From Jiangella mangrovi (lineage in GTDB: Bacteria; Actinomycetota; Actinomycetes; Jiangellales; Jiangellaceae): DNA of 64,000 nt. The notes beneath the pieces are model-generated. The model was not told the DNA's origin. It did not search any database and worked only from the letters and a program-made list of their open reading frames with translations. Each line of letters begins with the position of its first letter. The first letter of the stretch is position 1. Shown here in pieces: positions 1 to 64,000 of the stretch. The position numbers and the translations under genes are program-made. The stretch is taken from assembly GCF_014204975.1 (NCBI RefSeq), contig NZ_JACHMM010000001.1, positions 2,294,001 through 2,358,000 on the forward strand, given 5' to 3'.

Positions 1-521
1 AGCGCCTCGGCCGAGAACCCGCCGAACACGACGGAGTGGATGGCGCCGATGCGGGCGCACGCCAGCATCGACACGGCGGCCTCGGGGATCATCGGCAGGT
101 AGATCGCGACGCGGTCGCCGTGGCCGATGCCGAGCTCGGTCAGCGCGTTGGCGGCCTTCGAGACCTCGCGCTGCAGGTCGGCGTAGGTGAGGGTGCGCGA
201 GTCGCCCGGCTCACCCTCCCAGTGGATCGCGACGCGGTCGCCGTGGCCGGCCTCGACGTGCCGGTCGACGCAGTTGTATGCCACGTTGAGCCTGCCGCCG
301 ACGAACCACTTCGCGAACGGCGGATTGCTCCAGTCGAGCACCTGCGACCACTCGGTGTCCCACGACAGCAGCTCGCGCGCCTGGCGCTCCCAGAACGCCA
401 GCCGGTCCGCGGCCGCCTCCTCGTACAGGTCGGCCTTGGCGTTGGCCTGCGCTGCGAACTCCTCGGACGGAGGGAAGCTCCGGTCCTCGTGCAGCAGATT
501 GGAGAGAGCGTCATTGGTCAC
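1..521 (-). CDS. acs: acetyl-CoA synthetase, N-terminal part (runs off window)
   Basis: Activates acetate to acetyl-CoA through acetyl-adenylate in the cytoplasm. About 173 N-terminal residues are visible. They include the region typical of the Acs N-terminal cap (an FWERQARELL-like stretch), then WFVGGRLNVAYNCVDRH and the start of the AMP-binding domain, ending near SVVFGGFSAEA. The GTG at 519-521 is chosen because an AAGGAG ribosome site lies 9 bases upstream. The gene follows the acetate-type symporter on the same strand, which fits an uptake-and-activation operon. The adenylation and C-terminal domains lie outside the window. Confidence 0.93.
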   Translation of the reverse strand, partial: MTNDALSNLLHEDRSFPPSEEFAAQANAKADLYEEAAADRLAFWERQARELLSWDTEWSQVLDWSNPPFAKWFVGGRLNVAYNCVDRHVEAGHGDRVAIHWEGEPGDSRTLTYADLQREVSKAANALTELGIGHGDRVAIYLPMIPEAAVSMLACARIGAIHSVVFGGFSAEA

Positions 522-574
522 GTTCGTCTGCTCCTTGTCGACGGTCGTGCAGCTGGTGCGCCCGGGCAGCGCAC

Positions 575-652
575 CCGAGCGCGCTGCCGTCTTACCTCAC
601 CATCGCATGTGCCCGCGGGGCAAGGACGGTGAGGTCGACGGCAGCGCGCGCC
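575..652 (-). terminator. long hairpin between symporter and acs
   Basis: Arms near 579-601 and 628-650 pair through GCGCGCTGCCGTC/GACGGCAGCGCGC and ACCTCACC/GGTGAGGT around a 26-base loop. No T-tract follows on the minus strand, so it may be an attenuator or mRNA-processing hairpin that lowers acs expression relative to the symporter, rather than a full terminator. Confidence 0.5.
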
Positions 653-667
653 GGGGTGGGTGCGGGC

Positions 668-2284
668 TCAGTGCGAGGAGGTGGCCTTCTCGGCTCCGGC
701 GCCGCTCAGCGACCGGACCTCCATCTCCGCGTACTTGGACGCGTTGTACTCCTTGGACAGCCGTGCGCCCAGGAAACCGAACAAGAATCCGGCCGGTATG
801 GAGATGATCCCGGGGTTGTCCAACGGGAACCAGTGGAAGTCGACGTCCTGGAGCATCGACGGGCTGCGGCCAGTCGCCGGGTTCACCGGCTTGCCCGACA
901 CCACCGGCGAGAAGACGATCAGCGTCACCGCGGTGAGCAGACCGCCGTAGATGCTCCACACCGCGCCCCGGGTGTTGAAGCGCTTCCAGAACAGCGAGTA
1001 GAGGATCACCGGCAGGTTCGCGCTGGCGGCGACGGCGAACGCGAGCGCCACGAGGAACGCGATGTTCTGGCCGTTGGCGAAGATGCCGCCGACGATGGCC
1101 ACCGCGCCGATGACGACCGCCGTGATCCGGGCGACCCGGACCTCGTCGTTCGCCTCGACCTCGCCCTTCTTGATGACGTTGGCGTACACGTCGTGCGCGA
1201 ACGAGGCCGACGCGGTGATCGTCAGGCCCGCCACGACGGCGAGGATGGTCGCGAACGCGACGGCGGCGATGATGCCGAGCAGGATCGTGCCGCCCAGCTC
1301 GTAGGCCAGCAGCGGCGCCGCGGAGTTCACGCCGCCCGGTGCGCCCAGGATCTCTTCCGGCCCGACGAGCGCGCCGGCGCCGTAGCCGAGTACCAGCGTC
1401 AGCAGGTAGAACAGGCCGATCAGGGCGATCGCCCACGTCACGCTGTGCCGGGCGTCGCGCGCCGTCGGCACCGTGTAGAACCGCATCAGTACGTGCGGCA
1501 GGCCGGCGGTGCCGAGCACCAGGGCCAGCGCCAGCGAGATGAAGTCCAGCTTCGAGGTGTCCGACGCGCCGTACTGGTTCATCGGGTCGAGCAGGCCGGC
1601 CGCGCCGCCCGCGGAGTCGACGGCCGCACCGAGCAGCTGCGACAGGTTGAAGTCGTGCTGGGCCAGCACCCAGATGGTCATGACGAAGGCGCCGGCGATG
1701 AGCAGGACCGCCTTGACGATCTGCACCCAGGTGGTGCCCTTCATGCCGCCGACCAGCACGTAGAAGACCATCAGTGCGCCGACGACGCCGATGACGACGC
1801 CCTGGCCGCCCCGGTCGGTGACGCCGAGCAGCAGGGCGACGAGGCCGCCGGCGCCGGCCATCTGCGCCAGCAGGTAGAAGAACGACACCGCCAGCGTCGA
1901 CGTCGCGGCCGCGGTGCGCACCGGGCGCTGCCGCATCCGGAACGACAACACGTCGGCCATGGTGAACCGGCCGGTGTTGCGCAGCAGCTCGGCGACCAGG
2001 AGCAGCGCGACCAGCCACGCCACCAGGAAGCCGATGGAGTAGAGGAAGCCGTCGTAGCCGTAGATGGCGATGGCGCCGGCGATGCCGAGGAACGACGCGG
2101 CCGACAGGTAGTCGCCGGCGATCGCGATGCCGTTCTGCTGGCCGGTGAACGCCCGGCCGCCGGCGTAGTAGTCCGCCGCGGTCTTGTTGTTGCGCGACGC
2201 CCGCAGCACGATGACCAGCGTGATCGCGACGAAGACCGCGAAGATCGTGATGTTGACGCCGGGGCTTCCGACATGGGTGTCCAT
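668..2284 (-). CDS. actP: cation/acetate-type symporter (SSS family)
   Basis: Sodium- or proton-coupled uptake of acetate or related monocarboxylates across the membrane. The 538-residue protein has about 13 hydrophobic segments and SSS hallmarks: DYYAGGRAFTGQQNG, then IAGDYLSAASFLGIAG, and GTAGLPHVLMRFYTVP in the middle. Length and motifs match ActP/MctC. It starts one base inside the end of the DUF485 gene (TGATG junction) and lies upstream of acs, so DUF485-symporter-acs is a likely acetate operon. Pyruvate or propionate as substrate cannot be excluded. Confidence 0.92.
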   Translation of the reverse strand: MDTHVGSPGVNITIFAVFVAITLVIVLRASRNNKTAADYYAGGRAFTGQQNGIAIAGDYLSAASFLGIAGAIAIYGYDGFLYSIGFLVAWLVALLLVAELLRNTGRFTMADVLSFRMRQRPVRTAAATSTLAVSFFYLLAQMAGAGGLVALLLGVTDRGGQGVVIGVVGALMVFYVLVGGMKGTTWVQIVKAVLLIAGAFVMTIWVLAQHDFNLSQLLGAAVDSAGGAAGLLDPMNQYGASDTSKLDFISLALALVLGTAGLPHVLMRFYTVPTARDARHSVTWAIALIGLFYLLTLVLGYGAGALVGPEEILGAPGGVNSAAPLLAYELGGTILLGIIAAVAFATILAVVAGLTITASASFAHDVYANVIKKGEVEANDEVRVARITAVVIGAVAIVGGIFANGQNIAFLVALAFAVAASANLPVILYSLFWKRFNTRGAVWSIYGGLLTAVTLIVFSPVVSGKPVNPATGRSPSMLQDVDFHWFPLDNPGIISIPAGFLFGFLGARLSKEYNASKYAEMEVRSLSGAGAEKATSSH

Positions 2285-2634
2285 CAGCGTGCCCCCTCCA
2301 GCTCGTCACGGATCTGCTTCGCGATCGGGTCCAGCTTCCGGTCCGCGTGCCGCACGTACAGCCACGTGATCAGGAACGTCGACGCGAACTGGCCGAGACC
2401 GAACAGCAGGCCGACGTTGATGTTGCCGGCCACCCGCTGGGACATGAAGTCGACCGCGTACGTCGACAGCAGCACGTAGAGCAGGTACCAGGCCAGGAAC
2501 GCGGCGGTCATCGGGAACGCGAAGTTGCGGAACCTGCGGCGCAGCTCGGCGAACTCCGGGCTGGCCTGCATCCGCTCGTATTCCTCGGCGGTGGGTACGG
2601 CGCGTTCGGGCGGGGGTGTCTCGAGACTGGCCAC
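2284..2634 (-). CDS. DUF485 membrane protein, symporter partner
   Basis: Small protein of 116 residues with a charged N-terminus, two membrane segments (about residues 40-62 and 72-94) and a charged tail. This is the DUF485 arrangement found directly upstream of actP in many bacteria, where it is thought to be an accessory to the symporter. The GTG start has a GAGGAGG ribosome site 8 bases upstream. The stop codon overlaps the symporter ATG by one base, giving tight translational coupling. Its molecular role is not established. Confidence 0.85.
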   Translation of the reverse strand: MASLETPPPERAVPTAEEYERMQASPEFAELRRRFRNFAFPMTAAFLAWYLLYVLLSTYAVDFMSQRVAGNINVGLLFGLGQFASTFLITWLYVRHADRKLDPIAKQIRDELEGAR

Positions 2635-2834
2635 GCTCCGACCTCCTCGTCGTCATGTGGTCCGGCTCACAGTGATCCGGTTGTGGGGCGCCACGGTAGG
2701 GCCGCCGCCTGCGGGCTCGGGAGACGCCTCGCGCGGGCTGTCGGTGAGCGGTACATGGGTGCGGCGTGCGGGTCTCGCCCCTGCGACGAGCGGTCGTCCG
2801 TCTGCGACGAGCGGTCGGAACACGAGACCTCAGA

Positions 2835-2880
2835 ATAGTACGGATAGCTGTACTATTGTTGGGATGGCCCAACGATAGTT
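2835..2880 (+). promoter_or_regulatory. two inverted repeats before the nucleotidyltransferase gene
   Basis: ATAGTAC (2835-2841) and GTACTAT (2850-2856) form a perfect inverted repeat. It overlaps a second one, ACTATTGTTGGG (2852-2863) and CCCAACGATAGT (2868-2879), which has 12-base arms with one mismatch and a 4-base centre. Both sit just upstream of the ribosome site (GGTGAGGAGG) of the gene starting at 2899, in a locally AT-rich patch. They are probably the operator for the winged-helix part of that gene's product. Confidence 0.6.
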
Positions 2881-2898
2881 GGTGAGGAGGCCTGTCTC

Positions 2899-3519
2899 GT
2901 GCAACTGTCGCAGCCACTGGCTGTGGTGACGCCGACCCTCGACGGCCCGGTGTTGACTGCTCTCGCGCTGGCGGACCGAGCCTTCACCACCGGGCAACTC
3001 GGACGCGTGCTGGGCCGCGGGTCGGAGGAGGGGATCCGCAAGGTCCTGCGCCGGCTGGCTGAACAAGGGGTGGTGTCGGCCGAACAGGTCGGGCCTGCGG
3101 TCAGCTACCGGCTGAACCGGGACCATCTGGCGGCACAGCACATCGTCGGCCTGGCAAGCCTGCGAAGCACCTTCCTGCACAGAATGGAACAGAAGCTCGC
3201 CGGCTGGGAACAGCCGCCTGTCTACGCCGCGCTGTTCGGCTCGGCCGGGCGGGGCGAGATGAGGCCCGACAGCGACATCGACGTGCTCCTGATCCGTGCG
3301 AACGACGCGGACGAGGTGGTCTGGGGACGACAGGTGGACGACCTGGTCGAGGTGGTCACCCGTTGGACCGGCAATGACACCAGGCCGCTGGAATACACGG
3401 TCGCCGAACTGCGCCGGTCCGGGGGCGAGCCGGTGCTACGCGATGTGCTGAGAACCGGGGTGACCGTCGTCGGAGATCGATCCTGGCTGGGCAGGCGACT
3501 GCGAGAGAGGACGGTCTGA
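2899..3519 (+). CDS. winged-helix plus minimal nucleotidyltransferase (MNT), probable antitoxin
   Basis: The 206-residue protein has an N-terminal winged helix-turn-helix (about residues 15-75, with RKVLRRLAEQGVVSAE as recognition region) and a MNT domain (about 85-190). The MNT catalytic signature GSAGRGEMRPDSDIDVLLI is intact. The GTG start is set by GGTGAGGAGG upstream. A HEPN-like gene follows after 5 bases. In known MNT/HEPN toxin-antitoxin pairs the MNT partner adenylylates and silences the HEPN RNase. The fused DNA-binding domain suggests it also represses its own promoter. Confidence 0.75.
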   Translation: MQLSQPLAVVTPTLDGPVLTALALADRAFTTGQLGRVLGRGSEEGIRKVLRRLAEQGVVSAEQVGPAVSYRLNRDHLAAQHIVGLASLRSTFLHRMEQKLAGWEQPPVYAALFGSAGRGEMRPDSDIDVLLIRANDADEVVWGRQVDDLVEVVTRWTGNDTRPLEYTVAELRRSGGEPVLRDVLRTGVTVVGDRSWLGRRLRERTV

Positions 3520-3524
3520 GACGT

Positions 3525-3923
3525 ATGGGTGCACGACCCTGCCCCGTCACGGTGCGTCGCGGCCGGATGCTCAAGGCGGAGGGCTTTCTCCAAGCAGCCG
3601 ACGACATCGACCTGCTCGATGACGGTGAGCAGTTGCGCGATTCCGTCGTGACGCTCTACGTGCATGCGGGCATCGCCGCGTCCGACGTCATCTGCTGCGC
3701 GCGGCTCGGACAGCATCCGATCGGGGACAACCATGCCGAGGCGATCGGATTGCTGAAGACGGCCGACTCCGGCTCGAGCCGCCACCTCGCTGTGTTGCTG
3801 TCGATGAAGACGAAGGCTGGCTACAGCCACCTGGGTGCCAGTGCCGCCGATGTCAAGAAAGCCGCGCGCGCCGCGGCGCAACTGGTCGAGTCGGCGCGGT
3901 CGGCAAGCCTCGGACACGGCTGA
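3525..3923 (+). CDS. HEPN-like partner of the nucleotidyltransferase, possible toxin
   Basis: The 132-residue, mostly helical protein contains a TLYVHAGIAASDVICCARLG helix followed by a KTKAGYSHL segment, the layout of HEPN proteins encoded beside MNT genes. Canonical HEPN RNases carry R-x4-6-H. Here the candidate residues are RLGQH and a later RHL...H, so the active site is not textbook and toxicity is uncertain. The ATG at 3525 is only 5 bases after the upstream stop, so the two are co-transcribed. A start at the methionine in GRMLKAEGF is also possible. Confidence 0.6.
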   Translation: MGARPCPVTVRRGRMLKAEGFLQAADDIDLLDDGEQLRDSVVTLYVHAGIAASDVICCARLGQHPIGDNHAEAIGLLKTADSGSSRHLAVLLSMKTKAGYSHLGASAADVKKAARAAAQLVESARSASLGHG

Positions 3924-3949
3924 TCAGCAGTATCTCGTGCTGCTTGGCC

Positions 3950-5677
3950 TCAGGTGCGCCAGCGGTCCTCGGGGTCCCAGTCGCCGCGGTTGAGGTCGAG
4001 GTTCTCGGGCGTGTGCAGCCGGACCATGGTGCGGTTCACGCCCGGCGCGAGGTGCTGCTGCGTCCCGAGCGACACCACGATCATCACGAGGAACGCGAGC
4101 GGCATCGTCCAGGCCGCCGGCTGGGCGAGCAGCGCGCCCACCCACCCCCCTTGCGGCCCACCCAGGATCGTCACCACGACGGCCGCCGTCGAGGCGCCGC
4201 CGCCGGCGAGCAGCCCGGCCACCGCCCCCGGCCAGGTGAGCCGCCGCCACCAGATGCCGAGCAGCAGCAGCGGGCAGAAGGACGACGCCGCGACGGCGAA
4301 GGCGAGCCCGACGACGTCGGCGATGCCGAGGAACGGGCTGGTCAGCGCCAGTCCGATCGGGACCAGCAGGGCCAGGAACGCACCCAGCCGGAAGCCGGTC
4401 ACGGGGTTGCGGACCCGCCCGTGCAGCAGGTCCTGCGACAGCACGCCGGCCACGGACACCGTCAGCCCGGACGACGTCGACAGGAACGCGGCGAACGCGC
4501 CCGCCGTCACCAGCATCGACAACGCCTCGCCCGCCACCCCGTCGATCAACCGGGCCGGCAGCACCAGCACCACGGCGTCCGTCCGACCCGTCAGCAGCAG
4601 CTCCGGTGTGTACAGCCGTCCGAGCGCGCCGTACAGCCCGGGCAGCACGTAGAACACGCCCAAGAGACCCAGCACCGCCAGCGTCGTGCGCCGCGCGGCT
4701 CGCCCGTCGGGGTTGGTGTAGAACCGCACGAGCACGTGCGGCAGTCCCATCGTCCCGAAGAACAGCGCGATGATCAGCGAGTACGTCGCGTACAGCGGGT
4801 GGTCGCCGCCGGCGGTCAGCGGCAGCGCCCACGATTCGCCGGTCATCGGGGTCAGCGACGACGCGTGCGGAATGGGCGCGCCGGCCGGGAAGTCCAGCAC
4901 GGTCCCCGCCGAGACGTCGTGCGGGCCCGGCTCCAGCACCAGCGCCGCGCCGTCCGCCACGACCGTGACCCGCGACGGCACGTCGATCGTCACGTCGGTG
5001 GTGACCTCGACCGACGTCGGCTCATCGAAGACCGGCGACCCCGGCGCCGCCAGCTCCGGCCGGCCGTCGTTCAGCCACACCAGCAGCAGGAAGATCACCG
5101 GCACCAGCAGCGCCGTCAGCTTCAGCCAGTACTGGAACGCCTGGACGAACGTGATGCTGCGCATGCCGCCGCCGAGCACGCTCACCAGCACGACGACGGC
5201 GACGACGACGGGTCCGGCCCACAGCGGCGCCCCGGTGACGGTGCGCAGCGTCAGCCCGGCGGCCTGGAACTGCGGCAGCAGGTAGAGCCAGCCGATGGTG
5301 ACGACGAGGATGCTCGCCATCCGCCGCGCCGCCGAGGACTCCAGCCGCGCCTCGGCGAAGTCCGGCAGCGTGTATGCGCCCGACCGCCGTAGTGGTGCCG
5401 CCACCAGCACCAGCAGCATGAGGTAGCCGGCGGTGTAGCCGACCGGGAACCAGAGCATGTCGGTGCCGTACGCCAGCACCAGCCCTGCCACGCCCAGGAA
5501 CGACGCCGCCGACAGGTACTCGCCGCCGATGGCCGACGCGTTCCACCACGGCGTCACGGTCCGCGAGGCGACGTAGAAGTCGCTGGTCGTGCGGGCCGCG
5601 CGGACCCCGTACATGCCGATGAGCACCGTCGCCAGCGCCGTCAGGACGACCGCGACGATGCCGGTCGACGAGCTCAC
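3950..5677 (-). CDS. second sodium/solute symporter, monocarboxylate type
   Basis: The 575-residue SSS transporter has FYVASRTVTPWWNASAIGGE near the N-terminus, YLSAASFLGVAG, and GTMGLPHVLVRFYTNPDG in the centre, so it resembles ActP/MctC. It differs by a soluble insert of about 90 residues (around 210-300) that includes a TSVEVTTDVTIDVPSRVTV stretch. The GTG at 5675-5677 is chosen because it overlaps the preceding stop by four bases; a longer in-frame reading lacks symporter homology. It is the last gene of a sensor-regulator-small membrane protein-transporter operon and ends tail-to-tail with the HEPN gene. Confidence 0.88.
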   Translation of the reverse strand: MSSSTGIVAVVLTALATVLIGMYGVRAARTTSDFYVASRTVTPWWNASAIGGEYLSAASFLGVAGLVLAYGTDMLWFPVGYTAGYLMLLVLVAAPLRRSGAYTLPDFAEARLESSAARRMASILVVTIGWLYLLPQFQAAGLTLRTVTGAPLWAGPVVVAVVVLVSVLGGGMRSITFVQAFQYWLKLTALLVPVIFLLLVWLNDGRPELAAPGSPVFDEPTSVEVTTDVTIDVPSRVTVVADGAALVLEPGPHDVSAGTVLDFPAGAPIPHASSLTPMTGESWALPLTAGGDHPLYATYSLIIALFFGTMGLPHVLVRFYTNPDGRAARRTTLAVLGLLGVFYVLPGLYGALGRLYTPELLLTGRTDAVVLVLPARLIDGVAGEALSMLVTAGAFAAFLSTSSGLTVSVAGVLSQDLLHGRVRNPVTGFRLGAFLALLVPIGLALTSPFLGIADVVGLAFAVAASSFCPLLLLGIWWRRLTWPGAVAGLLAGGGASTAAVVVTILGGPQGGWVGALLAQPAAWTMPLAFLVMIVVSLGTQQHLAPGVNRTMVRLHTPENLDLNRGDWDPEDRWRT

Positions 5678-6036
5678 GGGCGGTTCACCATGTCGCCGAA
5701 GTCGCGCTCGACCCGCTCGGCCGCCCGCACGTAGAACCAGGCCGCCGCGACCAGCGCCGGGTAGATCAGCCCGCCGAGCACCAGCCACGGCAGCGGCACC
5801 CCGGCCAGCTCGATCGCGCTGATCCGGGGCACGACGGCGAACAGCAGTGGCAGCGTCGCGAGCAGCCCGAGGACGACACCCGCCACGGACAGGCTGAGCC
5901 GCAGCTGGGCCCGGAGCAACGCCCGCATGTACACCTCGCCGAGCTGCGTCTGCTCGTCGATCTCCGCGGTCACCGCGCGTCGCCGGGCCGGTGGGCGACG
6001 GCGACGGGGTCCCGTGACGGTGACCCGCTCGGTCAT
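5674..6036 (-). CDS. small two-helix membrane protein, symporter partner
   Basis: The 120-residue protein has a basic N-terminus, two hydrophobic segments (about residues 47-70 and 80-103) and a charged tail ending near AERVERDFGDMVNRP. By position and topology it takes the place that DUF485 has beside ActP, although it is not clearly DUF485. It lies 4 bases after the LytTR gene and overlaps the symporter start by four bases. A role in assembly or activity of that symporter is an inference. Confidence 0.7.
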   Translation of the reverse strand: MTERVTVTGPRRRRPPARRRAVTAEIDEQTQLGEVYMRALLRAQLRLSLSVAGVVLGLLATLPLLFAVVPRISAIELAGVPLPWLVLGGLIYPALVAAAWFYVRAAERVERDFGDMVNRP

Positions 6037-6040
6037 CGTG

Positions 6041-6790
6041 TCACCGGTTGCCGCCGGCCCGCCGGACCAGGCGGTCGCGCAGGTCGCGGGTGTGCCGCCG
6101 GCTGACCGGGAGGGTGGTGTCGCCGATGACGACGGTGTACCGCCCGGCGTCGGCGCGCAGCTCCTCGATGGACGTCAGCGCGACGAGGTAGCTGCGGTGG
6201 ATGCGCACGAACCCGGCCTGCGCCCAGCGGTCCTCCAGCGTCGCGAGCGGCACCCGCAGCAGGTGGCTGCCGCCGTCGGACGTGTGCAGCCGCGCGTAGT
6301 CGCCCTGCGCGCTGACGTAGGCGACCTCGCTGCGGCGAATGAATCGGGTGACGCCGCCGAGCTCGACGGAGATGGTCTCGTCGTCGGAGTCGTCGCCGGC
6401 CACCGAGGCGGCAGCGGCGCGAGTCCCGTTGACGGCGTCGGTGGCCCGCCGGATCGCCTCGAACAGCCGCTCGCGCCGGTACGGCTTCATGACGTAGTCG
6501 ACGGCGTGCAGGTCGAACGCGGTGACGGCGTGGTCGTCGTAGGCGGTGACGAACACGACGGCGGGCGGGCGGCGGAAGCGGGCCAGGACGCGGGCGAGGT
6601 CGAGCCCGGACAGCCCCGGCATCCGGATGTCGAGGAAGACGGTGTCGACGTGCTGCTGCTCGAGCAGCCGGAGCGCGCCGGCGCCGTCGCCCGCGGTCAG
6701 CACCTGGCCGACGTGCTCGTTCTGCTCCAGCAGGAAGGCGAGCTCGGCCAGCGCCGGTGGCTCGTCGTCGACCGCCAGAACGCTGAGCAT
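6041..6790 (-). CDS. LytTR-family response regulator
   Basis: The 249-residue protein has a receiver domain (about 1-120) with acidic pocket DDE, phospho-acceptor aspartate in VFLDIRMPG, and VTAYDDHA followed by lysine in YVMKPYRR. A LytTR DNA-binding domain follows (about 150-245; FVRIHRSYLVAL). The ATG at 6788-6790 begins the receiver; a much longer open frame upstream is not coding. It pairs with the histidine kinase 62 bases upstream and most likely controls the downstream symporter, as LytS/LytTR systems for pyruvate transporters do in other bacteria. Confidence 0.9.
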   Translation of the reverse strand: MLSVLAVDDEPPALAELAFLLEQNEHVGQVLTAGDGAGALRLLEQQHVDTVFLDIRMPGLSGLDLARVLARFRRPPAVVFVTAYDDHAVTAFDLHAVDYVMKPYRRERLFEAIRRATDAVNGTRAAAASVAGDDSDDETISVELGGVTRFIRRSEVAYVSAQGDYARLHTSDGGSHLLRVPLATLEDRWAQAGFVRIHRSYLVALTSIEELRADAGRYTVVIGDTTLPVSRRHTRDLRDRLVRRAGGNR

Positions 6791-6852
6791 GGCGGCGAGG
6801 CTAGTGCCCGGCGCCCGCGGAAGGCCAGCGTCGCGCGGCAGGGCGGCTTCCG

Positions 6853-8040
6853 TCACGTCGCGTGCACGCCCGGCCGGTACTTCGGCACCCGCAGGCTGAC
6901 CTTCGTCCCGGCGCCGTTCGCGGTCTCGATGACCAGGCCGTACTCGTCGCCGAACACCGCGCGCAGCCGCTCGTCGACGTTGCCGACGCCCACGCGGTCG
7001 CCGGCGACGTCGCCGGCCAGCAGACTGCGCGCGAGGTCCGGGTCCATGCCGACGCCGTCGTCGTCGATGCTGATCAGGGCCTCGTTGCCGGCGTCCTCGG
7101 CGACGATCGTGATGTGCCCGGGATCCGAGCGGCCCTCGAGCCCGTGCCGGACGGCGTTCTCGACCAGCGGCTGCAGGCACAGGAACGGGACGGCGACGGG
7201 GAGCACCTCGGGCGCGACCCGCAGCGTCACCGACAGGCGGTCGCCGAAGCGCGCCTTCTCGAGCGTCAGGTAGCGCTCGATGGAGCGCAGCTCCTCGGCC
7301 AGCGTGGTGAAGTCGCCGTGCCGCCGGAACGAGTACCGGGTGAAGTCGGCGAACTCGAGCAGCAGCTCGCGGGCGTGCTCGGGATCGGTGCGCACGTACG
7401 ACGCGATGGCGCCGAGCGCGTTGTAGATGAAGTGCGGCGAGATCTGCGCCCGCAGCGCCCGGATCTCGGCCTCGGCGAGCTTGGCCCGCTCGCGGTCGAA
7501 CTCGGCCAGCTCGAGCTGCCCGGACACGAACCGGGCGACCTCCTCGACGGCGCGGACCAGGCCGGCGGACGGCCGCGCCGACGTGTACGCGATGAGCGCG
7601 CCGGCGACGCGGTCGTCCATGGTCAGCGCCGCGGAGACGGCGTGGCGGACCGGGCAGTCGATGCGCTGGCACTCGACCACGTTCGGCCCGAGGACGTCGG
7701 TGTTGCCGCCGTCGAGCGCCCGGGCCGCGTGCCGCCGGACGTCGTGGACGTGCGCGTTGGCGCCGGCGCCGTCCCACGTCACGACGCCGTCGCCGTCGGT
7801 GAGCGCCAGAGCGGGCGTGGCCAGCAGCTCGCGCAGGTGCCGGACCGCCTTGTCCGCACCGGCGGCCAGGCCGGCGCGCAGCTCGGGTGAAGCGAGGCTG
7901 GTCGTGTGCAGGATCCGGTACGTCGTCTGGTCCTCGGTGGTCCCCAGCACCAGCCGCGAGCGCACCAGCCGGGTCAGCAGGACGGCCGCCAACGACACCG
8001 CGATGACCGCGACGACGAACACCACGACCTGCGACTCCAT
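6853..8040 (-). CDS. LytS-type sensor histidine kinase
   Basis: Membrane sensor kinase of 395 residues: one N-terminal membrane helix (about 5-25), a GAF-like sensing region (about 60-180), a His_kinase domain with phospho-acceptor histidine in ALRAQISPHFIYNAL (about 205-220), and an HATPase domain with PLVENAVRHGLEG and DDDGVGMD. A CQRIDC pair lies in the sensory part and could bind metal or respond to redox state. With only one membrane helix the signal may be sensed in the cytoplasm. Its gene neighbours suggest a carboxylate signal, which is an inference. Confidence 0.88.
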   Translation of the reverse strand: MESQVVVFVVAVIAVSLAAVLLTRLVRSRLVLGTTEDQTTYRILHTTSLASPELRAGLAAGADKAVRHLRELLATPALALTDGDGVVTWDGAGANAHVHDVRRHAARALDGGNTDVLGPNVVECQRIDCPVRHAVSAALTMDDRVAGALIAYTSARPSAGLVRAVEEVARFVSGQLELAEFDRERAKLAEAEIRALRAQISPHFIYNALGAIASYVRTDPEHARELLLEFADFTRYSFRRHGDFTTLAEELRSIERYLTLEKARFGDRLSVTLRVAPEVLPVAVPFLCLQPLVENAVRHGLEGRSDPGHITIVAEDAGNEALISIDDDGVGMDPDLARSLLAGDVAGDRVGVGNVDERLRAVFGDEYGLVIETANGAGTKVSLRVPKYRPGVHAT

Positions 8041-8124
8041 GCACGCAGACCCTACTGGGCGACCTGGTGCCGCCAGGAGGGAGTTCTCCTCGCCATAGCG
8101 GGGAAAAGTCCTTCCCGACTTCGC

Positions 8125-9141
8125 CTAGAGCCGGGCGAGGTTCGCCCCGAGACCCGCCGCAGCGGACGCCGTCGTTCCCGGGGCACCGACGGCCAGGCAG
8201 CGGCGCAGCTCGGTCTCGCTCGCGTTGCCGCCGGTGCAGACGACGGCGACGCGGCGGCCGGCGAAGCGGTCCGGGTCGGCGAGGACGGCCGCGAGCGCGG
8301 CCGCGCCGGCGCCCTCGGCGAGCGTGTGGGCGTCGCGCAGCAGCCGCCACTGCGCCGCGGCGATCTGGTCGTCGTCGACCAGGACGAAGTCCGTGAGCCG
8401 CGACCGCAGCATCCGTTGCGGCAGTGCGAACCCGGACCCGGTCGCTAGGCCCTCGACGGCGGTCCGGTTCGCCCGCCGCTCCAGCGACCCCGAGCGCCAC
8501 GAGTCGTGAGCCGCGGGCGAGTCCGCGGCCTGCACCGCGATGACCTCGCAGCCCGGCGCCAGCGCCCCGGCGACCAGGCAGGCCGCCGCAGCGCCACTGC
8601 CGCTCCCGACCGGGACGACGACTGCGTCCAGGTGGGGTTGCTGCGCGAACAGCTCGGCGTACACCGTCGCGACGCCGGCGATGATGTCCGGCTCGTCGGC
8701 CGCGCTGACCAGCCGCATCCCGCGCTCCGCCGCCAACGCCCGGGCGTGCGGCGCGGCGTCGTCGAAGGTCGCGCCGTGCTCGACGAGCTCCGCGCCGAGC
8801 CGAAGGACGGCGTCGGCCTTGGCCGGGTTGGGACGCTCGGGCATGACGATGGTGCACGGCACGCCGAACAGGCGCGCGGCGTAGGCCAGCGACTGGGCGT
8901 GGTTGCCGGTCGAGTAGCCGACGACGCCCTGGCGGCGCGCCGCCGGGTCGAGCCGCGACAGCAGTGTGATGCCGCCGCGCACCTTGAACGCGCCGGTCGG
9001 CTGGGTGTTCTCGTGCTTCACGAACACCGTCGCGCCGGCCGCGGCGTCCAGCGCGGGATAGCTCCACACCGGGGTGGGCGGCAGGTGGCGGGCGAGTAGT
9101 CGCTGGGCGTCGAGGACGTCGGGGAGAGTGGGCGGCTCCAT
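8125..9141 (-). CDS. PLP-dependent threonine/serine dehydratase-like enzyme
   Basis: A fold-type II PLP enzyme of 338 residues, probably deaminating threonine or serine to the 2-oxo acid. The PLP lysine lies in GAFKVRGG, the cofactor asparagine in STGNHAQSLAYAA, the phosphate loop in VGSGSGAA, and the late loop in CTGGNAS. It lacks the ACT-like regulatory domain of biosynthetic IlvA, so it is the short catabolic form. The ATG at 9139-9141 is preferred over a TTG 21 bases upstream. The divergent LysR gene is a likely regulator. Other small amino-acid substrates are possible. Confidence 0.85.
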   Translation of the reverse strand: MEPPTLPDVLDAQRLLARHLPPTPVWSYPALDAAAGATVFVKHENTQPTGAFKVRGGITLLSRLDPAARRQGVVGYSTGNHAQSLAYAARLFGVPCTIVMPERPNPAKADAVLRLGAELVEHGATFDDAAPHARALAAERGMRLVSAADEPDIIAGVATVYAELFAQQPHLDAVVVPVGSGSGAAAACLVAGALAPGCEVIAVQAADSPAAHDSWRSGSLERRANRTAVEGLATGSGFALPQRMLRSRLTDFVLVDDDQIAAAQWRLLRDAHTLAEGAGAAALAAVLADPDRFAGRRVAVVCTGGNASETELRRCLAVGAPGTTASAAAGLGANLARL

Positions 9142-9167
9142 GCGTCCACGGTCGCGCAGCACCGACT

Positions 9168-9214
9168 CATAGGTCCAATGCCGGTTTTCTACGACTCCAT
9201 CGACACGATCTATG
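9168..9214 (+). promoter_or_regulatory. probable LysR operator between dehydratase and regulator
   Basis: CATAGGTC (9168-9175) and GATCTATG (9207-9214) form a widely spaced inverted repeat with one mismatch in the 83-base divergent intergenic region. The right arm overlaps a TATGCT minus-10-like element 9 bases before the LysR ATG, suggesting a leaderless message and autoregulation. Confidence 0.35.
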
Positions 9215-9224
9215 CTTGCTGGTC

Positions 9225-10172
9225 ATGCTGGATCTCACCCGGCTGCGCGTCCTGGTCGCCGTCGCCCGCGAGGGGTCGGTCACGGCGGCCGCCGACGCGC
9301 TGCACTATGCCCAGCCGTCCGTCAGCCACCACCTCGCCCGGCTCGAGGCGGAGGCCGGAGTGCCCCTCACCCAGCGGGCCGGCCGCGGCATCCGGCTCAC
9401 CGAGGCGGGACTGCTGCTGGCCCGCCGGGCCGAGGAGATCCTGGGCCAGGTCGAGGCGGCCGAGGCCGAGCTGTCCGCGCACGCCGGCCTGCGCACCGGC
9501 CGGGTCCGGCTGGCGGCGTTCCCGTCGGCGCTGGCCACGCTGGTCCCGGCGGCCGCGGCCCGGTTCGCCGCGGCGCACCCGGACGTCGAGCTCGCGCTCA
9601 CCGAGGCCGAGCCGCCGGCCGCGCTGACGGCCCTGCGCACCGGCGACGTCGACATCGCGATCATCTTCGCGCACGGCCCGCTCGAGCAGCGCGGCGTCAC
9701 CGTCGAGCCGCTGCTCACCGAGCCGCTGTACCTCGTCACGCCCATCGACGACGGCGTGAGTGGTGCGGCCGCGGGGCTGGCCGCGTATGCGGACGCCCGC
9801 TGGATCGCCGGCTGCGAGCGCTGCCGCGCCCACCTCGTCGAGTCGTGCGAGCGGGCCGGGTTCACGCCCTCGATCGCGTTCGAGACCGACGACTACGTGG
9901 CGGTCCAGTCGCTGGTCGCGGCCGGGCTGGGCGTGAGCACGCTGCCCGGGCTGGCGCTGACGGCGAACCGGCATCCGGGCGTCCGCGCCGACCCGCTGCC
10001 CGGCGACCGACGCACCGTCGCCGTCGCCACCTACGGCCGCGCGCCGGCGCCGCTGCCGGTCCAGGCCTTCCTCACCGAGTTGCGCGAGGTTGCCGTCCTC
10101 GAACCCGCCTGGCCGGCCGGGGCGGAGGCGTTCCGGTCTACGACTGGAAGAACTCCAGCAGGTCGGCGTTGA
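9225..10172 (+). CDS. LysR-family transcriptional regulator
   Basis: The 315-residue protein has an N-terminal winged HTH ([19 protein letters not shown], then [14 protein letters not shown]) and a periplasmic-binding-like effector domain. The ATG at 9225 fits the family start better than the TTG at 9216. It diverges from the dehydratase gene, the usual layout for a LysR regulator and its target. The last 35 bases overlap the convergent hydrolase gene. The effector is unknown. Confidence 0.9.
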
Positions 10173-10962
10173 CCACGTCGGCGTGCGTGGTGGGCAGGCC
10201 ATGGGGCAGGTCTTCGTACGTCTTCAGGACCGCGTTCTTCAGCAGCTCGGCCGACTTCGGGCCCGAGGCGACGTACGGAACGATCTGGTCGTCCTTGCTA
10301 TGGACGACCAGGACCGGGATCGCGATCTTCTTCAGATCCTCGGTGAAGTCGGTCTGCGAGAACGCGACGATGCCGTCGTAGTGGGCCTTCGCACCGCCCA
10401 TCATGCCCTGGCGCCACCAGTTCGCGATGATCGCCTCGGACGATTGCGTACCGGGCAGGTTGAAGCCGTAGAACGGACCCTCCGGAAGTGCGCGGTAGAA
10501 CTGCGAGCGGTTGGCGGCCAGCTGTGCCTGAAGGTCGTCGAAGACGTCCTTGGGCAGACCTTCCGGGTTGGCGTCGGTCTTCACCATCAGCGGCGGTACA
10601 GCGCAGAGCAGTGCGGCCTTGGCGGCCCGTCCCTCGCCGTGCCGGGCCAGGTAGTGCGTGACCTCACCGCCACCGGTCGAGTGGCCGACGTGGATCGCGT
10701 CGTGCAGGTCGAGGTGCTCGACGACCGCGGCGAGGTCGTCGGCGTAGTGGTCCATGTCGTGACCGTCGCTGGTCTGTGCCGACCGGCCGTGACCACGGCG
10801 GTCGTGCGCGATGACGCGGTACCCCTTGGACAGGAAGAACAGCATCTGGTTGTCCCAGTCGTCGGCGGACAGCGGCCAGCCGTGACTGAAGACGATCGGC
10901 TGTCCCTCTCCCCAGTCCTTGTAGAAGATCTCCGTACCGTCGCTGGTGGTGATCGTTCCCAC
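10138..10962 (-). CDS. alpha/beta hydrolase, non-haem chloroperoxidase/arylesterase type
   Basis: The 274-residue enzyme has a complete alpha/beta-hydrolase core: oxyanion [13 protein letters not shown], nucleophile serine in GHSTGGGE (about residue 96), acid in HSKDDQIVP and a C-terminal histidine in LPHGLPTTH. It matches cofactor-free haloperoxidase/esterase proteins, which hydrolyse esters and can perhydrolyse short acids. Its natural substrate is unknown. It is monocistronic and ends tail-to-tail over the LysR gene. Its upstream region (10963-11111) runs up to the insertion element. Confidence 0.88.
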
Positions 10963-11108
10963 GGTTGCCCCCTCTCGGAGCAGGTCGTCGGAGGCGTGAC
11001 CCGAACGGACCCAGGCTCCTCAGCACACCACTCCCACGACACTAACGGCGCTTCTGCCGGTCCGACAGCCCCAGCGGTGGAGCAGTACCGGGCGGACGCG
11101 CAGACGTG

Positions 11109-12200
11109 CTAGTGTCCTGAGTCGTTAATTCGCGTGCAGTATCTGGCGATGGATTCGAGGATCTGGTCGGCGGTCTTGGTCCACACGTAGGGCCTGGGGT
11201 TGTCGTTCCAGGTGTCGATCCAGGCGCGGATGTCGGTGTTGAGTTCGCGGACTGACCGGTGGGTGCCGCGTTGGAGTTTCTTCGTGGTCAGCTCGCCGAA
11301 CCAGCGTTCGACCAGGTTGAGCCATGAGGAGCTGGTCGGGGTGAAGTGGAGCGTGAAGCGGGGGTGTTCGATCAGCCATCGCTTCACGGCCGGTGTCTTG
11401 TGGGTCGAGGCGTTGTCGAGCACGACGTGCACGTCGAGTTCCGCGGGCACCTCGGCGTCGATCTTGGCCAGGAACTTCTTGAACTCGATCGCTCGGTGGC
11501 GGGCGTGCAGCGAGCCGATGACCTGGCCGGTGGCGAGGTCGAGGGCGGCGTAGAGGCTGGACGTGCCGTAGCGCTTGTAGTCATGGGTGGCGCGCTGCGG
11601 GGTGCCCGGGAGCATGGGCAGGATCGGGGCCGTGCGGTCCAGGGCCTGGATCTGGGACTTCTCGTCCACGCACAGCACCACGGCCCGCTCGGGCGGGTCG
11701 AGGTAGAGACCCACGACGTCTTTGACCTTGTCGACGAACAGCGGGTCCTTGGACAGCTTCCACGACTCCTGCCGGTGCGGCTGCAGGCCGAAGGCCCGCC
11801 AGATCCGCGAGACCGCGGACTGCGACAGGCCCAGCTCGGCCGCCAGCGACCGAGTCGACCAGTGCGTCGCATCCTTCGGCGTCGTCTCCAGCGTCCGGGT
11901 GATCACCGCCTCGACCTGCTCGTCACCAACCGTGCGGGGCCGGCCAGGGCGCGGTTCATCAAGCAGGCCATCGAGTCGGTCGGCGACGAACCGCGAGCGC
12001 CACTTACGCGCACTCGACACCGCGATCCCGAGCTTCTGCGCGATCGCGGTGTTCCCCAGCCCGTCACCAGCGGCCAGCACGATCCGCGACCGCACCGCCA
12101 ACGCATTCGCGCTCGTCGGCCGCCGCGACCACGTCAACAGCTGCGACCGCTCCTCATCAGTCAACGTCACAACAGGGGCAACCGGACTCGGCACCCGCAA
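11109..12200 (-). CDS. IS630 transposase
   Basis: The 363-residue DDE transposase has two N-terminal helix-turn-helix regions (about 28-70 and 85-150, the second with LGLSQSAVSRIWRAFGL) and a catalytic core with acidic residues in LCVDEKSQ, HVVLDNASTH and WLNLVERWFGEL. All three are present and no frameshift is seen, so it may be active. Start may be TTG at 12198-12200 or GTG at 12192-12194. Its last internal codon is the outermost base triplet of the element; the TAG stop is made from the duplicated TA plus one host base. Confidence 0.93.
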   Translation of the reverse strand: MRVPSPVAPVVTLTDEERSQLLTWSRRPTSANALAVRSRIVLAAGDGLGNTAIAQKLGIAVSSARKWRSRFVADRLDGLLDEPRPGRPRTVGDEQVEAVITRTLETTPKDATHWSTRSLAAELGLSQSAVSRIWRAFGLQPHRQESWKLSKDPLFVDKVKDVVGLYLDPPERAVVLCVDEKSQIQALDRTAPILPMLPGTPQRATHDYKRYGTSSLYAALDLATGQVIGSLHARHRAIEFKKFLAKIDAEVPAELDVHVVLDNASTHKTPAVKRWLIEHPRFTLHFTPTSSSWLNLVERWFGELTTKKLQRGTHRSVRELNTDIRAWIDTWNDNPRPYVWTKTADQILESIARYCTRINDSGH

Positions 12201-12238
12201 AGCCTACCCACTAAATACGAACTATTGACTCACGACAC
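11112..12238 (-). mobile_element. IS630-family insertion sequence, apparently intact
   Basis: The 1127-bp element is bounded by imperfect terminal inverted repeats: GTGTCCTGAGTCGTTAATTCG at the left starts at 11112 and matches the reverse complement of the right end at 17 of 21 positions. It is flanked by TA duplications at 11110-11111 and 12239-12240. The base before the left TA is C and the base after the right TA is G, so the target was CTAG, the site preferred by IS630. The empty site was the stop codon of the ABC ATPase gene, and both copies of that TAG remain. Confidence 0.92.
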
Positions 12239-13041
12239 TAGACGGTGCCGACGGCCTGCCGCGCGGCGGGGATGACCAGCGGGGTCCCGGTCTCGGGGTC
12301 GTCGATGATGCGGCAGTTCAGCCCGAACACGTCGCGCACCAGCGTCTCGTCGACGATCGCGCCCGGCGGGCCCTGCGCCACTATCTCGCCGTCGCGCATG
12401 GCGATGAGGTGGGTGGCGTAGCGGCAGGCGTGGTTGAGGTCGTGCAGGACGGCGACCAGCGTGCGGCCGTGCGAGACGTGCAGGTCGTGGCAGAGGTCCA
12501 GCACCTCGATCTGGTGCGCGATGTCGAGGAACGTCGTCGGCTCGTCGAGCAGCAGGATCGGCGTCTGCTGGGCCAGCACCATGGCCAGCCAGACCCGCTG
12601 GCGCTGCCCGCCGGAGAGCTCGTCGACCCGGCGGTGGCGCAGGTCGGTGATTCCGGTGTTCGCCATGGCCTCGGCGACGGCGTCGGTGTCTGCCGCCGAC
12701 CACTGCCGGAACAGCCGCTGGTGCGGGTAGCGGCCGCGGGACACGAGGTCGGCGACGGTGATGCCCTCGGGCGCGACGGACGACTGCGGCAGCAGCCCGA
12801 GGCGCCGGGCCGCCTCCTTCGTGGAGTACTGGGTGATCAGCTGCCCGTCGAGGTGGACGGCTCCGGCCGACGGTTTGAGCATGCGGGCCAGCGCGCGCAG
12901 CAGCGTCGACTTGCCGCACGCGTTCGGCCCGACGATGACCGTGAACGACCCGTCGGGGATCGAGACGGACAGCTCGCGCGAGATGACCCGCTCGTCGTAC
13001 GCGAGCGTGAGGTCGTTCCCGTGCAGCCGGGGTTCAGACAT
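12238..13041 (-). CDS. ferric-siderophore ABC transporter ATPase
   Basis: The 267-residue FepC/FecE-type ATPase has Walker A GPNACGKST, Q-loop LLPQSS, signature LSGGQRQR, Walker B PILLLDEPT and H-loop VLHDLNHA. It energises iron-siderophore import with the two permeases encoded upstream. Its start overlaps the end of the second permease gene by eight bases. Its TAG stop (12238-12240) is exactly where the IS630 element inserted, so the protein is unchanged but the transcript's 3' region is displaced. Confidence 0.93.
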   Translation of the reverse strand: MSEPRLHGNDLTLAYDERVISRELSVSIPDGSFTVIVGPNACGKSTLLRALARMLKPSAGAVHLDGQLITQYSTKEAARRLGLLPQSSVAPEGITVADLVSRGRYPHQRLFRQWSAADTDAVAEAMANTGITDLRHRRVDELSGGQRQRVWLAMVLAQQTPILLLDEPTTFLDIAHQIEVLDLCHDLHVSHGRTLVAVLHDLNHACRYATHLIAMRDGEIVAQGPPGAIVDETLVRDVFGLNCRIIDDPETGTPLVIPAARQAVGTV

Positions 13042-14140
13042 GGTGGCGCCGCCCTTCGCGTGCGAGGAGCCAGACGAGGTACAGACCGCCGATGCACACC
13101 GTCACGACGCCGACCGGCAGCGGCGACGGCAGCACCCACTGCGCGACGAGGTCGCTCGCGCCGAGCAGCACCGCGCCCATCAGGGCCGCCGAGCCGACCG
13201 CCGCCCCCGTGGCGCCGGTCAGCCGGCGCGCGAGATGCGGCGCGGCGAGTGCGATGAACGCGATCGGCCCGGCCGCCGCGACGGAGATGGCGGCGAGCAC
13301 CGTCGCGGCGATCAGCATGCCGAGCCGGACCCGCTCGGCGTTCACGCCCAGGCCGGTCGCCGCCTCGTCGCCCATCTCGATCATCCGCATCGGCCGGGAC
13401 AGGACGGCGAGCAGCGGCGCGATGACGGCGACACCGACGCCGACGGCGATCACGTGGTCCCACGCGCGGGTGTTCAGCGACCCGGTCAGCCAGACCTGCG
13501 CACCGGCGGCCTGGATCAGCTCGGCGCGCATGAGCATGTAGTGGACGGCCGACGTCAGCATGGCGCCGGCCGCGATGCCGACGAGGATGAGCCGGAAGCC
13601 CTGCACGCCGCGCTTGTAGGCGAGCAGGTACACCGCGATCGCGGTGAGCACGCCGCCCGCGACCGCGCCGCCGGCGATCTGCAGCATGCCGCCGCCGGTC
13701 ACCAGGATGACGAACACCGCGCCGGCCGAGGCGCCCGAGGTGAAGCCGATGACGTCGGGGCTGCCCAGCGGGTTACGCGAGAGGCTCTGGAACACCGCGC
13801 CGGACGCGCCCAGCGCGCCGCCGACGAGGAACGCGACGAGCACACGCGGCAGCCGGCGGCCGTTGACGATGAAGTCGGCGAGCGGGTCCGGCGGGCTGCC
13901 GAACAGCGTGCGCACCACGTCCGCCGCCGAGATCGTGTAGTCGCCGACCGCCAGTGACGTGAGGAACACCGCGACCAGGGCGGCGACCAGCAGCGAGCAC
14001 ATGAGCAGGACGCGGCGGTCGAACCGGACGGAGACGTCGCCCGGCGCGCGCAGCACGGACGCCGTCGGCGACAGGCCGGTGGGCTCGACGGCGATCCGCC
14101 GGCTCCGGCTCCGGGCCGGTGCGGGTGCGGGCGCGCTCAC
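13034..14140 (-). CDS. FecCD-family siderophore permease (second subunit)
   Basis: Permease of 368 residues with about 10 membrane helices and the FecCD landmarks GASGAVFQSLSRNPLGSPD, GFTSGASAGA and AGPIAFIALAAPHLARRLTG. It forms the membrane channel with the other FecCD protein. The GTG at 14138-14140 overlaps the upstream stop by four bases; an in-frame extension to 14938 is not homologous. The N-terminal 35 residues are a basic Pro/Ala/Arg-rich cytoplasmic tail. Confidence 0.9.
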   Translation of the reverse strand: MSAPAPAPARSRSRRIAVEPTGLSPTASVLRAPGDVSVRFDRRVLLMCSLLVAALVAVFLTSLAVGDYTISAADVVRTLFGSPPDPLADFIVNGRRLPRVLVAFLVGGALGASGAVFQSLSRNPLGSPDVIGFTSGASAGAVFVILVTGGGMLQIAGGAVAGGVLTAIAVYLLAYKRGVQGFRLILVGIAAGAMLTSAVHYMLMRAELIQAAGAQVWLTGSLNTRAWDHVIAVGVGVAVIAPLLAVLSRPMRMIEMGDEAATGLGVNAERVRLGMLIAATVLAAISVAAAGPIAFIALAAPHLARRLTGATGAAVGSAALMGAVLLGASDLVAQWVLPSPLPVGVVTVCIGGLYLVWLLAREGRRHHV

Positions 14141-15198
14141 GACGCCACCATCCGGCGCCGGCGCACCAGCGCGATCAGGACCGGGCCGCCGACGACGGTC
14201 GTGACGATGCCGACCGGGAGCTCGCCGGTGCCCAGGACCACCCGGCCGGCGATGTCCGAGGCCAGCATGAGGATCGGGGCGACCACCAGGCAGAACGGCA
14301 GGATCCAGCGCTGGTCCGGGCCGGTGAACGCGCGCACGACGTGCGGCACCATGAGGCCGACGAACGCGACCGGCCCGATGGCGGCCGTCGCGGCACCGCA
14401 CAGCAGCGTCACGCCCACCACGCCGACGACGCGGGCGAGCATGACGTTGACGCCCAGCGCGGCGGCGGTGTCGTCGCCCAGCGCCATCGCGTCGAGGGTC
14501 CGGGCCAGGCCGAGCGCCAGCACGACACCGACGACGATGAACGGCAGCACCGCGCCGAACGTGTCCGCGTCGCGGCCGGCCAGCGAGCCGACCTGCCAGA
14601 ACCGGAACACGTCGAGCACGTGCGGGTTGGAGATGATCAGGGCGTCGGTGAAGCCCAGCAGGACCGCCGCGAGCGCGATGCCCGACAGCGCCAGCCGCAC
14701 GGGCGAGGCCTGACCCCGTCCGACCATGGCCAGCGCGTAGACGACGGTGCTGGCGAGCGCCGCGCCGGCGAACGCGAACCAGATGTAGCCGGTGAGGCTC
14801 ATCGACCCGAACAGCGTCACGCCCAGCACGACGGCGAACGCGGCGCCGGCGTTGACGCCGAGGATGCCGGGGTCGGCGAGCGGATTGCGGGTGAGCGCCT
14901 GCATGAGCGCGCCGGCCAGGCCCAGCGCGATGCCGCACACCAGGCCGAGGATGGTCCGGTTGACGCGCATGTCGCCGACGATCACCTGGTTGTTGACGTC
15001 ACCGGTGTCGAGCAGCGCCCGCACCACGTCGTCCAGCGGGATGTACTTCGCGCCGATCGCGATGCTGGCCAGGCAGGTCACCGCCAGCACCGCCACGCAC
15101 ACGGCCAGCCAGAACAGCCGCCCGCGGGTGGTGCGCACCAGCCCCGCCGCTGCGGTCTGGGCGTCGTCGACCGGCTGGTCGACGGTGGGGACTGGCAT
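14137..15198 (-). CDS. FecCD-family siderophore permease (first subunit)
   Basis: Permease of 353 residues with about 10 helices; LAGALMQALTRNPLADPGILGVNAG and GPVAFVGLMVPHVVRAFTG are diagnostic of FecCD. It is the first gene of permease-permease-ATPase, with an iron box abutting its ATG. No substrate-binding lipoprotein gene lies beside it, which is unusual, so the binding protein must be encoded elsewhere. The transported siderophore is unknown. Confidence 0.92.
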   Translation of the reverse strand: MPVPTVDQPVDDAQTAAAGLVRTTRGRLFWLAVCVAVLAVTCLASIAIGAKYIPLDDVVRALLDTGDVNNQVIVGDMRVNRTILGLVCGIALGLAGALMQALTRNPLADPGILGVNAGAAFAVVLGVTLFGSMSLTGYIWFAFAGAALASTVVYALAMVGRGQASPVRLALSGIALAAVLLGFTDALIISNPHVLDVFRFWQVGSLAGRDADTFGAVLPFIVVGVVLALGLARTLDAMALGDDTAAALGVNVMLARVVGVVGVTLLCGAATAAIGPVAFVGLMVPHVVRAFTGPDQRWILPFCLVVAPILMLASDIAGRVVLGTGELPVGIVTTVVGGPVLIALVRRRRMVAS

Positions 15199-15216
15199 GA
15201 GCAGAGGCTAACCTTA
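15198..15216 (-). promoter_or_regulatory. DtxR/IdeR-type iron box at the siderophore permease start
   Basis: On the minus strand TAAGGTTAGCCTCTGCTCA matches the 19-bp consensus TTAGGTTAGGCTAACCTAA at about 13 positions, with a near-perfect left half. It ends at the first base of the ATG, so repression by iron-loaded DtxR/IdeR is likely. Confidence 0.6.
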
Positions 15217-15265
15217 GTCGGGCAGAGGGCGCGAATCGTCCCCGTGTCGTTCCCGGCGCCGGCCG

Positions 15266-15991
15266 TCAGCCGCGGCGCGAGCGGAAGCAGTAGGTCTGGT
15301 ACGGCAGCACGACGCCGTCCGGGCCGGCGACGCGGTCGTAGAGCTCGGCGACCCGGGCGAGCAGTTCGGCGCGCCGGTCGGCCGGCAGGACCGCGACGTA
15401 CGAGCGCGACGCGACCAGTCCGAGCAGGCCGTCGCGGTCGAGGCGCTGCTCGTGCCGGAAGGTGCGCTGCTCGACGGGGCCGAACGGCGGCAGGACCTGG
15501 GGATCGTCGGCGCGCCGGCTCTCGTGCTCGCCGAACATCGACCAGAGCTCGTCGACCCAGCCGACGGAGTCGTCGCGCAGGTTCCAGACGATGCCGAGCC
15601 GGCCGCCGGGGCGCAGGACGCGCGCGATCTCGGGCAGTGCGACCGCCGGGTCGAACCAGTGGTAGGCCTGCCCGGCCGTCACGACGTCCACCGACGCGTC
15701 CTCGAGCGGCAGCAGCTCGGCCGACCCCAGCCGGGCGTCGACGGCCGGCAGCACCGTCCGCAGCTGGGCCAGCATGGGCTCGGACGGGTCGACGGCGACG
15801 ACGTCGTGACCGGCGGCGACGAGCGACCGGGTGAGCTTGCCGGTGCCCGCGCCGAGGTCGAGCACGCGCACCGGCGCGTCGCCCGTCAGCCAGGCGACCG
15901 CGTCGGCCGGGTAGCCGGGGCGCGAGCGCTCGTACACGTCGGCGACGCCGCCGAACGAGGTGGCTCGCTGGTGGAACTCGTCGGTCGTCAC
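15266..15991 (-). CDS. class I SAM-dependent methyltransferase
   Basis: The 241-residue protein has the methyltransferase fold: motif I VRVLDLGAGTGKLTRSL (about 42-58), motif II acidic VVAVDPSEPML, and post-motif IARVLRPGGRLGIVWNLRD. The FGGVADVYERSRPGYPADAV opening is typical of UbiE/BioC-like small-molecule methyltransferases. Acceptor unknown. It is transcribed alone, divergent from the PadR gene, so it shares the palindrome region. Confidence 0.88.
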   Translation of the reverse strand: MTTDEFHQRATSFGGVADVYERSRPGYPADAVAWLTGDAPVRVLDLGAGTGKLTRSLVAAGHDVVAVDPSEPMLAQLRTVLPAVDARLGSAELLPLEDASVDVVTAGQAYHWFDPAVALPEIARVLRPGGRLGIVWNLRDDSVGWVDELWSMFGEHESRRADDPQVLPPFGPVEQRTFRHEQRLDRDGLLGLVASRSYVAVLPADRRAELLARVAELYDRVAGPDGVVLPYQTYCFRSRRG

Positions 15992-16035
15992 GTCGTGACT
16001 CTAACGCTCTTCGGGGTCTTGTTCTCCGAACAGTC

Positions 16036-16047
16036 ACGATATATCGT
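16036..16047 (+). promoter_or_regulatory. palindromic operator before padR-like gene
   Basis: ACGATATATCGT is a perfect 12-bp palindrome 40 bases before the PadR-family start, followed by a related TATCGCGA at 16053-16060. PadR proteins bind such AT-cored dyads, so it is probably the autoregulatory operator; it also faces the divergent methyltransferase gene. Confidence 0.6.
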
Positions 16048-16087
16048 CAAAGTATCGCGACAGTTCGACGGGAGTGGGTGACGGGAG

Positions 16088-16699
16088 ATGCACGGACGAC
16101 GCGGAAGCCACGGCTTCGGGCCGTGGGACATGTTCGGAGGCGGCGGTGGCCGCGGATCGTGGGGCGGCCCGCCGTGGGCCGCGGGCCCGTGGAGTGGTCC
16201 GCCGCCGTGGGCCGGCCGACGCGGTCCGAAGGCGCGGCGCGGCGACATCCGCGCGGCGATCCTCGGCGTGCTGGCTGACCAGCCGATGAACGGCTACCAG
16301 ATGATCCAGGAGATCGCCGAGCGCAGCGGCGGCGCGTGGAAGCCGAGCCCCGGCTCCATCTATCCGACGCTGCAGCAGCTCGAGGACGAGGGCCTGGTCC
16401 GGGCCGAGGACGACGGCGGCCGCCGCGTCTTCCGGCTGACCCCCGAGGGCGAGGAGTACGTCCGGGCGCACGCGGCCGAGGTCAACGCGCCGTGGGAGGC
16501 GATGTCCGCGAACGCCGAGGGCGAGGACGCCGCCGGACTGCGCCCGCTCATCGGCCAGACGGCGTCGGCGCTGTGGCAGATCATGGCGACCGGCAGCCCC
16601 GACCAGCAGGCCCGGGCCCGCGACGTGCTGTCCGACACCCGGCGCAAGCTCTACGGCATCCTCGCAAACGGCGACGACGACGAGGAGGGACCGCGATGA
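16088..16699 (+). CDS. PadR-family regulator with Gly/Trp/Pro-rich N-terminus
   Basis: The 203-residue protein has a PadR winged helix (about 50-130: DIRAAILGVLADQPMNGYQM, PSPGSIYPTLQQLEDEGLV, RRVFRLTPEGEEYV) and a C-terminal dimerising helix. Residues 1-48 are a low-complexity Gly/Trp/Pro/Phe segment. It is translationally coupled to the DUF1707 gene (ATGA overlap). PadR/DUF1707 pairs recur in actinobacteria, probably for an envelope response, but the signal is not known. Confidence 0.9.
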   Translation: MHGRRGSHGFGPWDMFGGGGGRGSWGGPPWAAGPWSGPPPWAGRRGPKARRGDIRAAILGVLADQPMNGYQMIQEIAERSGGAWKPSPGSIYPTLQQLEDEGLVRAEDDGGRRVFRLTPEGEEYVRAHAAEVNAPWEAMSANAEGEDAAGLRPLIGQTASALWQIMATGSPDQQARARDVLSDTRRKLYGILANGDDDEEGPR

Positions 16700-17256
16700 C
16701 CGGCCAGGTCCCCGGTGTGCTGCGGGTCGGCGACGCCGAGCGCGATGCCGCGGTGGCGGCCCTGGGCGAGCACTTCGCCGCCGGCCGCCTCACCAAGGAC
16801 GAGTTCGACGACCGGTCCGGCCGCGCCTGGTCGGCCCGCTACGCCGACGACCTCGACGAGCTCTTCACCGACCTCCCGCAGCCGGTCGCCGTCCGCGCGG
16901 AGTCGGCGCCGTCGGGACGTCCGGCCGGTGCGGTGCGGCCGCCGTGGCCGAAGCTGCTGGTCATGCTGCCGCTGGCGATGATGGCGATCGGCGGGCTGCT
17001 GTTCCTGATCGTCGTGACGGCGCCCTGGCTGCTGTTCATCGTCGGGATCCTGTTCCTGCTCGGCGGCCCGCCCGGCCGCCGTCGGCACTGGCACGGCCAG
17101 TGGCACGGTCAGTGGCAGGGCTACGGGTACGACGGCGACAGCGTGCGGCGAGGCGCTCGCCCCGGCTGGGGCCCGCCGAGCGGTCCTCCGTGGGGCCGGG
17201 CGGCGCGTGAGTGGCGTCAGGCCGCGGGACCGGGCTGGGGCTCCGGCCGCTCCTGA
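16696..17256 (+). CDS. DUF1707 and two-helix membrane protein
   Basis: The 186-residue protein has an N-terminal DUF1707 domain (about 8-62: LRVGDAERDAAVAALGEHFAAGRLTKDEFDDR), two adjacent hydrophobic segments (about 92-125) and a Trp/His/Gly-rich tail with repeated WHGQWHGQW. The starting ATG overlaps the PadR stop. The tail resembles the low-complexity head of its PadR partner. Function unknown; membrane-located regulator or effector is an inference. Confidence 0.85.
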   Translation: MTGQVPGVLRVGDAERDAAVAALGEHFAAGRLTKDEFDDRSGRAWSARYADDLDELFTDLPQPVAVRAESAPSGRPAGAVRPPWPKLLVMLPLAMMAIGGLLFLIVVTAPWLLFIVGILFLLGGPPGRRRHWHGQWHGQWQGYGYDGDSVRRGARPGWGPPSGPPWGRAAREWRQAAGPGWGSGRS

Positions 17257-17265
17257 CCCTCGAAT

Positions 17266-17301
17266 CGAGAGCCGGTCCCGAACCTCCGGGGCCGGCTCTC
17301 G
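17266..17301 (+). terminator. hairpin terminator after the DUF1707 gene
   Basis: GAGAGCCGG (17267-17275) pairs with CCGGCTCTC (17292-17300) a few bases after the stop codon. No T-tract follows, as is common in high-GC actinobacteria. Confidence 0.6.
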
Positions 17302-17324
17302 GCGTCGAACGGGACGGTGCCAAC

Positions 17325-17377
17325 TCGGCGTGTAGACGCTGATGCCAACTGTTGGCACTGACGTCTACATGCCGACG
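17325..17377. repeat. 53-bp imperfect palindrome (REP-like or regulatory)
   Basis: The left half CGGCGTGTAGACGCTGATGC and the right half share the core CGGC(G/A)TGTAGACG-N4-TGCCAAC in opposite orientation, with about five mismatches over 24-base arms. A further TGCCAAC copy lies at 17317-17323. It is separate from the hairpin terminator just before it and lies 150 bases before the Fic-like gene. No second copy was seen in the window. Confidence 0.55.
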
Positions 17378-17527
17378 TGAGAGATCCCCGGACGTCGCCG
17401 GGCGGCCCGGCGACCTTGCCGGCCCGGCAGGCGAGGTCCAGCTCGTCATCGGTGTGTTTCGTCCTCCATGGTTCGCGCCATCGTGCCTGGCGGCACCGAC
17501 AAGCTCGCGATCCCTAGGCTGTCGGGC

Positions 17528-18295
17528 ATGGACGATCCGTTCGCGGGGGTGCTCACCCTCACCGGCGTGGGCGCCGCGGCCGCACAGGCTCGCAGCTCCG
17601 TCGACGCACTGCTGCGGCATCGGGCACTGCGCCGCGACGCCGGCCGGCTCGCGTCGGAGTCGGCGCTGCAGGGGGCGCGGGCGTCGGCGACCCTCGGCGG
17701 AGGCGACGCGGACGCCGTCGACGACCCCGTGCTCCAAGGTGCGCTGCGCGTGACGGCCGAGGTGCCCGAGCTGGCGCAGGTGTGGGGGCGCTCGCCGCGG
17801 CAGGCGCTGGCGCGGCTGCACGTGCTGGCCGCGCGCGACCTCGTCGACGATCCCGACCGGCTGGGCCGCCCGCGGGCCGAGGCGGACGCCGTCCGGCTGG
17901 ACCAGTTGCTGCGCCTGGCGACGGCGCCGACGGCGGCTCCCGGAGTGGTCGTCGCAGCCCTGGTGCACGGTGAGCTGCTGGCGCTGCGGACGTTCGGGAC
18001 GGCCGACGGCGTGGTCGCGCGCGCGGCCGAGCGAGTCGTGCTCGTGGCCCGCGGCGTCGACACCAAGGCGGTGAGCGTGCCGGAGGCCGGCCACCTCGCG
18101 CTGGCCCGCGCCTACGAGCCGCTGGCCGAGGCCTACGCCGGCGGCCGGCCCGACGGCGTGGGCGCCTGGATCCGGCACTGCGCCGACGCGTACGCCCGTG
18201 GCGCGGAGGTGGGGCTCACGCTGGCCGAGACGATCTCGGCAGGGCCCGGCGCACATGCGAGCGGCGCCCCGCGTGAGGTAGGGCGCCGCCGCTGA
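17528..18295 (+). CDS. Fic-fold-like protein with degenerate active site
   Basis: All-helical 255-residue protein of a conserved actinobacterial family often labelled oxidoreductase. The arrangement of an LVHGELLALRTFGTADGVVAR segment (about residues 142-162) resembles the Fic core H-P-F-x-D-G-N-G-R-x-x-R, but the histidine, asparagine and first arginine are replaced, so AMP-transfer activity is unlikely. The ATG at 17528 is preferred over 17468 because the family begins MDDP-like. It stands alone before a phosphatase and Tad locus. Function unknown. Confidence 0.7.
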   Translation: MDDPFAGVLTLTGVGAAAAQARSSVDALLRHRALRRDAGRLASESALQGARASATLGGGDADAVDDPVLQGALRVTAEVPELAQVWGRSPRQALARLHVLAARDLVDDPDRLGRPRAEADAVRLDQLLRLATAPTAAPGVVVAALVHGELLALRTFGTADGVVARAAERVVLVARGVDTKAVSVPEAGHLALARAYEPLAEAYAGGRPDGVGAWIRHCADAYARGAEVGLTLAETISAGPGAHASGAPREVGRRR

Positions 18296-18475
18296 CACGG
18301 CTGAGCAGGGGTACCAGAGCGTGCATCACGTCCGTCGCCTCGGCATTCCCGGGACGACTGCCCGTACATGGGTCGATCGCCGCGTGGGTTCCCTCCGCCG
18401 TGCTCTGGACCTCTCGGTCCGTACCTCATGTGTAGGCCATCGCGAGGGGTGGGCGAAAGGGCAACGGAGAGATCT

Positions 18476-19381
18476 TTACGTTTCGCAGACGCGGACGGCG
18501 AGCCGGACCAGTTCGATCAGTGTCGGATTGTCCAGCGGCTGCGACACCCGGGTGTCCATGGACTCGTTGTGGATGTTGACGGCGACGGTCGCCTCGGAGA
18601 AGCGCGCGGCCGCCTCGCAGTCGGTCACCGTCCACAGCGTCTCGACCTGCACCGTGCCGCCGGCCTCGACGTCGACGGGCAGCGGGTCGGTCTGCATGGC
18701 GAAGCCGGGAGTGGTCGTCTCCATGGCCGTGACGGTGAGCGGCTCCTGCGCTCCGTTGGTCACCGGCAGCATGATGCGCGCCCCGCTGGCGTCGGCCTCG
18801 ATGGTCCGGGTGTCGCCGATGAAGACGCCCGTTCCCGCGGACGAGTCGCAGCCGCCCTGCCAGGCCCAGATCAGCTGGTCGTCGCCGGGCTGACCGGCCA
18901 CGACGACGTTCTGCTCGCCACTGCCGGTGCGGACGTGCACCTGCAGCGTCCCTGGCGGGCGGGTGTCGCAGTCGGCCTCGACGTTCGTCTCGACCCGGAC
19001 CCACTCGCCCGGCTCCGCCGTGACGGTGTCACCGCCCTCGTCGCCCGTGACGGTGGTGAACCCGTCGACGTCGATGGCGAGGATCTCGACCTCGCGCGGG
19101 CCGCTGTTGACGAGGTTGACGTAGAGCCGCTGCGCGTTCGACGAGAGCGGCGAGCCGTACTCGACGTCGATGGTGCCTCTGACCAGGTCGACCTCGCCGT
19201 ACTCGGCGGCGTCGTTGCGGGCGTTGTTCGCGACGATCCCGACGACCGCGCCGACCACCAGCGCCGCGCCCAGTCCGCCCCAGCGCTGCCACGCCGGAGT
19301 CGCGCGGTCGGTGTCGTCCTGCCCGTCGGACGGACGCACGGGGCCGAGCACGAGCGGCTCGGTGCGGTCGTCCTCGGTCAT
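18476..19381 (-). CDS. membrane-anchored extracytoplasmic protein of unknown function
   Basis: The 301-residue protein has a short acidic cytoplasmic head, one membrane helix (about 36-54, GLGAALVVGAVVGIVANN), then an extracellular part with two beta-sandwich-like repeats (about 60-150 and 165-290). Two segments are rich in Thr/Val, and cysteines at VEADCDTRPPG, WQGGCDSS, WTVTDCEA and the C-terminal VCET could form disulfides. It diverges from the Sel1-like membrane gene with about 100 bases between. The ATG at 19379-19381 is used; an upstream in-frame start adds 12 residues. I do not recognise the family. Confidence 0.65.
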   Translation of the reverse strand: MTEDDRTEPLVLGPVRPSDGQDDTDRATPAWQRWGGLGAALVVGAVVGIVANNARNDAAEYGEVDLVRGTIDVEYGSPLSSNAQRLYVNLVNSGPREVEILAIDVDGFTTVTGDEGGDTVTAEPGEWVRVETNVEADCDTRPPGTLQVHVRTGSGEQNVVVAGQPGDDQLIWAWQGGCDSSAGTGVFIGDTRTIEADASGARIMLPVTNGAQEPLTVTAMETTTPGFAMQTDPLPVDVEAGGTVQVETLWTVTDCEAAARFSEATVAVNIHNESMDTRVSQPLDNPTLIELVRLAVRVCET

Positions 19382-19482
19382 GAAACCGATTGTTGCGTGA
19401 ACCCGGGTATTTCGCACAGCACAGGGGGATCACGGTTCGTTCCGTTTGCGAGGTCTGCCCTTGGGGGCCATGATCGGAAACC

Positions 19483-19935
19483 ATGGTGAACCGGGGGAAC
19501 CGGCTCAGATACGTCATGTGGATCGTTCTGGGCGGCGTCGTGCTGCTGCTCGCTGCCCTGATCGTGGCCATCGCCATGGACGTCCAGATCTCCACCGGCG
19601 CCTCGGCGGCGATCCTGGCGGCCTGCGGTGTCATCTCGGCGGGGCTCATCATCAGCAGCTCGCGGCTGCCGGTGAAACGGGCGGTCGGCCCGGACCAGCC
19701 GGCCGAGTCCGGCCAGGTCAGCGACCCCTCCGCAGGCAACATCTCCAACTGGATGTTCCTCGCCGACTCCTATGTGGAGCGGCGCGAGTACGAGTCGGCG
19801 GAACGGTTCTACCGCCGCGCCGCCGACGCGGGCCACGGCCCGGCCATGGCCCGCCTCGGCGAGGTGCTGTACGAGCTCGGCCGCGACGACGAGGCCGCCC
19901 ACTACCGCGACCGGGCGCGCGAGCTCGGCGAGTAG
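19483..19935 (+). CDS. two-helix membrane protein with Sel1/TPR-like repeat
   Basis: The 150-residue protein has two membrane helices (about 10-32 and 39-58) and a cytoplasmic C-terminal region with tetratricopeptide/Sel1-like helices: LADSYVERREYESAERFYRRAADAGHGPAMARLGEVLYELGRDDEAAHY (about 92-140). Such modules mediate protein contacts. The partner is unknown; the divergent membrane protein next door is a candidate. It ends tail-to-tail 159 bases from the phosphatase gene. Confidence 0.7.
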   Translation: MVNRGNRLRYVMWIVLGGVVLLLAALIVAIAMDVQISTGASAAILAACGVISAGLIISSSRLPVKRAVGPDQPAESGQVSDPSAGNISNWMFLADSYVERREYESAERFYRRAADAGHGPAMARLGEVLYELGRDDEAAHYRDRARELGE

Positions 19936-20094
19936 CCGGCCTCGTCGGGGTCGGGCGGGCGCGGCGGCTGCGGCCGACGTCCGCCCGGCGGACTGTGTCG
20001 GCTCACGCCGCGGCTGCAACGCACGTGGTCCCGGTGTGAACCTCTGAGGCGACCACGGCGGGACCGCAGGGAGCGCCGTGAATGCTCCTTCTGA

Positions 20095-20904
20095 TCAGGC
20101 GCGGCGCCGCCGGACGGCATACCAAGCGAGCCCGGCGGCAGCGGCTCCCGCACTGATGGCCGCCGCGGCGATGGCGGGCCTCGGCGCGTCGCGGATGGAG
20201 GCGCGCTGGCGCAGCGCGACCGGCTTCGAGAAGACGAGGGCCGGCCAGCCGTGGTCGGCGGCGGTCTTGCGCAGCCCGCGGTCGGGGTTGACGGCGTACG
20301 GGTGGCCGACCGCCTCGAGCATCGGCAGGTCGGTCACCGAGTCGGTGTAGGCGTAGCTGCGGGTGAGGTCGTAACCCTGGTCCTTGGCGAGCTCGCGGAT
20401 CGCCTCGGCCTTGTTCTCGCCGTAGGCGTAGAAGTCGATCTCGCCGGTGTACTTGCCGTCGTCGCCGACGACCATGCGGGTCGCGATGACGCGGTCGGCG
20501 CCGAGCAGCTCGCCGATCGGCTCGACCACCTCGGCGCCGCTCGACGACACCACGACGACCTCGCGGCCGGCGAGGTGGTGCTCCTCGATGAGCGTGACCG
20601 CCTCGTCGTACACGATGGGGTCGACGATGGTGTGCAGCGTCTCGGCGACGATGTCCTTGACGACCTGCACGTCCCAGCCCGTGACCAGGCCGGACAGGTA
20701 CTCGCGCATCCGCTCCATCTGGTCGTGGTCGGCGCCGCCCACCAGATAGACGAACTGTGCGTAAGCGCTGCGCAGCACGGCTCGACGGTTGATCAGACCG
20801 CCCTGGTAGAAGCTCTTGGAGAAGGCCAGCGTGCTCGACTTCGCGATGATCGTCTTATCGAGGTCGAAGAACGCCGCTGTCGCAGGGCGGTCGTCGTTGT
20901 CCAC
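20095..20904 (-). CDS. HAD-superfamily phosphatase (SerB-like subfamily IB)
   Basis: The 269-residue HAD hydrolase has motif I FFDLDKTII, motif II VVSSSGAE and motif III/IV with KAEAIRELAKDQG and SYAYTDSVTDLPML. A C-terminal hydrophobic stretch (AIAAAAISAGAAAAGLAWYAV) before an Arg-rich end could anchor it to the membrane. It belongs to the actinobacterial group next to Tad clusters; the phospho-substrate is unknown. The GTG at 20902-20904 is chosen; a TTG at 20944-20946 would add 14 residues and neither has a clear ribosome site. Confidence 0.85.
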   Translation of the reverse strand: MDNDDRPATAAFFDLDKTIIAKSSTLAFSKSFYQGGLINRRAVLRSAYAQFVYLVGGADHDQMERMREYLSGLVTGWDVQVVKDIVAETLHTIVDPIVYDEAVTLIEEHHLAGREVVVVSSSGAEVVEPIGELLGADRVIATRMVVGDDGKYTGEIDFYAYGENKAEAIRELAKDQGYDLTRSYAYTDSVTDLPMLEAVGHPYAVNPDRGLRKTAADHGWPALVFSKPVALRQRASIRDAPRPAIAAAAISAGAAAAGLAWYAVRRRRA

Positions 20905-21276
20905 GAGTAACGAGGATATCGATCCGGGTCCGCCGCTGCTCCGCAACAGGTCGGTGGCGGGTCCTGGATTAAAAGTTCCTCACGTGTGTTTGGCCCCCGT
21001 GAGCGCTGGGCACGATGCCTCTCGGCGGCACCCCCCCGCCGCCTTTTGACCCGGCCCGCCCCCCTGGCCGGGTCCGCACGGCTCCTGCCTCCCACCCGGC
21101 AGGGGCCGTGTCTATTTTCCGGGTCTTTTCTCCTGGGGTCCAGGGCTCGCCGGGCGTGTCGTCCACAGGCGGCACCAATTCGCGGACTCGTCCACATTCC
21201 GCGGTTTCGGCGACCCCGCCCCGCGTTCGGGCGGCAAGGCTGGACGGGAGATCCGCTCCCGTCCCCGGAGGTCCAC
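20905..21276. other. divergent intergenic region before the Tad operon
   Basis: Some 370 bases with no credible gene. It must hold the promoters for the HAD gene (minus) and the Tad operon (plus). A GGAG ribosome site lies just before the GTG at 21277. C-rich tracts (near 21030-21070) and a T-rich patch (21112-21135) are visible, but I could not define a firm promoter. Confidence 0.5.
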
Positions 21277-22404
21277 GTGCCCCGCACCACCACCCGCTCG
21301 CGTCGCCGGCCGCCCGCCCCGTCCGGTGCGGCTCCGCCGGGCCGGCCGCTCGTCGTCACGCGCGACGACGACCTGCTCGACGACCTCCTCAGGGTCGCGG
21401 CCGCCGCGTCGGTCGAGGTCGAGGTCGCAGGCCGGCCCGAGTCCGTGCGATCACGCTGGTCGCAGGGGCCGATGGTGGTCGTGGGCGACGACGAGTCCGC
21501 GCTGCTGACCGAGCTGTCGCTGCCACGCCGGCCGGGCGTCCTGCTCGTCGGCGGCCGCGACGGCGACCCCGACGTGTGGCGGCGCGGGGTCGCGCTCGGC
21601 GCCGAGCAGGTCCTGTTCCTGCCCGACGACGAGTCCTGGCTGGCGGGACGGCTCGCCGACGCCGCGGAGGGCGGGTCGGGCGAGGCGGTCGTGGTCGGAG
21701 TCATGGGCGGGCGTGGCGGCGCCGGTGCATCCGTGCTGGCCACGGGCCTGGCGGTCACGGCGAGCCGGACCGGGCTGTCGGTCATCCTGGCCGACCTCGA
21801 TCCGCTCGGCGGCGGCCTCGACCTCGTCCTCGGCGCCGAGGAGGTCACCGGCCTGCGCTGGCCCGACCTCGCCGACAGCAAGGGCCGGCTCGGCGCGCGG
21901 GCGCTGCAGTCCGAGCTGCCCGGACGGCACGGGCTCGCGGTGCTCTCGTGGGACCGCGGCGACCTGCTGACCCTCGCGCCCGACGCCGCCGGCGCTGTGC
22001 TGGCCGCGGCCCGGCGAGCCTGCGACCTGGTGGTCCTCGACCTCCCGCGCTGGCCCGATCCCGCGGCCGAGCAGGCCATCGGGCTGTGCTCCTCGGTGCT
22101 GCTCGTGGTGCCGGCCGAGGTCCGGGCGGTCGCGGCGGCGGCCCGGGTCGCGGTGGGGCTCACCACGCTGGCGGCCGACGTGCGGGTGGTGACGCGCGGG
22201 CCCTCGTCGTCCGGGCTCAGCGGCCCCGACGTCGCCGCCGCGCTCGGGCTGCCGTTCGGGGTGCACCTGGCGGCCGAGCCGCGGCTCGCGGCGCAGCTCG
22301 ACCGCGGCGATCCGCCCGGCCTCGACGAGAAGGGGCCGCTCGTCCAGGGCTGCGGCACGCTCCTCGAGGCGCTCCTGCCTGAGCACCGGGTGGTAGCCGG
22401 ATGA
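21277..22404 (+). CDS. CpaE/Ssd-like septum-site or Tad positioning protein
   Basis: The 375-residue MinD/ParA-like protein belongs to the CpaE-homologue family of actinobacterial helicase/secretion neighbourhoods. An N-terminal receiver-like part (about 25-130) is followed by a deviant P-loop, GGRGGAGAS, lacking the usual lysines, an ILADLDPLGGGLDLVLG switch, and a DLVVLDLPRWPD segment. It would localise the Tad machinery or act on septum placement as reported for mycobacterial Ssd. The GTG at 21277 has GGAG 6 bases upstream. Its 3' end is part of a short tandem duplication. Confidence 0.85.
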   Translation: MPRTTTRSRRRPPAPSGAAPPGRPLVVTRDDDLLDDLLRVAAAASVEVEVAGRPESVRSRWSQGPMVVVGDDESALLTELSLPRRPGVLLVGGRDGDPDVWRRGVALGAEQVLFLPDDESWLAGRLADAAEGGSGEAVVVGVMGGRGGAGASVLATGLAVTASRTGLSVILADLDPLGGGLDLVLGAEEVTGLRWPDLADSKGRLGARALQSELPGRHGLAVLSWDRGDLLTLAPDAAGAVLAAARRACDLVVLDLPRWPDPAAEQAIGLCSSVLLVVPAEVRAVAAAARVAVGLTTLAADVRVVTRGPSSSGLSGPDVAAALGLPFGVHLAAEPRLAAQLDRGDPPGLDEKGPLVQGCGTLLEALLPEHRVVAG

Positions 22405-22492
22405 GGGTGGGCGAGGGGTTGTTCGTGCGGGGTTGCGGTGCGCTTCTCGAGGCGCTGTGGCCCGGGCACCGGGTGGTGGCCCGATGAGGGTG
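22343..22492 (+). repeat. imperfect tandem duplication of the cpaE-like/tadA junction
   Basis: Two copies of about 70-80 bases, near 22343-22412 and 22426-22495, share GCTCCTCGAGGCGCT-like, CACCGGGTGGT and CGATGAGGGTGG-like blocks. Each copy includes the end of the cpaE-like gene, an ATGA stop/start overlap and the first codons of tadA. Confidence 0.75.
22401..22487 (+). CDS. 28-codon chimeric mini-ORF between cpaE-like gene and tadA
   Basis: It begins MRVGEGLF, like the TadA start MRVDDGLL, and ends GCGALLEALWPGHRVVAR, like the CpaE-like C-terminus GCGTLLEALLPEHRVVAG. ATGA overlaps join it to both neighbours, so ribosomes could pass through it to reach tadA. It is best explained as the by-product of the tandem duplication; a function for the peptide itself is not supported. 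Confidence 0.5.
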   Translation: MRVGEGLFVRGCGALLEALWPGHRVVAR

Positions 22493-23653
22493 GACGACGG
22501 GCTGCTCGACCGCATCCGGTCCGGCCTGGCGCTGACGTCCGAGGCGCCGACGCCCGCGCGGGTCGCGGCCCTGCTCCGGGCCGAGGGCGCGGTCCTCGGC
22601 GACGCCGCCGTTCTCGAGGTCACCGAGTCGCTGCGGGCCGAGATCACCGGCGCCGGGCCGCTCGACCCGCTACTGCGCCGGCCGGGCGTCACCGACGTGC
22701 TGGTCAACGGCCCCGACGAGGTCTGGATCGACGACGGCGACGGCTTGCGCCGCGAACCGGTGCGGTTCCGCGACGAACCGGCCGTCCGGCGGCTCGCGGT
22801 CCGGCTCGCGGCCTCGGCGGGCCGGCGCCTCGACGACGCCGTCCCGTACGCCGACGCGCGGCTGGCCGGCGGCGTCCGGCTGCACGCGGTCGTGCCGCCC
22901 ATCTCCCCGGACGGCACGGTGATCTCGCTGCGGGTCCCGTCCGGCCGTTCGCTGGGCCTGGCCGACCTGGTGGCCGCCGGCACCGTGCCCGCGACCCTCG
23001 AACCCTGGCTGACGGCGCTGGTCCGGGCCCGGCTGGCGTTCCTGGTGACGGGTCGGACGGGGTGCGGGAAGACCACGGTCCTCGGGGCGCTGCTCGGCGT
23101 GTGCGACGCACGCGAGCGCCTCGTGCTCGTCGAGGACTCCGGCGAACTGCGGCCCGACCACCCGCATGTCGTGCGGTTGGAGGCCCGTGCGGCCAACGTG
23201 GAGGGGGCGGGGCGGGTGGGGCTCGACGTGCTGGTCCGGCAGGCGCTGCGCATGCGGCCCGACCGGATCGTCGTCGGCGAGGTCCGCGGCGCCGAGGTGG
23301 TCGACCTGCTCGCCGCCCTCAACACCGGCCACGAGGGCGGCTGCGGCACCCTCCACGCCAACTCGGCGGCGGACGTCCCGGCGCGCCTCGAGGCGCTCGG
23401 CCTGGCTGCCGGTCTCCGCCGCGACGCCGTGCACGCCCAGGCTCGCGCCGCTCTCGACGTCGTGATCCACCTCGTGCGCGACGACTCCGGCCGGCGCCGG
23501 GTCGCCCAGGTCGATGTGGTGGGGGCGGGTGGGGGTGGCGGTGGGCTGGGGACCAGCGCGGCGTTCGTGGTGGACGACGGAGGGACGGTCTCGCGCGGGC
23601 CTGGCTTCGACGCGCTGGCCGGCATCCTCGCCCGACGGGGGTGCGTTCCGTGA
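22484..23653 (+). CDS. tadA: TadA/CpaF-type secretion ATPase
   Basis: The 389-residue type II/IV secretion ATPase has Walker A GRTGCGKTT (about 190), Asp box LVLVEDSGEL, Walker B RPDRIVVGEVRGAE and His box NTGHEGGCGTLHANS. It powers assembly or secretion through the TadB/TadC platform at the membrane and belongs to the ATPase family of actinobacterial helicase/secretion neighbourhoods. The ATG at 22484 overlaps the mini-ORF stop. A Gly-rich stretch lies near residues 343-356. Confidence 0.93.
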   Translation: MRVDDGLLDRIRSGLALTSEAPTPARVAALLRAEGAVLGDAAVLEVTESLRAEITGAGPLDPLLRRPGVTDVLVNGPDEVWIDDGDGLRREPVRFRDEPAVRRLAVRLAASAGRRLDDAVPYADARLAGGVRLHAVVPPISPDGTVISLRVPSGRSLGLADLVAAGTVPATLEPWLTALVRARLAFLVTGRTGCGKTTVLGALLGVCDARERLVLVEDSGELRPDHPHVVRLEARAANVEGAGRVGLDVLVRQALRMRPDRIVVGEVRGAEVVDLLAALNTGHEGGCGTLHANSAADVPARLEALGLAAGLRRDAVHAQARAALDVVIHLVRDDSGRRRVAQVDVVGAGGGGGGLGTSAAFVVDDGGTVSRGPGFDALAGILARRGCVP

Positions 23654-24459
23654 CGCGCGTGCTGGCGATCACGCTGGCCGGGCTCGCGGTCGCGATGTGG
23701 GCCGGGCGGCCGTCGTTGCTGGTCAGACGGCTGGGCCGGCCCGATCCTGGGTTGCGCATACTGCGGCGTCCGGCTCCGGTGGTCGTCACCATCGCGAGTG
23801 GTCTCGCGGCTGCGGTGGCGGGATACGTGCTGACCGGGCCGGTCGGCGCGGTGGCCGGGCTGGCCTGCGTCCCGGTCGTCCGCTGGTGGCTCGGCCGGCG
23901 GCGGGCGAGCCGGCTGCGGCAGCGGCGCGAGGCGGACGTGGCGGAGGGCTGCGTCGCGCTCGCCGGCGAGCTCGCCTCCGGAGTCCCGGCCGCTCGGGCG
24001 CTGGCCGCGGTCGCCGCCGAATGGCCCGAGCTCTTCGGCCCGGCGGCCGGGCGCGCCGCACTCGGCGGCGATCCCGCGGCCGCCCTGCACGAGTCCGCCG
24101 CCACCCCCGGTGCCGGCGCACTGCGCGCGGTCGCCGCGGCCTGGGAGGTGTCCGAGCGCACCGGCGCCGGCTTGTCTGCCGCACTCGTCGCCGTCGCCGA
24201 CTCCGTCCGCGCCGAGGCCACGGTGCGGCGCGAGGCACAGGCGCAGCTGGCCTCGGTCCGCGCGACCTCGCGCCTGATGGCCTGCCTCCCGGCCGGGACC
24301 CTGCTGCTGTTCTCCGCCGGCGACGGCGACGCGGTCGGCTTCCTCACCGGCACCGCCGCGGGGATCGGCTGCCTGCTGCTCGCCACGTTGTTCGTCGGTG
24401 CCGGGCTGTTCTGGGTCGATCGGGTGTCGCGCGGGTCGCGGTCGGTGTGGGAGTCATGA
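23650..24459 (+). CDS. tadB: TadB-like platform protein (T2SF domain)
   Basis: The 269-residue membrane protein has an N-terminal helix, a paired hydrophobic segment (about 42-80), a T2SF cytoplasmic domain (about 95-200, with ECCVALAGELASGVPAARALAAV-like start) and C-terminal helices (about 210-260). Its GTG overlaps the tadA stop by four bases. With TadC it forms the inner-membrane platform on which TadA works. Confidence 0.85.
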   Translation: MTRVLAITLAGLAVAMWAGRPSLLVRRLGRPDPGLRILRRPAPVVVTIASGLAAAVAGYVLTGPVGAVAGLACVPVVRWWLGRRRASRLRQRREADVAEGCVALAGELASGVPAARALAAVAAEWPELFGPAAGRAALGGDPAAALHESAATPGAGALRAVAAAWEVSERTGAGLSAALVAVADSVRAEATVRREAQAQLASVRATSRLMACLPAGTLLLFSAGDGDAVGFLTGTAAGIGCLLLATLFVGAGLFWVDRVSRGSRSVWES

Positions 24460-25313
24460 CGGCACTCGCGGTGGTCTGCGCGGCGCTCGCCGCCGTCGTG
24501 ATGCTGGGACCGGCGCCCGGCGTGGTCAGGCTCCGGTCGATCATCGGTGGCCGGCCCGGCGCCGTGTTCGGAAGCCGGTCCGCTCGCGATCCGGAGCCGG
24601 CCCGCGACTCCCACCCGTCGAGCGCTCGCATCGGCGCCCCCGGAGCCGCCCGGCGTGCACGAGCGGCAGCCGGCGCGCGGCCCGCTGACGGATCCGCCGG
24701 CGGGACGGCCGCCGCGGTGTCGGCCCGCGGCCGGAGCCTAGCGGCGGTCGTCGCGGCCCTGGGAGCGTTCTGGCTGCTCGAAGGGGTTCTCGGCCTGGTC
24801 GCCGGTGCGGGTGTCGGCGTCGCCGCCTGGTACGGACTCGGCCGGCTCGAGCCTGCAAGTCGCCGTCGCGACCGGGAACGGGTGGTCGCGATGCTCCCGC
24901 TCGCCGCCGATCTGCTGGCGGCCGCACTCGCCGCGGGCGGCCCGCCCACCGTGGCGGCCGAGACCGTCGGCGCGGCGATCGGCGGGCCGCTGGGCCGCGC
25001 ACTCGTCGACGCCGCCGCGGCCGCGAGCGTGGGTGTGGAGCCCGGCCGCGCCTGGTCGGACCTCGCTGCCGATCCCGCCGTCCGTCCGCTGGCCCGGGCC
25101 CTCACCGCGGCGCTGACCCGCGGCACGTCGCCGTCCCCGGTGCTGACCCGGGTGGCCGCCGATGCCCGGGACGCCGCGCGGTGGAGCGGCGAGGCCCGCG
25201 CCCGATCGCTCGGCGCCCGGGCCGCCGCGCCGCTGGGACTGTGCTTCCTGCCCGCGTTCGTCCTCGTCGGCGTCGTGCCCATCGTCGCGACGTCGGGCAT
25301 CCTCGTTCCTTGA
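24456..25313 (+). CDS. tadC: TadC-like platform protein (T2SF domain)
   Basis: The 285-residue membrane protein has one N-terminal helix, an unusually long basic Ala/Arg linker (about 30-90), two helices (about 92-125), a T2SF domain (about 140-250; MLPLAADLLAAALAAGGPP) and a C-terminal helix ending VVPIVATSGILVP. The ATG overlaps the tadB stop by four bases. It is the second half of the secretion platform. Confidence 0.83.
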   Translation: MTALAVVCAALAAVVMLGPAPGVVRLRSIIGGRPGAVFGSRSARDPEPARDSHPSSARIGAPGAARRARAAAGARPADGSAGGTAAAVSARGRSLAAVVAALGAFWLLEGVLGLVAGAGVGVAAWYGLGRLEPASRRRDRERVVAMLPLAADLLAAALAAGGPPTVAAETVGAAIGGPLGRALVDAAAAASVGVEPGRAWSDLAADPAVRPLARALTAALTRGTSPSPVLTRVAADARDAARWSGEARARSLGARAAAPLGLCFLPAFVLVGVVPIVATSGILVP

Positions 25314-25385
25314 TCGAGTACCGGGCCGGCTGCCCTGCGTCGCCCGGACCGACATCGATAGCCTTCGACCGGGCGGTGATGCGAC

Positions 25386-25814
25386 GTGCGGCTGACGCCG
25401 GAGACGTGCCGGGAGCGGATGGCCGCTGCCCGCGTCGCGCACCTCGCCACGACCGGCGGCGACGGCCGGCCGCATCTGGTCCCCGTCACGTTCGCGCTGG
25501 TGACGGCCGCCGGTGTCGACCGCATCGCCATCGCCGTCGACCAGAAGCCGAAGACCACCCTCGACCTGCGGCGCCTGCGTAACATCGCCGAGAACCCGCA
25601 GGTGGCGATCATGTGCGACCACTACGACGAGGACTGGACCCGGCTCTGGTGGGTCCGCGCCGACGGCAGCGCCGTGGTCCTCGACGACGGTGAAGGTCGC
25701 GCCGGCGCCCTGGTGGCGCTCTGCCTCCGGTACGGGCAGTACCGCGCCGACCCGCCTCGTGGCCCGGTCATCCTCATCGACGTCGCCGACTGGTCCGGCT
25801 GGTCCTACGCCTGA
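25386..25814 (+). CDS. PPOX-class F420-dependent oxidoreductase-like protein
   Basis: The 142-residue split-barrel flavin/F420-binding protein resembles the actinobacterial TIGR03668 group. Visible features are RVAHLATTGGDGRPHLVPVTFAL at the start, VDQKPKTT in the middle and an RLWWVRADGSAVV strand. It probably reduces a small molecule with F420H2. GTG start. It sits inside the Tad locus between tadC and the pilin genes, with 72 bases before and about 160 after, so it is an insertion into the locus rather than a Tad component. Confidence 0.83.
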   Translation: MRLTPETCRERMAAARVAHLATTGGDGRPHLVPVTFALVTAAGVDRIAIAVDQKPKTTLDLRRLRNIAENPQVAIMCDHYDEDWTRLWWVRADGSAVVLDDGEGRAGALVALCLRYGQYRADPPRGPVILIDVADWSGWSYA

Positions 25815-25976
25815 CTCCAGGCGGCCATGATCCACAGGCGGAACGAATTCCGCCGGTTGTCCCCAAATCCGGATTCTGGCCTGGGATCCGGCCTCCCGAC
25901 CGAAGAACCTGGTCGCAGCCCCGCAGATCGCGGGCTCCGCGCCGGCCGGTCGCCGGATCCCCAGGGAGGTCCACCC

Positions 25977-26165
25977 ATGTCCAAGGTCATCAACCGGCTC
26001 GGCCGCCTGCGCAGCGAGTGCGGCATGACCACCGCCGAGTACGCGGTCGGCACGGTCGCCGCGTGCGGGTTCGGCGGCATCCTCTACAAGCTCCTCACCA
26101 GCGACTCGGTCCAGAACCTGCTCGGCGACGTCATCGAGAAGGCGTTCGGGGTGATCGGCGGATGA
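25977..26165 (+). CDS. Flp-like pilin (DUF4244)
   Basis: The 62-residue prepilin has a short basic leader, a class III cleavage site SECG/MTTAEYAVG with the conserved glutamate at +5, and one hydrophobic helix (about 20-38). It is the likely major structural subunit of Tad pili or pseudopili. A GGGAGG ribosome site lies 7 bases upstream. The stop overlaps the start of the next gene. No prepilin peptidase gene is in the window. Confidence 0.85.
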   Translation: MSKVINRLGRLRSECGMTTAEYAVGTVAACGFGGILYKLLTSDSVQNLLGDVIEKAFGVIGG

Positions 26166-26539
26166 GGCGTCTGAGACCCGCGGCGCGAGGCGACCCGCAG
26201 CGGGGCATGGTCACCGCCGAGCTCGCCGCCGCGTTCCCCGCCCTCGTCCTCGTGCTGATCATGGCGGTCTGGGCGATCACCATCGCCGCCGGGCAGCTCC
26301 GGTGCACCGATGCCGCACGCGAGGCCGCCCGGGCCGCGTCGCGCGGCGAGGACCTGTCGGTGGTCCAGCAGGTCGCCGCCGAGGCCGCGCCCGAGGGCGC
26401 CGCCGTCGACCTGGTCGAGGTCGACGGCACGCTCGAGGTGCGGGTCAGCGCTCGCATGGCGATGCCCGGGCCGCTGGGCGACACCCTCCCGGCGCTGACG
26501 GTGTCGGGTCGCTCGGTGGCGCTGGCGGAGGGCGGCTGA
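26162..26539 (+). CDS. TadE-like minor pseudopilin
   Basis: The 125-residue protein has a leader ending QRG, mature start MVTAELAAAFPALVLVLIMAVW with the prepilin glutamate, then a small extracellular domain ending in VSGRSVALAEGG. This is the TadE layout. ATGA overlap with the pilin gene and a one-base overlap with the next gene show an operon. Probably a minor subunit or initiator of the pilus. Confidence 0.85.
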   Translation: MRRLRPAARGDPQRGMVTAELAAAFPALVLVLIMAVWAITIAAGQLRCTDAAREAARAASRGEDLSVVQQVAAEAAPEGAAVDLVEVDGTLEVRVSARMAMPGPLGDTLPALTVSGRSVALAEGG

Positions 26540-26901
26540 TGCGGGGCCGACGGTGTGGCGAACGTGGTGCCGGGACGGTGCTCGTCCTGGCCGTCGTGCT
26601 GGTGGTCATGGTCGCCGTGCAGGCCGTGGCGGTCCTGGCTGCGGGTCAGACGGCCCGCCACCGGGCCGCCGCGGCGGCCGACCTCGCCGCGCTGGCGGCG
26701 GCGCAACGGCTGGCGTCGGGCGCGGTCGATCCCTGCGCCGACGCCGGCCGCATCGCCCAGGCGAACGGCGCCGACCTGCGCGACTGTGTCGTCGACGGTG
26801 CGGAGGTGGAGGTCCAGGTGCGGGTCGAGACGCAGTCGGCGCTGCCGTGGCTTCCGGCCCAGGATCGTCGCGCCCGAGCCGGGCCGCCGCGGCCGGGCTG
26901 A
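26539..26901 (+). CDS. TadE/TadG-like pseudopilin of the helicase/secretion neighbourhood
   Basis: The 120-residue protein has a leader ERGAG, a hydrophobic helix (about 12-35), and a short domain with ADLAALAAAQRLASG and two cysteines (DPCADAG, LRDCVV) that may form a disulfide. It matches the TadE-like family found upstream of the DECH helicase in actinobacteria (TIGR03816 type). It is the last Tad gene; a convergent exporter gene has been inserted before the helicase. Confidence 0.8.
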   Translation: MRGRRCGERGAGTVLVLAVVLVVMVAVQAVAVLAAGQTARHRAAAAADLAALAAAQRLASGAVDPCADAGRIAQANGADLRDCVVDGAEVEVQVRVETQSALPWLPAQDRRARAGPPRPG

Positions 26902-26941
26902 CCAACGACCCGTGCCGGGCCACAGCGACGGCGGGCGGACG

Positions 26942-27811
26942 TCAGGTCTCGGTGCGGGTCGGTGGCCGCTGCGTCGCACCAAGGCAGGCGGCCACCACCA
27001 GGCCGATCGCGACCCACTCCTGCGCGTGCAGCACCTCGTTCAGCACCACGAGCCCGACCAGCGCGGCCGCCGCCGGCTCGAGGCTCATGAGGATCCCGAA
27101 CACCGTCGCCGGCATGCGGCGCAGCGCCTCGAGCTCGAAGGAGTACGGAATCACCGATGACAACAACGCGATACCCGCAGCCAGAACCAGCAGATCGGGC
27201 TGCCACATGTCCGCACCGCCGGTGGTCAGCCCGATCGGCGCCACCGCGACCGCTCCGACCACACTGGCGACGGTCAGGCCCGACGACCCCGGGAACCGCT
27301 GGCCGAGCTGCTTGCCCAGGAGGATGTACGTCGCCCAGCCCGCCGCGGCCACGAGGGCGAACGCCACGCCCACCGGATCGATGCCGCCCGGCCCGCCACG
27401 CGCGAGCAGCACGACACCGGTGCCGGCCAGCAGCACCCACAGCAGATCGAGGCGGCGCCGCGACAGGGCGACCGCCACCCCGAGCGGGCCCAGGAACTCG
27501 ATGGTGACGGCGATGCCGAGGGGGATACGCGAGAAGGACTCGTAGATCGCGATGTTCATCGCGGCGAGCGAGAGCCCGAACGTGACCGCCAGGGCCAGGT
27601 CACCACGCGAGGCCCGGCGCAGCGCGCCCCTGACCGCACGCTGGGTGAGGGCCACCAGCGCGAGGGCCGAGAACGCCAGGCGCAGGAAGACCAGCGCGGT
27701 CGGCGGCAGCGTGTCGAACAGGCCCTTGGCGATCCCGGCGCCGATCTGCAGCGAGAAGATCCCGCCGAGTACCAGCCCGGGGGCTGGGATCCTCCCGAGC
27801 GGCGACGTCAC
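26942..27811 (-). CDS. EamA/RhtA-like DMT exporter
   Basis: Ten-helix permease of 289 residues with two EamA repeats (IAIYESFSRIPLGIAVTIEFLGPLGVA in the first and VIPYSFELEALRRMPATVFGILMSLEPAAAALVG in the second), closest in pattern to RhtA amino-acid exporters. It separates the Tad genes from the DECH helicase. It is transcribed alone and ends 40 bases from the pseudopilin gene. Substrate unknown. Confidence 0.88.
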   Translation of the reverse strand: MTSPLGRIPAPGLVLGGIFSLQIGAGIAKGLFDTLPPTALVFLRLAFSALALVALTQRAVRGALRRASRGDLALAVTFGLSLAAMNIAIYESFSRIPLGIAVTIEFLGPLGVAVALSRRRLDLLWVLLAGTGVVLLARGGPGGIDPVGVAFALVAAAGWATYILLGKQLGQRFPGSSGLTVASVVGAVAVAPIGLTTGGADMWQPDLLVLAAGIALLSSVIPYSFELEALRRMPATVFGILMSLEPAAAALVGLVVLNEVLHAQEWVAIGLVVAACLGATQRPPTRTET

Positions 27812-27875
27812 GCCGTCAGCCTAGGTGGTGACCGCCCGAGGACCAGGTCCGAGGCGGCCGGGGCTGCGGCAGGTG

Positions 27876-28343
27876 TCAGGGGCGGTCGCGGTCCGACGCC
27901 TGGGCGCCGGAGTCAGCCCGCGCGGGCTCGTGGCGGTCGCCGTCGCGGCGGTCCTCGTCGCGCTGGTGGGCGTCACCGCCCTCGTCGTCGCCACGGTCGC
28001 CGTCATTGCCGTCGGCCCGGGCGCGGTCCTGGTCGGCGGGCGACCGGTCGCCGGCCGGTGCACCGTGCGGCTCGCCGGCTCGTTCGGCACGGCGCTCGAG
28101 GTCGCGAATGCGCTTGCGCTGCCGCCAGCCCTTGCGCAGTCCGATCCGCAGCAGCCAGAGGGCGCCAAGCGCCGCCACACCGCTCAGCAGGCCGGCGAAG
28201 TACAGACCGGACCCGGACGTGGTGACCTCGGAGCCCAGCAGGTCGACGGAGATCGACTCGCCGGCGCCGGTGACCACGCCGATGGTCAACAGCAACGCGA
28301 GCAGGAGAACGATCAGTGCGACAGCGACCACGACGACCACCAC
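27876..28343 (-). CDS. small two-helix membrane protein with charged tail
   Basis: About 155 residues: helix 1 (about 3-24, Val/Leu/Ile-rich), a short extracellular loop with SVDLLGSEVTTSGSG, helix 2 (about 47-66), then a basic segment RKGWRQRKRIRDLERRAERAGE and a long Asp/Arg/Gly low-complexity tail. The first 75 residues resemble LapA-type proteins. GTG starts at 28341-28343 or 28338-28340 are both possible; a GAAGG lies 6 bases before the second. It is immediately downstream of the helicase gene on the same strand. Role unknown. Confidence 0.6.
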   Translation of the reverse strand: MVVVVVAVALIVLLLALLLTIGVVTGAGESISVDLLGSEVTTSGSGLYFAGLLSGVAALGALWLLRIGLRKGWRQRKRIRDLERRAERAGEPHGAPAGDRSPADQDRARADGNDGDRGDDEGGDAHQRDEDRRDGDRHEPARADSGAQASDRDRP

Positions 28344-28411
28344 CCCTTCACCCGGCCCCCGGGTCCCACCGTAGCGATCACCCGGCCCGTCGGGGGAGAT
28401 TCCGGCGCGAC

Positions 28412-30838
28412 TCAGACCGCGTCGGCCAGCAACGCGTCCAGCAGGCGCACCGCGCCTGTCTTGTCGAGCGGCTCGTTGCCGTTGCCGCACTTCGGCGACT
28501 GCACGCACGACGGGCACCCATCGCGGCAGGGGCAGGCCGCGATGGTCTCGCGGGTCGCCGTCAGCCAGGACCGCGCCGCGTGGAACCCGCGCTCCGCGAA
28601 CCCCGCCCCGCCCGGATGACCGTCGTGCACGAAGACGGTGAGCAGGCCGGTGTCCGGATGCAGCACCGTCGACAACCCGCCGATGTCCCACCGGTCGCAG
28701 CTGGCCACCAGCGGCAGGATCCCGATCGACGCGTGCTCGGCCGCGTGCGCCGCACCCGGGGCGTCGGCCAGGGACACCCCGGCCGCGGCGATCGACTCGT
28801 CCGGCAGGGTCCACCAGACCGAGCGGGTCCGCAGCCGCCGTTCGGGAAGATCGAGCGGCGCCTCGCCCAGGACCTCGCCGGAGCGCAGCGCCCGCTTGAG
28901 GTAACCGACCACCTGGCTCGCGACCTCGACGGTGCCGAAGGCCAGCCGAGCCTGCCCCCACTTCACCGCCTCGGTCTCCTCGAGCACCCGCAGCGAGCTG
29001 ACCTCGCGCGCCGTCGTGAAGTAGTCGGGCGCGCCGGGCGTCGCCATCGCGATGCCCTCGTCGAGGTCGAGGCTCTCTATGAGGAAGGTGTCGCCCTGGT
29101 GCACGTAGACGGCGCCTTCGTGCGCGGTGGAGTGCGCCCGCACGGCGTCGACGGTGCCGAGCACCCGCCCGGTGCCGACCTCCACGAGGCTGACGACGCC
29201 GCCGGAACCGCGCAGGTCGGCGAGGTCCGTGGGCCGTTCCCGCTTGGTCCAGTGCCACGTGGTCTCGTCCTTGACCCGCCGTCGCAGCAGCCGCCGGTGC
29301 TCCAGCGTGGCCAGCACGTCCTCGGTCGACGGCCCGAAGATCGCCGCGTCCCGGGCGGTCAGCGGGCGCTCCGCCGCGGCCGCACACAGATGCGGCGCCA
29401 GGACGTACGGGTTGTCGGGGTCGAGCACGGTCTCCTCGACCGGCTTCTCGAAGATCGCCTCCGGATGCTGAACCAGGTACGAGTCCAGCGGGTTGTCGCT
29501 GGCCACCAGGACCGCGAGGCTGTCCTGGCCGGATCGCCCGGCCCGGCCCGCCTGCTGCCACAACGACGCCCGCGTGCCCGGCCAGCCGGCGATCAGGACG
29601 GCGTCCAGTCCGCTGACGTCCACGCCCAGCTCGAGGGCGGTCGTCGCGGCGAGGCCGACCAGCGACCCGTCGTTGAGCGCCGCCTCCAGCGACCGCCGCT
29701 CGTAGGCGAGGTAGCCGGCGCGGTACGCCGCGACCTTGCCGGGCAAGGAGGCGTCCACTTCGGTCAACGCCGACCGCGCCATCCCGGACACGGTCTCGGC
29801 CGCCCGGCGCGAGCGCACGAACGCCACGGTCCTGGCGTCCGCCACGACGAGGTCGGTGAGCAGGTCCGCGGTCTCGGCCAGCACGCCGCGACGCCGGGCG
29901 CCGGAACCGCCCTCGAGCACGCCGCCGCCCGCCACCGCGGTCGCGTCCGCAGGAGCCGGGCCGCCACCGGACCCCGCGGCTCCATCAGACCCGGCGCCCT
30001 CGGCCCGCGCAGCGTCACCCTGGCGGACGAGGCCGTGGTCGCCGATCAGCGGCGGCTCCCAGAGCAGGAACGTCTTCGCCCCGCTGGGCGAGCAGTCCTC
30101 CGTCACCGCCTCGATGGGCAGGATCCCGATGAGCAGCTCGGCGGTGCGGGCCGGATTCGCCGTCGTCGCGGACGCCAGGACGAACGTCGGCGACGACCCG
30201 TACATCGCGCACACCCGGCGCAGCCGCCGTAGCACCTGGGCGACGTGGGAGCCGAAGACACCGCGGTAGCCGTGGCACTCGTCGACCACCACGAACCGCA
30301 GCGACCGGAGGAACCCGGCCCAGCGGTGGTGCGCCGGCAGCATGGCGTGGTGCAGCATGTCCGGGTTCGTGAGCAGGTACGTCGCGTGCGTCCGGGCGAC
30401 GTCGCGCAGCTCGATCAGGGTGTCGCCGTTGTACGTGGTCGCCATGACGCCGGGGACGCCGAGCTCGTCGAGCGACCGGAGCTGGTCGGCTGCCAGCGCC
30501 TTCGTCGGCGACAGGTACAGCGTCGTGCCGCCGAGCCGCCGGCCGGAGCGGGCCGCCGTCAGCGCTGGGAGGTGGTAGGCCAGCGACTTCCCGGACGCCG
30601 TGCCGGTGGCGATGACGACGTTCCGTCCCGACCAGGCCAGCGAAGCGGCCTGTGCCTGGTGGGCCCAGGGCGATACGATGCCCGCGGACATGAAGCGATC
30701 GCGCACGACGGGGTCCACCCAGCGCGGCCACGGGCCGGGCTTGGCAGCCCGGGCGGGGATCGATTCGATGTGCGTGACTCGTCCGGTCCGGTGCGGACCG
30801 GTCAGCAGCACATCGAGCAGGTCGTTCGGGCGGGGCAC
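28412..30838 (-). CDS. DECH-box helicase with C-terminal zinc cluster (MrfA/YprA-like)
   Basis: The 808-residue superfamily 2 helicase has motif I ATGTASGKS, motif II DECH, motif III SATT, motif VI QQAGRAGR, a Gly/Ala-rich linker (about 275-310) and a C-terminal DUF1998-like domain with four cysteines in ACPCRDGCPSCVQSPKCG. MrfA proteins of this type repair DNA damage such as mitomycin lesions; that this copy does so is an inference. It is the signature gene of the actinobacterial helicase/secretion neighbourhood and diverges from bldG. Confidence 0.93.
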   Translation of the reverse strand: MPRPNDLLDVLLTGPHRTGRVTHIESIPARAAKPGPWPRWVDPVVRDRFMSAGIVSPWAHQAQAASLAWSGRNVVIATGTASGKSLAYHLPALTAARSGRRLGGTTLYLSPTKALAADQLRSLDELGVPGVMATTYNGDTLIELRDVARTHATYLLTNPDMLHHAMLPAHHRWAGFLRSLRFVVVDECHGYRGVFGSHVAQVLRRLRRVCAMYGSSPTFVLASATTANPARTAELLIGILPIEAVTEDCSPSGAKTFLLWEPPLIGDHGLVRQGDAARAEGAGSDGAAGSGGGPAPADATAVAGGGVLEGGSGARRRGVLAETADLLTDLVVADARTVAFVRSRRAAETVSGMARSALTEVDASLPGKVAAYRAGYLAYERRSLEAALNDGSLVGLAATTALELGVDVSGLDAVLIAGWPGTRASLWQQAGRAGRSGQDSLAVLVASDNPLDSYLVQHPEAIFEKPVEETVLDPDNPYVLAPHLCAAAAERPLTARDAAIFGPSTEDVLATLEHRRLLRRRVKDETTWHWTKRERPTDLADLRGSGGVVSLVEVGTGRVLGTVDAVRAHSTAHEGAVYVHQGDTFLIESLDLDEGIAMATPGAPDYFTTAREVSSLRVLEETEAVKWGQARLAFGTVEVASQVVGYLKRALRSGEVLGEAPLDLPERRLRTRSVWWTLPDESIAAAGVSLADAPGAAHAAEHASIGILPLVASCDRWDIGGLSTVLHPDTGLLTVFVHDGHPGGAGFAERGFHAARSWLTATRETIAACPCRDGCPSCVQSPKCGNGNEPLDKTGAVRLLDALLADAV

Positions 30839-30930
30839 CTCGTGAGTCTCGCATCATGGTTGAATGCGGATGAGCCCGGCACGCGGTGAGCGCTGTGTGT
30901 TGACCGATGTATGGCTGATGGAGGATCTGC

Positions 30931-31278
30931 GTGGACCTGTCGTTGTCGACCCGTACCGAGAGCGGCCGCAGCGTGGTCGCGGTCGGTGGTGAGATCGACG
31001 TCTACACGGCGCCGAGACTGCGCGACCAGCTGGTCGAGCTCGTCGACTCGGGTCACTACCACATCGTCGTGGACATGCGTGAGGTCGAGTTCCTCGACTC
31101 GACCGGCCTCGGCGTGCTCGTCGGCGGCCTCAAGCGCGTCGGCCAGCACGACGGTTCGCTGCGTCTCGTCTGCAACCAGGAGCGCATCCTCAAGATCTTC
31201 CGGATCACCGGTCTGACGAAGGTGTTCCCCATCCACGAGACCCTCGAGGAGGCCGTGGCCGCCACTGAGATGTCGTAG
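30931..31278 (+). CDS. bldG: BldG-type anti-anti-sigma factor (STAS domain)
   Basis: The 115-residue STAS protein begins [10 protein letters not shown], carries [20 protein letters not shown], and has the phosphorylated-serine motif [17 protein letters not shown] with Ser57 in the position known from Streptomyces BldG. It binds anti-sigma factors when unphosphorylated and so controls development and stress sigma factors. GTG start with GGAGG 8 bases upstream. The RsbW-like anti-sigma gene that commonly follows bldG is absent here. Confidence 0.93.
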
Positions 31279-31577
31279 CTCCCTTTCCCTCGTGGGACTC
31301 GTCTCAGTTGGGGACCTGGCGGTCGGCCTCGCCCCGAGCAGGCGTCCGCGGAAACGACCCAGTGTGGGTACTTTCACACGGTCGTGACGACATCGGTGGG
31401 TGGTCCGGTGTGAACTTTGGGTCCAGCGCCCTCTAGACTCCGCAGGTCGGTCGGATCCTGCCCACGTCGCGGTCCGGCGACATCGAACGAGCCGATTCCT
31501 GTCAGCGGTCGGTCCTGTGGGCCGGGCGCGGACAGCTGTTTCAACGCCCTGCCCGAGGGCGACGTCAAGGAGGACGA
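31279..31577. other. bldG-hppA intergenic region
   Basis: About 300 bases with no credible gene in any frame, although an anti-sigma gene often occupies this place. It holds a CRP-like dyad (31363-31378), a TAGACT minus-10-like element near 31434 and an AAGGAGGA ribosome site before hppA. Confidence 0.6.
31363..31378 (+). promoter_or_regulatory. CRP/GlxR-like site upstream of hppA
   Basis: TGTGGGTACTTTCACA matches the TGTGA-N6-TCACA dyad with one mismatch. It lies about 70 bases before the likely promoter of the pyrophosphatase gene. Regulation by a cAMP-receptor-type protein is possible but unproven. Confidence 0.35.
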
Positions 31578-33836
31578 ATGACCGGGCTCAACCTCTCCTA
31601 TGTGGTTGTCGTCGCGTTGATCGCGGTGGCATCCCTGGCGATGGCGGCGCTGTTTCGCCGAGAGGTTCTCAGTGCCAGTGAGGGCACCGAGAACATGAAG
31701 ACGATCGCGCGCGCCGTGCAGGAGGGCGCCGCGGCCTATCTCAACCGTCAGTTCCGCACACTCGGCATCTTCGTGGTGCTGGTGTTCGGGCTGCTCTTCC
31801 TGCTGCCCGGTGACACAGGCGTCCGGTTCGGCCGGTCGCTGTTCTTCCTCGTTGGTGCGCTGTTCTCGGCCGCCATCGGTTACCTGGGCATGTGGCTGGC
31901 CACGCGGGCGAACGTCCGTGTCGCCGCCGCCGCTCGTGACGAGGGCCGCGACCCGGCGATGAAGGTCGCGTTCCGCACCGGCGGCGTCGTCGGCATGGCC
32001 ACCGTCGGTCTCGGTCTGCTGGGTGCGGCCGTCGTCGTCCTCACCTACCAGGAGGACGCACCGACGGTCCTCGAGGGCTTCGGCTTCGGTGCCGCGCTGC
32101 TCGCGATGTTCATGCGTGTCGGCGGCGGCATCTTCACGAAGGCCGCCGACGTCGGCGCCGACCTCGTCGGCAAGGTCGAGCAGGGCATCCCCGAGGACGA
32201 CCCGCGCAACGCCGCGACCATCGCGGACAACGTCGGCGACAACGTCGGCGACTGCGCCGGCATGGCCGCGGACCTGTTCGAGTCGTACGCCGTCACGCTG
32301 GTCGCCGCACTGATCCTGGGCCAGGTGGCCTTCGGCCAGGAGGGCCTGGTCTTCCCGCTGATCGTCCCGGCGCTCGGTGCGCTGACCGCGGTCCTCGGCA
32401 TCTACCTGACCCGTCCGCGGGCCGGCGAGAACGGCCTCACGACGATCAACCGCGCGTTCTACATCTCAGCACTCGTCTCGGCGGTGTTGTGTGCCATCGC
32501 GGCGTTCGCGTACCTGCCGGACAGCTTCGCCCAACTCGACGGCGGCCTCGGCGACCACGACGGCGACCCGCGGATCCTCGCGACCGCCGCGGTCTTCCTC
32601 GGCATCGTGCTCGCCGGCGTCATCCTGTGGCTGACCGGCTACTTCACCGGCACCGACAAGAAGCCCACCGAGGACGTCGCCAAGACGTCGCTCACCGGTC
32701 CGGCCACGGTGATCCTGTCCGGCATCGCGCTGGGCCTCGAGTCGGCGGTCTACACCGCGCTGGTCATCGGCGGTGCGGTCTACGGTGCGTTCCTGCTGGG
32801 TGACGGCTCGGTCGAGCTGTCGCTGTTCCTGATCGCGCTCGCCGGCACCGGCCTGCTGACCACCGTCGGCGTCATCGTCGCGATGGACACGTTCGGCCCG
32901 GTCAGCGACAACGCGCAGGGCATCGCGGAGATGTCCGGCGACGTCGACGGCGAGGGCGCGCAGATCCTCACCGAGCTGGACGCGGTCGGCAACACCACGA
33001 AGGCCATCACCAAGGGCATCGCTATCGCGACGGCGGTCCTGGCGGCGACGGCGCTGTTCGGGTCGTACATGGACGCCATCTCGCGCGAGCTGGCCAACGT
33101 CGGCGGCGACATCGCCGGCAACTCGTCGTTCCTCCTCGAGATCGTGTCGCCGAACGTCCTCGTCGGCGTGGTCATCGGCGCCGCGGTCGTGTTCATGTTC
33201 TCGGGCCTGGCCATCAACGCCGTCGGCCGCGCCGCCGGTGCGGTCGTGTTCGAGGTGCGCCGCCAGTTCCGCGACGACCCGGGCATCATGGCCGGCACGT
33301 CGACCCCGGCCTACGGCCGCGTGGTCGACATCGTCACCAAGGACTCGCTGCGTGAGCTCGCGACGCCGGGTCTGATGGCGGCGCTGGCTCCCATCGCGGT
33401 CGGCTTCGGCCTCGGCGTCGGCCCGCTGGCCGGCTACCTGGCCGGTGCCATCGCGACCGGCGTGCTCATGGCCGTGTTCCTGGCCAACTCCGGTGGCGCC
33501 TGGGACAACTCGAAGAAGCTGGTCGAGGACGGCAACCACGGCGGCAAGGGCTCCGACGCCCACGACGCCACGGTCATCGGCGACACCGTCGGCGACCCGT
33601 TCAAGGACACCGCCGGCCCCGCGATCAACCCGCTGATCAAGGTCATGAACCTGGTCTCCGTGCTGATCGCTCCGGCCATCGTCTCGATGTCGGTGGGCGC
33701 GGACGCCAACGACGGCCTGCGCTACACGATCGCGATCGTCGCGGTCGCGATCATCATCGGCGCCGTCTGGTTCTCCAAGCGGCGCTCGGCGATCATCGGC
33801 GAGGACGAGCCGGCCCGCGAGGGCGCGGCGGTCTGA
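31578..33836 (+). CDS. hppA: K+-independent proton-translocating pyrophosphatase
   Basis: Integral membrane enzyme of 752 residues with about 16 helices that couples pyrophosphate hydrolysis to proton export. Substrate site signatures are GGGIFTKAADVGADLVGKVE, then DNVGDNVGDCAGMAADLFES and, near the end, DTVGDPFKDTAGPAINPLIK. The lysine in GNTTKAITKG marks the potassium-independent subclass. AAGGAGGA precedes the ATG. A strong terminator follows. The bldG-hppA order matches the conserved actinobacterial neighbourhood. Confidence 0.95.
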   Translation: MTGLNLSYVVVVALIAVASLAMAALFRREVLSASEGTENMKTIARAVQEGAAAYLNRQFRTLGIFVVLVFGLLFLLPGDTGVRFGRSLFFLVGALFSAAIGYLGMWLATRANVRVAAAARDEGRDPAMKVAFRTGGVVGMATVGLGLLGAAVVVLTYQEDAPTVLEGFGFGAALLAMFMRVGGGIFTKAADVGADLVGKVEQGIPEDDPRNAATIADNVGDNVGDCAGMAADLFESYAVTLVAALILGQVAFGQEGLVFPLIVPALGALTAVLGIYLTRPRAGENGLTTINRAFYISALVSAVLCAIAAFAYLPDSFAQLDGGLGDHDGDPRILATAAVFLGIVLAGVILWLTGYFTGTDKKPTEDVAKTSLTGPATVILSGIALGLESAVYTALVIGGAVYGAFLLGDGSVELSLFLIALAGTGLLTTVGVIVAMDTFGPVSDNAQGIAEMSGDVDGEGAQILTELDAVGNTTKAITKGIAIATAVLAATALFGSYMDAISRELANVGGDIAGNSSFLLEIVSPNVLVGVVIGAAVVFMFSGLAINAVGRAAGAVVFEVRRQFRDDPGIMAGTSTPAYGRVVDIVTKDSLRELATPGLMAALAPIAVGFGLGVGPLAGYLAGAIATGVLMAVFLANSGGAWDNSKKLVEDGNHGGKGSDAHDATVIGDTVGDPFKDTAGPAINPLIKVMNLVSVLIAPAIVSMSVGADANDGLRYTIAIVAVAIIIGAVWFSKRRSAIIGEDEPAREGAAV

Positions 33837-33851
33837 TCCGCATCACCGCGT

Positions 33852-33898
33852 AGAGCGGCGGTCGCCCCTCGTGGGCGGCCGCCGCTCTCGTTTCTCTT
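33852..33898 (+). terminator. intrinsic terminator after hppA
   Basis: AGAGCGGCGGTCGCCC pairs with GGGCGGCCGCCGCTCT around a 5-base loop, with one mismatch, followed by CGTTTCTCTTCC. It begins 15 bases after the stop codon. Confidence 0.85.
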
Positions 33899-34021
33899 CC
33901 TTTGTCTTCACGGCGTTGGGTGACACCTGGGTGCCGGGTCACCTCAGAGGTCAACTCGGGCGACCGTGCGTTGTCACTGCAGCGTTCGCCGCAAGGTCCG
34001 CCGGGTTGAGCGCGTCCGCCG

Positions 34022-35323
34022 TCAGCGGACCGCCGCGACCGAGATCACCGCGCCGGGATGCCGGTCGTCGTCCACGGCGCTCGCCGGGATCCCGGCGTCC
34101 GTCAGCCCGCGCACGAGGACCGCCGAGGCCGCCGCCTCCGCCGTCGGCGCGAAGGCGTGCACCCCGACCGGTGCCCCGCCCAGGACGTGCGCCGGCGCCA
34201 GCCGGTCCGCCAGCCGCCGCCGTCGCTCGTCGTACACCCGCCGTGCCCGCCGCAGGTGCTGGTCCAGCCCGCCGGACTCGATCAGCGCCGCCACCGTCAG
34301 CTGCAGCACCGCCGACACCCCGAGGTCGGAGTCCTCGCGCTGCTCCCGGAGCCGGTCGGCAACGGACGGCGGTGCCACGATCCAGCCCAGCCGCAGCCCG
34401 GGCGCGAGCAGCTTCGACAGCGAGCCGGTGAACACGACGAGGTCGGGGGCCAGCGCCTGGACCGCCGCCGGCACGACGCCCGGCGCCGCGAGGTGCGAGT
34501 CGTAGTCGTCCTCGACGATCCAGCGCCCCGCCGCCAGGCACGAGTCGACCAGCGTCCGCCGTCGTGCTGCCGACAACTGGACGCCGGTCGGGTACTGGTG
34601 GCTCGGCGTGATCATCACGGCCCCGGTCCCGCCGCCCGCCCCGCCCAGTCCTGCCGGGTCCAGCCCGTCACCGTCGACCGGCACCTCCGCCACCCCGACC
34701 GGCCGCCGGACCAGGTGGTGCATGGTCCCGGGCGAGCACGGCCGTTCGACCGCCCACGTGGCCGCGCCGAGCACCGTCGTCAGCAGCCACATGGCGTGCG
34801 AGACCCCGCCGGTGACGTGGATCTGGTCGGGCTCCGCGACCACGCCGCGGGTCCTCGCCAGCCAGTCCGCCAGCCGGGCGCGCAGTTGCGGATGGCCGGC
34901 CGCGTCGGGGTAGCCGAGGTCGCGGTCGGACAGCCCGGCCAGCGCCGTCCGCGTCGCGGCGGCCCAGGCGCGGTGCGGGAAGAGCGCCGGGTCCGGGACC
35001 CCCGGCGACGGCGGCGGGGCGGCCGAGCTGGGCGGGGCGAGCGCCGGTGCGCCGCGACCCGGCCCGCCGGTGACGATCGGCCGTCGCCGCGGCTCGGACC
35101 GGATGAACCCCTCGTCCTGCAGTTGCGCGTACACGGCGTCGGCCGTGCCGCGGGCGATGCCGACCGTGCGGGCGAGATCGCGAGCGCCTGGCAGTATGGC
35201 TCCCGGCAGCAGCCGGCCGCCCAGGATCGCCTCGATGAGCCGGCCGCGCAGCCAGGCAGCCTTCGCGGTGGCGGGCGGCGGGCCCCAGGGCGTGGCCAGC
35301 TCGGCGGCGGAGTCCGATGTCAC
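34022..35323 (-). CDS. MocR/PdxR-type regulator (GntR HTH fused to aminotransferase fold)
   Basis: The 433-residue fusion has a GntR winged helix (about 20-85: LRGRLIEAILGGRLLPGAILPGARDLARTVGIARGTADAVYAQLQDEG) and a PLP-dependent aminotransferase-like domain with SHQYPTG, EDDYDSHL and the PLP lysine in GSLSKLLAPGLRLG. Such regulators sense PLP or amine ligands. The GTG at 35321-35323 is chosen; a longer reading has no homology. It diverges from the exporter gene, its probable target, with CTGGCCC repeats between. Confidence 0.88.
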   Translation of the reverse strand: MTSDSAAELATPWGPPPATAKAAWLRGRLIEAILGGRLLPGAILPGARDLARTVGIARGTADAVYAQLQDEGFIRSEPRRRPIVTGGPGRGAPALAPPSSAAPPPSPGVPDPALFPHRAWAAATRTALAGLSDRDLGYPDAAGHPQLRARLADWLARTRGVVAEPDQIHVTGGVSHAMWLLTTVLGAATWAVERPCSPGTMHHLVRRPVGVAEVPVDGDGLDPAGLGGAGGGTGAVMITPSHQYPTGVQLSAARRRTLVDSCLAAGRWIVEDDYDSHLAAPGVVPAAVQALAPDLVVFTGSLSKLLAPGLRLGWIVAPPSVADRLREQREDSDLGVSAVLQLTVAALIESGGLDQHLRRARRVYDERRRRLADRLAPAHVLGGAPVGVHAFAPTAEAAASAVLVRGLTDAGIPASAVDDDRHPGAVISVAAVR

Positions 35324-35367
35324 TGGCCCAGTGGACCACGTCGCGACTGGCCCTGTCCATGGGCCAG
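35322..35367. promoter_or_regulatory. MocR operator: repeated CTGGCCC boxes
   Basis: ACTGGCCC occurs at 35322-35329 and 35346-35353 in direct orientation 24 bases apart, and CTGGCCC recurs inverted at 35361-35367. Widely spaced direct repeats are typical MocR targets. The first copy overlaps the regulator's start codon, implying autoregulation together with control of the exporter. Confidence 0.55.
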
Positions 35368-35389
35368 ATCGCTGGCGAGGATCGACCCC

Positions 35390-36307
35390 ATGACCCGAGT
35401 GAGCTCGCCCACCACCGCCGGCGTCCTGGCCTGCACGGCAGGCATGACGATCGTCGGCGCCTCCATCGCGTTCGGCCCGCTGCTCGCCGGCTACCCGGTG
35501 CTCGCGGGCCAGTCCTGGCGCTACCTGCTGGCCGGGCTGGTCCTGCTCGCCGTCATGCGGGTGCGCCGGGTGCCGTTCCCGCGCTTCCGGGCCGGCCAGG
35601 TCGGGCGGCTGGTGCTGCTGGCCGGTACCGGGCTGGCGGCGTTCAACTGGCTGCTCATCGAGGGGACGCAGCGGTCGGACCCGGCGTTCTTCGCGGCCGT
35701 CCTCGGCGCGACGCCGCTGCTGCTCGCGCTGGCCGGCCCGCTGCTCGACGGCGGCCGGATCCGCGCCCGCACGGTCGCGGGCAGCACGATCGTCGTCGCC
35801 GGGATCCTGGTCGTCCAAGGTGCGACGACCGCCCCGCTCGGCGCGCTGCCCTACGCCCTCGGCTTCCTGCTGTGCGAGGCGGCGTTCACGCTGCTCGCCG
35901 TCCCGCTGCTGAAGGAGCACACGCCGCTGCAGGTCTCGGCCGCGGTGTGCCTGGTGGCGGTGCCGCTGCTCGCCGTGCTGGCCGCGCTCTCGCCCGGCGC
36001 GGACCTCGTGGTCCCGACGGCGACCGAGGCGGCGACGCTGGGCTTCCTCGCCGTCTGCACGACCGCGATCGCGTTCCTGCTCTGGTACGGCGGCGTGGTC
36101 CGGCTGGGCGCGGACCGGGCCGGGCTGTTCGCCGGGATCATGCCGATCGCCGGCCTGGTCGTCGGCGTGGCGGCCGGGACGTCGGCGTGGACGCCGGTCG
36201 GACTGCTCGGCTCGCTGCTCTGCGGAGCCGGGATCGCTCTCGGTCTGCGCCGCACGCCCGAGCCGGAACGTCGCCGAGCCCGCCCACCCGTCTTGGTTGC
36301 GGAGTAG
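35390..36307 (+). CDS. EamA-family DMT transporter
   Basis: Ten-helix permease of 305 residues with two EamA halves (FNWLLIEGTQRSDPAFFAAVLGATPLLLALAGPLL and AFLLWYGGVVRLGADRAGLFAGIMPIAGLVVG). The ATG at 35390 gives the natural N-terminus; a longer upstream reading is not homologous. Divergent from the MocR gene, so it probably exports an amine or vitamin-B6-related compound. That substrate is only inferred from the regulator. Confidence 0.87.
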   Translation: MTRVSSPTTAGVLACTAGMTIVGASIAFGPLLAGYPVLAGQSWRYLLAGLVLLAVMRVRRVPFPRFRAGQVGRLVLLAGTGLAAFNWLLIEGTQRSDPAFFAAVLGATPLLLALAGPLLDGGRIRARTVAGSTIVVAGILVVQGATTAPLGALPYALGFLLCEAAFTLLAVPLLKEHTPLQVSAAVCLVAVPLLAVLAALSPGADLVVPTATEAATLGFLAVCTTAIAFLLWYGGVVRLGADRAGLFAGIMPIAGLVVGVAAGTSAWTPVGLLGSLLCGAGIALGLRRTPEPERRRARPPVLVAE

Positions 36308-36390
36308 CGGCGCGCGTTCGCGGCGGGCGTTCGCGGCGGGCGTAGGGCGAAGCCGGCCGTCATGGCCCTGGTCGCCCGCAGAATCGACGG

Positions 36391-36801
36391 ATGACGGACT
36401 GGCTCGACGACGACGGCGTGGTGACCCTGCCCAGCGGCGTGCGGGTGCGAGGCCGGCCGCTCGCGACCGAGGCGAGCCCGGCGGACTTCGCGCTCGTCCT
36501 CACCGACGGGACGATGCCGGCCTGGGCGCACCGCCGGATCCGCTGGCCGGACTTCTGGATCCCGGTCGACCGCGCGGACGCCCTCGACGCCCTGCACGAG
36601 GCGCACCGGCGCGCCCACGACGGCGACCGGGTCGAGGTCGCCTGCCGTGGCGGCCGCGGACGGACCGGGACGGCGCTGGCGGCGCTCGCGATCCTCGACG
36701 GCGTGCCGGCGGAGCAGGCGGTCGGCTGGATCCGCGCCCGCTACCACCCGCGCGCCGTCGAGACTCCCTGGCAGCGCCGCTGGCTCCGCCGCGTCGCCTG
36801 A
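36391..36801 (+). CDS. protein-tyrosine-phosphatase-like protein
   Basis: The 136-residue protein has the C-x5-R phosphatase loop CRGGRGRTG (Cys85, Arg91) preceded by an aspartate-rich acid loop region (RWPDFWIPVD) and followed by helices. The size is that of a minimal dual-specificity phosphatase. It probably dephosphorylates a phospho-protein or small phosphate; substrate unknown. It stands alone, tail-to-tail with the sigma factor gene. Confidence 0.82.
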   Translation: MTDWLDDDGVVTLPSGVRVRGRPLATEASPADFALVLTDGTMPAWAHRRIRWPDFWIPVDRADALDALHEAHRRAHDGDRVEVACRGGRGRTGTALAALAILDGVPAEQAVGWIRARYHPRAVETPWQRRWLRRVA

Positions 36802-36829
36802 CGCCGCGCCCCCTCGGCTCGCGACCCCC

Positions 36830-37372
36830 TCAGTCGCTCGCCAGGTAGGCCGTCCGGAGCGCCTGCCGCGCCCGGGACGCCAGGCTCGACACCGCGTTCG
36901 GCGTGAGCGACATCCCGGCCGCCAGCTCGGCCGGCGAGTAGCGGTCGACCTCGACGAGCCAGAGGATGCTGCGCCAGCGCGGCGGCAGCGAGGCCCAGGC
37001 GGCCGTGACCCGCTCGGCCCCCGCCGGCGCCGGAACGGCCTCGCTGAAGCGCTCCCACATGGCCGGGTCGTCGTTGGAGACGGTGCGGCTCTCGGTCTTG
37101 CAGTACCGATAGGCCAGGTGTTTCACCGTCGCCAGCACGTACCCGGCGAAGGAGTCGCGCGGCCCCCGGCCGGACCTGACGGCCCGCAGCACGAGATAGA
37201 ACGTCTCCTGGACGAGGTCGTCGGCGGCGTGTGTGTCGCGGACGATGTTGTGTGCCGCACGCCGGGCCATCGGGGACACCCGGCTGTACAGCGTGCCGAA
37301 CGCGACGTCGTCCCCCTGACTCGCGCGATCGAGCAAATCGGTCGATTCCTGATGATCCCACCCCTTGATCAT
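36830..37372 (-). CDS. ECF-type RNA polymerase sigma factor
   Basis: The 180-residue sigma factor has region 2 (about 25-95: AFGTLYSRVSPMARRAAHNIVRDTHAADDLVQETFYLVLRAV) and region 4 (about 120-175: LPPRWRSILWLVEVDRYSPAELAAGMSLTPNAVSSLASRARQAL). The ATG at 37370-37372 is preferred to an upstream in-frame start. No anti-sigma gene is adjacent. The DNA upstream is AT-rich and carries two copies of CGGTAATCACGT, possible sigma-target or regulator sites. Confidence 0.88.
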   Translation of the reverse strand: MIKGWDHQESTDLLDRASQGDDVAFGTLYSRVSPMARRAAHNIVRDTHAADDLVQETFYLVLRAVRSGRGPRDSFAGYVLATVKHLAYRYCKTESRTVSNDDPAMWERFSEAVPAPAGAERVTAAWASLPPRWRSILWLVEVDRYSPAELAAGMSLTPNAVSSLASRARQALRTAYLASD

Positions 37373-37432
37373 GGGGAAACGGTCCCGGTGACGGGGCCTC
37401 CCCGGCGTCGGGGATGTCCGCATTGATGCATT

Positions 37433-37540
37433 CGGTAATCACGTACGTGGTCCGGATATGAAGTGAAATGAGTGGTTCAAACACCCGCAAATCTGCTCAA
37501 TGTGGACAAGGGAAGCTAATGACTGTGACGGTAATCACGT
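37433..37540. promoter_or_regulatory. two direct 12-bp repeats upstream of the sigma gene and a small ORF
   Basis: CGGTAATCACGT occurs at 37433-37444 and 37529-37540, 96 bases apart, within an unusually AT-rich 190-bp divergent intergenic region. One copy lies 60 bases before the sigma gene and the other about 75 bases before the small ORF, so the two genes may share a regulator. Confidence 0.45.
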
Positions 37541-37613
37541 TTATTATTCGTGCTGTGGTGCCGACATGACGGCTCTTCAGGGGTGAAGCCGCCAGTTGGA
37601 GGGGGCGATACGC

Positions 37614-37778
37614 ATGACCGATCGCAGGCGCAAGTACCAGGCCGCACACGCCCAGTTCGGGGCGGGTCCGCGGTATCTGACGGCGCCCAGTCGCAACGCG
37701 GGAGCGCACCGGGCGCGGGCCCACAGGCCCGGACTACGCCAGCGCTTCAGAGCCATGTTCGTGGCGCGGTCATGGTGA
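37614..37778 (+). CDS. small basic protein of unknown function
   Basis: A 54-codon ORF encoding an Arg/His/Ala-rich peptide beginning MTDRRRKYQAAHAQFG and ending RAMFVARSW. It has a strong GGAGGGGG ribosome site 8 bases upstream and a terminator downstream, which argues for translation. No domain is recognised. It diverges from the sigma factor gene. It could also be a chance ORF in high-GC DNA. Confidence 0.4.
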   Translation: MTDRRRKYQAAHAQFGAGPRYLTAPSRNAGAHRARAHRPGLRQRFRAMFVARSW

Positions 37779-37817
37779 CCGCCGCCTAGCGCCGCATTCC
37801 CGCGCGCCCGCCGAGCT

Positions 37818-37869
37818 CGGCGCCTTTCCCGGTCCCGGCCCGTCCGCCCGGGTACCGGGGAAGGCGCCG
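37818..37869. terminator. hairpin between small ORF and hmuV
   Basis: CGGCGCCTTTCCCGGT (37818-37833) pairs with ACCGGGGAAGGCGCCG (37854-37869) with one mismatch. It lies between two converging transcripts and can serve both. Confidence 0.7.
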
Positions 37870-37890
37870 CGGAATCCTCGGCGCGCGGCG

Positions 37891-38721
37891 TCAGCGGCGC
37901 GGCAGGATCACGGGTGCGCCCGTGCGCGGGTGCGCGATCACCTCGACGTCGTGGTCGTAGACGTCGGAGAGCAGTGCGCCGCCGAGCACGTCGCGCGGCG
38001 GTCCGGTCGCGACGATGCGGCCGCCCGCGAGGACGGCGACCCGGTCGGCGTGTGCTGCGGCGAGGTTGAGGTCGTGCAGGACCACGACGACGGCGACGCC
38101 TGCCGCCGCGCGGGTCCGGGCGGTATCGAGGACGAGCTCCTGGTGGCGCAGGTCGAGCGCGGCCGTCGGCTCGTCCAGCAACAGCAGGCCGGTCCGCTGC
38201 GCCAGCACGCGCGCCAGCGCCACCCGGGCCTGCTCGCCTCCGGACAGCGACGTGAACCGGCGCGCGGCGAACTGCGCGACGTCCGCGTCGGCCAGCGCGG
38301 CCGCGACCGCCTCGTCGTCGGCGTCCTCGAGCGGGGTCCCGGCCCAGGGCGCCCGGCCCATCGTGACGACGTCGGCGACGGTGAACGGGAACGAGAGCCG
38401 CACCTGCTGCAGGAGGACGGCGCGGCGCATCGCGGACTCGGTCGCCGACCATGCGGTCAGCGGCTCGCCGTGCAGCGTCACCGACCCGGCCGACACCGCG
38501 ACGTCGCCGGTGAGCGCCGAGAGCAGCGTGGACTTGCCGGCGCCGTTGGGCCCGACCAGCGCGAGCACCTCACCCGCGCGGACCTCGACGCTCACGCCGT
38601 CGAGCACGCGCGCCCCGCCGAGGACGACGGAGACCCCGGCCGCCGCCGCCACGATCATCCCCGGATCCTGCGTCGGAGCGGGCCGCCGCGGCGCCCGCCG
38701 CAACGACAGCGCCGCTCTCAT
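37891..38721 (-). CDS. hmuV: haem ABC transporter ATPase
   Basis: The 276-residue ATPase has Walker A GPNGAGKST, signature LSGGEQAR, Walker B LLLLDEPTAALD and H-loop VLHDLNLA. The extended first 25 residues precede the usual ATPase start. It couples ATP hydrolysis to haem import with HmuU. The ATG overlaps the hmuU stop by four bases. It is the last gene of the hmuOTUV operon; the terminator beyond it is shared. Confidence 0.92.
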   Translation of the reverse strand: MRAALSLRRAPRRPAPTQDPGMIVAAAAGVSVVLGGARVLDGVSVEVRAGEVLALVGPNGAGKSTLLSALTGDVAVSAGSVTLHGEPLTAWSATESAMRRAVLLQQVRLSFPFTVADVVTMGRAPWAGTPLEDADDEAVAAALADADVAQFAARRFTSLSGGEQARVALARVLAQRTGLLLLDEPTAALDLRHQELVLDTARTRAAAGVAVVVVLHDLNLAAAHADRVAVLAGGRIVATGPPRDVLGGALLSDVYDHDVEVIAHPRTGAPVILPRR

Positions 38722-39878
38722 GCCCAGCCGCCCTGGCTGGTCCGGGTCCGGCGCAGCAGCCAGAAGAACAGCGGGCCGCCGACCAGCGCGGTCAGCATGC
38801 CGAGGGGCAGGTCGGCGTAGCGGATCGCGGTCCGGGCGACCAGGTCGGCCGAGACCAGCAGCAGCGCCCCGCCGAGCGCGCTGGCCGGCAGCAGCACGCG
38901 GTGCCCGGGCCCGGCGATCATCCGGATCAGGTGCGGCACGACCAGGCCGACGAAGCCGATGACGCCGGCGAACGCGACCCCGGAGCCGACCAGCATCGCC
39001 ACCGCGACGATCGCCACCAGCCGCAGCCGTTCCACCCGCACCCCCAGGTGCCGGGCCGACCGTTCGCCGAGTGCCAGCAGGTCCAGCGAGCGCGCCATGG
39101 CGAACGCGAGCAGCAGCCCGATCGCCACGAACGGCAGTACCGCCAGGACCGCCTGCCAGCGCGCGCCGTTGAGGCTGCCCAGCTGCCAGAACACGATCTG
39201 CTCGCGCGCCTCGGGCGTGGCGACGAACGTCGCGAACGCCACGATCGCGAACGCGACGGCGGTGACGGCGACGCCGGTGAGCACCAGCGTGACGACTTCC
39301 GTCCGCCCGGCGGACCTCGACAGCGCGTACACCAGCAGCGTCGTCACCAGCCCGGTCGCGAACGCCGCCACCGCGACCGTCCACTCGCCCAGGAAGTTCG
39401 CCCCCGTGACGAACACCAGACTGGCCCCGACGGCGGCACCCGGCGACACCCCGACGATGGCGGGTTCGGCCAGCGGGTTGCCGAACACGCCCTGCATCAG
39501 CGCGCCGGCCGTGGCCAGTGCGGCGCCGACGAGCAGCGCCAGCACGACCCGCGGGAAGCGGACCAGCCAGAGCGTGTTCTCGCCCTGCACGTGCTGCGGC
39601 CGCGGCCCCACGTCGAGCGGCAGGTCCGCCGTCACGCCGATCTGCGCGAGCACCCACTCGAGGTTCGCGTCGAGGCGGTGCATGATCGAGCCGACGACCT
39701 CCGACGGCGGGATCGCCAGCTGACCTCGTCCGGCCGACACGATCGTCACCACGACGAGCGCGACCGACAGTCCGCCGATCAGCAGCACGCCGCGGCTGCG
39801 TCGCCAGCGGCTCGGCCGGGCAGCCGCGGCCTCCGCCGTCGCCGGCGCTTCCGGTGGCGCCGACACCGTCGCCGTCAT
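38718..39878 (-). CDS. hmuU: haem ABC transporter permease
   Basis: FecCD-family permease of 386 residues with about 10 helices; GALMQGVFGNPLAEPAIVGVSPGAA and GVIGFVGLVVPHLIRMIAGP are diagnostic, and the FWQLGSLNGARW loop is typical of haem permeases. A 45-residue insert after the first helix (IGVTADLPLDVGPRPQHVQGENTLW region) would face outward. Four-base overlaps with hmuT and hmuV show translational coupling. Confidence 0.92.
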   Translation of the reverse strand: MTATVSAPPEAPATAEAAAARPSRWRRSRGVLLIGGLSVALVVVTIVSAGRGQLAIPPSEVVGSIMHRLDANLEWVLAQIGVTADLPLDVGPRPQHVQGENTLWLVRFPRVVLALLVGAALATAGALMQGVFGNPLAEPAIVGVSPGAAVGASLVFVTGANFLGEWTVAVAAFATGLVTTLLVYALSRSAGRTEVVTLVLTGVAVTAVAFAIVAFATFVATPEAREQIVFWQLGSLNGARWQAVLAVLPFVAIGLLLAFAMARSLDLLALGERSARHLGVRVERLRLVAIVAVAMLVGSGVAFAGVIGFVGLVVPHLIRMIAGPGHRVLLPASALGGALLLVSADLVARTAIRYADLPLGMLTALVGGPLFFWLLRRTRTSQGGWA

Positions 39879-41053
39879 GGCTGGTAGACGGCGTGCGCGA
39901 GCGCCTCGATGGTGCGGCCCGTGCGCGGCCCGAAGCTGAGCAGGACGGAGTCGGCCATGTCGACGACGCGCAGCTTCTCGCCGGCCGGAGTCTGCGCGAC
40001 GCCGGGCAGCTTCAGCATGCCGTCGACGCCGCCGATGGACTCGAGGCCCTTGGTCATCATGATGATGACGTCGGGGGCGGCCTCGATCAGCGCCTCGGAC
40101 GTGATCTGCGTGAACGGCCGGTCCAGCCCGATGTCGGTGCCGACGTCGACGGCGCCGATCGAGCGGATCATCGCGTCGGCGCCCGAGCCCGGGCCGGCCA
40201 GCAGCTGCACCATGCCGCCGCGGGTGTAGAGGAACGCGATGCGCAGCGGGTCGGCGCCGGCCGGGGCGAGCGCCAGTGCGTCGGCGATCTCGCCGGACGT
40301 CCGCTCGACCAGCTGCTCGCCGGCCTCGGGGACGCCCAGGGCGCCGGCGACCGCGCGGATCTGGCTCGGGATGCGGTCGAGGTCGCGGGCGTCGTCGAAG
40401 AAGACCACCGGGATGCCGGCGTCGCGCAGCTGCTGCTGCACCTCGGGCGGGCCGACGCTGGCGTCGGTGAGTACGACGGTCGGGTCCAGCTCGAGGATCG
40501 CCTCGGCGTTCATGTCGTGCCCGCCGGGCGTGACCAGCGGCAGGTCCGCCGCCTGCGGGAAGCCGGTCGAGGCGTCGCGGCCGACGACCCGGTCGCCGAG
40601 GCCGAGGCTGAACACGATCTCGGCCAGCGTGCCGTAGAGGTCGACGGCGAGGATGCGGCTGGCGTCGTCGATGACGACGGTCTCGCCGTCGCAGGAGTGC
40701 ACCGTCACCGGGAGCGCGGGTGTCACGTCGTCGGCCACCGGGAAGACCGTCTGATCGACCGTCGCGGTGGACGGCCCGAGGATCTCGCGCGGGTCCTGTT
40801 CCGCGGCCGACCCGGAACCCGCCGGGCGCTCAGGCAACGGCTCACCATCGGCGTCGACGGTGACGGCGAACCCTTCGACCGGGTCCTGACAGGCGTCGAC
40901 GGGCTCCGTCGTGGCCGCGACCTGCGTGCTGCCGGCCGGTGGCGGGGCGCCGGTCCCCTCGCCGGCCGTCTCGTCCGAGGGTGCCACGCACGCCGCCAGC
41001 CCGACCAGCAGGCCAGCCGCCGCGACGACCAGCCCGCGCCCCCCGAGCGCCAC
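39875..41053 (-). CDS. hmuT: haem-binding lipoprotein
   Basis: The 392-residue lipoprotein has signal peptide and lipobox LLVGLAAC (lipidated Cys about residue 22), a linker rich in Ala/Pro/Glu (25-85), then a class III periplasmic-binding domain: RILAVDLYGTLAEIVFSLGLGDRVVGRD, GHDMNAEAILELDPTVVL, and IEAAPDVIIMMTKGLESIGG. An N-terminal portion with DACQDPVEGFAV and VHSCDG has two cysteines. It hands haem to HmuU. The gene starts 2 bases after hmuO and overlaps hmuU by four. Confidence 0.92.
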   Translation of the reverse strand: MALGGRGLVVAAAGLLVGLAACVAPSDETAGEGTGAPPPAGSTQVAATTEPVDACQDPVEGFAVTVDADGEPLPERPAGSGSAAEQDPREILGPSTATVDQTVFPVADDVTPALPVTVHSCDGETVVIDDASRILAVDLYGTLAEIVFSLGLGDRVVGRDASTGFPQAADLPLVTPGGHDMNAEAILELDPTVVLTDASVGPPEVQQQLRDAGIPVVFFDDARDLDRIPSQIRAVAGALGVPEAGEQLVERTSGEIADALALAPAGADPLRIAFLYTRGGMVQLLAGPGSGADAMIRSIGAVDVGTDIGLDRPFTQITSEALIEAAPDVIIMMTKGLESIGGVDGMLKLPGVAQTPAGEKLRVVDMADSVLLSFGPRTGRTIEALAHAVYQP

Positions 41054-41054
41054 G

Positions 41055-41735
41055 TCAGCCGGCCGCGGGGTGCGCGGCGCCGAGCTCGACGAAGATCTCG
41101 GTGTTGAGGCCGTAGGCGAGGATCACCTCGTCGATGACGCGCTCGCGCTCGTCCGGGTTCCACGGCGCGGCGTCGAGGCGGGCGCGGTAGGCGTCCTTGA
41201 ACGGGCGCGGCTTCGGGATCCGGTCGAAGTGGTAGAACCGCACGCCGTCGCCGCCGAGATCGAGGCCGTACGTGCGCGACACGAGCGTGCCGACCGCGAG
41301 GCCGCCGGAGAGATCGCCCAGATAGCGGGTGTAGTGGTGGGCGACGAAGCCGCCCGGCCACTGCGCGGTCTCGCGGATGCGGTCGGCGTAGCGGCGGGTC
41401 GCGGGCAGCGCCTCGAGGTCGTCGATGGCGTCGGCGCCGCCCAGTAGGTGGGCGAGGTCGGCCCGCAGCGACGGGACCCGCTCGAGCTCGTCGGTGACGA
41501 ACGGGCCGGCGACGGGGTCGTCGCGCATGCCCGCCGCGACGGACTCCAGCGCCTCGTAGACGAACAGGTGCTGCGTGACGAGCGCGGTGTAGCCCTCGCG
41601 GCTGATCCGGCCCTCCATCAGCGCGTTGATGAAGCCCGCGCCGTTGGCGACGTCGTGCAGAGGCCAGCTGCGCTCGCGCAGGGCCTGGGAGAACGTTCGG
41701 GGCTCGGCCTCGGCCGGCGTACGGGTGGTCGGCAC
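41055..41735 (-). CDS. hmuO: haem oxygenase
   Basis: Cytoplasmic enzyme of 226 residues that opens haem to biliverdin, CO and Fe2+. The likely proximal ligand is His27 in SWPLHDVANGAGF; the distal helix has HHYTRYLGDLSGG; FVYEALE is also conserved. The GTG at 41733-41735 has a GGAGGAG ribosome site. It is the promoter-proximal gene of hmuOTUV, about 50-65 bases from two iron boxes, so it should be induced by iron starvation. Confidence 0.94.
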   Translation of the reverse strand: MPTTRTPAEAEPRTFSQALRERSWPLHDVANGAGFINALMEGRISREGYTALVTQHLFVYEALESVAAGMRDDPVAGPFVTDELERVPSLRADLAHLLGGADAIDDLEALPATRRYADRIRETAQWPGGFVAHHYTRYLGDLSGGLAVGTLVSRTYGLDLGGDGVRFYHFDRIPKPRPFKDAYRARLDAAPWNPDERERVIDEVILAYGLNTEIFVELGAAHPAAG

Positions 41736-41781
41736 GGAATCTCCTCCGGGTCGGCACTGCGGATGAGACAAGTATTGCATC

Positions 41782-41800
41782 TTAGGTTTGCCTACCCCAA
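41782..41800. promoter_or_regulatory. DtxR/IdeR iron box 1 of the haem island
   Basis: TTAGGTTTGCCTACCCCAA matches the 19-bp consensus TTAGGTTAGGCTAACCTAA at 15 positions. It lies in the divergent promoter region and can control both hmuOTUV and the surface-protein operon. Confidence 0.8.
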
Positions 41801-41801
41801 T

Positions 41802-41820
41802 GTAGGTATGCCTTACCTAT
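41802..41820. promoter_or_regulatory. DtxR/IdeR iron box 2 of the haem island
   Basis: GTAGGTATGCCTTACCTAT matches the consensus at 13 positions and contains a perfect TAGGTA/TACCTA dyad. One base separates it from box 1, giving a tandem arrangement about 20 bases apart centre to centre. Confidence 0.75.
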
Positions 41821-41876
41821 ACCGGTATCGTGCCTCATTGATCCGCAGAACCCGACATCAGGTTGAAGGGTGGGAC

Positions 41877-42635
41877 ATGTCGAACGTTTCCCGACGGCGC
41901 TCGCCACGCCGTCGACTCGTCACGGCCGTAGGGGTGGTGATCCTGGCGACCGGGGGCTTTGCCGGTACCGCGGCGGCCGCGTCAGGCACCGGGCCGGAGG
42001 GCCAGACGGTCACCGTCTCGAAGGTCGACGGGCTGACCCCCGGCGGTGAGACCGTCACCGTCCACGGCGAGGGCTTCGACCTCACCAAGGGCATCTACGT
42101 GGTCGTCTGCGTCAACACCGGCGCCGGCCAGCAGCCCACGCCGTGCCTCGGTGGCGCGGACATGGAGGGCGGCGGCGGAGCGTCGGCCTGGATCTCCTCG
42201 AACCCGCCGTCCTACGGCGAGGGCCTGGCCCAGCCGTTCGAGGAGGAGGGCGGCCGGGGCTCGTTCTCGGTGCAGCTGAACGTCGTCGCGAGCGACGAGT
42301 TCACCGACTGCCTCGATCCCTCCCAGGCGCCCAACGGCTGCGTCATCGGCACCCGCGCCGACCACACGCGTACCGCCGACCGCAGCGCCGACGTGCTGCT
42401 CCCGATCACCTTCGCCGGCGCCGGCGGCGCCGAGAACGGCGACGACGGTGGTGACGCCGGCGGCCGGCCGAGCCCGTCGCCGTCGTCGACCACGGGTGCG
42501 GCCGGTGGCGGGTCGGACCTCGCCCAGACCGGCGCCCCGATCGTCCCGGCCGCGCTGGCCGGACTGGCCCTGCTCGGCGGCGGAGTCGTGGCCGTCGCCG
42601 TCCGTCGTCGTACCGAGGAGACGATCCGACCGTGA
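41877..42635 (+). CDS. secreted surface protein with LAQTG sorting motif, HtaA-operon partner
   Basis: The 252-residue protein has a basic signal peptide (1-34), an Ig-like region (about 40-185) with conserved cysteines at VVCVNTG, TPCLGG, FTDCLD and NGCVIG, a Gly/Ser/Pro linker, LAQTG (215-219), a membrane helix and RRR tail. LAxTG is recognised by class E sortases. The Ig-like region resembles the last soluble module of the giant neighbour (YxxxxDCxxGCVLYLRTDHR), so they share ancestry. It is coupled to the giant gene by a GTGA overlap. Probably a wall-attached haem-relay protein. Confidence 0.78.
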   Translation: MSNVSRRRSPRRRLVTAVGVVILATGGFAGTAAAASGTGPEGQTVTVSKVDGLTPGGETVTVHGEGFDLTKGIYVVVCVNTGAGQQPTPCLGGADMEGGGGASAWISSNPPSYGEGLAQPFEEEGGRGSFSVQLNVVASDEFTDCLDPSQAPNGCVIGTRADHTRTADRSADVLLPITFAGAGGAENGDDGGDAGGRPSPSPSSTTGAAGGGSDLAQTGAPIVPAALAGLALLGGGVVAVAVRRRTEETIRP

Positions 42636-45600
42636 GGACCACAACGTTCAGGCGGACCGTCGCGACGGTGCTCGCCGCCGCGCTCGGGACCGGCACGCTG
42701 GTCGCCGGCGCCGCGCCCGCCGCCCTCGCGGCCGCCGCCGCCGAGGTCGCCGCCGCCGCACGCGATGCCGTCGACGGCACTCTCGACTGGGGCGTGAAGG
42801 CGTCGTTCCGGAACTACATCACCGGGCCGATCGCGCACGGCACGATCGACGTCGGCGACCCCGCGACCCGCAACTCCGACGGCACCTTCCGGTTCGCCGA
42901 CGCGACCGGCACCGCCGACCCCGACGCCGGCACCGCCGACCTGGCCTTCGCCGGTGAGGTCCGCTTCGCCGGCCACGACATGGGCGCCGGCCCGCTGCTG
43001 CAGCTCACCCTCACCGACCCGCGCGTGCAGGTGACGTCGGCGACCGACGGCGTGCTGGTGGCCGACGTGGTGAGCAAGTCGCTGGACTCCGGCGAGCTGG
43101 TCACCTACGACGACGTCGAGCTGGCCGACCTGGACCTGACCGGCCACCCGCTGACGTTCGACGGCGACACGGTGTCGGCGGCGGGGGTTCCCGCGACGCT
43201 GACCGCCGACGGCGTGCCGGCGTTCGCGAACTTCTACACCGCCGGCACGGCGCTGGACCCGCTGAGCTTCACCGCGACGCTCGAGGCCGCTGACCCGGAG
43301 CCGGTGTGGGAACCCGCCATCGAGGTGTTCGCGGCCGACGGCGTCACCCCCGTCGCCGAGGCGGAGCTGACCTACGGCGACACCGTCGTCGTGAAGGGCT
43401 CCGGCTTCGACCCGGCCGGCAACGTCGCCCCCGCGGGCAACCGTCCGCCGATCCCGGCCGGCGTCCCCGCGGGCACCTACATCGTGTTCGGCACGTTCGC
43501 CGACCAGTGGCGCCCGTCGCAGGGCGCGCCGTCGTCGGCCCGAGTCGTCGGCACGCAGAAGTGGGCGCTGGCCCAGGCCGCCCTGGACCAGGTGCCGGCC
43601 CAGTACCAGAGCGCCATCAGGGCCCAGTGGGCCGACGTGGCGCCGGACGGGACGTTCACCGCCGAGCTGACGCTGGCCAAGCCGGTCGACCGCACCACCG
43701 GCGAGCCGATCGAGTGGCCGGCGACCGGCGAGCTGGGCGTCTACACCTACGCCGCCGGCGGCACCACGAACGCCGACCAGGAGCTGGCGGCGCCGCTCAC
43801 CGTGACCGAGCCGGACCCGGACCCGGAGCCGGTCGACGTCACCGACGCCACCTTCGAGTGGGGCATCAACCTGGTCTCGCAGTACGGGTCGCCGGCCGGC
43901 GGCTGCAGCTTCTTCGTCGCCGGGATCGCCGACGGCACCGAGGCGAGCTACAAGACGCAGGACGGCGCCGTCCACCTGCTCAAGCGGCTGGACGACGGCC
44001 GCGCGACCGCGGTGACGGCGGAGAACCGCTGCTACCCGCTGGTCGACGACAAGATCAACCAGCGCGCGCTGTTCACCGAGGGCGCGGGCGAGCTGGACGC
44101 GACCGGCGCCGGCAGCATCGCCTGGACCGGCGCGTTCACCATCTACTCCTACGGCGGCATGGTGCCGTGGTACGTCAAGGACCCGGTGCTGACGCTGGAC
44201 GGCGAGGGCAACGGCGCCATCGCGGCGGAGGTCGGCGGGTTCGCGTCGTCGATGGAGGACCCGACCGTCAAGGAGCCGCTGGACCCCGAGCCGGGCGTCA
44301 CCATCCTCGAGCTCTCCGGCGTCACGATCGACGACGGCGTCGTCTCCGGCACGCCGGTCTACCAGGGTGTGGACTACTTCCCGCTCAACGACCCCACGGA
44401 CCCGGAGTCGGGCCGGCGCGAGACGTCGGCGATCCCGGACGACGCGAAGGCGGCCAACCCGAACTGGGGCTCGTGGCCGACGCCGATCGTCGACTTCCAG
44501 TACCGCACGGGGCTGTCGTCGTACTGGCACACCAGCGGCCTCAGCGCCGACCCGAACAAGCCGCCGCTGCCCGTCCTGATCGAGCTGGACGGCGGGGTGC
44601 CCGAGTTCGTCGACGTCGCGCCGATCAGCATCGTCCAGCAGCCGCAGTGGGCGCTCGTCGTCACCGGTGAGGACGCCACGTTCAGCGTCACCGCCGAGAG
44701 CGAGGCGGCGCTGACCTACCAGTGGCAGCGGCGCGCCCCGGGCACGGCGGACTGGGTGGACATCGAGGGCGCCACCGGTACCACGCTGACGCTGCCCGGC
44801 ATGACCGCGGCCGACACCGGCACCTACGTCCGCGTGGTGGTCGGCAACGGCACCATCGCGGCGACCTCGGACGCGGCCGGCGTGCAGGCCCAGGACGCGC
44901 AGGCGCCGAACCTGTGGTCGTCGCCCGAGGACGTCACCACGTTCGCCGGCTACAAGGCCCAGTTCAACGCCGACATCGCCGGCTGGCCGAGGCCCACCTA
45001 CCAGTGGCAGACCAGCGACGACGGCGGCGACACCTGGACCGACGACGGCGAGGCGGGGCAGTCGCCGTCGCTCGAGCTCACCGGCGTCACGGCCGGCCAG
45101 GACGGGCTGCTGGTCCGCGTGGTCGGCAGCAACGGCCGCGGGCCGGACGTCGTCACCGAGCCGGCCGAGCTGACCGTGCTGCCGGCGCCGGCCGAGCCGA
45201 CGCTGCGATTCCCCTCCGGCACCGAGCTGGACCCGGCCGACGAGTTCCTGGTGGTCCAGGCGTTGGGCGGCGGTTACCCGGTGCCTACCGGCGACACCAT
45301 CATGGCCGTCGTCGAGGCCGACGTGTGGGCCGCCCGCGACGACACGTTCGATGCCGAGACCGAAGCGGTCGCGTGGTCGAACCTGCAGTCGGTCAACTTC
45401 ACCGACGGGTTCGTCGACGCCGGGCTGTACGTCGGCCCGGGGCTGATCGACCCGGCGAAGGACTACGTGTTCGTCACGTACAGCACCACGCCGGGCGACC
45501 ACACCCACGACGCCGAGGTGGCGATCCCGTTCGCCGAGGGCGAGCCGACGTGGGAGCCGTCGATCGAGGTCTTCGCGGCCGACGGCGTCACCCCGGCCGC

Positions 45601-48600
45601 CGAGGCGGAGCTGGCCTACGGCGACACCGTCGTCGTGAAGGGCTCCGGTTTCGACCCGGCCGGCAACGTCGCGCCGGAGGGCAACCGTCCGCCGATCCCG
45701 GCCGGCGTCCCCGCGGGCACGTACGTCGTGCTCGGCACGTTCGCCGACCAGTGGCGACCGTCGGAGGGCGCGCCGTCGTCGGCCCGGGTCACCTCCACGC
45801 AGAAGTGGGCGCTGGCCGAGGCCGCGCTGGACCAGGTGCCGGCGCAGTTCCAGGGCGCCATCCGCGCGCAGTGGGTGGAGGTCGCGGCGGACGGCACGTT
45901 CACGGCCGAGCTGACGCTGGCGAAGCCGGCGGACCGCACGACGGGTGAGCCGGTGGAGTGGCCGGCCGACGGGACGCTGGGTGTCTACACCTACGCCGCG
46001 GGCGGCACGACCAACGCCGACCAGGAGCTGTCGGTCCCGCTGACCGTCACCGAGGACGAGGAGCCGGCCGGGCCGTCGCTCACGTTGTCGGCCTCGGCCG
46101 GGCTGGACAACGCCGGCACCAACGTCGTCGACGCGACCGGCGCCGGTTTCGACCCGCAGACCGCGATCGAGGTCGTGCAGGCGGTCCGCGTGGAGGGCGC
46201 GGACCCGACGACCTGGCCGAAGGCGATCGGCGCGGCCCGTGTCATGACCACCCCCGCCGGGGAGTTCCTGGTCCCGGCGTCGCTGAACCAGGTGACCTCG
46301 CGGTTCGTGCCCACCGGCAGTGGTGACGTCTACGACTGCAAGGTCGTGGAGTGCGTCGTGCTGGCCTACGACTTCGGCGACCAGGCCGACCGGACCCAGG
46401 ACGTGTGGGTGCCGATCGCGTTCGACGACGCCGAGCGGCCCGCGCCGTCGGCGACGCTGGACACCACCGAGTTCCCGGCCGAGGGCGGCGCCACCACGGT
46501 GACCGGCGGCGGGTTCATCGCCGGCGACCACCTGCTGGTCGTGCAGACCAGCGCGCTGGGCACGGCCGCCGACCCGCGCGAGCTGCCGCGCAACCCCGCC
46601 GGCACCAGCCAGCTGGTCCCCGGTGAGGGCGACGGTGCGTTCGCGTTGCGCCTCACCGACGTGACGCCCACCTTCACGACGGCCGACGGCGTGACCGTCG
46701 ACTGCCGCGAGGTGGAGTGCGCCGTGGCGGTCTTCCCGAGCCGCCGCGCCGACCTGGGCCAGAGCGTGTTCGTCCCGATCACGTTCGCCGAGGACGAGCC
46801 GCCGGCCGGCGACAGCTACCTCGACTGGGGCGTCAAGGCGTCGTTCCGCAGCTACATCACCGGCCCGATCGCGCACGGCTCCATCGAGGTGCGCGAGCCG
46901 GCGACGCAGAACGACGACGGCACGTACCGGTTCAACGACGGCACGGGGACCGGCTCCGCGTCGGAGGCGGCGCTGTCGTTCGGCGGCGAGGTCTACTTCT
47001 CGGGCCACGACATGGGCGCCGGCCCGCTGCTCGAGCTGACCATCACCGACCCGCGGGTCACCGTGTCGTCGGCTACGGCGGGCGTGCTGGTCGCCGACGT
47101 GGTCAGCAAGTCGCTGTCGTCGGGCGAACTGGTCACCTACGACGACGTGGAGTTCGCCGAGCTCGACTTCGCCGAGCACCCGGTGACCGTGACCGACGGG
47201 GTGGCCTCGGCGACCGGCGTCCCGGCCGCGCTGACGGCCGCCGGCGCCGAGGCGTTCGCCGGCTTCTACGCCGCCGGCACCGAGCTGGACGCCGTGACGT
47301 TCACCGTCGCCCTCGAGGACGAGCCGCCGGCGCCGACGCCGACCGTCACTGTCTCGGAGGTGGCCGACCTCGACCCGTACGCCGACCAGATCACCGTCGC
47401 CGGGTCCGGCTTCACGGCCGCCGACCTGGCCGGCGGGCTGCGGGTGGGCATCGGCGAGCCGACCGGCGACGGCAGCGTGCCGGCGCTGGACCCGGTGGAG
47501 ACCGTGACCTTCGAGCCGGCCGGCCTGCTCGGGTTCGCCCGGGCAGCGCTGCTCGGCGAGTTCGAGGTCACGCTCACCACCCAGGCGGTGGCGCCGGGCA
47601 CGACGCTGGCGGTCCACACGTCGCCGGTCGACCCGGAGGCGGACCCGGCGTTCACGACGCAGACGCCGATCAGGTTCGCTGACGTGCGGACCCCGCAGCT
47701 CACCGTCACCCCGTCGGAGGAGCTGGCGGTCGGTACCGAGGTGATCATCGAGGGCACCGGCTTCGCGCCGAACCGCCGCATCTCGCTGGCGTTCACCGGG
47801 GGCGTCGAGCAGGACCCCGAGTACGGCTGGCCGACCGGCTGGCTGCAGCACGAGGTCGTGCAAGCCGGCGCCGACGGCACGCTGTCGCGGACGCTGGTCG
47901 TGGCGGGCACCGTCACCGGCAGCGACGTGGACTGCGTGACGACCGCCTGCTTCGTGGCGAGCTTCAGCTCGGCGCAGGAGGCCGACGCGACGCCGGTGGA
48001 CTACCGCGCCGACCGGAGCCAGGACGTGCTGGTCCCGGTGACGTTCGCCGACGTGACCGACCCCGAGCCGGAGCCGCCGGCTGTCGCCGTCGCTCCCGAC
48101 CCGGCCGTGCAGGGCGAGCCCGTGACCTTCACCGGCATCGGGCTCGTGCCCGGCACGACGGTGGCGGCAGTGGTCGACCGCGACGAGGCGCCGGTGGGTG
48201 CCGGCACGCTCGACTGGGGCGTCAAGGCGTCGTTCCGGAACTACATCACCGGTCCGATCGCGCACGGCTCCATAGAGGTGCGCGACCCGGCGAGCGAGAA
48301 CGCCGACGGCACGTACCGCTTCGCCGACGGCACGGGCGATGCGACCGCGCTGTCGTTCGGCGGCGAGGTCTACTTCTCCGGTCACGACATGGGCGCCGGC
48401 CCGCTGCTCGAGCTGACCATCACCGACCCGCGGGTTCAGGTGGCCTCGGCGACCGACGGCGTGCTGGTGGCCGACGTGGTCAGCAAGTCGCTGGCCAGCG
48501 GCGAGCTGGTGACCTACGACGACGTCGAGCTGGCGGCGCTGGACTTCACCGGCCACCCGGTGACCGAGACGGACGGCGTCGTCGCGGCGGCGGACGTGCC

Positions 48601-49909
48601 GGCGACGCTGACGGAGGACGGCGTGGCGGCGTTCGCGGACTTCTACGCCGCGGGCACCGAGCTGGACCCCGTCACGTTCTCGGTGCCGGTCGACGAGACC
48701 GCGGCAGCCCGCCTGGCGCGCGCGGCGGTCGAGGCCGGCACCGGCACCGTCGGCGACGACGGCACGGTCGAGATCGGCTGGACCGTTCCGGCCGAGTTCG
48801 CGGTCGGCGGGCACACCGTCGACCTGGTGGTCGCGGAGGAGTCGCTGGCGCGTGCGACGTTCACCGTGGAGGCGGCCGACGAGGAACCCGAGCCCGAACC
48901 GGACCCGGAGCCGTCGGTCACCGTCGACCCCGGGTCGGTGGCGCAGGGCGAGACGGTGACGTTCGCCGGCACCGACTTCGGCGCCGAGGAGAGTGTCGAG
49001 GCGACGATCGTCGTCGACGCCGCGACCGAGGAGCTCACCTTCGACAACGACCACGGCCAGGCCGTCACGGTGCGGTCGGCGGACGGTACTCCGCTGGTGC
49101 AGCGCGACGGCAGGCTGCTGGTCGTCGACGGTGGGGAGCTGGACGTGACGCTCACCGGGCTCGAGCCGACGAGCGAGGAGAACACGCCGGACGCGCCGGC
49201 CGGGTTCTACCTGCTGACGGCCGTCGACAACGGCCCCGGCGAGGTGGCGACGCCGGCCATCGGCGGCGCCGACACTACTGGCGAGACCGGCACGTCGCGG
49301 TGGATCACCAACTTCCCATACCCGGGGAGCGAGGACGTCGTGGTGCCCATCGAGGACGGCGTGGCCGAGACGCCGATCGCGCTGGTGGCGGCCGACGAGT
49401 ACGCCGACTGCGACGCCGGCTGCGTGCTGTACCTGCGCACCGACCACCGCTCGGCGGCGAACCGCGCGTTCGACCTGCGGGTGCCGCTGGAGTTCGTGAG
49501 CGCCGCCGAGCTGGCCGAGGCGGCGCAGGCCGACCCGGTGACCGTCACCGGCACGACGTCGGCCGACGGTTCCGTCGAGCTGGAGTGGACCGTGCCGGCC
49601 GACTCGCCGGTCGGCCCGGCGACGGTCACGCTGCGAGGAGCGGAGTCCGAGCGGTCCGCATCGGCGGAGTTCACGGTGGCGGCCGCCTCGACGGGCGACG
49701 ACGGCTCGGAGTCGGGCGACGACGACGGCGTCGACGAGAGCGGCGCGGACGACGGCGGGGACGACGTCGGGTCGGACAACGGGACCGAGGACGGCGACGG
49801 GCCGCTGCCCGACACCGGCACGGACCCGCTGTTCGTCCTGGGAGTCGGCGTGCTGCTGCTGGCCGGCGGCATCGCGGTTGCGCTGTACGACCGGCGGCGC
49901 CGAGCCTGA
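42632..49909 (+). CDS. giant cell-wall haem-binding protein with HtaA modules and LPDTG anchor
   Basis: The 2425-residue surface protein has a signal peptide (1-33) and HtaA modules at about 50-215, 405-600 (divergent), 1394-1560 and 1859-2020. Modules 1, 3 and 4 keep the tyrosine (SFRxYITG) and histidine (GHDMGAGPL) corresponding to known haem ligands. Between them are a duplicated 168-residue module (226-393, 974-1141), two Ig-like modules (about 663-745, 756-845), three neocarzinostatin-like modules with a DCxxxxCxV signature (about 1148-1265, 1270-1385, 1688-1810) and an acidic Gly/Asp linker before LPDTG (2392-2396), helix and RRRR. It would capture haem at the wall for HmuTUV. GTG start overlaps the upstream stop. 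Confidence 0.9.
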   Translation: MRTTTFRRTVATVLAAALGTGTLVAGAAPAALAAAAAEVAAAARDAVDGTLDWGVKASFRNYITGPIAHGTIDVGDPATRNSDGTFRFADATGTADPDAGTADLAFAGEVRFAGHDMGAGPLLQLTLTDPRVQVTSATDGVLVADVVSKSLDSGELVTYDDVELADLDLTGHPLTFDGDTVSAAGVPATLTADGVPAFANFYTAGTALDPLSFTATLEAADPEPVWEPAIEVFAADGVTPVAEAELTYGDTVVVKGSGFDPAGNVAPAGNRPPIPAGVPAGTYIVFGTFADQWRPSQGAPSSARVVGTQKWALAQAALDQVPAQYQSAIRAQWADVAPDGTFTAELTLAKPVDRTTGEPIEWPATGELGVYTYAAGGTTNADQELAAPLTVTEPDPDPEPVDVTDATFEWGINLVSQYGSPAGGCSFFVAGIADGTEASYKTQDGAVHLLKRLDDGRATAVTAENRCYPLVDDKINQRALFTEGAGELDATGAGSIAWTGAFTIYSYGGMVPWYVKDPVLTLDGEGNGAIAAEVGGFASSMEDPTVKEPLDPEPGVTILELSGVTIDDGVVSGTPVYQGVDYFPLNDPTDPESGRRETSAIPDDAKAANPNWGSWPTPIVDFQYRTGLSSYWHTSGLSADPNKPPLPVLIELDGGVPEFVDVAPISIVQQPQWALVVTGEDATFSVTAESEAALTYQWQRRAPGTADWVDIEGATGTTLTLPGMTAADTGTYVRVVVGNGTIAATSDAAGVQAQDAQAPNLWSSPEDVTTFAGYKAQFNADIAGWPRPTYQWQTSDDGGDTWTDDGEAGQSPSLELTGVTAGQDGLLVRVVGSNGRGPDVVTEPAELTVLPAPAEPTLRFPSGTELDPADEFLVVQALGGGYPVPTGDTIMAVVEADVWAARDDTFDAETEAVAWSNLQSVNFTDGFVDAGLYVGPGLIDPAKDYVFVTYSTTPGDHTHDAEVAIPFAEGEPTWEPSIEVFAADGVTPAAEAELAYGDTVVVKGSGFDPAGNVAPEGNRPPIPAGVPAGTYVVLGTFADQWRPSEGAPSSARVTSTQKWALAEAALDQVPAQFQGAIRAQWVEVAADGTFTAELTLAKPADRTTGEPVEWPADGTLGVYTYAAGGTTNADQELSVPLTVTEDEEPAGPSLTLSASAGLDNAGTNVVDATGAGFDPQTAIEVVQAVRVEGADPTTWPKAIGAARVMTTPAGEFLVPASLNQVTSRFVPTGSGDVYDCKVVECVVLAYDFGDQADRTQDVWVPIAFDDAERPAPSATLDTTEFPAEGGATTVTGGGFIAGDHLLVVQTSALGTAADPRELPRNPAGTSQLVPGEGDGAFALRLTDVTPTFTTADGVTVDCREVECAVAVFPSRRADLGQSVFVPITFAEDEPPAGDSYLDWGVKASFRSYITGPIAHGSIEVREPATQNDDGTYRFNDGTGTGSASEAALSFGGEVYFSGHDMGAGPLLELTITDPRVTVSSATAGVLVADVVSKSLSSGELVTYDDVEFAELDFAEHPVTVTDGVASATGVPAALTAAGAEAFAGFYAAGTELDAVTFTVALEDEPPAPTPTVTVSEVADLDPYADQITVAGSGFTAADLAGGLRVGIGEPTGDGSVPALDPVETVTFEPAGLLGFARAALLGEFEVTLTTQAVAPGTTLAVHTSPVDPEADPAFTTQTPIRFADVRTPQLTVTPSEELAVGTEVIIEGTGFAPNRRISLAFTGGVEQDPEYGWPTGWLQHEVVQAGADGTLSRTLVVAGTVTGSDVDCVTTACFVASFSSAQEADATPVDYRADRSQDVLVPVTFADVTDPEPEPPAVAVAPDPAVQGEPVTFTGIGLVPGTTVAAVVDRDEAPVGAGTLDWGVKASFRNYITGPIAHGSIEVRDPASENADGTYRFADGTGDATALSFGGEVYFSGHDMGAGPLLELTITDPRVQVASATDGVLVADVVSKSLASGELVTYDDVELAALDFTGHPVTETDGVVAAADVPATLTEDGVAAFADFYAAGTELDPVTFSVPVDETAAARLARAAVEAGTGTVGDDGTVEIGWTVPAEFAVGGHTVDLVVAEESLARATFTVEAADEEPEPEPDPEPSVTVDPGSVAQGETVTFAGTDFGAEESVEATIVVDAATEELTFDNDHGQAVTVRSADGTPLVQRDGRLLVVDGGELDVTLTGLEPTSEENTPDAPAGFYLLTAVDNGPGEVATPAIGGADTTGETGTSRWITNFPYPGSEDVVVPIEDGVAETPIALVAADEYADCDAGCVLYLRTDHRSAANRAFDLRVPLEFVSAAELAEAAQADPVTVTGTTSADGSVELEWTVPADSPVGPATVTLRGAESERSASAEFTVAAASTGDDGSESGDDDGVDESGADDGGDDVGSDNGTEDGDGPLPDTGTDPLFVLGVGVLLLAGGIAVALYDRRRRA
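43307..43810 (+). repeat. 168-residue internal repeat, copy 1
   Basis: Encodes WEPAIEVFAADGVTPV to PLTVTE. About 86% identical at protein level to the copy at 45551-46054, without gaps. It contains GDTVVVKGSGFDPAGN and TFADQWRPS motifs. Confidence 0.9.
45551..46054 (+). repeat. 168-residue internal repeat, copy 2
   Basis: Second copy of the module at 43307-43810, of exactly the same length (504 bases), 2244 bases downstream in the same gene. The high identity suggests recent duplication or gene conversion. Confidence 0.9.
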
Positions 49910-49919
49910 TCGCCGCAGG

Positions 49920-49955
49920 GGCACCGGGCCGTTCCGCAGCGGACGGCCCGGTGCC
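49920..49955 (+). terminator. intrinsic terminator after the giant HtaA gene
   Basis: GGCACCGGGCCGT (49920-49932) pairs with ACGGCCCGGTGCC (49943-49955) perfectly around a 10-base loop, 10 bases after the stop. Confidence 0.8.
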
Positions 49956-49998
49956 CGTCGCTGTCTGATGCAGTGCATCGTGCCCTCCGATCGGCTCA

Positions 49999-50047
49999 AA
50001 GTTGATCTTGGAATCAGGTTGGCATACTCTTCGTCCAAGATCAACTT
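49999..50047 (+). promoter_or_regulatory. 13-bp inverted repeat spanning the lysE-like promoter
   Basis: AAGTTGATCTTGG (49999-50011) and CCAAGATCAACTT (50035-50047) are perfect inverted arms 23 bases apart, with a CATACT minus-10-like element (50023-50028) between them. A dimeric repressor bound here would block the exporter promoter. Confidence 0.6.
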
Positions 50048-50091
50048 CGGCGATCCGGAATCGCCGTCACCGACGACGGGTTGGAGGGAAC

Positions 50092-50742
50092 ATGGTGAGT
50101 ACAGGGGCGCTGCTCGGAATCACGGCTGTCGCGCTGGGCCTCGTGCTCACGCCCGGGCCGAACATGATCTACCTGGTGTCGCGGTCCGTGATGCAGGGGC
50201 GGCGAGCCGGGCTGATCTCGCTGACCGGTGTCGCGGCCGGGTTCTTCGTCTACCTGCTCGCCGCCGCGGCAGGCATCGCGGCCGTCTTCTCGCTGGTCCC
50301 GGCGCTGTACACGGCGCTGAAGATCGCCGGCGCGGCCTATCTGCTCTGGCTGGCGTGGAAGGCGATCCGACCCGGTGGTGAGTCGGTGTTCACGCCGAAG
50401 CCGCTGCCCGCCGACCCGCCACGCCGGCTGTTCGCCATGGGCCTGGTGACGAACCTGCTGAACCCGAAGATCGCGATCCTCTATGTGTCGCTGCTGCCGC
50501 ACTTCGTCGACCCGTCGCGCGGCAGCGTGGCGGCGCAGAGCGTGGTGCTCGGGCTGACCCAGATCGTGGTCGCGCTGACGGTGAACGCGCTGATCGTGCT
50601 CACCGCCGGGTCGCTGTCGTCGTTCCTCGGCTCGCGGCCGGTGTGGTTGCGGGTGCAGCGCTGGGTCATGGGCTCGGTGTTGGCGGCCCTGGCCGTGCGG
50701 ATGCTCGCCGACCGGTCCAAGCCGATCGCCGCCGCGACCTGA
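50092..50742 (+). CDS. LysE/RhtB-family exporter
   Basis: The 216-residue, six-helix permease has the family start ALGLVLTPGPNMIYLVSRSVMQGRRAGLISL and NLLNPKIAILYVSLLPHFVDP. It exports an amino acid or similar small molecule. ATG with GGAGGG ribosome site 8 bases upstream. A palindromic operator in its promoter and no adjacent regulator suggest control by an unlinked repressor. Substrate unknown. Confidence 0.9.
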   Translation: MVSTGALLGITAVALGLVLTPGPNMIYLVSRSVMQGRRAGLISLTGVAAGFFVYLLAAAAGIAAVFSLVPALYTALKIAGAAYLLWLAWKAIRPGGESVFTPKPLPADPPRRLFAMGLVTNLLNPKIAILYVSLLPHFVDPSRGSVAAQSVVLGLTQIVVALTVNALIVLTAGSLSSFLGSRPVWLRVQRWVMGSVLAALAVRMLADRSKPIAAAT

Positions 50743-51122
50743 CGCCTTCCCGCGAGCCTGGCGCGGTTCCGGCGTCGCGGGCTGTGGTGTTCTCGCCGCG
50801 CCTGGGGGCCTCTGATTGCCCGGCCGCCCCGACTGGCATCACGGGGCCATGCGTGCGGGCTGCCGTGGCGGTCAGTGCCGCAGGGCAGGCCGAGGGTGGC
50901 GGCGCATCGCCCCGCGCCGCGACGCCATTTCGCCACCGCGGGCGGCGCCTCACTCGCGCGGAGGGGACGTCACCCGCCTGGAGGCCTGATGGTGCTTCGA
51001 ACAGCCCGCCATGCGGTACTGCGGCGAGTGAGGTGCGGCAGGCGCGAGTGAGGATGGGGCGGCGCCGCCTTCGGCCCGATCCCCGTCGCAAGCACTCGGC
51101 TCGCCATGATCGGCCAGGCAGG
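50743..51122. other. gene-free stretch between lysE-like and YCII genes
   Basis: About 380 bases between converging genes. No frame gives a recognisable protein. Three copies of GCGAGTGAGG are present: 51024-51033 and 51044-51053 direct, and 50948-50957 inverted. I see no clear terminator or other gene. Confidence 0.5.
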
Positions 51123-51464
51123 TCAGCTGGCGGGGTCGTACTGGAACGCGCGCACCTCCTGCGCGCACCGGCAGGCGACGGCGATCTTCGCGGCCCATTC
51201 CAGTGCCGCCTCGCGCGACGGCACCTCCAGGACCGTGTAGCCGCCCTCGATCTGCCTGGTCTGCGGGTACGTGCCCTCGGTCACCGTGCCGTCGCCGTCG
51301 ACCATGACGGGCGGGATGCTCTCGTCGATTCCGCCGCCGAACACCCAGACGCCTGCGTCCTTCGCCTGCTGCACCACCGCGTGCGAGGCATCGACGACCG
51401 CCTGGAAGTCCTCGGCGGGGAAGTCCATGGCGCCACTCGGGAAGGAGATCAGGTACTTCGTCAT
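51123..51464 (-). CDS. YCII-related protein
   Basis: The 113-residue dimeric ferredoxin-like fold protein of the YCII/DGPF family has MTKYLISFPSG at the start, VFGGGIDESIPPVMVDGDGTVTEGTYPQ in the middle and GGYTVLEVPSREAALEWAAKIAVACRC near the end. Catalytic role unknown for most members. It overlaps the dihydrofolate-reductase-like gene by four bases, and the two form a short operon. Confidence 0.85.
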   Translation of the reverse strand: MTKYLISFPSGAMDFPAEDFQAVVDASHAVVQQAKDAGVWVFGGGIDESIPPVMVDGDGTVTEGTYPQTRQIEGGYTVLEVPSREAALEWAAKIAVACRCAQEVRAFQYDPAS

Positions 51465-52033
51465 CGTGTCGACTCCTGGCGGACTCGGTAGTGGACGTAC
51501 ACGACGCCGTTGCCGAACCGGTGCTCGCGCACCAGCTCCAGGTCGAGCCGGAGGTCGTCGGGCAGGAAGCGGGTGCCGCCGCCGACGACCACCGGCGCGA
51601 TGTACTGCCCCACCTCGTCGACCAGTCCGGCCCGCAGCGCCGACGCGGCGAGCGCCGGCCCGTCGACGGTGAGGTCGTGACCCGCGCTCGCCTTGAGCTC
51701 GCGGACGGCGTCGGGGTCGAACGTGCGCTCCAGCCGGGTCCGTTCGCTGCTCACGGACTCGAGCGTCGTCGAGTACACGACCTTGTCGGCCGCCTGCCAC
51801 TGGCGCGCCCACTCGACGACGAACTCGGGCTGGTCGGGGAGGGTGTGGGCGGTCTCCCAGTAGACCATCGTCTCGTACATTCGCCGGCCGTAGAGGTACG
51901 TGCCGACTCCCCGGGACGCCTCGCCGACGAACCTGTGCAGCTCCTCGTCCGGGGCGTTCCAGCCGAAGTTCCCGTCGGCGTCGGCGGTGTAGCCGTCCAG
52001 CGACGTGATCATCTCGTAGATCAGGGTTCCCAT
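51461..52033 (-). CDS. dihydrofolate-reductase-like protein (RibD C-terminal fold)
   Basis: The 190-residue protein has MGTLIYEMITSLDGYTADADG, YGRRMYETMVYWE, and DLTVDGPALAASALRAGLVDEVGQYIAPVVVGGGTRF, the pattern of the RibD_C/DHFR superfamily that uses NADPH. Physiological substrate unknown; it is not the housekeeping FolA. The ATG at 52031-52033 removes 12 non-homologous residues. Confidence 0.87.
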   Translation of the reverse strand: MGTLIYEMITSLDGYTADADGNFGWNAPDEELHRFVGEASRGVGTYLYGRRMYETMVYWETAHTLPDQPEFVVEWARQWQAADKVVYSTTLESVSSERTRLERTFDPDAVRELKASAGHDLTVDGPALAASALRAGLVDEVGQYIAPVVVGGGTRFLPDDLRLDLELVREHRFGNGVVYVHYRVRQESTR

Positions 52034-52069
52034 GCCCGCGACGCTAGTGAAAGTGCTCCTGAATTGCAA

Positions 52070-53020
52070 TCAGTTGAGACGGCGGAAGAGGCCGGCGAAC
52101 GCACGGGCCGCCTCGGCCCGGCAGTACCCCGCGAACGTCGGCAGCCCGGGCGGCGCCGGCTGCGCCCCGCGCCAGGCCTGCGACCCGGCGAACGCCAGCA
52201 GCAGATCGGTCACCAGGTCGCCGTCGCCACCGACGGGCAGCTCCGCCGTCAGCGCGTCGAACGCCGGGGTGTGGACCCAGGTCAGCGCCAGCATGAACGC
52301 GTCGCCCCAGGACGGCCCGGCGCAGGCCATGCCCCAGTCGACGATCACCGCCGAGCCATCGTGCCGGATCAGCAGGTTGTCCTCGCGCACGTCCCAGTGG
52401 CACAGCGTCTCGGTGGTCAGCCGTCCCGGCACCGTCGCCACCCGCCGGTACAGATCGCGGATCCGCCCGGCCGTCCACGGCGGCAGGATCCCGTCCGGCG
52501 CGCCGGCCAGCTCGGCCCAGCGGCCGCGCCAGATCTCGGCCATCGCCGGCAGCGACCGCAGCGACCGCACCCCCTGCCCGCCCATCGGCGACGGCGTCAG
52601 CTCACGCGCCTGCCGCTCGACCAGGTCGCGGACGGCGAGTGCGTCGGCGCCGCCGGGATCGGCGAGGTCCGGCGGACGGCCGTCGACGTCGTCGAGCAGC
52701 AGCGCGACCCAGTCGCCGTCGTCGTAGGCGTCGAGCAGCGCCGGGCGGTACGGCACCGGCGGCAACGCCCGCAGCGACGTCAGCACCTCGACCTCGCGGC
52801 GGAACAGTGCTGGCGTCCCGTCGGACAACGACGCACCGGCAGCCTTGACGAACGCCGTCGTGCCCGCGGCCGTCACCAGCCGGGTGGCGCAACCGGGGGA
52901 CATGCCGCCGGACTGCTCCGCCGTCGCCACGACCGCCGAGCCGAGCACCGCCTCGACCCAGGCGCGCACCGTCGCCGGGACCTCCGCATAGCCGATGCGG
53001 ACACCGGCCGCGCGGGCCAA
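52070..53020 (-). CDS. aminoglycoside-phosphotransferase-like kinase
   Basis: The 316-residue APH/choline-kinase-fold protein has a Gly-rich N-lobe with TTAFVKAAG lysine, the catalytic loop LCHWDVREDNLL and the metal aspartate in VIVDWGMA. Many such proteins phosphorylate small alcohols or are uncharacterised; antibiotic resistance should not be assumed. The TTG at 53018-53020 begins 2 bases after the DUF2470 stop and is the only early start without internal loss; a GTG about 50 bases later is possible. Co-transcribed with DUF2470. Confidence 0.78.
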   Translation of the reverse strand: MARAAGVRIGYAEVPATVRAWVEAVLGSAVVATAEQSGGMSPGCATRLVTAAGTTAFVKAAGASLSDGTPALFRREVEVLTSLRALPPVPYRPALLDAYDDGDWVALLLDDVDGRPPDLADPGGADALAVRDLVERQARELTPSPMGGQGVRSLRSLPAMAEIWRGRWAELAGAPDGILPPWTAGRIRDLYRRVATVPGRLTTETLCHWDVREDNLLIRHDGSAVIVDWGMACAGPSWGDAFMLALTWVHTPAFDALTAELPVGGDGDLVTDLLLAFAGSQAWRGAQPAPPGLPTFAGYCRAEAARAFAGLFRRLN

Positions 53021-53022
53021 GG

Positions 53023-53331
53023 TCAGCCCTCGGCGCGGGGCTCGATGCCGAGCGCGGTGGCGGCCTCGGTGTAGAGGCGGACGAACTCGACACGGATCTC
53101 GGGGCGCTCGGTGAGCGGCCGGGCGAACGGCACGCGCACGGTGCGCTCGGCGCCGTCGACGGTGACCGCGAAGTCGACGCCGACCCCGTCGAGGTGCACG
53201 ACCCGGGCCGCCGTCGCCTCCGGCGTGTCGCCGAGGGCCTGGACGATGACCAGCGAGTCCGCGGTGTGATCGTCGTTCATGTGGCGGCTGACCGCGGCGA
53301 TGACGTCGGGTCCGAACGGGTTCTGGCTCAC
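53023..53331 (-). CDS. DUF2470-domain protein
   Basis: The 102-residue protein has the DUF2470 signature RHMNDDHTADSL and the strand LDGVGVDFAVTV, as in the C-terminal part of haem-degrading HugZ-type proteins. Here it stands alone without the flavin/PPOX domain. The GTG at 53329-53331 lies only 17 bases from the divergent methyltransferase start. Whether it binds haem or iron is unknown, although the histidine motif makes that plausible. Confidence 0.8.
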   Translation of the reverse strand: MSQNPFGPDVIAAVSRHMNDDHTADSLVIVQALGDTPEATAARVVHLDGVGVDFAVTVDGAERTVRVPFARPLTERPEIRVEFVRLYTEAATALGIEPRAEG

Positions 53332-53348
53332 CGCGACAGAATATCGGC

Positions 53349-54881
53349 GTGACGACACGACTTCCCGGCCTGTCCACGGACGACATCGCCCGGCTTCGCG
53401 ACGCGCTCGCGGCGGCCGGCTACACCGTCGACGGGGTCCGTGACCTGCTCGGTGCGCGGGCGTCGGCGGCGCTGGACCGCAACGAGACCACGCCCGGCCG
53501 GCTGGCCGTCGCGGGGCGCGACGACGCGTTGTCGCTGCTGACCCGGCTGTGGTCGTTGCAGGAGCCGGTCGAGTGGCCCGCGCTCGAGCGGGCGTTGCCG
53601 GTCGAGGCGCTCGTCGCCGGTGGACTCCTGATCGCCGACTACGACGACGACACCGTCAGCGCGGTCGTCGACGTCCGGCCGTACGCCGACGACGCCGGCG
53701 ACTGGTGGGTGGTCGCCGACCTCACCCCGGGCATGGACGGCCACCGGGCGCCCATCGCGGCCGACCACGTGCTCGGGCTCAACGCGGCCTCCAGCACGCT
53801 CGCCCAGCTGACCGCTCGCCGTCCGGCCGCCCGCGCGCTCGACCTCGGCACCGGCTGCGGCGTCCAGTCGCTGCACCTGGCCCGCCACTGCGACCACATC
53901 GTCGCGACGGACGTGAACCCGCGAGCACTCGCGCTCGCCTCGCTGACCGCTCGGCTCAACGGGCTGGCCGACACCATCGAGCTGCGCGCGGGCAGCCTGT
54001 TCGCCCCGGTCGCCGGCGAGACGTTCGACCTCATCGCGACGAACCCGCCGTTCGTGGTCTCGCCCGGCGGCAGCCACGTCTACCGCGACGGCGGCCTGCC
54101 CGGCGACGAGATCTCCCGCCGGGTCGTGGTCGACGGCGCTGCGCACCTGGCCGAGGGCGGGCTGCTGCAGTCGCTGGCGAACTGGATGCACGTGCGCGGG
54201 CAGGACTGGCAGGACCGCCTCGGCTCGTGGGTCGCAGCGACGGGGTGCGACGCCTGGGTGATCCAGCGCGAGGTCGAGGACCCGGCCGAGTACGTCGAGC
54301 TGTGGCTGCGCGACTCCGGCGAAGCCGGCGGGCCCCGGTACGCGCAGCGCTACGCAGCATGGCTGCGCTGGTTCGACGAGAACGCCGTCGAGGGCATCGG
54401 GTTCGGCTGGATCGCGCTGCGCCGCTCCGGCGCGGCCGACCCGGTGGTGCGCATCGAGGACTGGCCGCACGCCGTCGAGCAACCCCTGGGCGACCACGTC
54501 GCGGCCTGGTTCGACCGGGCGGCGGCGCTGCGGATCGACGACGACGCGCTGCTCGGCGCGCGGCTCACCATGGCCGCCGACCTGGTGCAGGAGCAGGTCG
54601 GCCGGCCGGGCGAGGAGGGTCCCGAGCACCTGGTGCTGCGGCAGCGACGAGGCCTGCTGCGTGCCGTCACCGCCGGTACTGCCGAGGCCGGCCTCGTCGG
54701 CGCCTGCGACGGGACACTGCCGGTCGGGGCCATCGTCGACGCGCTGGCGACGGTGCTCGAGACCGACGCCGCCGCGCTGCGGGCCGACCTGGTGCCGCGG
54801 GTCCGGGCCCTCGTCCAGGACGGCTTCCTGGAGCTCGCTCAGGAGGCGGCGGCGACCGAGGAGATGCCGACGAACAGGTAG
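53349..54881 (+). CDS. class I methyltransferase with N5-glutamine-type NPPF motif
   Basis: The 510-residue protein has an N-terminal helical domain (about 10-95), a methyltransferase core (about 155-300) with motif I ALDLGTGCGVQSLHLA, acidic VATDVNPRALALA and the NPPF motif of HemK/RsmC-like enzymes, then a C-terminal winged-helix-like domain (about 390-500). The NPPF motif suggests methylation of a planar nitrogen in protein or nucleic acid. GTG start with no clear ribosome site; probably leaderless. The last 43 bases overlap the convergent transporter gene. Confidence 0.85.
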   Translation: MTTRLPGLSTDDIARLRDALAAAGYTVDGVRDLLGARASAALDRNETTPGRLAVAGRDDALSLLTRLWSLQEPVEWPALERALPVEALVAGGLLIADYDDDTVSAVVDVRPYADDAGDWWVVADLTPGMDGHRAPIAADHVLGLNAASSTLAQLTARRPAARALDLGTGCGVQSLHLARHCDHIVATDVNPRALALASLTARLNGLADTIELRAGSLFAPVAGETFDLIATNPPFVVSPGGSHVYRDGGLPGDEISRRVVVDGAAHLAEGGLLQSLANWMHVRGQDWQDRLGSWVAATGCDAWVIQREVEDPAEYVELWLRDSGEAGGPRYAQRYAAWLRWFDENAVEGIGFGWIALRRSGAADPVVRIEDWPHAVEQPLGDHVAAWFDRAAALRIDDDALLGARLTMAADLVQEQVGRPGEEGPEHLVLRQRRGLLRAVTAGTAEAGLVGACDGTLPVGAIVDALATVLETDAAALRADLVPRVRALVQDGFLELAQEAAATEEMPTNR

Positions 54882-55663
54882 ATCAGGCCGCCGAGCGTCA
54901 CGCCCACCGCGGCGACGAGCGGGACCCAGCGGGTGATCCACGCCAGCCCGGACGAGCGCCGCGTCGACTCCGCGAGCATGGTGCTGCCCTTGATGACGAG
55001 CAGGCCGACCCCGGTGAGCGTTCCCGCCAGGCCGATGGCGAAGCAGACGACCAGGATGAGCGCGTACGCCGTCCGGCCGGTGAGGATGCCGCTGATCAGG
55101 ATGAGGAACGCCGACGGCGACGGCAGCAGCCCGCCGGACAACCCGAGCGCGACCAGACCCCGGCGCGACCAGGGCGCCACGCCGGGCGGCGGCTCGTGCC
55201 CGTGGCCGTGCCCATGTCCGTGGCCGTGGCCGTGGCCGTGGCCGTGCCCGTGTCCGTGCCCCGCCGTCGCACCGGCGAGCTCGCGCACCGACCGCCGGCT
55301 TGCGACGTACCGGCGCAGCAGTCCGACGCCGACCGCGACGACCACCACCGCGGCGATGACCTGCAGCCACGAGGTCAGCTGCTCGGTGTCGGCGCCGCCG
55401 GACCTGGTCAGCCCGACCCAGCCGAGCGCGAGCACCAGCACCGAGAACGTGTGCATGCCGGCGACGATGGCGCCCAGCAGGAACGCGTCGCGGTACCGGC
55501 CGTGCGAGCCGATCAGGTAAGCGGCGGCGATGGTCTTGCCGTGCCCCGGTGCGACGGCGTGTGCGGCGCCCACCACGAGCGCGACGACCAGTCCGGTCCA
55601 CCAGACGCCGGGGTTGTCGAACAGCTCGATCAGCCGCTGCTCGATGCCCATCAGGCCATTCAA
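54839..55663 (-). CDS. NicO/RcnA-type nickel-cobalt transporter with long His-Gly loop
   Basis: Membrane protein of 274 residues with six to seven helices. The metal motif AAHAVAPGHGKTIAAAYLIG is in the first pair of helices, and a cytoplasmic or surface loop contains eleven consecutive Gly-His pairs (about residues 134-156) made by a tandem hexanucleotide tract at 55194-55262. Probably nickel/cobalt efflux or uptake. The TTG at 55661-55663 is chosen because GAGG lies 7 bases upstream and it overlaps the previous stop; an ATG at 55649-55651 is the alternative. Confidence 0.85.
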   Translation of the reverse strand: MNGLMGIEQRLIELFDNPGVWWTGLVVALVVGAAHAVAPGHGKTIAAAYLIGSHGRYRDAFLLGAIVAGMHTFSVLVLALGWVGLTRSGGADTEQLTSWLQVIAAVVVVAVGVGLLRRYVASRRSVRELAGATAGHGHGHGHGHGHGHGHGHGHGHEPPPGVAPWSRRGLVALGLSGGLLPSPSAFLILISGILTGRTAYALILVVCFAIGLAGTLTGVGLLVIKGSTMLAESTRRSSGLAWITRWVPLVAAVGVTLGGLIYLFVGISSVAAAS

Positions 55664-56406
55664 CGGACGGCCTCTTCCGGTCGGGCCGGCTCGGCCGGCG
55701 AGCCCGGCTCGGCCTGGGCCGGCCTGGCCCGGCGGCTGCTGCGCCGCCACCAGAGGACGCCGCCGGCGAGCGCGGCGAGGATCAGCGCGCCGGCCGCGAC
55801 GAGCGCGATCTGCGCGGTCCCACCGCCGGCTCCGTGGTCGAAGCTCCACTGCTGGGTCGCGGTGGTGGTCGTGAACAGCCCTTGCGCCGGCTCCGACGGG
55901 ACGTCGGAGGTGACGACCGTGCGGTAGGCCTCGTTGATGTCGGTGAGCGTCGTGACCGTGAGGTCGACCGTGGTGACCGGCTGCGGGCAGGTGTAGACCA
56001 GCTGCGCGCCGAGTGTCAGCAGGTCCTGCAGCTGCGTGACCTGCCCCTGGCACGGCTGCCCGTCCTGCTCGATGACGAAGTGCGACAGGAAGTAGCTGGG
56101 CAGGTTGTCCGACTGGGACAGGATCTCCGCGCCGGTGAGCTGCTCGCCGCCCCCGCCGTTCTGGTCCGTCTGGCCGGTGAAGGCGCCGAGGAACTCGCCG
56201 AGGTTGACCCAGTCGTCCTCGGCCGCGGTCCACGTGACCGTCACCTCGGCGCCGTCGACGTCCAGGCGCGCCGAGAGCGGCGGCCCGAACGGATGCGCCT
56301 CGGCGGTCGGTGCGGCCATGACGGCGACGCCTGCGGCCGGGATGACGGCGGCGATCGCGGCTGCGACCAGCCTGCGCAGGCCGCGGCTCCGGTGGACGAT
56401 CGGCAC
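55660..56406 (-). CDS. secreted, membrane-tethered partner of the NicO transporter
   Basis: The 248-residue protein has a signal peptide likely cut after AEA (residue 37), so the mature protein starts with histidine (HPFGPPLSARLDV), a beta-rich extracellular domain with two cysteines (QPCQGQ, YTCPQP), and a C-terminal membrane helix (about 200-220) with an Arg-rich end. Periplasmic proteins with His-Pro starts accompany NicO/RcnA transporters in other bacteria (DUF1007-like arrangement). Metal capture is inferred. It is coupled to the transporter gene by a TTGA overlap. Confidence 0.75.
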   Translation of the reverse strand: MPIVHRSRGLRRLVAAAIAAVIPAAGVAVMAAPTAEAHPFGPPLSARLDVDGAEVTVTWTAAEDDWVNLGEFLGAFTGQTDQNGGGGEQLTGAEILSQSDNLPSYFLSHFVIEQDGQPCQGQVTQLQDLLTLGAQLVYTCPQPVTTVDLTVTTLTDINEAYRTVVTSDVPSEPAQGLFTTTTATQQWSFDHGAGGGTAQIALVAAGALILAALAGGVLWWRRSSRRARPAQAEPGSPAEPARPEEAVR

Positions 56407-56528
56407 CGGCCCTCCTTCGACGTGACGGGACTCCGCACAGCCAACATCGGCTGGGCGCGCAGCATCCGCCGCCCGGCCGTCGTCCGCGTGAATCCGAGAT
56501 GAACTTCCCGTTCGTCCCGGTGTGTCCG

Positions 56529-57806
56529 TCAGCTGGTGCCGGAGTCCAGGCGTCGATGACTCCAGAGCGCCGAGAGCGGTACGGCGACGATGTCGTCACC
56601 GAGGGAGATGGCGTTCTCGCCGAGATGGAGAACGATTCCACCGCGCATGCGGTCGCCCAGCTTGTCACGCAACCAGCGCAGGTGACGAGCGTCGGCGGAC
56701 TTGGGCGTGGCCGAGGCCTTGACCTCGATGGCTACCACGCGTCCGTCCCACGACTCAAGAACGAAGTCGATCTCACGGCCGTCGCGATCGCGGAAGTAAT
56801 GAAGATCGAAGGCTGTCGATGCCGCGCCACGCAGCCGGATCAGCTCCGTGGCCGCGAACGTCTCCGTCAGGCCACCCAGTGCGGGATGGCCGGGGCGCTG
56901 GAGGCCATCAGCGTTCACTCGAACGACGTGTGCCGCCAGGCCCGGGTCGGACACATAGGTCTTCGGCGTTCGAGCGGCCTTGGTCGTCAGGTTGGTCGAC
57001 CACGCCGGTAGATCCACGGTCAGGTAGACGATGCCGAGGTACCCCAGGTAGGTCCGCGCAGTCTCGGTGGAGATCTCCAGGGACCGTGCGACGTCGGCGA
57101 CCACCGTGATCGAACCGGCCCGAGCAGCGACGAGCTCGAGAAGCCGCGGGACTCTCGTTGCATGCTGCAGTCGAGCGAAACTACGCACGTCGCGAGTCAC
57201 CACACTGCGCAGGTAGCTGTCGAACCACTGCCGCCGCGCGCGTGCCTCTCTCAGCTCGACGGCTTCGGGGTAGCCACCTGAGCAGATCAGGGCCAGGTAG
57301 TCCGATCGGGTCCAGGGAGAAGTGGGAGCCCGCAGCAGAGAACGCGGGTCTTCGAAGGCGAGGTCGCAGAAGTCCGGCGGTGCACCAGTACGTTCGGACA
57401 CGGTGAACGGCCAGGTTTCGACGAACCCGACGCGCCCGGCGAGTGACTCGGACAACGACGGCACGGTGAGGAAGTTGGACGAGCCCGAGAGGACGAACTG
57501 GCCCTTCTCGCGAGAGCGGTCGACGGCGGCTTTCACCGCCAGCACCAGGTCGTTTCCGCCGCGCTGCACCTCGTCGATTCGAAGCGGTCGGTCACCGGTG
57601 GAGACGAACGTGGTGGGATCGTCGGTGGCTGCTGTCAGCCATTGAGGGTCGTCGAGGGATCGGTAGGTGCCGCCATGCTCCTTCGTATGCATGTGGAGCA
57701 GCGTCGATTTCCCGGCCTGCCGCGGACCGTTCACCACGACGGCTCGGAAGCTGCGCAGCTGTTCGTCGAGACGCGGCCGGGCGAGTCTCGGGATGAGTCC
57801 GGTCAT
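56529..57806 (-). CDS. AAA_14/DUF4143 ATPase
   Basis: The 425-residue protein has an N-terminal P-loop ATPase (Walker A NGPRQAGKST, Walker B PLRIDEVQ, sensor-like VLSGSSNF) and a C-terminal DUF4143 domain (about 210-400) with FRDRDGREIDFVLE and AIEVKAS, which resembles a restriction-endonuclease-like fold (D-ExK pattern). This family is common on mobile or selfish loci and its function is not established. The ATG at 57804-57806 is preferred to a GTG 6 bases upstream. Three TTCGTCGA boxes at 23-base spacing lie at its promoter. Confidence 0.87.
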   Translation of the reverse strand: MTGLIPRLARPRLDEQLRSFRAVVVNGPRQAGKSTLLHMHTKEHGGTYRSLDDPQWLTAATDDPTTFVSTGDRPLRIDEVQRGGNDLVLAVKAAVDRSREKGQFVLSGSSNFLTVPSLSESLAGRVGFVETWPFTVSERTGAPPDFCDLAFEDPRSLLRAPTSPWTRSDYLALICSGGYPEAVELREARARRQWFDSYLRSVVTRDVRSFARLQHATRVPRLLELVAARAGSITVVADVARSLEISTETARTYLGYLGIVYLTVDLPAWSTNLTTKAARTPKTYVSDPGLAAHVVRVNADGLQRPGHPALGGLTETFAATELIRLRGAASTAFDLHYFRDRDGREIDFVLESWDGRVVAIEVKASATPKSADARHLRWLRDKLGDRMRGGIVLHLGENAISLGDDIVAVPLSALWSHRRLDSGTS

Positions 57807-57816
57807 CGCCACTCGT

Positions 57817-57870
57817 TTCGTCGAACGTACTACCGTTGATTCGTCGAGAGTTTAGCAGTGTTTTCGTCGA
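57817..57870. promoter_or_regulatory. three 23-bp-spaced TTCGTCGA boxes (iteron-like)
   Basis: TTCGTCGA occurs at 57817-57824, 57840-57847 and 57863-57870, exactly 23 bases apart, in the promoter region of the DUF4143 ATPase gene. The spacer sequences differ. About two helical turns between copies would place bound proteins on the same face. Confidence 0.65.
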
Positions 57871-57909
57871 GCCGTTGTCCACGGATCCGTCGGATTGGCC
57901 CGGTCGGTG

Positions 57910-58314
57910 TCAGGACTGCGTCGAGGTGGTGATCTCGGCGTCGCTGCGCAGGACACAGAACTCGTTGCCCTCCGGGTCGGCGAGGGTGACCCAGCCGGTG
58001 CCGGGGCCGTAGATGCCGCGATGGTCGGCGACCTCGGTGGCGCCGACGCCGCGCAGCCGCTCGACCTCGTCGTCGCGGGTGCGGTCGGTGGGGCGAAGGT
58101 CGAAGTGGATCCGGTTCTTCCCCGCCTTCGCCTCGGGCACCTCGATGAACAGCACCTGGTGGCTGCCGTCCTCGGCCTGGATCATGCACTCCTCGTGGCC
58201 GGGCTCGTTGGGGTCGTCGGCGATGTCGACGTAGCCGAGGACCTGCTTCCACCACTCGGACAGCTCGTAGGCGTGGGCGCAGTCGACCGTCGTGTGCGAG
58301 ATGCGGGACGTCAT
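57910..58314 (-). CDS. VOC-family (glyoxalase-like) protein
   Basis: The 134-residue protein has a two-module betaalpha-betabetabeta fold: HTTVDCAHAYELSEWWKQVLGY at the start, RIHFDLRPTDRTRDDEVERLRGVGATEV in the middle and GTGWVTLADPEGNEFCVLR at the end. It may bind a small ligand or metal; enzyme activity is not assured. It begins 4 bases after the GH31 gene stop, so it is probably the last gene of the glucoside operon. Confidence 0.85.
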   Translation of the reverse strand: MTSRISHTTVDCAHAYELSEWWKQVLGYVDIADDPNEPGHEECMIQAEDGSHQVLFIEVPEAKAGKNRIHFDLRPTDRTRDDEVERLRGVGATEVADHRGIYGPGTGWVTLADPEGNEFCVLRSDAEITTSTQS

Positions 58315-58318
58315 GGGC

Positions 58319-60547
58319 TCAGCCTGGCAGGTCGGCGAACACCTCGCGCAGCTCCGGCCATGCGGACGCCCGGCAGTAGACGGGCACTTCGTCGATCGGC
58401 ACCGGCCGGGTGACGGTCCGCCCGCCGGCCACAGGTGTCCCCGTCCAGACGTCCACCCAGTCACCCGCCGGCAGGTAGACCTCCCAGCTCGACGCGCCCG
58501 GCGAGAGCACCGGCGCCACCAGCAAGGAGTCACCCAGCAGGAACTCCCGGTCGACGACCTCCCACGCCGCCGCGTCGCCGGGGTGGTCGAAGAACAGCCC
58601 CCGCATCAGCGGCGCCCCGCCCGCGACAGCCGAAGCAGCCGACGCCGACAGGTACGGCACCAGCCGCTCGCGCAGGTGCGCGAACCGCCGGAACGCCGGC
58701 AGCACCCGGTCGTCCCCGGTACGCGAGGCGACGTTCCACGGCGTGCGGTCGCGCAGCGGCAGCCGGTGGTGGTTGAACTCGGAGTGGTACTGCATGATCG
58801 GCATGAACGCCGACGCCGCGGCGGCGCGCAGGTAGAGCTCGGCGTCGGGCACGTCGCCGGAGAAGCCGGCCAGGTCCCAGCCCCAGTAGACGATGCCGCA
58901 CGCTCCGGCCGTCACACCGGCGACCACCGCCGAACGGAAGCCGTCCCACGTCGAGTCCTCGTCGCCGGCCCAGAACGCGCCGTGCGCCTGCGACCCGGTG
59001 AACCCGGCCCGGCTGAACGTCACCGGCGCCTTGCCCGCGGATCGCAGCAGGTCACCGTAGGTGCGCGCGTACTCGACCGGGAACCGGTCGTTGCCGGCGA
59101 TCCCTCGAACCGACCCAGAACCGTGGCGCAGGTCCCGTCCCCACGCGTGCTCGCCGCCGTCGGTCTTGAAGCCGTCGATCCCGAGCTCCTCGACGAGGTA
59201 CCGCCGCTTCGACGTCCACCAGTCGCGCGCCTTCTCCGACGCCAGGTCCGGCATCAGCGCGAGCGGGAACCACCAGCCGCGGTTGCGGTACGGGCGTCCG
59301 TCCGCCTCAGTGACGACGAACCCGCCGGCCACCGCCGCCCGGGCGTCCGCCGCCAGCTGGCCGCGCGGATGTGGCCGCATCTTGAGCAGCGGGATCTGCC
59401 ACAGCAGCACCTTCACGTCCCGCGCATGCAGCTCCGACACCATGCCGCGTGGGTCCGGCCAGGCGCCGTCGGCGGGGAAGGTGAAGTCGGCCAGCCGGTG
59501 CGGCCCCCCGTCCTCGTTCACCTCGTACTGCGCGTCGCGGAAGGCCGTGAACGTCGACTCGTCGCTCCACGCCTCGATGACCAGGGCGCCGACGGGGATG
59601 TCGTGCTCGCGGTGGGCGTCCAGCTCGGCCATGACCCTGGCCTGCGTGTTCCACTCGTTGCCGCTGGCCCAGAGCCGGAACACCCAGTCCGGCAGCTCCT
59701 CGGGCCGGCCCGCCTCCGCGACGAATTCGCGCACGACCGACGCCGGCGACCCGGAGAACACCCCGACCGACAGCGCGTCGTCGCCGTCCAGCTCGGCCTC
59801 GACGACCAGCCGGTCCGGGGTCGTCGCGCCGACGTCGTACCAGGTCCGCCGCGCCGTCCGGACGTGGAGGCCCCACGAGCCGGCAGCGCCCACGACCAGC
59901 GCGAACGGCATCGGCAGATACGTCCGCCCGTGCGCGCCCTGCGCCTTGTACTGCTCGAACACGACGGCGTCGAGCGTGCGGCCGCGCTGGTCGACGGCGT
60001 CGTAGCGCTCGCCGAACCCGACCACGTGCTCGCCCGGGGCCAGCCGCAGCGCGAACCGGACCCGCCGTGGCCCCTCCGGACCGGTCAGCCACTCGACGCT
60101 GCCCGGCACCAGCCGGTCGCCGTCGTCCACCGTCAGCGACCCGCCGCGCGCCGACCACGCACCCGCCGACACCTCGTACCAGCGGGTCCGCCGCACCGCA
60201 CCGGACGACAGGGTCGCCACGAACCGGTACCGGTACACCGTCCCGGCGGCCAGCGGCGGCGTCTGCACCGACCAGTACGACCGGTCGGCGAGCGAGCGCG
60301 CCTGCGCGGCCGCCAGGTGCCCGCCGTCGTCGCCGGCACCGTCGTCGCCGATCATCGACGACGGCGGCAGCAGCGGCCAGGTCTCGACCCCGGACGGGCC
60401 GGACCACTCGCACACCACCGACGCCACCGCGGCCGACGCGCGGACCCGCAGCTCACAGGTCTCGCCGTCGACCGGGAGCGCCGGCACCCGCTGGTCGCCG
60501 GTGACGGCGTACGGGTGTTCGGAGCCGAACGGACGGTGCCGGATCAT
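58319..60547 (-). CDS. GH31 alpha-glucosidase-type glycoside hydrolase
   Basis: Cytoplasmic retaining glycosidase of 742 residues without a signal peptide. The N-terminal beta-sandwich is followed by the catalytic barrel with nucleophile Asp463 in FKTDGGEHAWG and acid/base candidate Asp529 in WAGDEDSTWDGF, and a C-terminal domain with VAPVLSPGASSWEVYLPAGDWVDVWTG. It probably hydrolyses imported alpha-glucosides or alpha-xylosides; the exact linkage cannot be read. The ATG at 60545-60547 overlaps the GH15-like stop by four bases. Confidence 0.9.
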   Translation of the reverse strand: MIRHRPFGSEHPYAVTGDQRVPALPVDGETCELRVRASAAVASVVCEWSGPSGVETWPLLPPSSMIGDDGAGDDGGHLAAAQARSLADRSYWSVQTPPLAAGTVYRYRFVATLSSGAVRRTRWYEVSAGAWSARGGSLTVDDGDRLVPGSVEWLTGPEGPRRVRFALRLAPGEHVVGFGERYDAVDQRGRTLDAVVFEQYKAQGAHGRTYLPMPFALVVGAAGSWGLHVRTARRTWYDVGATTPDRLVVEAELDGDDALSVGVFSGSPASVVREFVAEAGRPEELPDWVFRLWASGNEWNTQARVMAELDAHREHDIPVGALVIEAWSDESTFTAFRDAQYEVNEDGGPHRLADFTFPADGAWPDPRGMVSELHARDVKVLLWQIPLLKMRPHPRGQLAADARAAVAGGFVVTEADGRPYRNRGWWFPLALMPDLASEKARDWWTSKRRYLVEELGIDGFKTDGGEHAWGRDLRHGSGSVRGIAGNDRFPVEYARTYGDLLRSAGKAPVTFSRAGFTGSQAHGAFWAGDEDSTWDGFRSAVVAGVTAGACGIVYWGWDLAGFSGDVPDAELYLRAAAASAFMPIMQYHSEFNHHRLPLRDRTPWNVASRTGDDRVLPAFRRFAHLRERLVPYLSASAASAVAGGAPLMRGLFFDHPGDAAAWEVVDREFLLGDSLLVAPVLSPGASSWEVYLPAGDWVDVWTGTPVAGGRTVTRPVPIDEVPVYCRASAWPELREVFADLPG

Positions 60548-61659
60548 CGCGCCCTCCCCACCAGGCCGAGCTCCGCCGCCAGCACCAGGTACATGCCGTG
60601 CGACCAGAGCAGCGGCGTGGCGACCGTCCCCCAGCGCTCGATCCACTCCTGCTCGCGCTCCGGCGCCAGCAGGTGGTGCCCGACCTGCTCGGGCAGCTCG
60701 CCCGACGGCGTCGCCTGCGCGGCGATCCAGCGCAACGATGCCAGCGCCTCCTCACGACGCCCCGCCGCGGCCTGGTTCCAGCCGAGGAACGCCGTGAGCA
60801 GCGGCCACTGCCCGCCGCCGTAGAACGTGTCGGCGGCGTACCGGTGCACGCCGCCGTCGACGCACAGCGCGTCCTCGACCGCGGACACCGTCCCGCGTCC
60901 CAGCGAGCTGTCGACGGCGACCAGCCCGAACGGCGCGACGCACGCCAGCAGGCTGGCATCGATGTCGGCCGCGCCGAGCCACTTCGTCAGGTGACCGCCG
61001 TCGGAGACCCCCTCGGCCAGCACCAGCGCATCGAGCTCCCCGACGGCGTCCGCCGCGGCCGAGCGCTCGCCGGCCGACAGGGCCGCCGTCAGCGCCGGGT
61101 GCGCCGTCGCCGCCGCCAGACCGGCCCGGATCGCGCCCAGCGTCGACACGTGCCGGTGGTCGACGTGCTCCTCCCACCAGTCGTAGCAGGGCCGCGCCCA
61201 GAACGTCGTCAGGTAGCGCACTGCCGTCGCCACGCCGCCGTCGACACCATCGACCACCCCGTGCCGGTCGGTGTGGGCCGCGAGTGCCCACAGCCAGGTG
61301 CCGTAGCCGTCGAGCTGGAAGTCCCACCACGGGTCATTCCCGACTGCGCCGTCGATCGTGTAGCGGGTCGGCAGCAGGTCCGCGACCGGGATGTGCTCAC
61401 CGCGCGTAGAACGCGAGACCAGCGCGTCGACCTGGTCGGTGCGCTTGGCGAGCACGTCGGCGCACCACCGGTGGAACGCCGCCGCGCCGTCGGCGTCGCC
61501 GTAGCGGCTGGCGCCCTCGGCGATGAACGCGCCGTCGCGGAACCAGCTGTAGCCGCGGTAGGCGCTGAATGTCGGGCTGGCCGGGTAGGCGCCGGACGGG
61601 GCCTGATGGGTGGCGATGACCCGGTGGGAGGCCTCGGCCAGCGCGAGCAGGTCGGTCAC
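60544..61659 (-). CDS. GH15-type glucoamylase/isomaltose-glucohydrolase-like enzyme
   Basis: The 371-residue (alpha/alpha)6-barrel enzyme lacks a signal peptide. Landmarks are RGYSWFRDGAFIAEGASRYG near the start, DPWWDFQLDGYGTWLWAL, and TPSGELPEQVG with the likely general base/acid glutamate. It is shorter than secreted glucoamylases and resembles intracellular GH15 enzymes such as isomaltose glucohydrolase. Four-base overlaps link it to the binding-protein gene before it and the GH31 gene after it. Confidence 0.8.
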   Translation of the reverse strand: MTDLLALAEASHRVIATHQAPSGAYPASPTFSAYRGYSWFRDGAFIAEGASRYGDADGAAAFHRWCADVLAKRTDQVDALVSRSTRGEHIPVADLLPTRYTIDGAVGNDPWWDFQLDGYGTWLWALAAHTDRHGVVDGVDGGVATAVRYLTTFWARPCYDWWEEHVDHRHVSTLGAIRAGLAAATAHPALTAALSAGERSAAADAVGELDALVLAEGVSDGGHLTKWLGAADIDASLLACVAPFGLVAVDSSLGRGTVSAVEDALCVDGGVHRYAADTFYGGGQWPLLTAFLGWNQAAAGRREEALASLRWIAAQATPSGELPEQVGHHLLAPEREQEWIERWGTVATPLLWSHGMYLVLAAELGLVGRAR

Positions 61660-62903
61660 AGCAGCTCGTCCACCCGCGCGGCGGCGTCGGCGACGGCCTG
61701 CTCGACGGTCTTGCGCCCGGCCGCCGCGTTGCCCAGCTCCTCGGTGACGGCGTCCTGCATCTCCTGCTGGCGGACGATGACCGGCGGCAGCACGGTCTCC
61801 TCCAGCGCGTCGAAGACGGCCTGCCGGTTCGCCGGCGGGGTCTGCTCGAGGTACGGCGCCAGCTTGTCCTGGTCGGCGATCGGCGGCAGCTCCCAGCCCG
61901 CGTTCAGCCGGGTGTCGACGGTGGTGTCCGACGACGTGAGGAACTCCAGCCAGGCCTGCGCCTCCTCGGAGTGCTCGCTGTTCGCGCTGACCACGACGCC
62001 GTTGGTGAACATGGCGCTGGCCCGGTTGGTGGAGCCCGGCTCGACCACGACGTCCCACTCGAATGGCACGTCGGCCAGCGGGCCGAACATCCAGATGCCG
62101 CTGTGCCACATGGCCAGCTTGCCCTCGCGGAACAGCGTCGAGTCGAAGTCCGGCGTGCCCGCGCCCTCGGCCTCGGTCGGCATGACGGTGCCGGACTTGC
62201 CGGCCAGCCAGGTGGCGGCCGCGATGCCCTCGGGGCTGTTGAACGCCGTCGCGCTGCCGTCGTCGGTGAGGAACTGGCCGCCGGCCTGGGCCAGCGCCTT
62301 GTAGAACTCGTGGAACGTCGCGGGCTGGTAGTCGCCCCAGACGCCGGCTGCGGCGTCGGTCAGCGCGGTGGCGGCCGCCTGCTCGTCCTCCCAGGTCCAG
62401 TCCGCCGTCGGCTCCGGCACGCCGGCCGCCGCGAACAGGTCCTTGTTGTAGAAGAGGACGACGTCACTGAACGACTCCGGCAGTCCGAGCTGGGCGCCGT
62501 CGTGCTGGAAGGCCTCGAGCAGCGACGGCGTGTAGGCGCCGCCGTCGACGTCGAGTTCGGCCAGCGCGCCGCTCTCGGCGTAGGTCACGAAGTTCTCGTA
62601 GTTGAGCTCGAACGCGTCGGCCTCGGTGCCGCCGGCGACCGCGGTCTGCAGCTTGGTGAAGTAGTCGGCGAACGGCGTCGTCTCGACCTGGACGTCGATG
62701 CCGGGGTTCTCACTTTCGAACGACGCGACAATTGCTTCCAGGTTCTGCTCGTTGCCGCCGTTGGACGAGAACTCCATGTAGTGGACGACGGTCTGGCCGT
62801 CTTCGCCGTTGGACTCACGGGTGGCGGAACCCTGCGAGCAGGCCGACAGGGCGAGCAGTGCGGCCGCGGCGGCGACGGTGCCGAGGCGGATCGAGTGGGC
62901 CAT
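61656..62903 (-). CDS. sugar ABC transporter substrate-binding lipoprotein
   Basis: The 415-residue lipoprotein has a signal peptide with lipobox LALSAC (lipidated Cys about 22) and an extracellular solute-binding family 1 domain: VHYMEFSSNGGNEQNLEAIVASFESENPGIDV, FREGKLAMWHSGIWMFGPL, and EEAQAWLEFLTSS. It delivers an oligosaccharide, probably an alpha-glucoside given the two hydrolases encoded behind it. It starts 24 bases after the permease gene. Confidence 0.92.
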   Translation of the reverse strand: MAHSIRLGTVAAAAALLALSACSQGSATRESNGEDGQTVVHYMEFSSNGGNEQNLEAIVASFESENPGIDVQVETTPFADYFTKLQTAVAGGTEADAFELNYENFVTYAESGALAELDVDGGAYTPSLLEAFQHDGAQLGLPESFSDVVLFYNKDLFAAAGVPEPTADWTWEDEQAAATALTDAAAGVWGDYQPATFHEFYKALAQAGGQFLTDDGSATAFNSPEGIAAATWLAGKSGTVMPTEAEGAGTPDFDSTLFREGKLAMWHSGIWMFGPLADVPFEWDVVVEPGSTNRASAMFTNGVVVSANSEHSEEAQAWLEFLTSSDTTVDTRLNAGWELPPIADQDKLAPYLEQTPPANRQAVFDALEETVLPPVIVRQQEMQDAVTEELGNAAAGRKTVEQAVADAAARVDELL

Positions 62904-62927
62904 GGGAACTCCGTTTCGAGTCGAGCG

Positions 62928-63728
62928 TCACTTGAGCCCGGAGCGGGCGACGCCTTGGATGACGTATTTCTGCGCCGCGAGGTAGAGCACGGCGATCGGG
63001 ACGATGCTGATCACGGAGCCGGCCATCACCACGTCCCACTCGGTGGTGAACTGGCCGTGCAGGGTGGACAGGCCGAGCGGCAGCGTCATCAGCTCCGGCG
63101 AGCGGATGACCACCAGCGGCCAGAGGAAGCTGTTCCAGCTGGACATGAACGCGAGGACGGCGAAGGTCGCCAGCGCCGGGCGGATCAGCGGCCAGACGAC
63201 GGAGACGAAGATGCGCAGGTGCCCGGCGCCGTCGATGGTGGCCGCCTCGTCCAGCTCGATCGGCACCTGCGCGACGGCCTGCCGGAGCAGGAAGACGCCG
63301 AACGCGGACGCGATGCTCGGGGCCAGCAGGGCGGCGTAGGTGTCGACGAGGTTCAGCTCGCGCATCTCGATGAACAGCGGCACGACGAGCACCTGCATCG
63401 GCACCATGAGGGTCGCGAGGTAGACGAGGAACAGCGCGTTGCGGCCGGGGAAGTCGAGCCGGGCGAACGCGTAGGCGGCCATCGCGCTGGTGACGAGTTG
63501 CAGCAGCGTCGACGCGACGGCGATCCAGAGGCTGTTCGCCAGGATCCGCCAGAACGGCATCGCCTCGAGCAGCGTGCGGTAGGCGTCCAGGCCGGGCTCG
63601 TCGGGGATCAGGTCGGGCGTGCCCAGGCCGGCGCCGGGCGTGAGCGAGGTGATCACCGTCCAGGCGAACGGGAACAGCATGACCAGCGCGCCGACGGTGA
63701 CGGCTGTGTAGAGCGCGGGCCTACGCAT
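62928..63728 (-). CDS. sugar ABC transporter permease, MalG type
   Basis: The 266-residue, six-helix permease has the EAA loop DEAATIDGAGHLRIFVSVVWPLIRPAL that contacts the ATPase. MLFPFAWTVITSL opens the first helix. It pairs with the MalF-type permease; the genes overlap by eight bases. No ATPase gene is in the visible part of the operon, so a shared MsmK-like ATPase may serve it. Confidence 0.92.
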   Translation of the reverse strand: MRRPALYTAVTVGALVMLFPFAWTVITSLTPGAGLGTPDLIPDEPGLDAYRTLLEAMPFWRILANSLWIAVASTLLQLVTSAMAAYAFARLDFPGRNALFLVYLATLMVPMQVLVVPLFIEMRELNLVDTYAALLAPSIASAFGVFLLRQAVAQVPIELDEAATIDGAGHLRIFVSVVWPLIRPALATFAVLAFMSSWNSFLWPLVVIRSPELMTLPLGLSTLHGQFTTEWDVVMAGSVISIVPIAVLYLAAQKYVIQGVARSGLK

Positions 63729-64000
63729 AGGTCACCCACCGGCGCTGGCCGCGGACCTGGACGATCGTGACCACGAGCACCACTAGGAAGAGCAGCCACG
63801 ACAGCGCCGACGCGTCGCCGGCCCGGCCGTAGCGGAACGTGAGGTCGTAGATCTGCTGCACGACGACCTCGGTGGCGCCGGCCGGTCCGCCGCCGGTCAT
63901 GACGTACACCTGGTCGAACACCTGGAAGCCGTTGATCAGCGAGATGACGACCACGAAGAAGGTCGACGGCGACAGCAGCGGCAGCGTGACGTGGCGGAAC
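63721..64000 (-). CDS. sugar ABC transporter permease, MalF type, C-terminal part (runs off window)
   Basis: About 92 C-terminal residues are visible: the end of the EAA loop (FRHVTLPLLSPS), then VVISLINGFQVFDQVYVMTGGGPAGATEVVVQQIYDLTFRYGRAGDASALSW and a last helix. This is the standard MalF/UgpA-type end. The remaining gene and any upstream ATPase or regulator lie beyond the window. Confidence 0.9.
   Translation of the reverse strand, partial: FRHVTLPLLSPSTFFVVVISLINGFQVFDQVYVMTGGGPAGATEVVVQQIYDLTFRYGRAGDASALSWLLFLVVLVVTIVQVRGQRRWVTYA

Follow-up and report, generated by a model that had tools for sequence, protein, structure and literature searches.

Two questions are raised by a very large gene in the window, the 64,000-nucleotide stretch of Jiangella mangrovi DNA analysed here: what its surface protein does, and how so many modules are fitted into one chain. 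The open reading frame (42632-49909, plus strand) starts with GTG and encodes 2425 aa, limits and length that agree with a first-pass annotation made from the sequence alone (Table 1). That annotation had also called the size unusual, which was upheld, and known HtaA proteins much smaller and tandem, which mostly holds, the exceptions being HtaA open frames of 1000-1468 aa in other genera. Codon-position GC is 0.71/0.53/0.97, a strong coding bias typical of real genes here. An antisense frame of 2610 aa (42212-50044, minus strand), which exists because third-position GC is very high, covers the whole gene and was rejected for its wrong codon-position GC (0.95/0.54/0.72). The 2425-aa product has an N-terminal signal sequence and, at its C-terminus, an LPDTG motif (residues 2392-2396) with a hydrophobic tail, through which it is presumably anchored to the wall; the genome contains nine sortase-family matches. 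We consider it very probable that this is a sortase-anchored, iron-regulated haem-capture and relay protein of the HtaA (CR-domain) haem-uptake system, with a nested last CR domain. Most likely the uptake system is a known one and the new part is the domain architecture.

Table 1. Features of the haem-uptake locus and modules of the 2425-aa protein (positions in the window; res., residues of the protein)
Feature	Position	Strand	Basis
HmuV-like ABC ATPase, 255 aa	37891..38658	-	Sequence and conservation beside the locus; within longer ORF 37891-39657
HmuU-like permease	38718..39878	-	PF01032 FecCD, E 4e-89
HmuT-like haem-binding lipoprotein/substrate-binding protein	39875..41053	-	PF01497, E 7e-32
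Haem oxygenase (HmuO)	41055..41780	-	PF01126, E 1e-46
DtxR/IdeR-type iron box TTAGGTTTGCCTACCCCAA	41782..41800	.	Consensus match; conserved in Jiangella intergenic regions
Second, weaker DtxR/IdeR-type box	about 41802-41820	.	Conserved in Jiangella intergenic regions
252-aa secreted NCS-like surface protein, LAQTG anchor, four Cys	41877..42635	+	Sequence; distant solved relative 7qhm_M; synteny
2425-aa wall-anchored haem-capture protein (predicted)	42632..49909	+	ORF, Pfam, codon bias
HtaA/CR module 1 (res. 49-216): Ser58, axial Tyr62, helper His115, Tyr202	42776..43279	+	PF04213, alignment
NCS-related module A (res. 226-392)	43307..43807	+	hhalign 77% to small NCS protein family, 100% to module B
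HbpA-like module (res. 402-664), fourth HtaA of the first pass; Cys425/Cys467	43835..44623	+	AF2 pTM 0.89; Foldseek 9bcj TMt 0.69
Two I-set-like Ig domains (res. 666-850)	44627..45181	+	PF13927, E 2e-12, two stretches
NCS-related module B (res. 976-1142)	45557..46057	+	hhalign
Two NCS modules (res. 1145-1392), Cys pairs 1236/1241, 1358/1363	46064..46807	+	PF00960, E 5e-5, 3e-4
HtaA/CR module 2 (res. 1396-1560): Ser1404, Tyr1408, His1459, Tyr1546	46817..47311	+	PF04213, alignment
Two NCS modules (res. 1567-1806), Cys 1768/1773	47330..48049	+	PF00960, E 4e-9 for the second
First half, split Ig module 1 (res. 1816-1856, three strands)	48077..48199	+	Profile A1 positions 1-43; pLDDT 90-97
HtaA/CR module 3, inserted in Ig module 1 (res. 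1857-2024): Ser1867, Tyr1871, His1918, Tyr2005	48200..48703	+	PF04213, alignment, AF2, Foldseek
Second half, split Ig module 1 (res. 2030-2086, four strands)	48719..48889	+	Profile A1 to position 95; AF2
First half, split Ig module 2 (res. 2093-2131)	48908..49024	+	Profile A1 positions 1-41, E 1.2e-5; AF2
NCS-like insert of Ig module 2 (res. about 2141-2291), Cys2260/2264	49052..49504	+	Paralogue of 252-aa neighbour
Second half, split Ig module 2 (res. 2300-2352)	49529..49687	+	Profile A1 positions 40-95, E 1.2e-9; AF2
Acidic stalk, LPDTG sortase motif (2392-2396), hydrophobic tail, RRRR	49688..49909	+	Sequence; sortases in genome

The Pfam HtaA model (PF04213) matched the protein with E 4e-149, its three modules scoring 185, 168 and 164 bits against a cut-off of 24, and a genome-wide search returned exactly three HtaA domains, all within this gene and none elsewhere in the genome. 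Structural work has established that CR domains contact haemin through a Ser/Tyr/His/Tyr set, in which the Ser and the late Tyr are propionate contacts (PMC12494546). The Ser, axial Tyr, helper His and late Tyr are invariant in alignment with HtaA domains from other genera and are kept in all three modules. The CR beta-sandwich fold was recovered for module 3 only, for which Foldseek matched the AF2 model of residues 1812-2352 to 6jsa and 6jsc (TMt 0.81-0.83). The picture of a surface protein predicted to bind haem is thus borne out by the signal sequence, the LPDTG motif and three CR modules with their haem-contact residues kept; each of these modules would bind ferric haem through its axial Tyr.

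The surroundings of the gene are those of a haem-uptake system. HmuV, HmuU, HmuT and haem oxygenase are encoded on one side of a divergent layout, and the 252-aa NCS-like protein and the giant protein on the other, the smaller gene preceding the larger with a 4-base overlap. Within the 96-base divergent promoter sits TTAGGTTTGCCTACCCCAA, which agrees with the DtxR/IdeR-type consensus at 16/19 positions and is the sole match in the window at three or fewer mismatches (0 in 100 shuffles). Both iron boxes are kept in other Jiangella promoters, and related boxes occur in loci L036, L042, and L047. Jiangella and two other genera of the family share the cluster order (hmuTUV/hmuO divergent from the surface genes), and throughout Jiangellaceae the 252-aa NCS-like LAQTG gene adjoins the haem oxygenase gene. 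By analogy with what has been established for the corynebacterial system, this would be an iron-repressed haem-uptake locus. That the protein is instead mainly an adhesin or general surface scaffold with vestigial CR domains, as many Ig-like modules, great length and an LPXTG anchor might suggest, is very improbable given three CR domains with all haem-contact residues intact and the fixed synteny with hmuTUV/hmuO and the iron box. Two Jiangella genomes (G008 and G009) wholly lack an HtaA domain, and the system is therefore dispensable or has been lost.

Corynebacterium HtaA, HtaB and ChtA (PF04213) have in common with the Jiangella protein the CR fold, the axial Tyr, the helper His and the Ser and Tyr propionate contacts, and the corynebacterial HtaA system has the same operon partners (HmuTUV, HmuO) and DtxR-type control. 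Corynebacterial HtaA has two CR domains, whereas the giant protein has three, one of them nested in an Ig-like domain, in addition to extra HbpA-like and NCS-like modules, a length of 2425 aa and an LPDTG anchor. A C-terminal membrane helix is present in corynebacterial HtaA (PMC12494546).

Four HtaA-like modules had originally been counted. Three carry a Pfam match and every known haem-contact residue; the fourth (residues 402-664) gave nothing above cut-off with PF04213 and proved to be a remote relation only. Compared with HtaA by hhalign, it reached 17% from close orthologues alone and 93% over 68 columns with its wider family. Relatives of this module (~250 aa) were found in 24 of 247 sampled Actinomycete genomes (about 10%), and PF04213 hit 9 of 21 of them. 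Across the family (A5) neither an axial Tyr nor a helper His is conserved: what stands near the axial position varies, and an invariant Tyr lies close to the helper position. Foldseek gave HbpA (9bcj; TMt 0.69, E 1e-6) as the best PDB match of the AF2 model (pTM 0.89), with HtaA domains behind (TMt up to 0.56), and a profile search with the family reached HbpA at E 0.003, in weak collinear pieces along the chain that include a C-terminal D..K..PLTV stretch. In predicted fold the module is therefore closer to this haemoglobin receptor than to an ordinary HtaA domain. Because HbpA is the best fold match, and because haemoglobin is bound by HbpA and not by CR domains (PMC12494546), we name the module HbpA-like and make no claim that it binds haem. 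Compared with HbpA of C. diphtheriae (9bcj, 9bch), which it resembles in predicted fold and matches weakly and collinearly in sequence, the modelled stretch is 272 aa, some 70-80 residues longer than the HbpA chains, and embedded in a larger protein; the host genus is free-living in soil, and haemoglobin binding is putative. These matches suggest that the HbpA fold is spread among non-pathogenic Actinomycetes, which bears on the original ligand of the receptor family. A second gene in the same genome, outside the window (G000:C1:2425529-2426071, L189), encodes a partial HbpA-like module in a secreted product without a visible LPXTG.

The first-pass annotation had further proposed that two Ig-like modules near the C-terminus are split by insertions, the first by a whole HtaA module, and the peptides quoted for the halves were located at residues 1818, 2044, 2095 and 2313. 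A profile of 95 positions (A1) was built from the joined flanks of the third HtaA domain in 12 relatives. On its own genome, A1 found both halves of the first module (nest 1) and, independently, of the second (nest 2). Since it found positions 1-41 and 40-95 at nest 2, the second module belongs to the same domain family and is split at the same point. A contiguous copy was sought with A1 in the same genome and none was found; the unsplit form was therefore sought in other genomes. In other Actinomycete families A1 aligned end to end with contiguous domains (e.g., L113, positions 1-95, 37.6 bits, E 1.3e-10). A control profile with the halves swapped also hit tandem arrays (L121, L125), which is expected of repeats, and gave half-matches elsewhere; on single domains, L113 and L114 among them, its scores were lower than those of the correct order. 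Pfam searches with the joined halves returned weak matches to assorted Ig families, the best shared one being Big_3_5, and no single model covered the domain.

The nest pattern recurs in Jiangellaceae. Among 40 HtaA domains in other loci of the family, both Ig halves were present beside 14, neither beside 26, and a single half beside none; outside the family, none of 173 HtaA hits carried either half. Wherever an HtaA domain is nested, it is the final one of its protein, nearest to the anchor. Within the family, genera other than Jiangella have nest 1 only. The Jiangella locus L036, in a 5.6 Mb genome, has nest 2 and the haem cluster and is without nest 1 and the HbpA-like module.

Structure prediction of residues 1812-2352 was consistent with the split. 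In nest 1, AF2 placed strands at 6-10, 19-25 and 32-38 (model numbering) before the HtaA domain and at 221-228, 235-240, 248-256 and 259-269 after it, with pLDDT about 90-97. Nest 2 was likewise divided 3 + 4, and pLDDT exceeded 90 over most of both halves; the alignment for this nest comprised ten close sequences, and the insert was poorly modelled (pLDDT 26-60 in part). Strand pattern, pLDDT and homology suggest that the two halves contact each other as one domain. A beads-on-a-string arrangement, in which the HtaA and NCS modules simply stand in tandem and the half-sequences flanking them are separate mini-modules or short linkers, has in its favour that Ig-like linker sequences are common in such proteins and that pTM for the whole segment is 0.44, a value that mainly reflects loose domain arrangement. 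It is nevertheless very unlikely: left and right halves align, in order, with complementary stretches of a single 95-position domain, both nests share the split point, other genera have contiguous versions, halves never occur singly, and both are predicted with pLDDT above 90. The proposal that both Ig-like modules are split, at the same place, by insertions accordingly stands, in the sequence and in the predicted strand pattern, as does the placing of a whole HtaA module between the halves of the first.

The insert of nest 2 had been described as a neocarzinostatin-like (NCS-like) cysteine module, from which more than one kind of haem or chromophore pocket was suggested. The relationship is partly upheld. 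Pfam gave no match to the insert, which is NCS-like only through the 252-aa neighbour: on other Jiangella copies, tblastn related the two at 31-41% identity (E 1e-13 to 1e-20), and hhalign did likewise, with a score inflated by shared members. Elsewhere in the giant protein PF00960 was above cut-off for the whole chain, with clear modules at residues 1145-1806; the stretch 47684-48055 scored 36.9 bits against a cut-off of 25, and the other modules 21-24 bits, just below. Profile searches thus confirmed PF04213 for three modules and PF00960 for the protein and residues 1145-1806, but not for the second Ig insert.

A second type of planar-ligand site, with the NCS-like modules as additional haem or chromophore pockets, could be argued from the PF00960 match, from the place of the gene in a haem-uptake operon and from the NCBIfam chromoprotein model, which gave E 1e-16 yet reached 61 of the 86 bits of its cut-off. 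The cysteines point the other way. Both disulfide pairs, including the cleft disulfide, occur only in the 252-aa neighbour; the modules of the giant protein keep only CxxxxC-type (Cys88-Cys93-type) pairs and lack the aromatic contacts of neocarzinostatin by alignment, and the nest 2 insert has Ala at the neighbour's first Cys pair. Among solved structures, the neighbour is closest to a 7qhm chain named 'Thiamine biosynthesis protein X', which we take to be a subunit of the C. glutamicum respiratory supercomplex and not a chromoprotein. With the cleft disulfide kept only in the neighbour and this chain as its nearest solved relative, the suggested second pocket is unsupported, and we regard it as very improbable. 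NCS-type folds are common extracytoplasmic modules. Relative to neocarzinostatin-type apoproteins (PF00960) and the 7qhm NCS-like chain, several modules here match in sequence and conserve one disulfide, but they are without the cleft disulfide and are repeated or inserted, and no enediyne cluster was seen beside the gene. A literature search for HtaA together with neocarzinostatin found nothing.

The preferred reading remains that of a haem-capture and relay protein. Towards the outer end, the HbpA-like module is probably a docking site for a haem-carrying protein or some other ligand; haem bound by the CR domains would then be handed to HmuT/HmuUV and opened by haem oxygenase, and the Ig, NCS-like and acidic segments would together act as a long spacer reaching out from the wall. 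An Ig-like stalk domain encloses the last CR domain, with three strands before it and four after, and, because of this insertion, the CR domain would be held by two chain crossings; a copy of the NCS-like domain shared with the neighbouring surface protein interrupts the next Ig module at the same point. Through the nesting, the haem pocket may be kept firmly in place next to the cell wall, and such double attachment could fix the orientation of the domain close to the wall for transfer to HmuT. A more ambitious version, in which a single chain is a machine for capture, extraction and relay, with HbpA-like docking, several CR domains and a stalk-nested CR domain passing haem to HmuT, the nesting fixing this last carrier in the wall, is one that we advance tentatively and think rather unlikely. 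A CR domain tolerates insertion into a loop, as the engineered fusion of HtaA CR2 in EGFP (8smu) indicates; there too the CR domain lies within a loop of another beta domain, but 8smu is man-made and the Jiangella case natural. Such natural nesting of a CR domain within a stalk domain is conserved in one family and is seen in none of the others sampled; it makes testable whether geometry, here attachment by two chains close to the wall, has a bearing on the handing over of haem. Among the remaining modules, the I-set-like Ig domains match titin and Roundabout chains in the PDB.
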